From Cyanobium sp. CACIAM 14 (GTDB lineage: Bacteria > Cyanobacteriota > Cyanobacteriia > PCC-6307 > Cyanobiaceae): DNA of 40,264 nucleotides. The stretch is taken from contig JMRP01000025.1 in assembly GCA_000708525.1 (NCBI GenBank), positions 1 to 40,264 on the forward strand, written 5' to 3'. Each line of letters opens with the position of its first letter. The first letter of the stretch is position 1. Shown here piece by piece: positions 1 to 40,264 of the stretch. Position numbers and translations under genes: made by a program. The notes beneath the pieces are model-generated. The model was not told the origin of the DNA, did no database searches, and was given only the letters and a program-made list of their open reading frames with translations.

Positions 1-13
1 CCGGGACGGCACA

Positions 14-406
14 CTAGAGCCCGCGCCGGTCGAGAGCTTCGGCCAGACGGGTGGCTGCCGCCGCCAACACAGCCTGGGGGTCAGGACCGGCATCGACGGC
101 CCTGGCCTCCTCCTGGCGCTTCATCGCTTCGATGGCCCGCACGATCAGGAACACCACGAAGGCGATCACCAGGAAGTTGATCAGGGCCACGATCACCGCT
201 CCGGCCGGCCAGGCGTTGATCGAATCCACCTTTGCCGCCTTCAGCACCGGCTGGAGCATCGAGGTCATCACCAGGCTGACCACCGCATCGACCACTTTGC
301 CGAAGGCTCCGCCGATGACGACGGCGACGGCCAGATCGACCACGTTGCCCTTGTTGATGAAGTCCTTGAAGTCGTTCAGAAAGGAACTTCCGCCACGCTG
401 GGTCAT
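14..406 (-). CDS. mscL: Large-conductance mechanosensitive channel MscL
   Basis: A 130-residue protein of the usual MscL length. It forms a homopentameric inner-membrane pore that opens under membrane tension and releases solutes on hypo-osmotic shock. The sequence shows the conserved N-terminal amphipathic segment (FLNDFKDFI, about residues 9-17), then the glycine/alanine-rich first membrane helix with the VVIGGAFGKVV core (about 29-39). A shortened periplasmic loop and a second hydrophobic helix (about 68-91) follow, with a charged cytoplasmic tail at the end. The start is ATG at 406 and the stop TAG at 14. The next gene on this strand, the EAL protein, ends 104 bases upstream. Family assignment is firm. 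Confidence 0.95.
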   Translation of the reverse strand: MTQRGGSSFLNDFKDFINKGNVVDLAVAVVIGGAFGKVVDAVVSLVMTSMLQPVLKAAKVDSINAWPAGAVIVALINFLVIAFVVFLIVRAIEAMKRQEEARAVDAGPDPQAVLAAAATRLAEALDRRGL

Positions 407-510
407 GGGCTCTCAGGGAATCGCCCTACGTTTTTAAGCACCTCTGCGCAAGAAGGGAGGCCTGTGGTGATCGTTCTTGATCCACGTCCACCCGGATCGC
501 GACCGATTGC

Positions 511-1287
511 TCAGAGGCTTTGGTCCCCCTTGACCTGTGCGTTGATCCGGCCGTGAAAGGCCATCAGGTCGGCGGCGGAGAGGGGAGGTGAGAAGTGATG
601 GCCCTGGCCCGCCTGCACCCCCGCATCGAAGAGCACCTGAAGCTGGTGCTCCGTCTCGATCCCTTCGGCGATGACCATGAGCTGGGACGACCAGATCATG
701 GCGGCGATCGCCTCCACCCATCCGGGGTTGGGGGCGTCGCTGGTGATCTGGGCGATCAGGCTGCGATCCAGCTTGATGATGTCGAACGGGCAACGGCTGA
801 GCACGGCGAGGTTGGCCCCCCCGAGCAGGGTGATGTCGTCGAGAGCGATCTTGACGCCCAGTTCCCTGGCCCTGGCCAGCCCATCCAGGGCCAGGGCATC
901 CGGGAGTCCCCGCTCGGTGAGCTCAAGGATCAGCTGACGGGCCAGGTCCTGCAGCCCGGCTTTCACGGCGGTGTAGTAGATCCCGCCCCTGCCGGCGATC
1001 TCCGGAGGGATGTTGAGGCTGAGGTGCACGTCCGGATGGGTGCGCAACCAGTCCTTCAACTCCGCCGCCGCGGTTTCGATCACCCAGTAGGTGAGCACTC
1101 CGGAGGTCGGTGTGTTCTCCACGGCCGGCAGGAAGGCCGCGGGCATCAGCACGCCGCTGGCCCGCCGCCAGCGGATCAGGGCTTCGGCGCCGATGCAGCG
1201 GAGATCCTTGATCGAGAGGATCGGCAGGTAGTCCAGAAAGAACTCACCCCTGGCCAGGCCTGCCGCCACCTCCTCCTGCTGGATCAT
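511..1287 (-). CDS. EAL-domain cyclic-di-GMP phosphodiesterase
   Basis: A 258-residue protein that is almost entirely one EAL domain, with no membrane segment, so probably cytosolic. EAL enzymes hydrolyse cyclic di-GMP to pGpG. The metal- and substrate-binding residues are all visible: the EAL signature at 35-37 (GAEALIRW), N91 in SLNIPP, E121 in LELTE, D149-D150 in ALDD, K171 in IKLDR, E207 in IAEGIET and Q227 in AGQGHH. The protein should therefore be catalytically competent (inference). It has no GGDEF or sensor domain of its own. The neighbour upstream on the same strand is a protein with GAF and receiver-like domains, 116 bases away, which could be its signalling partner, but nothing proves co-transcription. 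Confidence 0.9.
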   Translation of the reverse strand: MIQQEEVAAGLARGEFFLDYLPILSIKDLRCIGAEALIRWRRASGVLMPAAFLPAVENTPTSGVLTYWVIETAAAELKDWLRTHPDVHLSLNIPPEIAGRGGIYYTAVKAGLQDLARQLILELTERGLPDALALDGLARARELGVKIALDDITLLGGANLAVLSRCPFDIIKLDRSLIAQITSDAPNPGWVEAIAAMIWSSQLMVIAEGIETEHQLQVLFDAGVQAGQGHHFSPPLSAADLMAFHGRINAQVKGDQSL

Positions 1288-1403
1288 GACAACCGGCCCC
1301 GTCGGAACATGGCCCCAGGCGCCGCAGGATCGGGCCCCGGGAACGGGGTGACCAGGCCACTGTAATCAGGGTCAACGCTCCGGAACGGTGACGCACCCGT
1401 TCA

Positions 1404-3260
1404 TCAGACGGCGACGGCGACCGCCGGGGCCTCCGGCGTCGTGAGCTGCCGGCTGATCTCCTGCAGCACCAGGTCGCGCAGGTCATGCAGCAGGCAGAGC
1501 TCATTGGCACCGAGCTGGCGCGGACGGGTGTCGATGAGGCACAAGGTGCCCAGGCAGGTGCCGTCGGCCAGGATCAGCGGTGCTCCGGCATAGAACCGGA
1601 TCCTCGGTTCCCCCAGCACCAGCGGATTGTCCGCGAAGCGGTCGTCGAGCCAGGTGTCCGCGACCACGAGGTCGTCCCTGCGCTGCACCGCATGGGCACA
1701 GAAGGCCAGATCCCGGGAGGTCTCTCGGGTGCTCAGGCCCTGGCAGGACTTGAACCATTGCCGCTCCGCGTCGATCAGGCTGATCAGCGCGATCGGCACG
1801 TCGAAGGCGGCGGCGGCGATCCGGGTGAGACGGTCGAACCGTTCCTCCTGCGGACTGTCCAGCAGGGCCAGCTGCCGCAGTCGGCTCAGGCGAATCTCCT
1901 CGTCCTCGGGCAACCGGGCTCGCTCCCAGCGGCAGGCCTCCCCCAGCCCCCAGGCCCGGATCCTGGCGCGCAGGTAGGTCTGGGAGAAGGGCCTCACCAG
2001 CCATTCGTTCACCACGGGATCCTCCCGGTGGGCCAGCCGCTCCTCGCTTGCCAGCATCAGGATCGGAACGCCGGCGGCGGTGCCGGCGGATTCCCGCAGC
2101 CGGCGGGCGAGGCCGGGCCCGTCGAGCGCTGGCGGGGCCTGCTCCAGCAGCAGCAGCGAAGCTCCCTCCTGGCTGAGCAGGGAGGCCAGATCGGATTCGC
2201 TGGCCACCACCCTGGCGGGCAGGCCCTCCAGGCGCAGGGCCTCGCTCAGGATGCCCTCCAGGTCTCCGTCGCTCACGTGCACCAGCACCGGCAGGGGGGC
2301 ACCATCGTCCAGCAGGGCCCGGCCGGCCTGACATGGGCCGGTACCGGCGGGGAGGACGCCCTCACGGCGGGCCTGGCCAACGCCGCTGGGGCTGCCGGAG
2401 ACCCGGAGTTCGAGCCCCTCGGAGGCCGCCATCACCTCCAGGCTGGCGCCGCTGTCCCGCAGGTCGGCGCGCAGGCCGGCCAGGATCAGGTCGATGGCGG
2501 CATCGTTGCGCAGCGGATCGTGGTGGGTCAGGACCAGGCGGGGGACACCCGCCTCCTGGCAGATGCGCGCCGCGTATTCCACCGAACTGTGGCCCCAGCC
2601 GAGCTTGGCCGGGAACTCGCGCGCCGTGTACTGGGCATCGTGGATGACCAGGTCGGCGCCGGCGATGAAGTCCGCATAGCGGCGGTCGGCGCCGCTCAGC
2701 GGCCCCAGGCCGCTGGCCAGTTCCGCCGCGTGGGGTTCGTGATCGCAGCAGTAGACGACCGAGGCCCCATCGGTCTCGATCCGGTAGGCCAGGGTCAGGG
2801 CGGGATGGTTGAGGTAATGGGTCGCGATCGTCACTTCCCCGATGCGGAAGCTGCCTTCCAGCAAGTTGTGGTAGCGGACGGTGGCCGCGAACTGGTCGAG
2901 GGTGACCGGAAAGTAGGTGTGCTGCATCTGGCCGGAGAGCACGCCGCGGATGCTCCCGGAGAGATCGCTGGGTCCGAAGACGTCCCAGGTGTGCCCCGGG
3001 GCGAAGAAGGGGGCGAAGAAGGGAAAGCCCTGGATGTGGTCCCAGTGGGTGTGGCTGATGAGAAGGGCGCCCTCCAGGCCTTCCGGGTGCTCCCGCATCA
3101 GGGCCTGGCCGAGCCCGTGGGCCCCGGTGCCGCAGTCGATCACCAGCAGGGTGCCGGCATCGGAGCGCACCTCCACGCAGGAGGTGTTGCCCCCGAAACG
3201 GACGGTGTGGGGCCCGGGTTTGGCGATCGACCCCCGGGTTCCCCAGAACCGGACCAACAT
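1404..3260 (-). CDS. Metallo-beta-lactamase fold / receiver-like / GAF fusion protein
   Basis: A 618-residue three-domain protein. Residues 1 to about 290 are an MBL-fold hydrolase with the metal motif HTHWDH at 70-75, H152 in LNHP, D173 in CCDHEP, D208 in VIHDAQY and H246-H247 in LTHHDP. Residues about 324-440 resemble a response-regulator receiver, but the phosphoacceptor position appears to be E373 (LLLLEQ) and the usual KPF lysine is R423 (LVRPF), so phosphorylation looks unlikely. Residues about 455-600 are a GAF domain of the type found before diguanylate cyclases (LALLDSPQEERFDRLT). The start is the ATG at 3260, immediately before LVRFWGTRGS, the standard N-terminus of this MBL subgroup; the frame extends further upstream without MBL homology. 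Substrate unknown. It may sense a ligand and hydrolyse a nucleotide or ester (inference). Confidence 0.85.
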   Translation of the reverse strand: MLVRFWGTRGSIAKPGPHTVRFGGNTSCVEVRSDAGTLLVIDCGTGAHGLGQALMREHPEGLEGALLISHTHWDHIQGFPFFAPFFAPGHTWDVFGPSDLSGSIRGVLSGQMQHTYFPVTLDQFAATVRYHNLLEGSFRIGEVTIATHYLNHPALTLAYRIETDGASVVYCCDHEPHAAELASGLGPLSGADRRYADFIAGADLVIHDAQYTAREFPAKLGWGHSSVEYAARICQEAGVPRLVLTHHDPLRNDAAIDLILAGLRADLRDSGASLEVMAASEGLELRVSGSPSGVGQARREGVLPAGTGPCQAGRALLDDGAPLPVLVHVSDGDLEGILSEALRLEGLPARVVASESDLASLLSQEGASLLLLEQAPPALDGPGLARRLRESAGTAAGVPILMLASEERLAHREDPVVNEWLVRPFSQTYLRARIRAWGLGEACRWERARLPEDEEIRLSRLRQLALLDSPQEERFDRLTRIAAAAFDVPIALISLIDAERQWFKSCQGLSTRETSRDLAFCAHAVQRRDDLVVADTWLDDRFADNPLVLGEPRIRFYAGAPLILADGTCLGTLCLIDTRPRQLGANELCLLHDLRDLVLQEISRQLTTPEAPAVAVAV

Positions 3261-3333
3261 GCCCCGATGCGCGCGCCGCTTCCACCCTAGGGAGCAGTGC
3301 TGCTCCCGTCCGTCCTCGGCCACGCGGCGCGCC

Positions 3334-5148
3334 CTAGACCGGTGCCTCGGTCCCCTGGGCCGTGTGGCGCAGGGCGCCCCCCAGCCCGAAGGCCCGGTGC
3401 ACCGCCTGCAGGGCGGGAACACCGTCGGCCTCCGCCACCACGCAGCTGGTGCGGATCTCGCTGGTGGCGATCAGGGCGATGTTGATGCCCGCATCGGCCA
3501 GGGCGCGGAACATCCGCGCCGCCGTGCCGGCGGTGCAGGCCATCCCGGCGCCCACGGCGCTGACCCGGGCGATGGCGGGGCCCTCCTCGAAGCCGGCGCC
3601 GTCCCAGTGGCGCAGGATCGGAGCCAGGGCCCGCTCGGCCCCGGGCCGGTCGTTGCGCCGGAGCGTGAAACTCATGTCACGGCACCGGTCCTCGGGGCCG
3701 CCGTGGGTGCGCTCCGACTGCACGATCGCATCCAGGCTGATGCCGGCGTCCGCCAGGGCCCGGCAGATGGCTGCGGCGCTTCCGGGCCGGTCGGGCACCC
3801 CTCGCACGGACACCTGCACCTGATCCCGGTCGAGGGCCACTCCCCGCACGGCCGGATCCCCCAGGTGGCAGGGAGGGGGGTCGTGGCGCAGCTGCTGGTC
3901 GGAGAGCTCGAACGCCTCGCCGGCGGCCCTCAGGGCCCTGGCCCCCTGCTGGCCGTCCACCACGCAGCTCACCTTCACCTCGCTGGTGGCGATCAGCCGC
4001 AGGTTGATGCCCAGGCGGGCCAGGGTGTCGAACAGGCGCGCCGCCACCCCCGGCCGGCCCAGGATGCCTGCGCCCGAGATGCTGAGCTTGGCCATGCCGG
4101 CTTCCGCCGTCAGCCGGGCCCCGTCCGCGCCCATGGCGTCGAGCACCTGCCGGCACACCTGGCGGGCGGCTTCCATCTCCGTCGCCGCGAGGGTGAAGGC
4201 GATGTCGTTGCTGGCCCCCTCGTGGATGGCCTGCACGATCAGATCCACGTTCAGCCCGGCGGCGCCGAGGGCCTCGAACAGCGTGGCGGCCACCCCGGGC
4301 CTGTCGGGTACGTGGGAGAGGGCCAGCACCGCCTGGTTCTGCTCGAGTTCGGCCCCGTCCACGGGGCGGCCCAGCTCCAGCCCCTCGCTGCCGATGGGGC
4401 GGGCCGGACCGCTGGTGAGCCGGGTGCCGGGTGCATCGCTCCAGCTGGAGCGGACCGTCAGCGGCACCCCGTAGTTGCGGGCGATCTCCACGGCCCTGGG
4501 GTGGAGCACCGCGGCCCCGAGGCTCGCCAGCTCCAGCATCTCGTCGCAGCTGACGCTCTCCATCAACTGGGCGTCGCTGACCTTGCGCGGATCGGTGGTG
4601 AGCACGCCGGGCACATCGGTGTAGATCTCGCAGCCGTCGGCCGCCAGGGCGGCCGCCAGGGCCACCGCGGAGGTGTCCGAGCCCCCCCGCCCCAGGGTGG
4701 TGATCTCCGGGGTGCCGGCCTGGCCGCTGCTGGTGCCCTGGAAGCCCGCCACCACCACCACGTAGCCCTCGTCGAGCAGGCGACGCAGCCGCTCGGTGCG
4801 CACCTCCAGGATCCGGGCCCGGCCATGGGCGGATTCGGTGATGATGCCCGCCTGCGTGCCGGTCATCGAGACGGCGGGCACCCCTTCGGCATGGAGGGCC
4901 ATCGACAGCAGGGCGATCGACACCTGCTCGCCGGTGGCCAGCAGCATGTCCATCTCCCGGCGGGGGGGATCGCTGCAGAGACTGGCGGCCATGCAGGTGA
5001 GCTGGTCGGTGGTGTGCCCCATGGCCGACACCACGATCACCAGTTCATGGCCCTCCTCGCGGCTGGCGGCGATCCGCCGGGCCACCGCGCGGATCCGCTC
5101 GGTGTCGGCCACCGAGGTCCCCCCGAACTTCTGAACCAGCAGGGCCAT
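3334..5148 (-). CDS. lysC: Aspartate kinase with duplicated ACT-domain pairs
   Basis: A 604-residue aspartate kinase. It phosphorylates L-aspartate as the committed step to lysine, threonine and methionine, in the cytosol. The kinase domain (about 1-250) has KFGGTS at 7-12, the LATGEQ segment at 70-75 and GRGGSDTS at 153-160. The remaining 350 residues hold a series of ACT regulatory modules, recognisable by repeated segments such as PGVAA, LNVDLIVQ, INLRLIATSEVKVSCVV and INIALIATSEIRTSCVV; two copies of the pair are present. This doubled ACT arrangement is typical of cyanobacterial enzymes and fits feedback control by lysine and threonine (family knowledge). The start is ATG at 5148. holA ends 29 bases upstream on the same strand, so co-transcription is likely. 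Confidence 0.95.
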   Translation of the reverse strand: MALLVQKFGGTSVADTERIRAVARRIAASREEGHELVIVVSAMGHTTDQLTCMAASLCSDPPRREMDMLLATGEQVSIALLSMALHAEGVPAVSMTGTQAGIITESAHGRARILEVRTERLRRLLDEGYVVVVAGFQGTSSGQAGTPEITTLGRGGSDTSAVALAAALAADGCEIYTDVPGVLTTDPRKVSDAQLMESVSCDEMLELASLGAAVLHPRAVEIARNYGVPLTVRSSWSDAPGTRLTSGPARPIGSEGLELGRPVDGAELEQNQAVLALSHVPDRPGVAATLFEALGAAGLNVDLIVQAIHEGASNDIAFTLAATEMEAARQVCRQVLDAMGADGARLTAEAGMAKLSISGAGILGRPGVAARLFDTLARLGINLRLIATSEVKVSCVVDGQQGARALRAAGEAFELSDQQLRHDPPPCHLGDPAVRGVALDRDQVQVSVRGVPDRPGSAAAICRALADAGISLDAIVQSERTHGGPEDRCRDMSFTLRRNDRPGAERALAPILRHWDGAGFEEGPAIARVSAVGAGMACTAGTAARMFRALADAGINIALIATSEIRTSCVVAEADGVPALQAVHRAFGLGGALRHTAQGTEAPV

Positions 5149-5177
5149 CTCCCTCGTCGCCGACGCCTCGGCGCTGA

Positions 5178-6176
5178 TTATCGGCGGGTAGGGTTCGCGG
5201 GTTCTGCCAGGGCGGCCAGCAGGAACCCATCCCGGAAGGCGTCGCCGGGGTCGGAGCCCCGCTTGAGGGCGGCCTCCACGTCCAGCAGGCGGCGCAGCAG
5301 GGCCAGCAGCTGGTCGGGGGTGCGTCCGCGGATCTGCTTGCGCATCACGTAGATCCGCCTGGGATTGCCGATCCCCGCCGCCCTGGCGATCACGGCCACG
5401 TCCTGCTCGCCGCTGCGCTCCAGCAGGCTCACCCACAGCCAGCCCCGGATCTGACTGGCCAGGGCCGCCACGATGCGCAGGGCGGGCTCGCCCGCCGCCA
5501 GCAGGGCCTCCACCAGGGCGATCGCTTCGGCGGGTCGCTGGGCCAGCAGGGCTTCCCCCACCGCCAGACTGCTGGTGACCTGGCCGCCGATCAGGGCGGT
5601 GACCGCCTCCGCCGTGATCGGGCCACCGCCGGGGCCGGCATGGAGGGCCAGTTTCTCCAGTTCGCTGGCCAGCCGCATCCCGTCGCTGCCGATCGCCGTC
5701 GCCAGGGCCTCGGCCGCCCCGGGAGCCAGCGCGAGGCCCCGGTCGCGGGCGGCGCTCTCCACCCGCTCGAGCTGGCCCGCCCCGTCCCAGACCGGTGGCA
5801 GGGGGAAGCCCTGCTCCTCGGCCACGGCCCGCAGCAGCTTGGTGGTGCGCAGCCGGGCGTCGGGCTTGGTGTCGCTGAGCAGGAACAGATGGACGTCGGC
5901 GGGGATCAGGCCCAGGGAGGCCTCCAGCTGGCCCGCCAGTTCCGCCGGACAGGCGTGACAGAAGGGACTGCGCTGCAGCACCACCACCCGGTCCCCGGTG
6001 CCGAAGGGGGCCGTGCGCGCCTCCTGCAGGGCCTGGGCCGCCTGGCCCGGATCGCTGCCGTCGAGGCGGCTGAGGTTGATCGAGGCCCAGGCCGGATCCA
6101 CCAGGGCTTCGATCCGGGTCGCCAGGGCCCGGCTGCGGGCGGCCTCATCGTCGCCCCAGTAGAGGTGGATGGGCAT
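5178..6176 (-). CDS. holA: DNA polymerase III subunit delta
   Basis: A 332-residue delta subunit of the clamp loader, which opens the beta sliding clamp during DNA replication. The N-terminus (MPIHLYWGDD) and the segment LAVGEALLAQRPAEAI followed by IRGWLWVSLLE match the layout of cyanobacterial HolA, and the length fits the family. Delta lacks ATPase motifs, and none is seen here. The ATG at 6176 overlaps the stop of the upstream Phd-PIN gene (TGATG), which suggests translational coupling, and lysC follows 29 bases downstream. A plausible operon is Phd-PIN, holA, lysC, which would place a replication gene under whatever controls the Phd-PIN promoter (inference). Confidence 0.88.
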   Translation of the reverse strand: MPIHLYWGDDEAARSRALATRIEALVDPAWASINLSRLDGSDPGQAAQALQEARTAPFGTGDRVVVLQRSPFCHACPAELAGQLEASLGLIPADVHLFLLSDTKPDARLRTTKLLRAVAEEQGFPLPPVWDGAGQLERVESAARDRGLALAPGAAEALATAIGSDGMRLASELEKLALHAGPGGGPITAEAVTALIGGQVTSSLAVGEALLAQRPAEAIALVEALLAAGEPALRIVAALASQIRGWLWVSLLERSGEQDVAVIARAAGIGNPRRIYVMRKQIRGRTPDQLLALLRRLLDVEAALKRGSDPGDAFRDGFLLAALAEPANPTRR

Positions 6177-6859
6177 CAGCGCAGGGGAGGGTGCGACGGC
6201 AGCGGCAGGGCGGCGAGCAGCCGGAGGTCCTGGCTGATCATCGCCGTGGCGCCGCCATGGAGGGCCGAGGCCAGTTCCAGGGCGATCTCGGGCTCCATCG
6301 TCGCCGGGGTGCCGGGCCGCTGCAGGCGCGCCGCCGCCAGAGCCACCTGGGGGGTGAGGCTCACCAGGGTCCAGGCCGCCGGATCGCTGAACACAGCCTC
6401 GTAGCGCGCCGCCAGGACTTCGTCCCCCTGGCGGAGCGGGCCCTGCACCAGCGTCATCAGGGTGCGCATGCTCAGGACGCCGCGCCAGCGGCCGGCGGCG
6501 ATCGCCTCGATCATGGGCTCCTGGTGGCGGCTGGAGGCGTCGCCGCGCAGGTAGGGAATCAGCGCCGTGGCGTCGATCGCCACGGCCGACCCGAGCGCCA
6601 GGCCGGCTCTGCTGCCCCCCAGGGGCTGGATCGGCCCGGTGGTGCCGGCCTGCTGCCGCGGGGCCCCAGGCCAGCAGGCGCGTCCGCTGCCCTTGAGACC
6701 GAGCAGGGCCTGGCGCCGGGGACGGTGGCGCTGTGCGAGGGGGACCAGGGCGGCCACCGGGTGGCCATGACGCGAGATCAGGGTCTCCTCGCCCTCATGG
6801 GCCCGGTCGAGCAGTTCGGGGAAGCGCCGCCTCGCCTCGAGCACCCCGAGGGTCTCCAT
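6176..6859 (-). CDS. Fused Phd/YefM-type antitoxin and degenerate PIN-domain protein
   Basis: A single 227-residue reading frame. Residues 1 to about 41 match a Phd/YefM antitoxin DNA-binding domain (METLGVLEARRRFPELLDR, then ISRHGHPVAALVPL). A basic, glycine-rich linker spans about 42-92. Residues about 93-215 match a VapC-like PIN domain beginning VAIDATALIPYL. PIN nucleases use four acidic residues. D96 and D211 (ISQD) are present, but the glutamate of the TLxE motif is T136 (TLMT), and the aspartate expected before the LASAL helix is missing (E191/I192 there). Toxic RNase activity is therefore doubtful, and the protein may work mainly as a repressor (inference). The stop overlaps the holA start. 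A palindrome with two TGTACA cores lies 24 bases before the ATG. Confidence 0.75.
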   Translation of the reverse strand: METLGVLEARRRFPELLDRAHEGEETLISRHGHPVAALVPLAQRHRPRRQALLGLKGSGRACWPGAPRQQAGTTGPIQPLGGSRAGLALGSAVAIDATALIPYLRGDASSRHQEPMIEAIAAGRWRGVLSMRTLMTLVQGPLRQGDEVLAARYEAVFSDPAAWTLVSLTPQVALAAARLQRPGTPATMEPEIALELASALHGGATAMISQDLRLLAALPLPSHPPLR

Positions 6860-6882
6860 GGTTTCCGCGGCTCAACATGAAT

Positions 6883-6901
6883 CCTGTACATTATGTACAG
6901 G
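6883..6901. promoter_or_regulatory. Perfect 9+1+9 palindrome with two TGTACA cores, probable Phd-type operator
   Basis: CCTGTACAT, one central T, then ATGTACAGG: a perfect inverted repeat, 24 bases upstream of the Phd-PIN start codon. TGTACA occurs at 6885-6890 and 6894-6899. Phd/YefM antitoxins are known to bind palindromes with a TGTACA core, so an autoregulatory operator is the natural reading. The site also lies about 200 bases before cobH on the other strand, so control of both directions is possible. Confidence 0.65.
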
Positions 6902-7057
6902 CACCAATTTGCGCCACTGTTTCGAATTTGCGCCAGTGAAGGCATTCCCGGGGCGGGCTTGCTGGGTGCCGGCCTTCCGGAGCGCATGGCCACGCCCAGG
7001 GCCAGCTCCACCTCGGCGGGCGGTGCATCCCGTAGCCTCGGCGTTTCCCGTCCCGGT

Positions 7058-7082
7058 GCCCCCGGCCGCCGCGGCCGGGGGC
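7058..7082 (+). other. GC-only hairpin in the leader of cobH
   Basis: A perfect 11-base inverted repeat (GCCCCCGGCCG / CGGCCGGGGGC) with a 3-base loop ends 23 bases before the cobH ATG. No T-run follows it, so it is not a standard intrinsic terminator. If transcribed it would form a very stable structure next to the ribosome-binding region. No cobalamin riboswitch could be recognised in the leader. Function unknown. Confidence 0.45.
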
Positions 7083-7105
7083 CGGATCACGGGGCGCCGC
7101 AGGCG

Positions 7106-7786
7106 ATGGACCGCTTCGATTCTTCTCCCGAGCGCACGTCGTGCGACGTCGATGCGGCGCTCGACCACCCGATCTTCCGCGAGAGCGTGCGGCGCATCCG
7201 CGGCTGGCTCGGCGACACCGGCCTTGAGGGGGTCGAGCGGGAACTGCTGGAACGGTTGGTGCACAGCAGCGGCGATCTGAGCCTGGCACCGGATCTGCGC
7301 TTCAGTCCGGGGGCCTGCGCGGCCGGCATGGCGGCCCTGGCGGCCGGGGCGCCGATCCTCACCGACACGGCCATGGCGGCCGCGGCCGTCGCCCCGATGG
7401 CCCGGCGCACCTTCGCCAATCCGGTGCGATCGGTGCTGGAGGTGGCCCCGGCCGTGGCGCCACCGGGCGGCACCCGCGCCGCGGCAGGCATGGCCCTGGC
7501 CCTGGCGGCGTACCCGGGGGCCGTGGTGCTGGTCGGCAGCGCCCCCACGGCCCTGGAGCGGCTGCTGGAGCTGACGGCCGCCGGGACCGTGCCCGCCCCG
7601 GCCCTGGTGATCGGCATGCCGGTGGGCTTCGTGGGCGTGGCCGAAAGCAAACGGCATCTTGCCGCCAGCACGCTTCCCCAGATCCGGCTGGAGGGCAGCA
7701 AGGGGGGAGCCGGCCTGGCGGCCGCGGCGGTCAACGCCCTGCTGCGCCGCGCCTGGCTGGATCAGGCGGCACGGGAGCGGCCCTGA
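7106..7786 (+). CDS. cobH: Precorrin-8X methylmutase
   Basis: A 226-residue CobH/CbiC enzyme of cobalamin synthesis. It moves the methyl group from C-11 to C-12 of precorrin-8X to give hydrogenobyrinate (or the cobalt analogue). Family segments visible include [13 protein letters not shown] (20-32), RLVHSSGD with the candidate active-site H53, the [12 protein letters not shown] region, and the C-terminal glycine-rich [15 protein letters not shown] and GSKGGAG motifs. The frame is open further upstream, but the ATG at 7106 gives the normal family length and an N-terminus close to the first conserved segment. The last 25 bases overlap the 3' end of mutS on the other strand. A GC hairpin lies in the leader. 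Confidence 0.9.
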
Positions 7787-10620
7787 AGCCCCACCGCCAC
7801 GTGGCTGTTGGCCTCGATGCGGCCGAGCACCTGGCGCGCCCGCAGCACCACCGACGCCGGTACCCCCGCCAGGCGGGCCGCCTCGATCCCGTAGCTGCGG
7901 CTCGCTCCCCCCCGGCAGACCCGGTGCAGGAACACCAGATCCTCGCCGGTCTCCTCCACCAGCACCTGGGCATTGCCGACGTTGGGCAGCAGCTCGGCGA
8001 GTTCGTTCAGCTCGTGGTAATGGGTGGCGAAGATGGTGCGGGCGCCGATGCTGTCGGCCAGGTGCTCGGCCACGGCCCAGGCGATCGAGAGGCCGTCGAA
8101 GGTGGCCGTGCCCCGCCCGATCTCGTCGAGCAGCACCAGGGAGCGCGGGCTGGCGTGGTGAAGGATGTTGGCGGTCTCGGCCATCTCCACCATGAAGGTG
8201 GACTGACCGCTGGCCAGGTCGTCCACGGCGCCCACCCGGGTGAAGATGCGGTCGGCGATGCCGAGGCGGGCCGAGCGGGCCGGAATCCAGCTGCCGATCT
8301 GGGCCATCAGCTGCAGCAGGCCGCTCTGGCGCAGGTAACAGCTCTTGCCGCTGGCATTCGGGCCGGTGAGCACGAGCAGGTCCGGCGCCTGGCTGCCATC
8401 GGGGCCGGGGGCCGCCAGGTGCAGGTCGTTGGCGGTGAAGCTCGTCTCCACCAGCAGCTGTTCCACCACCGGATGGCGTCCGGCCTCGATCACCAGCTCC
8501 CGTCCCTCGCTGAGTTCGGGGCGGCAGTAGCCGCCGGTCGCGGCCACCTCCGCCAGGGAGGCCAGGGCGTCCAGTTCCGCCACCCGTCGGGCGGCCGCCC
8601 GGATCGCTCCGGCGGCCTCCCCCACCACGCGCCGCAGCGCGCAGAAGAGGTCGTACTCGCGCTGGCAGGCCCGGGCGCGCAGCTGCAGGATGCGCCCCTC
8701 GCGGCCCTTGAGCTCGGGAGTCACGAAGCGCTCCTCGTTGGCCAGGGTCTGACGGCGGATCCAGTGGTCGGGCACGGCGGCGGCCCTGGCCCGGCTCACC
8801 GCCAGGAAGTAGCCGAAGGTGCGGTGGTACTGGAGACGCAGGTTGGGATTGCCGCTCGCCTTCCGCTCGATCGCCTCCTGCCGCGCCAGCCACTGCTCCT
8901 GGTCGTCGAGCCGGTTGCGCAGGCCGTCGAGCACTGGGTCGACCCCGTCGTGCAGCAGACCCCCCTCGCTGAGCGAGAGCGGCGGGGCCTCCACCAGCTG
9001 ATGGCGCACCGTCTCGGCCAGGGCGGTCAGCTCGGGCCACGGACCCTTCAGGGCCGCCAGGGGGGCGCTGCGGCAGGGGGCCACCAGGGCCGCCAGGCGG
9101 GGCAGCCGCTCCAGGCCGTCGGCCAGGGCCACCAGGTCGCGGGCGGAGGCGCTGCCGGCGCCGGCCCGGCCCGCCAGCCGCTCCAGATCGCCCATGGGCC
9201 GCAGCAGCCGGCGCAGCCCCAGCCGCAGGGAACGCTGAGCCACCAGCTCGCTCACCGCCTCCTGGCGCTCCAGGATCGCCGCGAGGTCCACCAGGGGTGC
9301 CTCGATCCAGCGCCGCAGGCAGCGGCCGCCCATGGAGGTGGCGGTGCGGTCGAGGGCCCAGAGCAGGGATCCGTGCAGGGAGCCCCCCAGCTGGGTGCGG
9401 GTGAGTTCCAGGTTGCGGCGGGTCTGGGCGTCGAGCACCAGCTGGTCGCCGGCGTGCCAGAGGCTGGGCATCTCCAGGGGGATCGCGGCGGCCAGGGACC
9501 GGTCGGCAGGCTCGGCCGCGGGCTGGGTAGTTTCCAGATAGGCCAGCAGACCACCGGCAGCCCGCAGCGCCAGCGGGGCCTCCCCCAGCCCCAGACCGTC
9601 GAGGCTGGCCAGGCGGAAGCGGCGGCGCAGCAGGGCGTCGGCCTCCGGTGTCTCGAAGGGGGTGCGGGCCAGGGGCGTGAGCCGCAGTCCTTCGGGGCAC
9701 CAGGGGGGCGCCTCCCCCTGGCCGGGCCACACCACCTCGGCGGGCTCCAGCTGCAGCAGCTCCTGGTGGAGGGCGCCGCTGCCGCGGCGCTCGGTCAGCC
9801 GGAACTCGCCCGTGCTGACATCGGCCACGGCCAGCCCCCAGTGGCCCGCCTGGCTGCCGTCGCCTTCGAGCACCACGGCGCAGAGCCAGTTGTTGCGGCG
9901 GGCCGCCAGCATCCCCTCCTCCAGCACCGTGCCGGGGGTGAGCACCCGGGTGATGCCCCGGCGCAGCAGGGCGCCCTTGGAGGGGGTGGCCTCAAGCTGG
10001 TCGCACAGGGCCACGCTCAGGCCGCGGCGCACCAGGTCGGCGCAGTACCGCTCGGCGGCGTGATACGGGATGCCCGCCATCGGCACCCGGCCGATGCCCT
10101 TGCCAGCGTCCTTGCCGGTGAGGGTGAGCTCCAGCAGGCGCGAGAGCAGGATCGCGTCCTCGAAGAAGAATTCGTAGAAGTCGCCCAGCCGGTAGAGCAG
10201 CACCCGCTCGGGGTGCGCCGCCTTCAGCTCCACGTAGTGGCGCAGCACCGGCGTGAGCGCGGCCGGATCCACCAGGGAATGGTGGTGCCAGCGGGGCAGG
10301 TCCCCATCGGGGCCGTCCACGGCGCCGCGTCCGCTGGGCTCCTGCGGGGTGGTGTCCGGGGCTGCCTGGCTGGTGGCGCCGGCCACCTGCCGCCGGCGGG
10401 GCCGGGCGGTGGCGTCGGCCAGCAGCGCCTGCTCGTCCAGTTCGCCACGGTCCTCCACGCGAAGGACTTCCGCACCGCGGCCCTGCCTGATGCCCTCCCC
10501 CCCGTCGGAAGAGGGCGAGGCCTCGTCCCCGGTCGTCGCGTCCCCCAGCAGAGCGAACAGCTCTCCCTGCAGGCTCGGATCGTCCGCGAGCGTCAGCTGC
10601 TGCTGGACTTCCCTGGCCAT
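7762..10620 (-). CDS. mutS: DNA mismatch repair protein MutS
   Basis: A 952-residue MutS1. It binds mismatches as a dimer and recruits MutL. An N-terminal extension of about 110 residues, rich in charged residues, precedes the mismatch-binding domain, where [12 protein letters not shown] (about 145-156) carries the F-x-E mismatch-reading motif. The ATPase domain near residue 750 has the P-loop [14 protein letters not shown], a variant of the more common GPNMGGKS form; further on [11 protein letters not shown] is Walker B and FATHYHEL the switch region. The extension makes it longer than the common 850-890 residues. The start is ATG at 10620. Its 3' end overlaps cobH tail-to-tail, and it is divergent from psbZ across a 143-base gap. 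Confidence 0.96.
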
Positions 10621-10763
10621 GGGCCCGTGGTCTGGAGCCTGCCGATCGTAAGGGGCCCATCAGGGCCTCCCACAACCTGTGAAGCCCGGGCCGCGGCCCT
10701 CCCCGTCGCCGCCATCCCCCGTGAAAGAATGCGTCGGCACGGTCTTCGCCTGCGCTTCCTCCC

Positions 10764-10952
10764 ATGCAGATCCTCAACACCCTCACGGTTCTGGCTCTGG
10801 TGGTGGTCTCGTTCGTGCTGATCGTGGCGGTCCCGGTGCTCTACGCCAGCAGCGAGGACAGCGGCCGCTCCAACCGGCTGATCCTGCTGGGGGGGCTGGC
10901 CTGGGTGGCCCTGGTGCTGCTCAACTGGGGCATGAGCTACTTCGTGGTCTGA
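10764..10952 (+). CDS. psbZ: Photosystem II protein PsbZ (copy 1)
   Basis: A 62-residue two-helix thylakoid protein of the photosystem II core (PsbZ, formerly Ycf9), involved in antenna-core contact. The two hydrophobic helices are at about 3-27 and 40-61, separated by the polar hinge [11 protein letters not shown] (28-38). The start is ATG at 10764. The ribH TTG start lies four bases after the stop, so the two genes are probably co-transcribed. A near-identical second copy is at 13049, differing at six residues (15, 18, 44, 45, 53 and 59). Confidence 0.95.
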
Positions 10953-10956
10953 CCCC

Positions 10957-11442
10957 TTGACGGTTTTCGAAGGCCGCTTCACCGATGTCGCGGCTCTGCG
11001 CATCGCCCTGGTGGTGGCCCGCTTCAACGATCTGGTCACCGGCAGGCTGCTGAGCGGCTGCCTGGATTCGCTCTCCCGCCACGGCATCGACGTCAGTCCC
11101 GAGAGCTCCCAGCTCGATGTGGCCTGGGTGCCGGGCAGCTTCGAGATCCCCCTGGTGGCCCAGCGGCTCGCCGCCAGCGGCCGCTACCAGGTGGTGATCA
11201 CCCTGGGGGCGGTGATCCGGGGCGACACCCCCCATTTCGACGTGGTGGTGGCCGAGGTGAGCAAGGGCGTGGCCGCCGTGGCCAGGGAGACCGGGATTCC
11301 GGTGATCTTCGGGGTGCTCACCACCGACACCCTGCAGCAGGCCCTGGAGCGGGCGGGCATCAAGAGCAACCTGGGCTGGAGCTACGGCCTGCAGGCCCTG
11401 GAGATGGGCAGCCTGATGGCGTCGCTGCCTTCCCGCCCATGA
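10957..11442 (+). CDS. ribH: 6,7-dimethyl-8-ribityllumazine synthase
   Basis: A 161-residue lumazine synthase, the penultimate enzyme of riboflavin synthesis, condensing 5-amino-6-ribitylaminouracil with 3,4-dihydroxybutanone phosphate. Family motifs are clear: [41 protein letters not shown] with the catalytic histidine in the last, and [21 protein letters not shown]. Translation appears to start at TTG 10957, which gives MTVFEGRF, the usual family N-terminus; no ATG is available in frame nearby. The stop overlaps the rfbA start by four bases (ATGA), so psbZ, ribH, rfbA and rfbC read as one operon. Confidence 0.95.
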
Positions 11443-12347
11443 ACCGGCGCGGCATCATCCTGGCCGGCGGCAGCGGCACCCGGCTGGCGCCCCTCACCAC
11501 GGCGGTCAGCAAGCAGCTGATGCCGGTGTACGACAAGCCGATGATCTACTACCCGCTCAGCACCCTGATGCTGGCGGGCATCCGCGAGGTGCTGGTGATC
11601 ACCACCCCCACCGACCGGCCCGCCTTCGAGCGGCTGCTGGGGGATGGGGCCGCCTGGGGCATGTCGATCCGCTACGCGGTGCAGCCCAGCCCCGACGGCC
11701 TGGCCCAGGCGTTCCTGATCGGCGCCGACTTCCTGGGCGGCGCTCCGGCGGCGCTGGTGCTGGGGGACAACCTGTTCCACGGCCACGACCTGATCCCCCA
11801 GCTCCAGGGGGCCAACGGCGACCGCCCCGGCGCCACGGTGTTCGCCTATCCGGTGCGCGACCCGGAGCGCTACGGGGTGGTGGAGTTCAGTGACGACGGC
11901 CGGGTGCTCAGCATCGAGGAGAAGCCGCCCAGTCCCCGCAGCCGCTATGCCGTGACCGGCCTGTACTTCTACGACGACACGGTGGTGGAGCGGGCACGCC
12001 AGGTGCGGCCCTCCCCCCGGGGGGAACTGGAGATCACCGACCTCAACCAGCTCTACCTCGACGAGGGGCTGCTGCGGGTGGAGCTGATGGGCCGCGGCAT
12101 GGCCTGGCTCGACACCGGCACCCCCGATTCCCTGCACGAGGCCGCCAGCTACATCCAGACCCTGGAGAAACGCCAGGGCCTCAAGGTGGGCTGCCCCGAG
12201 GAGGTGGCCTGGCGGCTGGGCTGGATCGATGACGACACGCTGCACCGCCTGGCCGTGACCGTGAAGAAATCCGGCTATGGCGACTACCTGCTGCGCCTGC
12301 TGCAGGAGGCCAGCGCCGACCACAGGGCCCTGGAGCCCCGGCGATGA
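11439..12347 (+). CDS. rfbA: Glucose-1-phosphate thymidylyltransferase
   Basis: A 302-residue RmlA/RfbA. It joins glucose-1-phosphate and dTTP to give dTDP-glucose, the entry to dTDP-rhamnose and other dTDP-deoxysugars. The nucleotidyltransferase signature [11 protein letters not shown] is at 10-20, K25 follows in [13 protein letters not shown], and the metal-binding [12 protein letters not shown] and the [17 protein letters not shown] segments are present. Length and motifs are normal. It overlaps ribH upstream and rfbC downstream by four bases each. The dehydratase rfbB and reductase rfbD are not in this window, so the pathway must be completed elsewhere in the genome. Confidence 0.95.
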
Positions 12348-12931
12348 CGATCGAGACGTTCGCCATCGACGGGCCCCTGCTGCTCACCCCGGCGGTGTTC
12401 GGCGACGACCGCGGCTGGTTCAGCGAAAGCTGGAACCGCCGCCGCTTCGCCGAGGCCCTGGGGGTGGCCGAAGCCGAGGCCCCCGAGTTCGTGCAGGACA
12501 ACCACTCCCGTTCGGCGCGGGGGGTGCTGCGGGGGCTGCACTTCCAGATGCTGCCGCACCCCCAGGGCAAGCTCGTGCGCTGCACGCTGGGTGAGGTGTT
12601 CGACGTGGCGGTGGATCTGCGCCAGGGATCGCCCACCCTGGGCCGGTGGGTGGGGGCGCGCCTCAGTGCCGACAACCACCGGCAGCTGTGGGTGCCGGTG
12701 GGCTTCGCCCATGGCTTCCTGACCCTGAGCGAGGTGGCCGAAGTGCAGTACAAGACCGCCGGCTACTGGAGCCGCGAGTGCGAGCGCTCCCTGGCCTGGA
12801 ACGACCCCACCATCGCTGTGGCCTGGCCGCTGCAGGAGCTCCCGGCCCCCCAGGAGCCCCTGCTGGCCCCCAAGGACGCCGCTGCCCCCACCCTGCAGGC
12901 TCTGGCCGCGGCGGGGGATCTCTTCCCCTGA
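12344..12931 (+). CDS. rfbC: dTDP-4-dehydrorhamnose 3,5-epimerase
   Basis: A 195-residue RmlC/RfbC cupin, converting dTDP-4-keto-6-deoxyglucose to dTDP-4-keto-rhamnose. RGLHFQ at 63-68 carries the catalytic H66. Other family segments are [28 protein letters not shown], and [14 protein letters not shown] followed by [10 protein letters not shown]. The start overlaps the rfbA stop (ATGA). The C-terminus has a short alanine/proline-rich tail. A second, more divergent RmlC-like gene at 15883 lies inside the amino-sugar operon and probably acts on a different substrate. Confidence 0.94.
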
Positions 12932-13048
12932 GGCCCCCTGCCCCTGCGTCCCACACCGTGTGACGGATAACCCCGACGCTGCAGCCGGTCTCCCTCTCCA
13001 TGGCAGGATCGCCTGCGCTGCCTGATCCGGCCCCGAGCCGCCCTGCCC

Positions 13049-13237
13049 ATGCAGATCCTCAACACCCTCACCGTTCTGGCCCTGGTGGTGCTCTCCTTCG
13101 CCCTGATCGTGGCCGTGCCGGTGCTCTACGCCAGCAGCGAGGACAGCGGCCGCTCCAACCGGCTGATCCTGCTGGGCAGCGCCGCCTGGGTGGCCCTGGT
13201 GCTGGTGAACTGGGGGATGAGTTTCTTCGTTGTCTGA
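13049..13237 (+). CDS. psbZ: Photosystem II protein PsbZ (copy 2)
   Basis: A second 62-residue PsbZ, identical to copy 1 at 56 of 62 residues and similar in base sequence over the gene. The changes are V15L, V18A, G44S, L45A, L53V and Y59F, all conservative, so it looks functional. It follows rfbC by 117 bases and precedes the exporter permease by 78 bases. Its upstream sequence does not match that of copy 1 beyond a few bases before the ATG, so it may be expressed separately. Its place among polysaccharide genes is unusual and suggests a duplication that accompanied insertion of sugar genes next to psbZ-ribH (inference). Confidence 0.93.
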   Translation: MQILNTLTVLALVVLSFALIVAVPVLYASSEDSGRSNRLILLGSAAWVALVLVNWGMSFFVV

Positions 13238-13315
13238 GGTCTTCAAGTTGTCGGCGGTGCTCGTCGGGACCCTGGTTTGCTGTGGTCCCACTGTTCTGGC
13301 CTGGTTGGTTTCCCC

Positions 13316-14134
13316 ATGAGTGTCACGCGCATCCAGCCCAGGCGTCGGTTGTCTTTTTTCGAGTGGAAAGAGATCTTCGAATATCGTGATCTCCTCTACT
13401 ATCTCTCACTTCGTGATATCCAGGTCCGCTACAAGCAGACCAGCCTGGGTGTCGTCTGGGTGATTCTCCAGCCGTTGGTGCCGGCCATCATTTTTGCCGT
13501 CTTGTTCGGCAATTTTGCCCGCCTGCCCAGCAATGGCCAGCCCTACCTGTTGATGGTGTTCACGGGCCTGATCCCGTGGAGTCTGTTCAGCAACACCATT
13601 GGCCGTGCTGGCGGGAGCCTGGTGGGCAATGCCAACCTCCTGTCGAAGATCTATTTCCCGCGGCTGATCATCCCCCTGGCCTCCATGGGATCGGTGGTGG
13701 TGGATGGTCTGGTGGGACTGGCGGTTCTGGTGGTGCTGCTGGCCCTCTTCGGTGTGGGTCTGGGATGGCACATGCTGGCCGCGCCCTTCTTCCTTCTGGC
13801 GGCGTTCTTGATGAGCTTCGGGCTCACCCTGATTGTGGCGTCCCTGAATGTCTACCATCGGGATTTCGGCTATGCCGTTCCCTTTGCTCTGCAGGCCTGG
13901 AACTATCTGACTCCGATCGTCTATTCATCATCATTGATTCCCCAGAAGTGGCTGTTTCTCTTTTCCCTTAACCCCACCGTGGGACTCATTGAGGGATTCC
14001 GCTGGTCGGTGCTGGGCGGGGTGCCGATCACCTCCACCATGTTCCTGAGCATGCTGACCGGTCTTGTCGGCTCCCTGCTGATCGGCATGGCCGTGTTTCA
14101 GCGCATCGAAAGGGGCTTCGCCGATATCGTATGA
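13316..14134 (+). CDS. ABC-2 type polysaccharide/polyol-phosphate export permease (Wzm-like)
   Basis: A 272-residue integral membrane protein with six hydrophobic segments, of the Wzm/KpsM/TagG class. It forms the channel through which lipid-linked polysaccharide crosses the inner membrane. The cytoplasmic N-terminus has FEWKEIFEYRDLLYYLSLRDIQVRYKQT split across residues about 15-42, a hallmark of the family, followed by LGVVWVILQPL. The frame opens upstream, but the ATG at 13316 is directly before the conserved region and fits the usual length. Its stop overlaps the start of the ATPase gene (ATGA), as expected for a two-gene exporter. Confidence 0.92.
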   Translation: MSVTRIQPRRRLSFFEWKEIFEYRDLLYYLSLRDIQVRYKQTSLGVVWVILQPLVPAIIFAVLFGNFARLPSNGQPYLLMVFTGLIPWSLFSNTIGRAGGSLVGNANLLSKIYFPRLIIPLASMGSVVVDGLVGLAVLVVLLALFGVGLGWHMLAAPFFLLAAFLMSFGLTLIVASLNVYHRDFGYAVPFALQAWNYLTPIVYSSSLIPQKWLFLFSLNPTVGLIEGFRWSVLGGVPITSTMFLSMLTGLVGSLLIGMAVFQRIERGFADIV

Positions 14135-15393
14135 GTGATTCTTCCGATATCGCCATCACGGTTCGCTCCCTCGGCAAGTCCTACAGAATCGGCCACCTAG
14201 AGACTGTGGCTGCAGGCGAAGCGTCGGCGGAAGGGGCGCCCCGCCGGGGGATCTGGCCCTGGCGGCGGGCAGGCGGCCGGCAGCGGCTGAGCAGCGAGAC
14301 CTTCTGGGCGCTGCGGGATGTGGATTTCGATGTTCCCAGGGGCAAGGTGTTCGGTGTGATTGGCCGCAACGGCGCCGGCAAGAGCACGTTGCTGAAGATC
14401 CTCTCGAGGATCACCGAGCCCTCCACCGGCATGGCCGAGATCCGCGGGCGGGTGGGCTCCCTGCTGGAGGTGGGCACGGGCTTCCACCCCGAGTTCAGCG
14501 GGCGCGAGAACATCTATCTCAACGGCACCTTGCTGGGCATGCGCCGTCGCGAGATCGATCGGGTCTTCGATGCGATCGTCGATTTCGCCGACGTCCATCG
14601 CTTCATCGACACGCCCGTGAAGCGCTATTCCAGTGGCATGTATGTGCGCCTGGCCTTTGCCGTGGCCGCCCATCTGGAGCCCGATATCCTGATCATCGAT
14701 GAAGTGCTGGCGGTGGGTGATCTTCAGTTTCAGAAGAAGTGCCTCGGCAAGATGAAGGATGTCACCGGTCAGGGCCGCACTGTGTTGTTCGTCAGCCACA
14801 GCCTCAGCACGGTGAACAGCCTGTGTGACACGTGCATGTTGCTGGAGAATGGAGGGGTCAGCCAGATCGGGCCCACCGAATCGATCACGGCCTCCTATTT
14901 CGCCAGCAGTGAGGAAACCTCGGGCTCATCGCTCGATCTCCGTGCGGATCCACCCGGCGACAGCCATTGCCGGATGCTCGGGGCCCGGATGGTGGACCGA
15001 TCCGGGGAAAGTCTCAGTTACGCCAACATCGACTGGGAGTTCGGCCTTGAGATGACCTATGAACTTCTGGAGCCGTCCACGGGACCGGTGGTCCCAAATT
15101 TCCATTTCTTCACGGGTGGCCAGTGTGCGTTCGTTACCAGCCCCAGCCAAGACCCTCCTGTTTCTCCCGGTCTGCATCAATCGACGGTCTGGTTGCCAGC
15201 CCGCTTGCTCAATGAGGGTACCTACTCCGTTAACTTTGCTGCTACAACGATGTCTCCACAGTGCGTTCATTTTTATGTGCAGGATCAGTTCTGTTTTCAG
15301 GTGATTGAGGACCTCCATGATGTAGCCCGCCATGGCTACGTTCACAAGGTCCCTGGCGCAGTGAGGCCGCAGTTGAACTGGAGCTTGCAATGA
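14131..15393 (+). CDS. Polysaccharide ABC exporter ATPase with C-terminal carbohydrate-binding region (Wzt-like)
   Basis: A 420-residue ATPase that pairs with the preceding permease. Walker A GRNGAGKST is at 78-86, the signature YSSGM at 166-170, Walker B ILIIDE at 186-191 and the H-loop VSH at 221-223. The spacing between these and the EVGTGFHPEFSGRENI segment (113-128) is typical of the O-antigen/teichoic acid exporters. Residues about 260-415 form an extra beta-rich domain like the Wzt C-terminal domain, which in known systems binds the modified end of the O-polysaccharide. That implies export of a chain with a defined terminal modification (inference). It overlaps both neighbours by four bases. 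Confidence 0.92.
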   Translation: MSDSSDIAITVRSLGKSYRIGHLETVAAGEASAEGAPRRGIWPWRRAGGRQRLSSETFWALRDVDFDVPRGKVFGVIGRNGAGKSTLLKILSRITEPSTGMAEIRGRVGSLLEVGTGFHPEFSGRENIYLNGTLLGMRRREIDRVFDAIVDFADVHRFIDTPVKRYSSGMYVRLAFAVAAHLEPDILIIDEVLAVGDLQFQKKCLGKMKDVTGQGRTVLFVSHSLSTVNSLCDTCMLLENGGVSQIGPTESITASYFASSEETSGSSLDLRADPPGDSHCRMLGARMVDRSGESLSYANIDWEFGLEMTYELLEPSTGPVVPNFHFFTGGQCAFVTSPSQDPPVSPGLHQSTVWLPARLLNEGTYSVNFAATTMSPQCVHFYVQDQFCFQVIEDLHDVARHGYVHKVPGAVRPQLNWSLQ

Positions 15394-15881
15394 TCGCTCC
15401 CGTCTGGGGTACGGGTGGACCCCATGAGAGAATGGCCCCTGAAGCGAGTTGGCTTTCGATGTTCTCTCTGGTAGCCAGGATCCGGAGTAAATTGGCAGGT
15501 ATGGCTGTGTCATTCGACAGTCGCCCTCCGTCCTCCAGGAGACAGGCCATCAAGCGGATCCGGAGGAGTCCGGACCGGTTGGTTCCCTGGCTGGATGTCA
15601 TCGGGCTTGTCAAGGAGGACTTTCCCGACAGCCTTCGCGAACAGGTCCAATCTCATGACCTGACACGCAGCGGCGTGATTCTTTTCTTCCAGGAGGAGCT
15701 GCAGAACCGCATGGCTACCGATCTGCTGCAGACTGGCGAGATGACCGCCGAGCGGATGCGGGGGTTTGCGGCGGAGGCCGGGCTTGATGTGGCGTTCCAG
15801 CGCCTCAGCGGCATCGCAGATGGCTGGGGTCTGGAGGACCTCGATGCCTTCACCGTGCTGCGCCAGCCCACCCTCGCCTGA
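15390..15881 (+). CDS. Unknown protein in the exporter operon
   Basis: A 163-residue protein I do not recognise. It overlaps the Wzt-like gene by four bases and the next gene begins two bases after its stop, so it is clearly embedded in the operon. The N-terminal 60 residues are basic and proline/serine-rich; the remainder is mostly helical in character. The last 40 residues (MRGFAAEAGLDVAF, then GLEDLDAFTVLRQP) resemble the tail of a class I methyltransferase, but no SAM-binding motif is present, so it could be a remnant or an accessory subunit. It has no signal peptide or membrane segment. Confidence 0.6.
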   Translation: MIAPVWGTGGPHERMAPEASWLSMFSLVARIRSKLAGMAVSFDSRPPSSRRQAIKRIRRSPDRLVPWLDVIGLVKEDFPDSLREQVQSHDLTRSGVILFFQEELQNRMATDLLQTGEMTAERMRGFAAEAGLDVAFQRLSGIADGWGLEDLDAFTVLRQPTLA

Positions 15882-15882
15882 G

Positions 15883-16431
15883 ATGGCCGGGCCCAGCCAC
15901 CGCGCCACGGCCCTCAAGGGTGTGTTGGAAATTCGGCGCCAGCCGCACGGCGACCACCGTGGCCGTTTCCTGAATGTCTTCCGGCGCGGGGAATGGAACC
16001 AGCTCTGGGGGGAGGACCGGCCGATCGAGCAGGTGAACCTCAGCCACAATCCACGGCCCGGCACGGTCCGCGGACTGCATCTGCAACGGGGAAGGCCTGC
16101 CGAGGTCCGGCTGGTCAGCTGTGTGGTGGGCCGTGTGTGGGACGTGGCCGTGGACCTGCGTCCGGATTCCGCCACGCGAGGCCGTTGGGTGGGGGTGGAG
16201 CTCAGTGCCGAAGCTGGGAACTCTCTGTTGATCCCCACGGGCTGTGCCCATGGATTTCAGGTGTTGGAGCCGGACAGCGCCCTGCTCTACCTTCATGGAG
16301 CTCCCTATCGCCCCATGGAGGAGACGGGTGTGCGCTGGGATGACCCCCAGCTGGGCATCGACTGGCCGATGGAGCCCAGGGAATTGAGCGAGCGCGACCG
16401 GTCGCTCCCTCGGTTGGAGAGCCTGCTATGA
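15883..16431 (+). CDS. RmlC-like dTDP-sugar epimerase
   Basis: A 182-residue cupin of the RmlC family, clearly divergent from rfbC at 12344. RGLHLQ at 63-68 retains the catalytic histidine H66. DVAVDLRPDSATRGRWVGVEL and IPTGCAHGFQVLEPDSALLYL (each a family segment) follow. It probably epimerises a 4-keto-6-deoxy dTDP-sugar at C-3 and/or C-5, as EvaD-type enzymes do in branched amino-sugar pathways. Its stop overlaps the C-methyltransferase start by four bases, which strengthens a shared pathway. The exact substrate cannot be read from the sequence. Confidence 0.85.
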   Translation: MAGPSHRATALKGVLEIRRQPHGDHRGRFLNVFRRGEWNQLWGEDRPIEQVNLSHNPRPGTVRGLHLQRGRPAEVRLVSCVVGRVWDVAVDLRPDSATRGRWVGVELSAEAGNSLLIPTGCAHGFQVLEPDSALLYLHGAPYRPMEETGVRWDDPQLGIDWPMEPRELSERDRSLPRLESLL

Positions 16432-17669
16432 CCCACCATTGTCGGCACTGCGGAAGCCCTTTGCACCATGAAGTGATTGATCTCGGCCATCAACCACCAA
16501 GCAATGCCTACCTTACGGAAGAAAAACTGAGTTTACCAGAAGTATACTTCCCGCTCCGAGTCTACGTCTGCACTTCTTGTTGGCTTGTCCAACTACCGAT
16601 GCATGCCCCTGCGAATGAATTGTTTACTGCAGATTATGCCTATTTCTCAAGCACCTCCGTGACGTGGTGCCGACATGCCCAGCGCTTCGTAAATCAGGCG
16701 GCCGAGAGGCTTGCATTGAACGAACATAGTCTTGTGGTGGAAGTAGCAAGTAACGATGGGTATCTGCTCCAGTATGTTCAGGGAATGGGTATACCTTGCT
16801 TGGGTATCGAGCCCACCCATGCCACTGCTGAAGCCGCGCGGGAAAAGGGTATTGAAACGATTGAGCTTTTCTTTGGCGGCTCGCTTGCGGCGGAGTTGGT
16901 CTCCCAGGGGATGAGGGCGGATCTGCTTGTTGCGAACAACGTGCTAGCGCATGTTCCAGATATCAATGACTTTCTTGCTGCTGTTGCCGCAATGCTCAGG
17001 CCTACAGGGCTGGCTTCTATTGAATTCCCCCATCTTCTGAGTCTTTTGGATGGCAATCAGTTCGACACGATCTACCATGAGCATTATAGCTATTTAAGCC
17101 TTACTGCTCTGTTGAGTGTAGCGAAGAATGCCGGTTTGATGGTGCTTGATGCAGAGCAGATCACCACCCACGGAGGCAGTCTTCGTGTCTGGTTGGCCCG
17201 GGCCGGCGAATCGGCTGCAAGGGCCCAGACGATTGCGGAGCGTCAAGCTGTGGACAAGGTGGTTTCGGACGAGATTGCAGCGGGCCTTACCACAGTTGAA
17301 GCTTACGTACGCTGCCAGGAACGGGCACTGGAAGCTAAGTTCGCGTTAATGGAGTATCTGTTGGCCTCGCGTCGGAGCGGACGTCGTGTTCTGGCTTACG
17401 GCGCCGCTGCCAAGGGAAGCACGCTGCTGAACTTTGCAGGGATCCGCAGTGATCTGCTCGAGGCTGTGGCAGATCTGGCCCCTAGTAAGGTCGGTAAGTG
17501 GCTGCCAGGAAGTCATATACCGATCGTGAGTGTCGAGGAGTTGCTGCTGCGCGAGCCCGATGAACTGCTCATTCTGCCCTGGAACCTAGCGGCAGAGGTG
17601 AAAGCTCAACTTCGACCAATGATTGCAATACCAGTGAAAGTGGCGATTCCCTACCTCACAGACATCTGA
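16428..17669 (+). CDS. Sugar C-methyltransferase (TylC3/NovU/EvaC type)
   Basis: A 413-residue protein with the three-part build of nucleotide-sugar C-methyltransferases. An N-terminal zinc-binding domain has C5, C8, C48 and C51. A SAM-binding domain has VVEVASNDGYLLQY (103-116). A C-terminal domain carries AYGAAAKGSTLLNF. The active-site signature YHEHYSY at 216-222 is intact. Known members methylate C-3 (or C-5) of dTDP-4-keto-6-deoxysugars to make branched sugars. The gene overlaps the epimerase upstream and is three bases from the aminotransferase downstream. Base composition becomes visibly more AT-rich from here on. Confidence 0.92.
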   Translation: MTHHCRHCGSPLHHEVIDLGHQPPSNAYLTEEKLSLPEVYFPLRVYVCTSCWLVQLPMHAPANELFTADYAYFSSTSVTWCRHAQRFVNQAAERLALNEHSLVVEVASNDGYLLQYVQGMGIPCLGIEPTHATAEAAREKGIETIELFFGGSLAAELVSQGMRADLLVANNVLAHVPDINDFLAAVAAMLRPTGLASIEFPHLLSLLDGNQFDTIYHEHYSYLSLTALLSVAKNAGLMVLDAEQITTHGGSLRVWLARAGESAARAQTIAERQAVDKVVSDEIAAGLTTVEAYVRCQERALEAKFALMEYLLASRRSGRRVLAYGAAAKGSTLLNFAGIRSDLLEAVADLAPSKVGKWLPGSHIPIVSVEELLLREPDELLILPWNLAAEVKAQLRPMIAIPVKVAIPYLTDI

Positions 17670-17672
17670 CCG

Positions 17673-18803
17673 ATGGCAGACAAGCAGCTACGAAACATCC
17701 CCTACACGCGTCCATCGATTACGGAAGTTGAAGTGGCTTATGCCACCGATGCGGCTCGTAATGGCTGGGGGGAACACTGTTACGACTACATTATCCGTTT
17801 TGAGGAGGCATTTAAGGCCCATCTTGACGTGAAGTATGCCATCGCCACGAGCAGTTGCACAGGGGCTCTCCATATGGGCATGCATGCTCTGGGGATCGGT
17901 CCTGGTGATGAGGTGATTATGGCCGATACAAACTGGGTCGCCACAGCGGCCCCAATTGTTCACCTGGGAGCCACACCGGTGTTTGTCGATATCCTGCAGG
18001 ACAGTTGGTGCCTAGATCCTCAACAGGTTGAGGCGGCGATAACCTCGAATACAAAAGCGATTGTGGCTGTGCATCTCTATGGCAACCTTTGTGATATGGA
18101 TGCTCTACTCACGATTGGTGAGCGCCACGGTATCCCAGTGATTGAAGACGCTGCTGAAGCAATAGGTTCGGTCTATCACGGCAAGCGGGCTGGCAGCATG
18201 GGCTCCTTTGGCGCCTTTTCTTTCCATGGCACCAAGACGATGACGACAGGGGAGGGAGGTATGTTTGTCACCAATAATCCGGATCTTTACGAGCGCGTAT
18301 TGACGCTCTCGAACCATGGGCGGTCAAGGGCCCAGGCGAAGCAGTTTTGGCCGGATCTGGTGGGATTTAAGTACAAAATGAGCAACATGCAGGCGGCGAT
18401 CGGCTTCGGTCAAATCCAACGGATTGATTGCCTTACAGGAGTTAAACGGAATATCTTCTCGATGTATCATGAGTGTTTCAAGGGCTTGCCTGTGCGCATG
18501 AATCCAGAACCAGAGGGATGCACGAATGGCTACTGGATGCCTACGTTGGTGGTTGAGGATGACATCCCATTTGATCGCGATTTTATGATTTCCGAACTTA
18601 AACGGAATGGGGTCGATGCACGGGTCTTCTTCTGGCCTCTGAGCTCGACGTCAGTCCAGGGAAGAAAGGCATTTTTCAGGCCATACATTTCGGAAAACAT
18701 CTACCTGAAAGCTCTGAATCTACCCTCATATCATGATCTGACCGACAGTGACGTGCTCTTTGTGTCTGACATCGTCAGAATGGCTATTGAACGTAGCCTT
18801 TAG
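17673..18803 (+). CDS. DegT/DnrJ/EryC1/StrS family sugar aminotransferase
   Basis: A 376-residue PLP enzyme that transfers an amino group to a keto nucleotide sugar. The PLP lysine is K188 in SFHGTKTMTTGEGG, D159 in IEDAAEA contacts the pyridine nitrogen, and TSSCTGALHMGMHALG (59-74) and DTNWVATAAP fit the fold. The C-terminal half is slightly atypical (VFFWPLSS), where many family members have RxxYP. It sits between a sugar C-methyltransferase and a sugar N-formyltransferase, so the amino group it installs is probably the one that is formylated next (inference). C-3 or C-4 specificity is undetermined. Confidence 0.9.
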   Translation: MADKQLRNIPYTRPSITEVEVAYATDAARNGWGEHCYDYIIRFEEAFKAHLDVKYAIATSSCTGALHMGMHALGIGPGDEVIMADTNWVATAAPIVHLGATPVFVDILQDSWCLDPQQVEAAITSNTKAIVAVHLYGNLCDMDALLTIGERHGIPVIEDAAEAIGSVYHGKRAGSMGSFGAFSFHGTKTMTTGEGGMFVTNNPDLYERVLTLSNHGRSRAQAKQFWPDLVGFKYKMSNMQAAIGFGQIQRIDCLTGVKRNIFSMYHECFKGLPVRMNPEPEGCTNGYWMPTLVVEDDIPFDRDFMISELKRNGVDARVFFWPLSSTSVQGRKAFFRPYISENIYLKALNLPSYHDLTDSDVLFVSDIVRMAIERSL

Positions 18804-18814
18804 ACTGGGTCTGA

Positions 18815-19561
18815 ATGACACCATCAATTATTGTCTTCGCTGACGGAGAAGTCGGCATCCACTGTGTACAGTGGCTTGCGCGATTTCATAGGGCCGACCT
18901 AACGGCAATCTTTACCACCTCCCAGAATGACATCTATAGGTTTGCACTAGAGCAGGGACTCTGCGCCCACGAGTTTGGCAACGAAGAATCTTGTCTTCAA
19001 TTGTTAGCCAGCCATGCTGGTAGTATTGACTTGGGGCTTCTTCTATGGTGGCCAAAACTAATCAGTTCCCAGCTTATTAGCGTCGCCAACCATGGCTTTG
19101 TCAACACCCATCCAAGCTTGCTCCCATACAACAGGGGTAAGCACTACAACTTCTGGGCATTGGTCGAGCAATGCCCGTTCGGCGTCAGCCTTCACGTTGT
19201 TGACGAGGGAATTGATTGTGGTTCAGTAGTGGCACAATCTTCCATCCACTACACTTGGGAAGACACAGGAGGGACGCTTTACAACAAAGCGATCACGGAA
19301 ATGAAAACGTTATTTGAAGACACTTATCCGAGTCTTCGCCAACTGAATTTTAGCACCACACCTCAAGATCTATCCTTTGGTTCTATTCATTATGCTTCAG
19401 AGCTAGGGCCAGCATCTACGATCAGACTCGATGAGCCAACAACAGCGCGCCAACTCTTCAATCTGCTCAGAGCACGAACCTTTGCAGGCCATCCTGCTTG
19501 CACGTTTGTTGATGATGGCATAGAATATGAAGCCAGAATCAAAATCACGAAGAAGAAATGA
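18815..19561 (+). CDS. Nucleotide-sugar N-formyltransferase
   Basis: A 248-residue formyltransferase using 10-formyl-tetrahydrofolate. The catalytic set of the fold is visible: N97 and H99 in FVNTHPSLLPYNRG, and D134 in DEGIDCGSVVAQ. The residues after about 185 form a small C-terminal domain as in WlaRD/VioF/QdtF-type sugar formyltransferases, and its length is far from methionyl-tRNA formyltransferase (about 315). It lies 11 bases after the aminotransferase, and its stop overlaps the next gene (ATGA). The expected product is an N-formylated amino sugar. The sequence is clearly lower in GC than the flanks. Confidence 0.88.
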   Translation: MTPSIIVFADGEVGIHCVQWLARFHRADLTAIFTTSQNDIYRFALEQGLCAHEFGNEESCLQLLASHAGSIDLGLLLWWPKLISSQLISVANHGFVNTHPSLLPYNRGKHYNFWALVEQCPFGVSLHVVDEGIDCGSVVAQSSIHYTWEDTGGTLYNKAITEMKTLFEDTYPSLRQLNFSTTPQDLSFGSIHYASELGPASTIRLDEPTTARQLFNLLRARTFAGHPACTFVDDGIEYEARIKITKKK

Positions 19562-20316
19562 GCTATTCTGATTTCAAGGAATCATGCTCAAGAGAAATCA
19601 GAACCCAGGCAGCGGATGCCGAGCTACTAAAATCAACTCGAGAGTGGTTTAAATTAGCTAACAAGCATAATTACTCTTATCACTTTGAGTTTGTTGGACG
19701 GCCGCTAATACAGTATCCTCAGGATATCGTCCAAGTCCAAGAGTTAATATCACTCACGAAGCCAGACTTGATTATTGAGACTGGCATAGCTCATGGCGGC
19801 TCTGTAGTGCTCTCGGCTTCCATGCTGTGTCTTCTGGATGTCATGGAAGGCAAGGATCCCCGCCAGTCATCACGAAAAGTCGTTGGTGTGGATATCGATA
19901 TTCGGTCGCACAACAGAATAGCATTGGATGAGCACCCTTTACGCTTTAAGATGGAGTTGATTCAGGGTTCTTCAATTGATCCTCAAGTAGTTGAGAAGGT
20001 AAGGAGTTATGCTGGGGACAAGCAACGTGTCTTGGTCTCGCTAGACTCTAATCATACACATGAGCACGTACTGGCTGAACTCAACGCCTATGCAGATCTG
20101 GTTTCGTTGGGTAGTTACTGCATAGTGTTTGATACTGTGATTGAAGATCTTCCAGCAGGTTCATTTTCTGATCGTCCATGGGATATCGGAAATAATCCGA
20201 AGACGGCGGTGGATGAATGGCTCACTACTCATCCAGAGTTTGAGGCGGATCGGGACATTGACGATAAACTTCTGATTTCCGTGGCTCGCGAAGGGTATCT
20301 CAAGCGAGTACGATGA
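19558..20316 (+). CDS. CmcI/cephalosporin-hydroxylase-like SAM-dependent methyltransferase
   Basis: A 252-residue protein of the CmcI family, named after a cephamycin enzyme but common in polysaccharide loci as probable sugar O-methyltransferases. Typical segments are HNYSYHFEFVGRPLIQYPQD (residues about 37-56), the SAM-binding LIIETGIAHGGSVVLSASM (about 75-93) and VLVSLDSNHTHEHVLAEL, which carries metal-binding residues in this family. It overlaps the formyltransferase by four bases and ends the tightly packed operon that began at 13316. A 166-base AT-rich gap follows. Confidence 0.85.
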   Translation: MSYSDFKESCSREIRTQAADAELLKSTREWFKLANKHNYSYHFEFVGRPLIQYPQDIVQVQELISLTKPDLIIETGIAHGGSVVLSASMLCLLDVMEGKDPRQSSRKVVGVDIDIRSHNRIALDEHPLRFKMELIQGSSIDPQVVEKVRSYAGDKQRVLVSLDSNHTHEHVLAELNAYADLVSLGSYCIVFDTVIEDLPAGSFSDRPWDIGNNPKTAVDEWLTTHPEFEADRDIDDKLLISVAREGYLKRVR

Positions 20317-20466
20317 TACATTGCTAAGGATATGCATCAAATGTTTGGCGAATAAATCCTATCTTGAACTTTTTTCAAAGAGTGATTATTGGCCAAGCCG
20401 TAAAGTGCACCCACAAGGCCGGCCAGTTCCTTGCATTGCCCTTTAAGCTAGACTAGCCTCAAGCTT

Positions 20467-20471
20467 AGGAG
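20467..20471 (+). promoter_or_regulatory. Ribosome binding site deciding a TTG start
   Basis: AGGAG, 11 bases before the TTG at 20483. It is the only good Shine-Dalgarno match near the start of the following methyltransferase, whose first in-frame ATG lies well inside the SAM domain, so it supports TTG initiation. Confidence 0.5.
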
Positions 20472-20482
20472 ATTCTTTTTCA

Positions 20483-21313
20483 TTGCAGAATCACGTTAGA
20501 CTGAATCAATGGCTAAGGGTTTTCTCTTTAAGGGCTTTCCCATCTTTCAGATCAGAGAACCCTGCTTCGCAGATTCCTGCAACCACAAGGAGGAAGAGAT
20601 CCCAGTCCTTTTATTTCGAGAATCAGTCATCTAGCCTGCAAGAAAGTCTGAAGGAACTGGGTCTTTGGAGTATAGGTGAGCCCCTGCGCTTGCATCTTGG
20701 ATGCGGCCAAGTCGGCTTTCAAGAGTATATAAACATTGACCATGCGCCGGACAAGCATCAAGTAATGCATCAGACAGAGGCTGACTTATTTGCCGATATT
20801 AATCATCTCAAGGTTATGGCTAGCGAGGTCGATGAGATTCGTCTTCATCATGTCTTTGAGCACTTTTCAAGAGTTGATGCCTTGATCTTGCTGATCAAAT
20901 GGAACACTTGGCTGAAGAAGGGTGGCTTGTTGATTATTGAAGTCCCTGACTTTGAGGAAAATGCCAGACAATTCCTTCTAACTAAAGACTATCAAACTAG
21001 ATCTGGAATTGTTCGACATCTAGTAGGGGATCAGTCATCTGAATGGGGCTATCATATTGAACAGTGGTGGCCGGACAGGCTTCGACAGACCCTGTCCAGT
21101 CTTGACTTCACGGTTGAAGCAATAGAGAAGTATGTTTGGCCAGACCCTCCTTTTCTGTCTAATTGCACCATCATTGCGCGTGCCCAAAAGGATACGGATC
21201 ATTCAGGGAAAATCCAAGCTGCCAAGAGCTTGTTAGCAGATAGCATGATTAGCCCTTTAGAAGAAAACACCTTTCTAAAGTGGCAGGAGAAGTTGATTAC
21301 TATGGAAATCTAA
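20483..21313 (+). CDS. Class I SAM-dependent methyltransferase
   Basis: A 276-residue methyltransferase of unknown substrate. A basic N-terminus of about 65 residues precedes the SAM-binding motif LRLHLGCGQVGF (68-79), then INIDHAPD with the acidic residue that binds the SAM ribose, and the core motif LHHVFEHFSRVD typical of Methyltransf_11-like enzymes. It starts at TTG 20483 with AGGAG upstream. The low-GC sequence matches the neighbours. Its place in the island suggests modification of a sugar or glycan end. It converges on the glycosyltransferase at 21418, with a repeated element between. Confidence 0.78.
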   Translation: MQNHVRLNQWLRVFSLRAFPSFRSENPASQIPATTRRKRSQSFYFENQSSSLQESLKELGLWSIGEPLRLHLGCGQVGFQEYINIDHAPDKHQVMHQTEADLFADINHLKVMASEVDEIRLHHVFEHFSRVDALILLIKWNTWLKKGGLLIIEVPDFEENARQFLLTKDYQTRSGIVRHLVGDQSSEWGYHIEQWWPDRLRQTLSSLDFTVEAIEKYVWPDPPFLSNCTIIARAQKDTDHSGKIQAAKSLLADSMISPLEENTFLKWQEKLITMEI

Positions 21314-21320
21314 GGAAGGC

Positions 21321-21410
21321 CTGGACAACTAACTGTCCTGCAAGACAATGGTCGCAAGTCAGGGAAATGAGTCTCATGCCCCGGTCCCTCCGAATACCTG
21401 AGTTGTCCAG
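21321..21410. repeat. Dispersed repeat element, copy A, with inverted ends
   Basis: The ends CTGGACAACT (21321-21330) and AGTTGTCCAG (21401-21410) are perfect 10-base inverted repeats. The interior contains AGGGAAATGAGTCTCA (21361-21376). A related copy is at 27305-27390. It sits between two convergent genes, so it could also act as a bidirectional terminator, but its conservation at a second locus suggests a mobile or REP/MITE-like element. Confidence 0.55.
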
Positions 21411-21417
21411 ACCCTCC

Positions 21418-22782
21418 CTAATTGTATTGCCTAGACCTTTTCAAGAGTCTGGCAAAAGCGCCTGCGGTCTGGTACATGAATCTGCCAAAGATTTTGGAGG
21501 ACTCTTTGTTCTGCATTCTTGGCACTCCGCATTCTGCGTCGCTCTCAGAATACTCGACAATGTTAGGCTTAATCGCTGACAAGTCAATGAGGCTGTTGAT
21601 GTACTTGCTTGCCGACAGTACGTCTGAATCCTCTATGGTGGTTAGATCAGCTACAATCTCAAAGCCATCTTCATGCAGCTTGACACCTCTGATAAAGCCA
21701 GGGCTAGTGAATTTGTGCTTGTCGATGTCTACAGGAACTTCTGCTTTGTTCGACAGGCGGAGATAGATAATTTCCAATCCCCTTCGCCTTCGTGAGGCCT
21801 CGGGAATCGATAAAAGGTCATTGTAAACCCTTGCGGCAAGACGGTCAACATCAATCTTGTACATGCTGAGAGCTTCTTTGTGGAAGTCATGGGCAGTTGC
21901 GAGTGAATCGGCTTCAGCAATAGTCACGGTTATAGGCTGTTGACCATCTTCGCCATGTCGAATGATTGGATGGAAGGCATTCTCTGAAAGAAAGCGACTC
22001 GCTTCTTCATTCTTAATCTCATTGGTTTGTGCAATCCCATTGCTTGCCCCGGATGCTCCATTGATTGAAAGTGGGAAGGAACAGCGCAGAATTCGATTTG
22101 CGTATGCTGATAAAATAAAAGCTGAGTAAACGTCTGGAGAACATGATCTGAAGAATCTTTTCCCATCTCGCCTGACTGCATGTAGAATCAGATCTGCGCT
22201 AACAAATGAAGAGTAAATTGATGGCCCTGCATCATACCCACAGGAAAAGCTATGTATCTTCGTGAGAAAATCGCAGCTTGGAATGCATCGAATTGTTGAA
22301 GATACAATGAAGGATAGATAGCCACTCATGCTTGGAAGTGCTACATCGGGCCAGCAGTACTCAGCTTTTTTCCATGAGAGAACTGCCGACGGCTGAACCC
22401 TCAAGGTGTTTGCAGCAAAACGAAGCGCTCCCGGAAGTAAGCCATCATCGTCGCCAATATATGTCACATATGTGTTGGTGCCTTGAAGGGTGGGAATGGC
22501 TCGTTCCCAATTGTCCGTCATGGTGAGGCCTTCTTCTGATCTCAAGACTGTAACTCTATTGTCACGTATAGTATAGTTTCTGCAAAGGGAACTAGTGCCG
22601 TCTGAAGACGCGTTATCTAGGATTAAAAGCTTGAAGTCCTGGTAGTCTTGAGTTAAAATGCTTTCAATAGTGTAGGAGAGAGTCCGAGAGCGGTTTCGGG
22701 TTGGGACTACAATCAGAAAGTCTATAGGCTCAATTTCTGCGTTTAGTTCGTGTTGCTCAATGACCTGTTCATGCGATTTCAT
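21418..22782 (-). CDS. Family 2 glycosyltransferase
   Basis: A 454-residue GT-A fold transferase. FLIVVPTRNRSRTLSYTIES (22-41), LLILDNASSDGT (52-63) and the metal-binding cluster IGDDDG (109-114) mark the GT2 domain in the first 200 residues. The remaining 250 residues are not recognised and may be an acceptor-binding region. I take the ATG at 22782. The frame is also open to a GTG at 22845, but that adds only a low-complexity TPPPP stretch and its Shine-Dalgarno-like bases touch the start codon. It is one of few minus-strand genes in the island, which points to separate acquisition or rearrangement. Confidence 0.82.
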   Translation of the reverse strand: MKSHEQVIEQHELNAEIEPIDFLIVVPTRNRSRTLSYTIESILTQDYQDFKLLILDNASSDGTSSLCRNYTIRDNRVTVLRSEEGLTMTDNWERAIPTLQGTNTYVTYIGDDDGLLPGALRFAANTLRVQPSAVLSWKKAEYCWPDVALPSMSGYLSFIVSSTIRCIPSCDFLTKIHSFSCGYDAGPSIYSSFVSADLILHAVRRDGKRFFRSCSPDVYSAFILSAYANRILRCSFPLSINGASGASNGIAQTNEIKNEEASRFLSENAFHPIIRHGEDGQQPITVTIAEADSLATAHDFHKEALSMYKIDVDRLAARVYNDLLSIPEASRRRRGLEIIYLRLSNKAEVPVDIDKHKFTSPGFIRGVKLHEDGFEIVADLTTIEDSDVLSASKYINSLIDLSAIKPNIVEYSESDAECGVPRMQNKESSKIFGRFMYQTAGAFARLLKRSRQYN

Positions 22783-23462
22783 GAGGTTCTTAGGTGGAGG
22801 TGGCGTTGGTAGTGTGGATGTAGTTCTATTCGACGAGGATCTCACTCCAAGTCAGGCACACTTATGGGGTTGCTGTCTTGTTGGCGTTGAGAATGGGATA
22901 GTCCTGGATGATGGCTAAGCGGCATAGTTTTCATTCTAGATAGTTCAGGTATCTAAGGAGGTGAGCAGGCTCTGCCGTTGTTGCGTGAGCTGTATGCTGC
23001 CCTACCTCTATGGCTAAACGAATCAAGATCCTTGATGAATGAAGCACTCGATCCCAGCGTAGATGGCGATTGAGATATGATGCCAATGGCCACTCTTGGG
23101 TTAATGGGTTGGGTTCGAATCTTTGAGGTTTGCTATTGGCGCCGCCTTTTGGGAAAGATGTCATTTCTTGATTCGTATACATCGGGTCTTGATGGAGCCG
23201 ATCAAAGCTCCTTTCCTTCGAGGCTGTCATGGGCAACCATCTTAGGCTAATGAGCCGGACGAGTGGCAGGCGGTGGATCGACTCTTGGGGGCTCGGCCTT
23301 TCCCATAGTGACCCTCTGCAACCGGGGCGCGGCATCTCGACCGTAGATGGCATACCTCTCGGTAGGATGACCTCAATAGGACATTGAGGAGCCTCTGTGT
23401 GGGTGAGTTCTTTAGGCAGGCTATCCTGTGGCATTTAGTGAATACACTTCCAAGGAAACGAT
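22783..23462. other. Non-coding or decayed segment between glycosyltransferase and methyltransferase
   Basis: About 680 bases. A minus-strand frame is open from 22931 to 23434, but its translation has no recognisable motif and odd composition (many P, S, R and H), and all three plus-strand frames are interrupted repeatedly. I see no RNA gene. It most likely holds upstream regions of the two divergent genes plus degraded coding sequence. Confidence 0.4.
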
Positions 23463-24353
23463 ATGGACAGTGAATTGAAGCTGACAGCTTTTCTTAAGCG
23501 CCATCTCTGGCCTTTCTTGCAAGTTAAGCGATTCATCGATCGGCAACTTTACGAGTTGAACCAATCCAGAATCAATGCGCAGATATCTTTGCGCGAATCG
23601 CTTTCTTTGACTCGCCAAATCGAAGACCCCGGCTTGACGGTCGGAACCATGAATTCCCGTAATCGTGATCGCTGGGTATGCAGTATGTTGGCAGATATAC
23701 CTCCAAAGTCCCGCTTGCTCGATGCCGGCTCGGGTGAACAGAAATATCGCCAGTACTGTGATCACCTTCTTTATTACTCTCAAGATAATGCTGCTTATGA
23801 CGGAAAGGGCGATGGACGTGGGGGGCATGTTGAGGGCTGGACTTATGGTTCAACAGACTACATTTGCGATATCGTAGATATTCCCGCACCAAGCGAGTCC
23901 TTTGATGTGGTGCTCTGTACAGAAGTTTTGGAACATTTGCCCGAGCCTTTAGCGGCCGTGAGAGAGCTCACGCGATTGCTCCGTCCCAGCGGACAGCTTC
24001 TTCTCACCGCACCTTTTTGCAGCTTTACCCATTTCTCTCCGTACTTCTATTCGACCGGGTTTTCGCGCAACTGGTACTTGCAACATCTTGCAGAGCTAGG
24101 TTTCTGCGAGGTCGAGCTGAAGCCGAATGGAAACTACTTTGAGTTCCTAGCTCAAGAAATTCGCAGGCTGCCGACGATGTCAGATTCCTATGGTTCAACT
24201 AAGTTACCATGGTATGCGAGATTGGCAATGCTAGTCTTTCTCAGATTCTTGCAGGAGTGCTCATTGGAGGATTCGGGATCAAGTGAGTATTGCTGTTATG
24301 GGTGGCATGTCAAGGCGGTCAAGTCCGCTGTTGTCCGACAGGCAGAAGTGTGA
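23463..24353 (+). CDS. Class I SAM-dependent methyltransferase (Methyltransf_11-like)
   Basis: A 296-residue methyltransferase. The SAM motif RLLDAGSGEQKYRQY is at 85-99, the acidic DIVDIPAPSESFDVVLCTEVLEHLP block covers about 136-160, and the RLLRPSGQLLLTAPF strand follows at 171-185. The spacing is standard for small-molecule or glycan methyltransferases. The ATG at 23463 has AAGGAAA nearby upstream. The stop overlaps the ATG of the next glycosyltransferase (TGATG), suggesting coupled translation and a shared glycan substrate (inference). Composition is intermediate between the AT-rich stretch before and the GC-rich genes after. Confidence 0.82.
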   Translation: MDSELKLTAFLKRHLWPFLQVKRFIDRQLYELNQSRINAQISLRESLSLTRQIEDPGLTVGTMNSRNRDRWVCSMLADIPPKSRLLDAGSGEQKYRQYCDHLLYYSQDNAAYDGKGDGRGGHVEGWTYGSTDYICDIVDIPAPSESFDVVLCTEVLEHLPEPLAAVRELTRLLRPSGQLLLTAPFCSFTHFSPYFYSTGFSRNWYLQHLAELGFCEVELKPNGNYFEFLAQEIRRLPTMSDSYGSTKLPWYARLAMLVFLRFLQECSLEDSGSSEYCCYGWHVKAVKSAVVRQAEV

Positions 24354-25369
24354 TGAGTGTCATCTCTCCACTCGTCTCTGTGATTTTGCCAGTCTTCAAT
24401 GGAAGGCCCTACCTGCATGACGCGATTGCAAGCATCTTAACACAGTTGCATGATGACTTTGAGTTAATTGTCATTGATGATGGCTCTACGGATGATTCCG
24501 TATCGATTCTTGAGCAGCTTGACGACCCCCGAATCCGGTTGGTGCGCCAGCCCAACCAAGGCCTAGCGGCCACCCTCAACCGGGGCATCTCCCTGGCCAG
24601 AGGACAGTACATTGCCAGGCAGGATCAGGATGATCTTTCCTATCCCGAGCGTCTGGCTAAACAGGTGGCGTATATGGATTCCCATCCAGAATGTGTGCTG
24701 CTGGGCACTTGGGCGCAGATCATGGAGGTTGATCGCCTTGTGGAACGGTTTCACCGTCATCCAGTGGATGAGGCAGAACTTCGCTACCAGATGCTCTTTA
24801 ATAATCCTTTCGTCCATAGTTCGGTGATGCTGCGTCGCACAGCTCTTCAGCAGGTTGGTGGGTACACCACAGACCCGGATCGCCAGCCCCCGGAGGATTA
24901 TGAGCTTTGGTCTCGTCTTTCCCGTGCCGGGAGTATTGCCAACATCGGTGAGATTCTGCAGATTTACCGTGAGATCCCCGGCAGCATGTCGCGGGTTGGT
25001 CCCTCGCCGTTCCGGCGCCGTCTGATCAAGATCTGCGCGGAGAACCTCGCCGCCGCTGCTCAGGTCTCCCCCGATGATCCCGATGTCGTCGCCATCGCCG
25101 CACTCACCCACGGCGAAGCGGACGCCCTGCCGGGCCGGCCTGATTTCACGCGGATGCAGGCCCTGCTGCTCAGGGCCATCGAGAGTTTCGCCTCCCAGCA
25201 GCAGGCCCCGTCACTCCGCCAGGATGCATTGAGTCGCATTGAGGCGATGCAGGCCGGCTGGATGATGCGGGATTCTGCCGCCTATGGCCTCCTTCAAGCG
25301 GTGGGGCCGGTCCGCAACGTTGCCAAGCGGATCTGGCGGCTGATCCAGCGTTTCAGGAGTGCCCGGTGA
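24353..25369 (+). CDS. Family 2 glycosyltransferase
   Basis: A 338-residue GT2 enzyme. VSVILPVFNGRPYLHDAI (8-25), LIVIDDGSTDDS (38-49) and the metal-binding RQDQDDLS (89-96) are classic, followed by the acceptor-side PEDYELWSRL segment. The C-terminal 110 residues are a helical extension. The chosen ATG at 24353 shares its A with the stop of the methyltransferase; the frame is open 63 bases further but only through that gene. It overlaps the epimerase start by four bases. Donor and acceptor are unknown. Confidence 0.88.
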   Translation: MSVISPLVSVILPVFNGRPYLHDAIASILTQLHDDFELIVIDDGSTDDSVSILEQLDDPRIRLVRQPNQGLAATLNRGISLARGQYIARQDQDDLSYPERLAKQVAYMDSHPECVLLGTWAQIMEVDRLVERFHRHPVDEAELRYQMLFNNPFVHSSVMLRRTALQQVGGYTTDPDRQPPEDYELWSRLSRAGSIANIGEILQIYREIPGSMSRVGPSPFRRRLIKICAENLAAAAQVSPDDPDVVAIAALTHGEADALPGRPDFTRMQALLLRAIESFASQQQAPSLRQDALSRIEAMQAGWMMRDSAAYGLLQAVGPVRNVAKRIWRLIQRFRSAR

Positions 25370-26301
25370 AAACGATCGTGATCGGCGGCGCCGGTTTCAT
25401 CGGTTCCGTCGTCAGCCAGGCCCTTCAGGCGGCAGGCCGCGATGTGACCATCATCGGCCGTCGTCCGCCAGGGGAGCAGCGCTCCGTACCCGGCTGCAGC
25501 TACTGCTGCGCCGACCTGGGCAACCGGGCCCAGATGGCAGAGATTCTCGAGGCCGACTGCGAAGTCATCGATCTCGCCTATGCCACGGTTCCCAAGACCA
25601 GCTTCGGCGATCCGCTCTTCGATCTGCTGGCCAACCTGCCGGCGAGCGTGGCCTTGCTGGAGGAGTCCATGGCGGCGAAGGTGCGCCGTCTGCTGATCGT
25701 CTCCTCCGGCGGCACGGTATACGGCCGCTCCCAGTCCCTGCCCATGGCCGAGACCCATCCCACCGCCCCCGTCAGCCCCTACGGCATCACCAAACTCACC
25801 ATCGATCACTACGCCCTGATGTTTCACCACACCCGCGGACTGCCGGTGGTCGTGGTGCGACCGGCCAATGCCTATGGGGTGATGCAGCGCGCGAGGACCG
25901 GCCAGGGATTCCTCGCGGCCGCCATCGATGCGATCGTTTCAGGGCGCTCCATCGAGATCTACGGACCCGAGGGCACGATCCGCGATTACATCCATGTCGA
26001 TGATGTGGCCCGTGGCATCGTCGCGGCCCTGGAGTACGGCCAGGATGGCGAGATCTACAATCTTGGCACCGGCATCGGCACCAGCAATCTCGAGGCCCTG
26101 GCCCTGCTGCGCCCCCTGGCCCGCCAGGCTGGCCGGGCCGTCACGGTGAACCACCTCCCACAGCGACGCTTCGATGTCGAAGCCAACGTGCTCGACAGCG
26201 CCAAGCTCATCGCCACATCCGGCTGGCGGCCCCAGGTGCCTCTGCAGCAGGGGCTGGCCCAGATGTGGGACCATGCCCTGACGGCGTCCAGCTCCGTCTG
26301 A
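25366..26301 (+). CDS. NAD-dependent epimerase/dehydratase (extended SDR)
   Basis: A 311-residue nucleotide-sugar-modifying enzyme. The nucleotide-binding GGAGFIGS is at 7-14, with the catalytic serine in LIVSSGGTVYG (110-120) and Y139-x3-K143 in SPYGITK. The rest, including VVRPANAYG and DYIHVDDVARGI, matches GalE/UDP-glucuronate-epimerase-type SDRs. Translation begins at GTG 25366, inside the end of the preceding gene (GTGA overlap). The sequence is GC-rich again, like the core genome. It could supply a 4-epimerised or dehydrated sugar for the chain; which one cannot be told. Confidence 0.85.
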   Translation: MKTIVIGGAGFIGSVVSQALQAAGRDVTIIGRRPPGEQRSVPGCSYCCADLGNRAQMAEILEADCEVIDLAYATVPKTSFGDPLFDLLANLPASVALLEESMAAKVRRLLIVSSGGTVYGRSQSLPMAETHPTAPVSPYGITKLTIDHYALMFHHTRGLPVVVVRPANAYGVMQRARTGQGFLAAAIDAIVSGRSIEIYGPEGTIRDYIHVDDVARGIVAALEYGQDGEIYNLGTGIGTSNLEALALLRPLARQAGRAVTVNHLPQRRFDVEANVLDSAKLIATSGWRPQVPLQQGLAQMWDHALTASSSV

Positions 26302-26331
26302 CGACCCCTTACGCCCGTTCAATCCTGATCC

Positions 26332-27078
26332 ATGGGAATTCTTTCGCGGTTGCTGGATCTTCGCGGGCCGGCCTCGGCCCGATCCTGTTCCCTGGAGCCC
26401 TTCCAGAGTTCCGACAACCCGTCCGGCAATACGGGATCCACGGAGTTCGAGGTGGATGGCTGGGTCACCTCCGCGTTCGTCGCCCAGACCCTGGTGCTCC
26501 TAGTCGGTGTCCATCCGTTTCCGCTGCTGGAATTGATGCTGATGACGGCGACGGTCTGCCGTCTTCAGCCTCCACTGATCTTTGAGTGGGGCACCAATAT
26601 CGGGAAGTCGGCACGGCTCTTCCATGAAATCGCTCAGTATTTCCGTATCAAAACAACTGTCCACACCTGTGATCTTCCCGATGACGTCGACCATGTCGAG
26701 CACCCCCACGCCCAGCGCGGTGCGATGGTGCGCGGTCTCGAGGGTGGGCAGTTGCATCAGGGCGATGGTCTGACCACCTCCCTCGGGCTCTGGGAGCAGG
26801 CGGGCCGTCCCCCTTCACCCCTCTTCTTCCTGGACGGCGACCACAGCCACGCCAGCGTCCGGCGTGAGATCGACGGCATCCTGGCGGTCGTCCCGGATCC
26901 AGTCCTGCTGCTGCACGACACTTTCCTGCAGTCGTCGGATTCGGGCTACAACACCGGCCCCCGTCAGGCTGTCGAGGAGACGCTTGCGGCCCATCCGGGA
27001 CGCTTCCAGGCCGTGCACTTGGGCCTTAGTCTCCCGGGGATGTCGTTCCTCTATCCCTTCACGCCTCAGCGAGCCTAG
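26332..27078 (+). CDS. Class I SAM-dependent methyltransferase (Methyltransf_24/CmcI-like)
   Basis: A 248-residue protein. LIFEWGTNIGKSARLFHEI (82-100) is the SAM-binding region and PLFFLDGDHSHASVRREIDG (163-182) is the second diagnostic block, which in this family carries metal-binding acids and histidine. It is distantly related to the CmcI-like protein at 19558. The start is ATG at 26332, 30 bases after the epimerase stop, so it probably ends that operon. It is followed by more than 600 bases without a convincing gene. Confidence 0.72.
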   Translation: MGILSRLLDLRGPASARSCSLEPFQSSDNPSGNTGSTEFEVDGWVTSAFVAQTLVLLVGVHPFPLLELMLMTATVCRLQPPLIFEWGTNIGKSARLFHEIAQYFRIKTTVHTCDLPDDVDHVEHPHAQRGAMVRGLEGGQLHQGDGLTTSLGLWEQAGRPPSPLFFLDGDHSHASVRREIDGILAVVPDPVLLLHDTFLQSSDSGYNTGPRQAVEETLAAHPGRFQAVHLGLSLPGMSFLYPFTPQRA

Positions 27079-27304
27079 ACTCGCTCACATGTCCCTTCAG
27101 GCTTTGTCGAGAGGATGGACATGGATCTTCTCCACCACGACGGTGGGTGGCTTGGCGCCAGGAAATGTAGAGCTTGTCAAGTTATGGGAAGCCCTGCGTC
27201 TACTGCTGCTCCTCTAAGGTCTGCCGGACCACAGATTGAGCCAGCCGCCGATCATGGGGTTTCCGGGGACCTGAGGAACCAGCCTGGCCTCCTTTAGGCA
27301 GGGT

Positions 27305-27390
27305 CTGGACATCTGACAGTGCGGAAATCGCCATCACTGCAGGGACATGAGTCTCAGCCGGTGGCCTGGCCGATGCCCTGGGTTATCCAG
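27305..27390. repeat. Dispersed repeat element, copy B
   Basis: Related to copy A at 21321-21410. It has CTGGACA at the left end (27305-27311), AGGGACATGAGTCTCA at 27341-27356 (15 of 16 bases match copy A) and GGTTATCCAG at the right end (27381-27390). The last 34 bases align without gaps, 20 of 34 identical. The terminal inverted repeat is less perfect than in copy A. Confidence 0.5.
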
Positions 27391-27735
27391 GGCTTCCGTA
27401 GGAAGAGGCTGGACCGGTTTTTCAGGAGGTGACGCAATGAAGCTTGCATCTTTAGCAGACCTCCATCAGGTTATGCTCCGTGACTTCCCCTACGCCTTGA
27501 GGGACCGCCAGTCCCAGCCTTGGGTATCATGCTCAAATGCTGATGAGTCTCATGGTTCTACACTGTTTAGCTCTTCCATCGCAATTGCTTTATGGGTGCC
27601 TTGCGACATGCTGGTCTTCCCAGGCGACGAAGAAGACTAAGGAAGCCCCCTTGACGCAATTGAGGCATCTAGGGCACCACTACATGGCAGATTAGTTGTT
27701 GAGATGGCTTTGCAGCTATCTTCTATCCCCAACTC

Positions 27736-27740
27736 AAGGA
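27736..27740 (+). promoter_or_regulatory. Ribosome binding site supporting the acyltransferase start
   Basis: AAGGA, 12 bases before the ATG at 27753. It favours this ATG over the TTG at 27696 in the same frame. Confidence 0.4.
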
Positions 27741-27752
27741 TATTCAAATCTC

Positions 27753-28979
27753 ATGCTCTCCGATCGCGAAGCAGGCGATGTAGCCCTGGAACAAGGTGCT
27801 AGCCGTAGGAAAAATCCTCAGCACTATCAGTACATTGATACTCTAAGGGGCATCGCGATATTTGGTGTGATTGCAGTTCATGTGGCTGGGGTTGCTCCTG
27901 GCTTTGTGGGAGTGGCCAGGACCATAGTAGATCAAGGAGCTAGAGGTGTTCAGCTTTTTTTCGTCGCAAGTGCCCTTACACTCTCGCTCTCATGGGAAAA
28001 GAGGAGAGATGGGATAATACCTTTCTACATCCGGAGGTTATTTCGCATCGCTCCTCTCTTCTGGATCTTCATCGCGGTTTTCCTGCTTGTCAACGGCTTT
28101 GGGCCTAGATACTTTGCACCGAATGGCATCACCCTGAACTTTGTGATTCAAACCATCTTTTTCGTTCATGGGTGGGCTCCCGAGACCATCACCAGTGTCG
28201 TCCCTGGTTCATGGTCAATTGCAGATGAAATGATCTTCTATCTGATCTTCCCGGCGGTTATTCTCTTTTGTCGATCACTAAGACTCTCGTTGATGGCGCT
28301 TTTCGCTTCATTGTATCTTGCGCGCTTTAGCTATGATTATGTATGGGCAAGGCGGGCTGAATTATGGCCTCACGTTTCTGATGGCCTGATGTCTACGTTT
28401 CTCAATTTATGGCTTCCAAGTCAACTTCCAGTCTTCATGGTAGGCATTTGCCTCTACCACATCGTCAGGAAGAGGGTCGGCCATCGGATGAAAGCTCAAT
28501 CTGCTACCATAATCGTCTACGCCTCAATAGGGATATTGACTATTCTTCCTTTCGCTTGGACCGTGCTATATATTAAGTCCAATTACCTTCTTAGCAACTA
28601 TGTCATCTACGGGATTGCTTTTGCCCTGCTTGCCTTTGGGCTGAGCAATGGTGGAGGTAAAATATTAAACAACAGGTTCTTTCGCTTCTTGGGCGTAATC
28701 AGCTACGGTTCTTGCCTTTGGCATTTTGCAATTCTAGCATTTATGGCTAAACCTGCTTTTCAATTCCTGATGGCTCCATATAGCTTTCTTTTGGCGAGGT
28801 TCGGCCTGGGAGGCGGGGGCGCTCCAGTTCTTCAGGTCTTACAATTCTTCCTCGCTTTCGTGAATATTCTAGCAATAACAATTCCGCTATCTCTCTTTGC
28901 TTACAAGTATGTTGAGGCTCCAATGATAAGCTTTGGGAGAAGGCTGGCGTCCAGCAGAGTATTCATAAGGGCTGGATAG
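27753..28979 (+). CDS. Membrane acyltransferase 3 family protein (OafA-like)
   Basis: A 408-residue integral membrane protein with about ten hydrophobic segments. Family members O-acylate (often O-acetylate) surface polysaccharides. The N-terminal block YIDTLRGIAIFGVIAVHVAG carries the conserved R and H, and FYIRRLFRIAPLFW and GSWSIADEMIFYLIFP match the later conserved motifs. The frame extends to TTG 27696, but the ATG at 27753 has AAGGA upstream and is close to the first conserved segment. The gene is AT-rich compared with both neighbours, suggesting independent transfer. Confidence 0.87.
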   Translation: MLSDREAGDVALEQGASRRKNPQHYQYIDTLRGIAIFGVIAVHVAGVAPGFVGVARTIVDQGARGVQLFFVASALTLSLSWEKRRDGIIPFYIRRLFRIAPLFWIFIAVFLLVNGFGPRYFAPNGITLNFVIQTIFFVHGWAPETITSVVPGSWSIADEMIFYLIFPAVILFCRSLRLSLMALFASLYLARFSYDYVWARRAELWPHVSDGLMSTFLNLWLPSQLPVFMVGICLYHIVRKRVGHRMKAQSATIIVYASIGILTILPFAWTVLYIKSNYLLSNYVIYGIAFALLAFGLSNGGGKILNNRFFRFLGVISYGSCLWHFAILAFMAKPAFQFLMAPYSFLLARFGLGGGGAPVLQVLQFFLAFVNILAITIPLSLFAYKYVEAPMISFGRRLASSRVFIRAG

Positions 28980-29077
28980 GGCGTGACCTCTATGCTTTCG
29001 GCTCCATGCCATGAGCCTGCCATTGGTGAGCAATACGTTTCTGAGCCAGAGCACCCGGCTTCACCGCTCTCCCGCCC

Positions 29078-30376
29078 ATGAAGATCCTCCACACGGTCGA
29101 GTCCTATCTGCCGGCACGCCATGGGATGTCGGAGGTGGTGCGGCAGATCTCCGAGCGGCTGGTGGCCCGGGGCCACGAGGTCACCGTGGCCACCCGCAGC
29201 GACCCGGCACGCACCAGCGACACCATCGAGGGGGTGAAGGTCAGGGATTTCGACGTCCATGGAAAGAGTGCGGTGGGTGTCTGGGGGGACGTTTCCGGCT
29301 ATCAGCGTTTCCTGCTCGGCTCCAATGTGGATGTGATCGTCAATTTCGCGGCGCAGCAGTGGGCCACGGACCTGATGCTGCCGCTGCTGCCCCAGATCAA
29401 AGCCCGCAAGGTGTTCGTCCCCACGGGTTTTTCCGCCCTCGGCGATCCCACCTTCGCGGCCTACTTCGCCGCCATGGGCGACTGGATGCGCAGCTACGAT
29501 GCCTGCATCTTCCTCTCGGACGCCTACCGTGACATCGACTTCGCCCGCAGGGAGGGGGTGGAGCGGATCGCCATCATTCCCAACGGCGCTGCGGCCGAGG
29601 AGTTTGACTGCCCCCGGGATCCCGGCCTGCGGGCCCGGCTCGGCATCCCGGAGGATCATTTCCTGGTCCTGCATGTCTCCGGTTACCTGTCGGTGGCCAA
29701 GGGGCAGGCCGAGGCGCTCGAGATCTTCTCGGGCTCCCAGCTGCAGGACGCCACTCTGCTTTTGGTCAGTCCCGATTTCGCCCAGTCCCTGGCTCGTTCC
29801 CTGACGCCGCGCCAGCTTGCCCGGGGGCTTTACCACCTGCTGCGGGGCAAGGGGCTGCGGGCCCTGGCCTTTCCCACTCAGCTACAGGTGATGAAGCGCC
29901 TGCGCCGCCGCCGCAACCGGTCGGCGCGACGCCAGGTGCTGGGCCATGCCCTCTCAAGGGAGGACACGGTGAGCGCGTTTCTCGAGGCCGACCTGCTGCT
30001 GTTCCCGTCCTGGATCGAGTGCTCCCCCCTGGTGCTGTTCGAGGCCGCTGCCTCGCGTACACCCTTTCTTGTCACCGATGTCGGCAACGCCGCTGAGATC
30101 ATCCGCTGGACCGGGGGAGGCCGGCTTCTCCCTGGTGCTCCAAGCGGGGATCGGGAGGGCAGCATTCATGCCGACATCCGGGGCGGTTCCGCTCTCCTCG
30201 ACGCGGTCCATGCCGATGCCGCTGGTCGTTCCCAGATGGCGGAGCAGGCCCAGATGGCCTGGCGGCAGCACTTCACCTGGGAGCGGATCGCCGATCAGTA
30301 CGAGCAGCTTTATCGACGGCTTATGGAAGGATCCCCGATCGCCGGTCAGTTCCCCCCGCCGCCAGTGCTGCAATGA
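29078..30376 (+). CDS. Family 4 glycosyltransferase
   Basis: A 432-residue GT-B fold enzyme, retaining type. The N-terminal domain begins MKILHTVESYLPARHGMSE, a typical GT4 start with the glycine-containing loop. The donor-binding half has HVSGYLSVAKGQAEALEIF (199-217) and the E-x7-E motif E314-E322 in SWIECSPLVLFEAAAS. An arginine-rich stretch (about 272-286) could touch the membrane or lipid-linked acceptor. GC-rich. It overlaps the next gene by four bases. The specific sugar is unknown. Confidence 0.87.
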   Translation: MKILHTVESYLPARHGMSEVVRQISERLVARGHEVTVATRSDPARTSDTIEGVKVRDFDVHGKSAVGVWGDVSGYQRFLLGSNVDVIVNFAAQQWATDLMLPLLPQIKARKVFVPTGFSALGDPTFAAYFAAMGDWMRSYDACIFLSDAYRDIDFARREGVERIAIIPNGAAAEEFDCPRDPGLRARLGIPEDHFLVLHVSGYLSVAKGQAEALEIFSGSQLQDATLLLVSPDFAQSLARSLTPRQLARGLYHLLRGKGLRALAFPTQLQVMKRLRRRRNRSARRQVLGHALSREDTVSAFLEADLLLFPSWIECSPLVLFEAAASRTPFLVTDVGNAAEIIRWTGGGRLLPGAPSGDREGSIHADIRGGSALLDAVHADAAGRSQMAEQAQMAWRQHFTWERIADQYEQLYRRLMEGSPIAGQFPPPPVLQ

Positions 30377-31275
30377 GTCTGCTCACCCTCATCTTCTCCA
30401 AGGACCGTCCTCTTCAACTTCACGCGACTTTGGCATCGTTCGCTCTCCACTGTGCTGAGGCGGCAGGGACCCCGGTGGTTGTGTTGTACCACGCCAGCTC
30501 TGAGGCGTTCTCCCGCGCTTATGGGCAGCTTCGCGAGGACTTCTTTGGACGGCTGCAGATCACCTGGGTGGAGGAGCGCTCCTTTCGGCGGGATCTGTTG
30601 GCCTCTCTTCAGGAATCCCCTACCGCTTCCCGCTGGCGTAGAGTTCTCGATCGGTTGCGCCTGAGATCCCGCCCCCTCCGCAGCGAGCATCTGTTGTTCC
30701 TTGTGGATGACAATATCTTCGTGCGCCCCTTTTCGTTGCGATTGATCGTTGAGATGCTGGATCAGCAGCCTTCGGCGGTCGGCTTCTCGCTTCGCGTGGG
30801 CCGTAACACCACGACGTGTTATTCAATGCGCTGCGCGCAGCCCCTGCCGGACTTCCAGCCCGTTGTTGGCGGTTTGCGTTTTCGCTGGGTGGGCGAGACG
30901 GGAGACTTCGGCTACCCGATTGAGGTGTCCAGTTCCGTGTATCGCCTCGCCGACCTGATCGGCTTGCTGCGGACTCTTCCCTACACCAACCCCAACCGCC
31001 TTGAGCAGGTGCTCTCCTCCTCCAGTTCCCTCTTTGCCCTGAGCAAGCCTGACCTGCTTTGCTTCGAGCAGTCGGTGGCCTTCTGCGCGCCGATCAACAA
31101 GGTGCAGACGGTCTTCGATAATCGTGCCGGAGAACTCACCGCCTATTCAGCCGAGGAGCTCAACTGCCGCTTTCTTGATGGCATGCGAGTGAATGTGGCG
31201 GCCCTTGATGGGTTCGTGCCTATGGCAGCCCATCAGGAGATCAGTCTTCCCCTAATTCCCTTTGTCGACAGTTGA
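30373..31275 (+). CDS. Glycosyltransferase-like protein (GT-A type, tentative)
   Basis: A 300-residue protein. It begins LLTLIFSKDRPLQLHATLASF (3-23), the form seen in a group of GT-A-like proteins, and has a VDDN cluster at 111-114 (LFLVDDNIF) that could be the DxD metal site. No standard GT2 signature follows, so the assignment is tentative. It overlaps the GT4 gene upstream (ATGA), and its stop shares a base with the ATG of the GT2 downstream (TGATG), so the three genes form an operon. Confidence 0.65.
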   Translation: MSLLTLIFSKDRPLQLHATLASFALHCAEAAGTPVVVLYHASSEAFSRAYGQLREDFFGRLQITWVEERSFRRDLLASLQESPTASRWRRVLDRLRLRSRPLRSEHLLFLVDDNIFVRPFSLRLIVEMLDQQPSAVGFSLRVGRNTTTCYSMRCAQPLPDFQPVVGGLRFRWVGETGDFGYPIEVSSSVYRLADLIGLLRTLPYTNPNRLEQVLSSSSSLFALSKPDLLCFEQSVAFCAPINKVQTVFDNRAGELTAYSAEELNCRFLDGMRVNVAALDGFVPMAAHQEISLPLIPFVDS

Positions 31276-32090
31276 TGCTGAGGATCATTGTCCTGATCAG
31301 CATGAAATGGGATTCTCCGAAGGTGGCGGCGTTGAGGGCCATACGCAGTACTGCGGCAAGCCTGTTGCCGTCCGATGCCATCATATTAAGGGTCGACGGT
31401 GGCAATCTTCCAGAGCCTCAACCCTTCCATCGGGCGGCATCTCCAGTCCGACTGCTTGTGCGTACCGATCCAATTTGTTCCGGCCTTGCCTATGGCCTCA
31501 ATAGCTTGCTAGACGAAGTCTTGGAAGATCCCGCATGGGATCTCATTGCCAGGATGGATGCAGATGATGAATCGCTTCCTGGCCGGATGCAGGTTCAGCG
31601 TGAGTATTTTGAGTCGCACCCTGAGTTGGATATCCTCGGCACGGCATGTCATGAGTTGGATGAGTATGGCAACTATCTACAGCTAAAACGTATGCCTCTC
31701 AGCCATGGGGATATCATTCGCGCAATGCCTAGGCGCAACCCTCTCAACCATCCCACTGTGATGATCCGCCGTCGTGTGTTTGATTCAGGTCTTCGCTATC
31801 GAAAAGATGTCCGTCGCACAGAAGACTACCATTTGTGGATATCAGCTGCCAGTCAAGGGTTTGTCTTTGCCAACTTATCTGAGCCATTGCTAAACTTCTG
31901 TAGAAATGATCAATTCTTTCGTCGTCGTGGCGGGTTTCGCCAAGCCTGCGCGGATTTGAATGTGAGGCTTCGTGCCATGAGGGAGTTGCACTTGTTTAAT
32001 CCACTCAACATTTCTTTAGCCTTTTTTGCTTTTCTTCTTAGAATGCTGCCTGGCCGGGCTCAGCGGTGGTTTTATCTGATATTGCGATGA
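31275..32090 (+). CDS. Family 2 glycosyltransferase (intact paralogue)
   Basis: A 271-residue GT2-type enzyme. Its first 90 residues are divergent (MLRIIVLISMKWDSPKV) but the metal-binding ARMDADDES (92-100) and the acceptor-side TEDYHLWISAA are standard. The ATG at 31275 overlaps the stop of the upstream gene; a TTG three bases earlier is possible. A duplicated, broken version lies at 33441-34230, with most residues from ARMDADDES to the C-terminus identical or similar. It ends 20 bases before the convergent methyltransferase. AT-richer than the two preceding genes. Confidence 0.85.
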   Translation: MLRIIVLISMKWDSPKVAALRAIRSTAASLLPSDAIILRVDGGNLPEPQPFHRAASPVRLLVRTDPICSGLAYGLNSLLDEVLEDPAWDLIARMDADDESLPGRMQVQREYFESHPELDILGTACHELDEYGNYLQLKRMPLSHGDIIRAMPRRNPLNHPTVMIRRRVFDSGLRYRKDVRRTEDYHLWISAASQGFVFANLSEPLLNFCRNDQFFRRRGGFRQACADLNVRLRAMRELHLFNPLNISLAFFAFLLRMLPGRAQRWFYLILR

Positions 32091-32110
32091 TATAAGCCAG
32101 CAATGAATTT

Positions 32111-32986
32111 CTAAATTGCAAAGCTCATGTTTTGCTCAGGCTTCTTGATGGAAACTGTAATCCAGTTTTGTTCCTCGGAGGTGGTAATTTGGACTTCGGC
32201 ATTGGCCGGTAGCTCCTCGTCAATAAAGTGCTTCTCATTTTTGTTCCATACGGCAAGCCTGCCATTCTCTTCGCATAAATTCCATTGATGGAGGCCAGTA
32301 TAGTTTTCAGACACCGCTACGTTGATGTGATGGCCAAGGAGAACACTGCCAGTGGGCTTGATCAACTCATACATCTGCTGGATTGCTGAAACTGGATCGT
32401 AGCAATGGTCAAGACAGTTGTTGGCATAAGCGAAATGAAAGTGCTCAGGAGCAAATTCATCCAGTATGCTTTCCGCGTCGCATTGAATAACGGGAAATCT
32501 TGAAACTACTCCAAAGTCCTTGAAGATGGCTGCAAATGCATTTGCGAGTGCGTCGGTAGGCACGATCGTGATGACTTTTCCAGGCACTCCTTCACTGCCT
32601 AGAGCTGCCATGGCACCGGCCCCTACTTCCAGGCATAGAATCTCTGTGTCCGTAAAGTGACTAATAAAAGTGGGAAACTGAAAACTAAAGCTTGAGCCCA
32701 GTCTTAGCTTGTAGGAGTCGGCCCAGCTCCATCCATCAAGGGCTACTGATAGATACCAAAACCTCAACTCATCGATGAGTCCTTGCTGCCATTGCCTGTA
32801 GGCATCTGTTGAGATGTCTTTGGGAGGAGGTATGAACTCATGCGCGATCTGCTCGCATCTACGCTCAATGGCCTTCCTGTACACATCGTCAGACTCCTGA
32901 GTAACTGCCTCTGAGCCATGTGCTGTCGAGATGCCAAGAGCTTTGGCGGCTATTCTCTTGATGACAGACTTTAAACTCTGAGTCAC
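32111..32986 (-). CDS. Class I SAM-dependent methyltransferase (tentative)
   Basis: A 291-residue protein on the minus strand. LCLEVGAGAMAALG (117-130) resembles a SAM-binding motif I, and YANNCLDHCYDPVSAIQQMYELI (residues about 188-210) resembles the post-motif II region with the usual asparagine-aspartate variant. It appears to begin at GTG 32986, preceded by AGGTGA about nine bases upstream. Substrate unknown. It lies between the two GT2 paralogues, facing the opposite way, as if inserted by a rearrangement. Confidence 0.68.
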   Translation of the reverse strand: MTQSLKSVIKRIAAKALGISTAHGSEAVTQESDDVYRKAIERRCEQIAHEFIPPPKDISTDAYRQWQQGLIDELRFWYLSVALDGWSWADSYKLRLGSSFSFQFPTFISHFTDTEILCLEVGAGAMAALGSEGVPGKVITIVPTDALANAFAAIFKDFGVVSRFPVIQCDAESILDEFAPEHFHFAYANNCLDHCYDPVSAIQQMYELIKPTGSVLLGHHINVAVSENYTGLHQWNLCEENGRLAVWNKNEKHFIDEELPANAEVQITTSEEQNWITVSIKKPEQNMSFAI

Positions 32987-33440
32987 GTGTGGTCACCTGG
33001 CTTCAACAACAATATTTTAGCATGCCTCGATATGGACCGTCTCCGCTTTATGCAAGTGGGCTGGTGCCAATGAGCTGGAGTTGGCGATACGCCCATCTGC
33101 CCCTTGGTTGAATGTAGGGCGGCGGCTCTCTGGCTCCAGAAGTATTTCCAGCGCCTTTCTCTTGCCTTTGGCTATGCCCCTCACGTAGCTGAAGCTTCGA
33201 ACTCTTCAATCTTCAGGAGCCGGCCACTCGGAGCTTTTGACTACATGATCTTCCGTTCGCGCAGTTGGGTTGGGTGATTAAGTGGAGCAGAGTGGAAACG
33301 GTGCCATTCTGATCATCCCAGGTGAGGCTTCGGTAATGGGATCTTTGGTGCTTCCTTTCCCTCTCGTCCCCTGAGGAGTTCGAGCCTCCCCTGACGCGGG
33401 TTTCCCCGCAAAGTCCATATCCATCGCCATCCTGCGCTGC
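32987..33440. other. Gene-free, decayed segment upstream of the GT2 pseudogene
   Basis: About 450 bases. One plus-strand frame is open for 67 codons (33074-33277) but has no start codon at its head and no motif I recognise; it could be the tail of a lost gene. The end of the segment (about 33417-33440) translates like the N-terminus of the GT2 paralogue. No RNA gene or repeat was found. Confidence 0.4.
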
Positions 33441-34230
33441 ATGAAGGGCGACACTCTACAGTCCCTGGCACTGCAAGCCATCCGCCGCACCTGCTCCAGA
33501 CATTCCGCTGCCGAGGTGGTCCACACCTGCTCCAAGATGGTGGAGTCCTTCAGTATTTCAGGCTGTACGAGCTGTTGTTTTTCCCGCCAGGCTGGTGGTG
33601 TGGCCAGTTGGCGGAAGGCCAGGAACTGGCCCACGGCCTCAACCAGCTCCTGGAGTAGGCGTTGCGGGATTAGACATGGCCTTGCTCGCCCGCATGGATG
33701 CCGACGACGAATCCCTGCCTGGACGGATGGCTTGCCAGAGGCAATTCATGCTCGACCATCTTGAGGTCGATATCCTGGGCACGGCTTGCCATGAGATCGA
33801 TGAGCATGGCACCTATCTTCAACTCAAGACGATGCCATTGACCCATCGCCGGATCGTGGACACACTGCCCCGCAGCAATCCTCTGAATCACCCCACGGTG
33901 ATGCTGCGACGCCGTGTCTTTGAATCTGGTCTCCGATACCGAGAAGACGTGAGGCGGACTGAGGACTACCACCTCTGGATATCGGCTGCACGCAGGGGGT
34001 TCGTGTTCGCCAATCTCGAGGAGCCCCTGTTGAACTTCCGTCGCGATTCCACGTTTTTCCAGCGTCGGGGAGGATGGCGCCAGGCTTGTGCGGACTTGCA
34101 TGTGCGCTTCAGGGCGATGGTGGAGCTTCGACTCTTCTCACCAATCAATCTTCTGTGGGCCCTCGCTGCCTTCGGTTTGCGGATCATGCCGGCTACTGTG
34201 CAGCAGTGGCTTTACCTTCGGTTGCGCTGA
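33441..34230 (+). pseudogene. Frameshifted duplicate of the GT2 glycosyltransferase at 31275
   Basis: The segment matches the intact paralogue in several frames. From 33441, MKGDTLQSLALQAIRRT aligns with the paralogue's MKWDSPKVAALRAIRST. LAHGLNQLLE then appears in another frame and is followed by in-frame TAG codons. From 33676, MALLARMDADDES through to the stop at 34230 is an uninterrupted frame of 184 residues matching the C-terminal two thirds. At least two frameshifts are needed to rebuild the protein. The surviving frame keeps the DxD region but lacks the N-terminal nucleotide-binding half, so it is probably inactive. It ends nine bases from the convergent galE. Confidence 0.75.
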
Positions 34231-34239
34231 GCGGCACCC

Positions 34240-35349
34240 TCAGGGCTCAGCTCCATAGCCGTTCCTGTTCTGCTGTCGCCATGCCCAGCCATCGCGACAG
34301 ATGTCCTCGAGGCTTCGCCTGGTGCACCAGCCCAGACGATGCCTGGCGCGTGAAGGATCCGCCACGCTGATGGCCACATCCCCCGCTCTGCGAGGAGCGA
34401 AACGATAAGGAACTCGGCAGCCGTTGATGCGTTCGAACGCATGGATCATGTCAAGCACGGAATGCCCTCGCCCGCTGCCGAGATTGAGCGTCATGATCTG
34501 CTCTGGTTCGCTCAGCAACACCTCCAGGGCCACCTTGTGCCCCTCCGCGAGGTCCATCACATGAATGAAGTCGCGGATGCCCGTGCCGTCGGTGGTGTCC
34601 CAGTCTGAGCCATAGATCTGCACGTACGGCTGGATCCCCATGGCAGCCTGAGTGATGAGGGGGAAGAGATTGGAGGGAATCCCGCTGGGGTCTTCACCGA
34701 TCCGTCCGCTGGGATGAGCTCCCACTGGGTTGAAGTAGCGCAACCGCGCGATCCGCCAGCCAGGCTCGCTCTCTGCAATGTCGGCCAGCATCTGTTCTAC
34801 GGCAGCTTTGGTGCGACCGTAGGGATTGGCAGGTTGGACTCTGGCCTCTTCATTGATGGGCAGCAGTTCCGGCAATCCATAGAGTGCCGCAGTGCTGCTG
34901 AACACGATGGTCTGGCACTGATGGCTGCGCATGGAGGCAAGAAGGGTCCGGCTCCCTTCAACGTTCACGCTCCAGTAGCTCAGGGGATTCCGTATCGAGT
35001 CACCCACCGCTTTCAGGCCGGCAAAATGCATGACTGCGTCCACGCGAGCCTGCCCATGGGGCGAATTGGAGCGGAGAAAGGCTTCAAAGGCAGCCTCAAG
35101 ATCACTGGGGTTCCGGATGTCTCCATGGACCAGGATCAGCCTGACATCCCCCCTGCTGCATTGCCATGACGGATGGGCGGACGCCGCGCAGGGGCTCAAC
35201 TGGCAGATCTCGGCGACGCGACGAATCGCTTCAGGTCGACTGTTCTGAAAATTATCGATGACAACTGCAGTGTGACCGGCTTCAATCAGCACGAGACAGG
35301 CGTGACTGCCGATGAACCCGGCCCCCCCCGTGATCAAGACAGTTGCCAC
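34240..35349 (-). CDS. galE: UDP-glucose 4-epimerase
   Basis: A 369-residue GalE, interconverting UDP-glucose and UDP-galactose to supply galactose donors. The NAD-binding GGAGFIGSH is at 8-16, the catalytic Y177-x3-K181 in NPYGRTK, the serine in FSSTAALYG, and the LRYFNPVGAHPSG and IRDFIHVMDLA segments are all typical. An insert of about 20 residues after residue 50 makes it longer than the 338-residue E. coli enzyme. I chose GTG at 35349, which gives MATVLITGGAGF, the normal family start; the frame is open to a TTG at 35379. It faces the GT2 pseudogene. Confidence 0.92.
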   Translation of the reverse strand: MATVLITGGAGFIGSHACLVLIEAGHTAVVIDNFQNSRPEAIRRVAEICQLSPCAASAHPSWQCSRGDVRLILVHGDIRNPSDLEAAFEAFLRSNSPHGQARVDAVMHFAGLKAVGDSIRNPLSYWSVNVEGSRTLLASMRSHQCQTIVFSSTAALYGLPELLPINEEARVQPANPYGRTKAAVEQMLADIAESEPGWRIARLRYFNPVGAHPSGRIGEDPSGIPSNLFPLITQAAMGIQPYVQIYGSDWDTTDGTGIRDFIHVMDLAEGHKVALEVLLSEPEQIMTLNLGSGRGHSVLDMIHAFERINGCRVPYRFAPRRAGDVAISVADPSRARHRLGWCTRRSLEDICRDGWAWRQQNRNGYGAEP

Positions 35350-35533
35350 TGAGTGGTGACGAGCATTGCGTTGCGCCAAGGATACAAGGGCATCGGTGCC
35401 GAGCTGGACACCTCCTTGCCACGGGTTGGCTTTACCTGTCGATCTGGGCGTAGAAGCTATTCCAGTGAAGATGCTTTGGCAAAAGTGTTGTCCGAAGGCA
35501 TTGGTACGATGGGTGTCTTGCCGCTGTCTCGTA

Positions 35534-36922
35534 TCAGTGTGTGACCTTGTGAAGGGCTCCTGATGGCCTGTTGTACGCGATCGGCTGAGCCCCCCTGGCC
35601 CTTGCCACCAGCCGGATCGTCTTGATCAGGATGAGCAGATCGAGAATCAGGCCGGCATTGCGCAGGTAGTAGAGGTCGTAGCTGAGTTTCATGCGGCTGT
35701 CCTCGATGCTGGCGCCGTAGGGGTAGCAGACCTGGGCCCAGCCGCTGAGGCCGGGCCGTACCCAGTGGCGGATCCGGTAATGCTGGATCGCGTCCTCCAG
35801 GGCCTCTTCGAACTCAGGGCGTTCCGGCCGGGGCCCGATCAGGCTCATCTCTCCCTTCAGGACCGCGACCAGCTGGGGCAGCTCGTCGATGCGGAGGCGC
35901 CTGAGCCAGCTGCCGATCGTGGTGATCCGAGGGTCGTCGCGGACGGCCCAGCGAGCTCCGCTGGCTTCCGCTTCACGGCGCATCGTGCGCAGCTTCCAGA
36001 TGGTGAACGGTTCCCCGTAAAGTCCTGTGCGGGTCTGGCGATACAGAACGGAGCCGCCGTCCTCGAAGCGGATCAGGAGTGCGGCCATCAGCAGCAGAGG
36101 CGCCGTCCCGATCAGCAGCAGCCCGGCGGCGATCACGTCGCCCAAGCGCTTCAGGCGCCACCCCCAGCGGCTGGGCTGCAGTTCGAAGCCTTCCGCCTGC
36201 AGCAGCCAGCGGCTGGTGAACAGTTCTGGTGGCACCCGCTGGAGATGCTGTTCCGTCCACAGCACGAGGCTGCAGATGCTCGCTCCCCGGCCCCGGCGGG
36301 CGAGGAGGTTCTGCAGCAGGCTGTCATCGAGTTCAGCGGCCTCGCTCACGGCGATGCCATCGACCCCGGCCAGGATCCGCTCGAAGTCCGGACTGAGCTG
36401 GCGGCAGTCGCAGTAGTGAAGATCCAGCTGGATGTGACCCCCCTCGCGGCAGAGCTCCGACCGCAGCACATCCATCTCGTCGGCCTCCCCCACCAGCAAC
36501 CAGCGCTGACGACGCCGCAGCAGCCGGGTCACACCCAGCTGGGCGGCCCCGGAGGCGACGGTGGCGGCGCCGAGCAGCGGAAGGATGAAGCTGCGGAAGG
36601 TCCGCGGATCCTCGACCTTGAGTCCCCAGTTGAGAACCACCACCACCACGCCCAGCACCAGCAACGCCACCTGGGCGGTGGCCAGCAGGCGCCGTCGCTG
36701 GGAATCCCGCTGGCCCTGCTCCGGTTTGGAGTATCTCCCCAGCAGGTAGGACACGCCGACCCAGAGCACGATCAGCGCGGCCACCGAGCCGGTGACCCCG
36801 GCCCAGCGCCCGAAGCGGTGCCAGAAGAGCAGGTTGTAGAAGCCGAGCAGGATCGCGGCATCGAACAGGGCCAGCCCCAGCAGCAGCCGTCGTTGCCTCA
36901 GCCAGGGGGTTCGCCACCACAT
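35534..36922 (-). CDS. Polyprenyl-phosphate hexose-1-phosphate transferase (bacterial sugar transferase)
   Basis: A 462-residue membrane enzyme that starts glycan assembly by moving a sugar-1-phosphate from a nucleotide sugar to undecaprenyl phosphate. The N-terminal half has four to five hydrophobic segments and a cytosolic Rossmann-like region. The C-terminal catalytic domain (from about 268) holds the re-entrant helix, then YRQTRTGLYGEPFTIWKLRTM, LRRLRIDELPQL, SLIGPRPERPEF and the PGLSGWAQV motif, all in family order. WcaJ/WbaP-like. ATG at 36922. It is transcribed away from the tRNA and toward galE, with a 184-base gap between them. Confidence 0.92.
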   Translation of the reverse strand: MWWRTPWLRQRRLLLGLALFDAAILLGFYNLLFWHRFGRWAGVTGSVAALIVLWVGVSYLLGRYSKPEQGQRDSQRRRLLATAQVALLVLGVVVVVLNWGLKVEDPRTFRSFILPLLGAATVASGAAQLGVTRLLRRRQRWLLVGEADEMDVLRSELCREGGHIQLDLHYCDCRQLSPDFERILAGVDGIAVSEAAELDDSLLQNLLARRGRGASICSLVLWTEQHLQRVPPELFTSRWLLQAEGFELQPSRWGWRLKRLGDVIAAGLLLIGTAPLLLMAALLIRFEDGGSVLYRQTRTGLYGEPFTIWKLRTMRREAEASGARWAVRDDPRITTIGSWLRRLRIDELPQLVAVLKGEMSLIGPRPERPEFEEALEDAIQHYRIRHWVRPGLSGWAQVCYPYGASIEDSRMKLSYDLYYLRNAGLILDLLILIKTIRLVARARGAQPIAYNRPSGALHKVTH

Positions 36923-36984
36923 GGTCCGCCGTCACCCCCTGTGCTTTCGACCCGTGCAGGGACTTTATGGGTGCCTCCCGCCAT

Positions 36985-37014
36985 TTGACCGAGGGGCCTC
37001 CCATGGGGCATGCT
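36985..37014 (+). promoter_or_regulatory. Possible promoter of the tRNA-Gly gene
   Basis: TTGACC at 36985-36990 is a good -35 match. CATGCT at 37009-37014 is a weak -10 match at 18-base spacing, about 25 bases before the tRNA. The -35 is convincing, the -10 less so. Confidence 0.35.
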
Positions 37015-37038
37015 TCGCTCTGGCCGGAGGGCCGACCT

Positions 37039-37110
37039 GCGGATGTAGCTCAGTGGTAGAGCATCTCCTTGCCAAGGAGAGGGTCGAGAGTTCGAATCTC
37101 TTCATCCGCT
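37039..37110 (+). tRNA. tRNA-Gly (anticodon GCC)
   Basis: A complete cloverleaf of 72 bases. Acceptor stem GCGGATG/CATCCGC (7 pairs), D-arm GCTC/GAGC, anticodon stem TCTCC/GGAGA with loop TTGCCAA giving anticodon GCC, and a T-arm with loop TTCGAAT. The discriminator base is T (37110). CCA is not encoded and must be added enzymatically. The last nine bases overlap the 3' end of the GNAT gene on the other strand. It stands at the edge of the polysaccharide island. Confidence 0.95.
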
Positions 37111-37560
37111 TTTCAGCTTCAGCATCAGCCGCTGGCTCTCCACCGGCGTGAACCCCAGCCGCTCGTAGAAGCCCTGGCCCGTGGTGGTCATCAGGTAGAT
37201 GCGCTCGGCACCCGCCACCGGCGGGCTGGTCACCAGGGCCTCCACGATCCGGCGGCCCAGGCCCATGCCCTGCTGGGCCTCCGCCACCACCACGTCCCAC
37301 AGCACGGCGCGGAACACCCCGTCGCTGGTGGCACGTCCGAAGCCCACCAGCTCCTGGCCCCGCCAGGCGCTCACCACCACCTGGCTGCCGCTGAGCATCC
37401 TCCCCAGCTCCGTCCGGCTGCGGCCGGCGGCCCAGAAGCTGTGGCCGTCGAGCAGGGCGGCCAGGGCGTCCAGGCGCCGGCGCAGGCGCAGGGCCAGGGG
37501 GCTGTGGCGGATCAGCCGGATCGGGGCGGCGGCCTCGGGCCGTGGGGAGGCGGGGCTCAA
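37102..37560 (-). CDS. GNAT family N-acetyltransferase
   Basis: A 152-residue acetyl-CoA-dependent acetyltransferase. The fold's acetyl-CoA loop is Q97-x-x-G100-x-G102 in [17 protein letters not shown], preceded by [22 protein letters not shown] (71-92) and followed by YERLGFTPV near the end. The segment ATSDGVF resembles the cyanobacterial and plastid Ycf52 group of GNATs, so it may be of that type; substrate unknown. The start is probably TTG at 37560 (no ATG available), which is uncertain. Its stop lies inside the tRNA-Gly gene, converging with it, and it is divergent from secA across 200 bases. Confidence 0.82.
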
Positions 37561-37760
37561 CGGGCTGGCAGGGGGGTCCTCTGGAGCGAATCCTGCTCCT
37601 CGAGCGGCGAGCGGGCCGGCAGCCGCCCGAGCCGTTGCGGGCGTCGCGGTCCGGCGGGCCCGATGGCCCGGGTGCCGAAACCCCTTGCCCTGTCTTGGTT
37701 CTTCAGCCTCGCCAGCGGATTTGCGGTGATAGGGTGATCGGATTCGGACCGGCCTTTGTC

Positions 37761-40264
37761 ATGCTCAAGCTGCTGCTGGGTGACCCCAATGCCCGCAAGC
37801 TGAAGCGCTACCAGCCACTGGTGTCCGACATCAATCTGCTGGAGGAGGAGATCGAGCCCCTCAGCGACGATGAATTGCGGGGCCTCACCGCCGAGTTCCG
37901 GCAGAAGCTGGAGAAACCCGAGTCCCCGGCCCGGCGCAAGGCCCTCCTCGACGACCTGCTGCCCCAGGCCTTCGCGGTGGTGCGGGAGGCGGGCAAGCGG
38001 GTGCTGGGGATGCGTCACTTCGACGTCCAGCTGATCGGCGGCATGGTGCTGCACAACGGCCAGATCGCCGAGATGAAGACCGGCGAGGGCAAGACCCTGG
38101 TGGCCACCCTTCCCGCCTACCTCAACGCCCTCACCGGCGAGGGGGTGCACGTGGTCACGGTGAACGACTACCTGGCCCGGCGGGATGCCGAGTGGATGGG
38201 CCAGATCCACCGCTTCCTCGGTCTCAGCGTCGGCCTCATCCAGCAGGACATGTCCCCGCCGGACCGGCGACGCAACTACGCCTGCGACATCACCTACGCC
38301 ACCAACTCCGAGCTGGGCTTCGACTATCTCCGCGACAACATGGCGAGCGACATCGCCGAGGTGGTCCAGCGCAACTTCCACTACTGCATCATCGACGAGG
38401 TGGACTCGATCCTCATCGATGAGGCCCGCACGCCCCTGATCATCTCCGGCCAGATCGAGCGGCCCCAGGAGAAGTACATGCAGGCCGCCGCCATCGCCGC
38501 CCAGCTGGAGCGTGCCGCCGAGATGGGCAAGGACGGCATCGATCCCGAGGGGGACTACGAGGTCGACGAGAAGCAGCGCAACGTGACCCTCACCGACGAG
38601 GGCTATGCCAAGGCGGAGCAGCTGCTGGGGGTGCAGGACCTCTTCAATCCCCAGGACCCCTGGGCCCACTTCATCAACAACGCCCTCAAGGCGAAGGAAC
38701 TGTTCATCAAGGACGTCAACTACATCGTCCGGGGCGCCGATGCGGTGATCGTCGACGAGTTCACCGGACGGGTGATGCCCGGCCGCCGCTGGAGCGACGG
38801 GCTGCACCAGGCGATCGAGGCCAAGGAGGGCCTGCCGATCCAGCCCGAGACCCAGACCCTGGCCAGCATCACCTACCAGAACTTCTTCCTGCTGTACCCC
38901 CGGCTGGCGGGCATGACCGGCACCGCCAAGACCGAGGAGGTGGAGTTCGAGAAGACCTACAAGCTCGAGGTGACGGTGGTGCCCACCAACCGGCCACGCT
39001 CCCGCTCCGACTGGGCCGATCAGGTCTACAAGACCGAGCCCGCCAAGTGGCAGGCCGTGGCCGCCGAAACCGCCCGCATCCACCAGGACGGGCGGCCCGT
39101 CCTGGTGGGCACCACCAGCGTGGAGAAGTCGGAACTGCTCTCCACCCTGCTGCAGGAGCAGCAGGTCCCCCACAACCTGCTCAACGCCAAGCCGGAGAAC
39201 GTGGAGCGGGAGGCCGAGATCGTCGCCCAGGCGGGCCGGGCCGGCGCCGTGACCATCGCCACCAACATGGCCGGGCGCGGCACCGACATCATCCTGGGGG
39301 GCAACAGCGACTACATGGCCCGCCTCAAGCTGCGGGAGGTGCTGCTGCCCCGTCTGGTGCGTCCCGAGGAGGGCCATCGTCCGCCCGTGCCCCTGCAGCG
39401 CTCCAGCGAGGCGCCGGCCGGGTTCGGCGGGGCCGTGGCCCCCAGCTCAAGGCCGGCCAGCGAGGCCCGGGCCATCGGCAACCTCTACCCCTGTGCCCTC
39501 TCGGAGGACACCGAGAAGGCCCTGGTGACGTTCTCCCGTGAGCTGGTGGCGGCCTGGGGCGACCGGGCCCTGACCGTGCTGGAACTGGAGGACCGCATCG
39601 CCCAGGCGGCGGAGAAGGCCCCCACCGACGACCCCCAGATCCAGCGGCTGCGGGAGCTGATCGCCCGGGTGCGCTCCGAGTACGACGTGGTGGTGAAGCA
39701 GGAGGAGGCCCAGGTCCGCGCCGCCGGCGGCCTGCATGTGATCGGCACCGAGCGTCACGAGTCGCGTCGGGTCGACAACCAGCTGCGGGGCCGCGCCGGC
39801 CGCCAGGGGGACCCGGGCAGCACCCGCTTCTTCCTCTCCCTGGAGGACAACCTCCTGCGCATCTTCGGGGGCGACCGGGTGGCCGGCCTGATGAACGCCT
39901 TCCGGGTGGAGGAGGACATGCCGATCGAGTCGGGCATGCTCACCCGCTCCCTGGAGGGGGCCCAGAAGAAGGTCGAGACCTATTACTACGACATGCGCAA
40001 GCAGGTGTTCGAGTACGACGAGGTGATGAACAACCAGCGCAAGGCGGTGTATACCGAACGGCGCCGGGTGCTGGAGGGGAGGGAGCTCAAGCAGCAGGTG
40101 ATCGGATACGGCGAAAAAACCATCGACGACATCGTCGAGGCCTATGTGAACCCCGATCTCCCGCCCGAGGAGTGGGACCTCACCCGCCTGGTGGACAAGG
40201 TGAAGGAGTTCATCTACCTGCTCGAGGACCTCACCCCGGAGCAGGTGGCGGGCCTGTCGATGGA
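37761..40264 (+). CDS. secA: Preprotein translocase ATPase SecA (3' end outside the window)
   Basis: The first 834 codons of SecA, the motor that drives unfolded proteins through SecYEG in plasma and thylakoid membranes. Walker A MKTGEGKT is at 105-112, DEVD at 212-215, and [13 protein letters not shown] and [21 protein letters not shown] mark the second nucleotide-binding domain. Between these two last motifs is an insert of over 100 residues ([17 protein letters not shown] onward) that is absent from E. coli SecA and typical of cyanobacteria. The ATG at 37761 gives [15 protein letters not shown], the usual start. The C-terminus is missing only because the window ends. Confidence 0.97.

Follow-up and report, generated by a model that had tools for sequence, protein, structure and literature searches.

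A single-chain Phd-PIN protein encoded beside holA in picocyanobacteria: a toxin-antitoxin module possibly converted into an autorepressor

Introduction

The route by which selfish toxin-antitoxin modules turn into host genes like any other is unsettled, and clear intermediates are scarce. In ordinary modules, as described in PMC4803016, the antitoxin binds the operator, the toxin usually acts as co-repressor, and in several of them the ratio of the two is the signal. The window analysed here is a stretch of 40,264 nucleotides from Cyanobium sp. CACIAM 14 (assembly GCA_000708525.1, JMRP01000025.1, positions 1 to 40,264, forward-strand numbering throughout). Directly before holA it carries one reading frame that joins a DNA-binding domain of antitoxin type to a PIN domain of toxin type. 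Is such a chain still a toxin-antitoxin system, or has it become a regulator of the genes that follow it? With modest confidence, we favour the second answer: a toxin-antitoxin module that became an autorepressor in one piece, acting on the operon it forms with holA.

Results and discussion

One frame, two domains

The genes of the locus and the parts of the fused chain are as follows.

6176..6859, minus strand: single-chain Phd-PIN gene, ATG start, 227 aa plus stop (open reading frame, Pfam/NCBIfam profiles and fold)
6725..6859, minus strand: Phd/YefM DNA-binding domain, aa 1-45 (PF02604, 1.9e-9; VIA-align Z 7.6 with VapB46; AR.RxPEL motif)
6596..6724, minus strand: linker, aa 46-88, basic then Pro/Gly-rich, containing LKGSGRACW (dN/dS about 0.9 in the genus clade)
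6194..6595, minus strand: VapC-like PIN domain, aa 89-222 (fold match and residue comparison)
5178..6176, minus strand: holA, DNA polymerase III delta subunit (TIGR01128, 7e-43)
3334..5148, minus strand: lysC, aspartate kinase (NCBIfam aspartate kinase, 4.5e-275), starting 29 nt past the holA stop
7106..7786, plus strand: cbiC-like gene, precorrin-8X methylmutase family, divergent neighbour conserved in relatives

The stop of the Phd-PIN gene (TGA, 6178-6176) shares one base with the ATG of holA (6176-6174), an overlap that the first-pass annotation had already noticed. lysC is likely the next gene of the Phd-PIN/holA transcription unit and, given the gap of only 29 nt, may be co-transcribed with holA. 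For the cbiC-like gene the best NCBIfam model gives 5.8e-52 and 176 bits, under the model cut-off of 264.

The same annotation had read the frame as a Phd/YefM domain, a linker and a PIN domain, and the open reading frame, the profiles and the fold all bear this out. The Phd similarity on which that reading depended is present in profile searches (aa 1-42; Pfam PF02604, 1.9e-9; NCBIfam phd_fam, 2e-8). That of the PIN half is weak, aa 94-213 scoring 0.061 with PF01850, under the Pfam cut-off. We therefore relied for this half on structure prediction and superposition on VapC, as had been suggested. The AlphaFold model of the 227-aa chain, built on a 33-sequence alignment, reached a pLDDT of 87.4 and a pTM of 0.76; it was used in place of a model made with 13 close rows, whose pLDDT was 55.6. 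VIA-align places 120 residues of aa 92-220 on VapC15 with Z 11.9 and rmsd 2.5, and aa 88-220 on VapC11, again with Z 11.9. Thus the predicted VapC-type fold makes the identity of the C-terminal half firm where Pfam alone stays below threshold. The N-terminal half superposes on the DNA-binding N-terminal part of VapB46 (6jqy; aa 1-42, Z 7.6, rmsd 1.2) and on Phd (4zlx; Z 6.9). Its residues R10 and R30 align with conserved Phd arginines and may be the counterparts of R10 and R31 of YefM, given as required for DNA binding in PMC4803016.

The single chain is widespread and fixed beside holA

The search covered 60 relatives, 386 phylum genomes and 400 family genomes. In the latter two sets no more than a few candidates were scored in each genome, and absence there is not proof. 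Of the 400 family genomes, 45, spread over six genus groups, encode the complete single chain; one of these assemblies has two copies, which gives 46 fused rows. Orthologues, which the first-pass annotation had proposed to look for beside holA, are found there, and the chain always stands directly upstream of it. The carriers that one scan could name, at 13 loci, are records of Cyanobium, Synechococcus, Aphanothece and Microcystis elabens, plus an uncultured genome. Outside the family, no full-length relative appeared among the few candidates scored per genome in the 386 phylum genomes, and a tblastn search for plasmid relatives gave no match.

holA lies directly downstream in all 53 loci with a PIN match, and the distance from the end of the fused gene to the holA start varies from -16 to +52 nt across the fused rows. 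A divergent cbiC-like gene borders the opposite side in 52 of these 53 loci, the exception being G527, near a contig end; lysC follows in 47 of 53 within the flanks examined. Same-genus relatives without the gene also exist: in several that were read by eye cbiC abuts holA, and in others different genes intervene. In addition, four remnant copies are found in different lineages (G009, G548, G539 and G571). The gene is thus dispensable.

The fused PIN domains share a degraded active site

The codons of the PIN residues compared, all on the minus strand, are listed below.

6572-6574, minus strand: D96
6452-6454, minus strand: T136
6284-6286, minus strand: I192
6275-6277, minus strand: E195
6227-6229, minus strand: D211

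In the window protein D96 and D211 are kept, T136 replaces the expected E and I192 the expected D. Among the full-length orthologues of the genus (n=13, window included) D96, T136, E195 and D211 are invariant. The earlier statement that two of the four PIN acids are lost holds for the intact copies of this genus. Family-wide it does not, the set of lost acids being variable and only the third being lost in every fused copy.

The residue counts cover the 46 fused rows; the four remnants, three two-gene copies (see below) and a copy truncated at a contig end are set aside. The third acid is retained in 0 of the 46, and in all three two-gene rows as well as in three aligned unrelated control PINs of the genus; comparing holA-adjoining orthologues thus shows a degraded site common to the fused copies. 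The first acid is D in 43 rows and E in 3. At the second site R stands in 23 rows, T in 16, E in 3 (G578, G599 and G612) and some other residue in 4. Half of the rows (23) keep D at the fourth site, where 17 have H, 5 have N and one has Q.

Position 195 is acidic throughout the fused rows (E in 44, D in 2), whereas PINs of the two-gene copies and the controls have Q or H there. This derived residue (window 6275-6277) sits about one helical turn past the lost third acid. Its role may be structural, or a contact with the linker arginine (R60), or that of a displaced acid.

Since position 195 is acidic in 46 of 46 rows and three copies keep the second acid, some residual or altered PIN activity is conceivable. 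In its strongest form the PIN half would be a metal-dependent nuclease whose third acid has shifted from D192 to E195, kept in check by the Phd half of its own chain, as in EzeT-like modules. The near constancy of the first acid, the joint presence of acids at 96, 136, 195 and 211 in some fused copies (G612, G500) and the purifying selection on the domain (see below) all point that way. However, R or T has taken the place of the second acid in 39 of the 46 rows, and in 23 the fourth has given way to H, N or Q; we consider this reading improbable. Because the acids are degraded, it is also unlikely that the PIN half would be active once freed of the antitoxin part.

Both domains are maintained by selection

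We calculated dN/dS as Nei-Gojobori medians over pairs that are not independent. For the genus clade (15 genomes) the values are 0.18 for Phd, 0.91 for the linker, 0.28 for PIN and 0.18 for holA. Two other clades (8 and 7 rows) give 0.18 and 0.11 for PIN, 0.12 and 0.09 for holA, and 0.16 and 0.21 for the linker, so that in these the linker is constrained too. By these ratios the Phd and PIN domains are under purifying selection.

This bears on the idea that the gene is a decaying remnant, kept only for the promoter that drives holA, with a protein that does little. The four remnants in different lineages and the tight end-to-start coupling with holA are what such decay would leave. But the frame is open in 45 genomes of six genus groups, the dN/dS of Phd and PIN is well below 1 and near that of holA, unlike that of a dead remnant, and the DNA-binding motif AR.RxPEL is retained in 46 of 46 fused rows. 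Of the explanations considered we give this one the least weight, and regard it as very unlikely.

A two-gene form occupies the same locus

At the same locus, three of the 400 family genomes encode Phd and PIN separately; these are G421, whose genome is complete, G527 (completeness 78%) and G573. Their Phd and PIN frames overlap or stand six bases apart. All three retain the four PIN acids and an antitoxin tail with the pattern LR..W, which is found in 3 of 3 two-gene copies and in 0 of 46 fused ones. By analogy with ordinary antitoxins, this tail would be the part that holds the toxin.

The first-pass annotation had named two-gene orthologues with a full set of acids as the finding that would betray a sequencing error in the window. 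Such orthologues do exist, but the conclusion drawn from them does not follow: an equal single frame in 45 genomes excludes sequencing error, and likewise recoding, as its source.

As outgroup for a PIN tree we took three of the four unrelated PIN toxins found in the genus; the four remnants and the copy truncated at a contig end were left out. The 46 fused copies form one clade (100/94), and the three two-gene copies fall outside it in a group of their own (98/69). This separation suggests that the fusion probably arose once. The two-gene copies, presumably of the ancestral type and persisting at the same locus, are scattered across the holA tree, which was made by a quick method.

The pair G573 (L137, intact) and G557 (L132, fused) allows a closer comparison. 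Their flanks are 90% identical on the cbiC side and 97% on the holA-lysC side, and the cassette between them is only 45-68% identical in 60-base steps. Near-identical flanks around a divergent cassette suggest either that whole cassettes have been exchanged at the holA locus or that both forms are old and have been retained.

Intact and fused forms are thereby alternative occupants of one locus, and it could be asked whether the fused form serves as an anti-addiction allele, its Phd-bearing protein letting a lineage shed or resist the intact module. The G573/G557 comparison and the scatter of two-gene copies on the holA tree are both in keeping with this. Nevertheless, the LR..W tail is missing from every fused copy, so neutralisation in trans is doubtful, and we hold such a function to be unlikely.

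A conserved palindrome precedes the gene

6883..6901, no strand: 19-bp palindrome CCTGTACATTATGTACAGG with two TGTACA boxes spaced by 9 bp, a presumed operator

TGTACA is the operator core of YefM, with boxes 12 bp apart in E. coli YefM-YoeB (PMC7730913), against 9 bp in the Phd-PIN palindrome. We scanned 200 nt before the Phd domain in the 52 loci that have one. The palindrome is present with 0-1 mismatch in 42 and with at most 2 in 47, the five others having more than 2 within the 200 nt; control stretches of equal length from the same loci gave 0-1 mismatch in 4 of 757. The two-gene copies carry it with 1-2 mismatches, suggesting that it probably predates the fusion. A consensus scan detected no sigma-70-type promoter at the palindrome.

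Beside the palindrome, at 6906-6938 of the window, are two 14-nt direct repeats, AATTTGCGCCA(C/G)TG, 19 nt apart.

From module to autorepressor

From the observed fusion, synteny, losses of acids and tail, palindrome conservation and purifying selection, the following course of events can be proposed. A picocyanobacterial ancestor would have had a canonical two-gene Phd-VapC module between cbiC and holA. It would have lost the stop between the genes, the toxin-holding tail of the antitoxin and the third metal-binding acid of PIN, and the single chain would then have spread, or been inherited, at this one locus. In the fused protein the toxin function, that is the RNase activity, would be gone. 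Its Phd half would still bind the TGTACA-N3-TGTACA palindrome upstream of the gene, and its PIN half, as a partner that never leaves, would act as co-repressor as toxins do in ordinary modules. With the two halves fixed at 1:1, repression would no longer depend on the toxin:antitoxin ratio. There would be no ratio signal, and autorepression of constant strength would keep the operon with holA, and probably lysC, at a steady level. Several observations weigh against this scheme: the five loci with a poor match to the palindrome, a box spacing unlike that of YefM-YoeB, the consensus scan that detected no sigma-70-type promoter, the dispensability of the gene, and the acids retained at position 195 and, in three copies, at the second site. 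The first-pass annotation had suggested conversion into a repressor controlling holA and lysC. This reading is partly supported: the fused, partly disarmed and conserved module coupled to holA and its conserved Phd/YefM-type operator bear it out, while repression of either gene would be a further, putative step.

A more specific version is that a domesticated "locked complex" repressor sets the level of holA, a component of the replication clamp loader, while sharing its locus with intact, presumably toxic alleles exchanged by recombination. This we put forward tentatively, as a possibility somewhat short of even.

The retained DNA-binding half and its mostly retained target suggest that in many picocyanobacteria a selfish module has turned into a gene switch. 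As intact pair, disarmed fusion and remnants all occur at one syntenic site beside a replication gene, the path can be read stepwise. For annotation, a gene labelled "Phd antitoxin" or "PIN toxin" at the holA site of a picocyanobacterium is probably not part of a working toxin-antitoxin system.

Comparison with known systems

The Phd-PIN chain resembles two-gene Phd/YefM-VapC modules (VapB46/VapB5-type antitoxins, VapC15/VapC11-type toxins) in the fold of the Phd N-terminal part, the PIN fold and the TGTACA boxes. It differs from them in being one chain, without tail and without the third acid, fixed beside holA. In terms of class, the locus has the Phd/YefM domain, the PIN-fold domain and a palindrome (putative operator) before the operon; it lacks the two genes, the four PIN acids and the C-terminal antitoxin tail of a type II module; and it has toxin and antitoxin domains within one chain, as in the single-chain type of EzeT.

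Three fused systems invite comparison. In the single-chain Phd-RelE of Ralstonia eutropha a Phd antitoxin is likewise joined to a toxin, and neither toxin activity nor inhibition is thought to survive (cited in PMC4826407). That is one case mentioned, with a RelE-type toxin, whereas Phd-PIN forms a conserved family with a constant location and a palindrome in front of it. The E. coli protein EzeT is a zeta toxin with an N-terminal antitoxin domain in cis (PMC4826407, PMC4803016). The order of domains is the same, but the EzeT toxin is active and inhibited, while the active site of Phd-PIN is degraded. Slr1999 of Synechocystis is likewise a fused toxin and antitoxin in a cyanobacterium, of other families (HicA-HicB), and the account in PMC4963859 reports no fused homologue elsewhere. 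At the level of titles and starts of abstracts, we found neither a conserved Phd-PIN chain nor a holA-linked one described. Fused toxin-antitoxin chains are thus already known, and a conserved Phd-PIN chain tied to holA is apparently new.

Dispersed palindromes do not support a wider regulon

Of the 400 family genomes, 42 contain perfect copies of the palindrome, CTGTACANNNTGTACAG, 1-10 in each (e.g. L148:1509, L145:1535, L155:1559, L226:1534); 31 of the 42 also have the fused gene. At least two copies, own site included, are present in 28 of 45 fused genomes and in 4 of 347 gene-less ones, i.e. genomes without copy, remnant or cut end. The four are G062 (in the assembly of which no holA locus was located), G582, G592 and G622. 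Within genus group g31 no clear link appears between the fused gene and palindrome copies.

In the window's genus, 11 of the 15 fused genomes have a site located 218-280 nt upstream of thiC, and so does G062. This site is absent from G000, G002, G004, G025 and the remnant-bearing G009, and from all seven gene-less relatives scored (40 genomes matched, giving 30 loci; 6 more unscored loci lacked an identified start).

We considered 96 palindrome places, which are part of all sites and include the own site among some, with gene calls made from codon G+C alone. Fifty-nine of them are intergenic by these calls, with a called gene on either side: 21 between convergent genes, 28 between tandem genes and 10 between divergent ones. 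Many places are shortly past a stop codon. Given this mostly convergent or tandem placement and the frequent closeness to stop codons, a wider regulon of the Phd-PIN protein is not supported and we do not claim one. The dispersed copies fit better as 3'-end elements or a dispersed repeat than as promoter operators. The genome of the window also speaks against a regulon: in its 3.2-Mb assembly (96.6% completeness) the core TGTACAN3TGTACA of the gene's own palindrome is the sole exact occurrence, and one further place matches with one mismatch.

Other modules near holA

In G421 (L091, minus strand) a second toxin-antitoxin-like pair was seen by eye past holA, from about 419 down, and lysC was not matched in the flank examined there. 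The gap upstream of holA may be a favoured site for toxin-antitoxin modules. In G019 (L030, minus strand), an unfused two-gene pair of another type stands between the cbiC-like gene and holA; its Pfam values are 1.5e-10 for Phd and 8.4e-15 for PIN, and by eye it has the usual acids.
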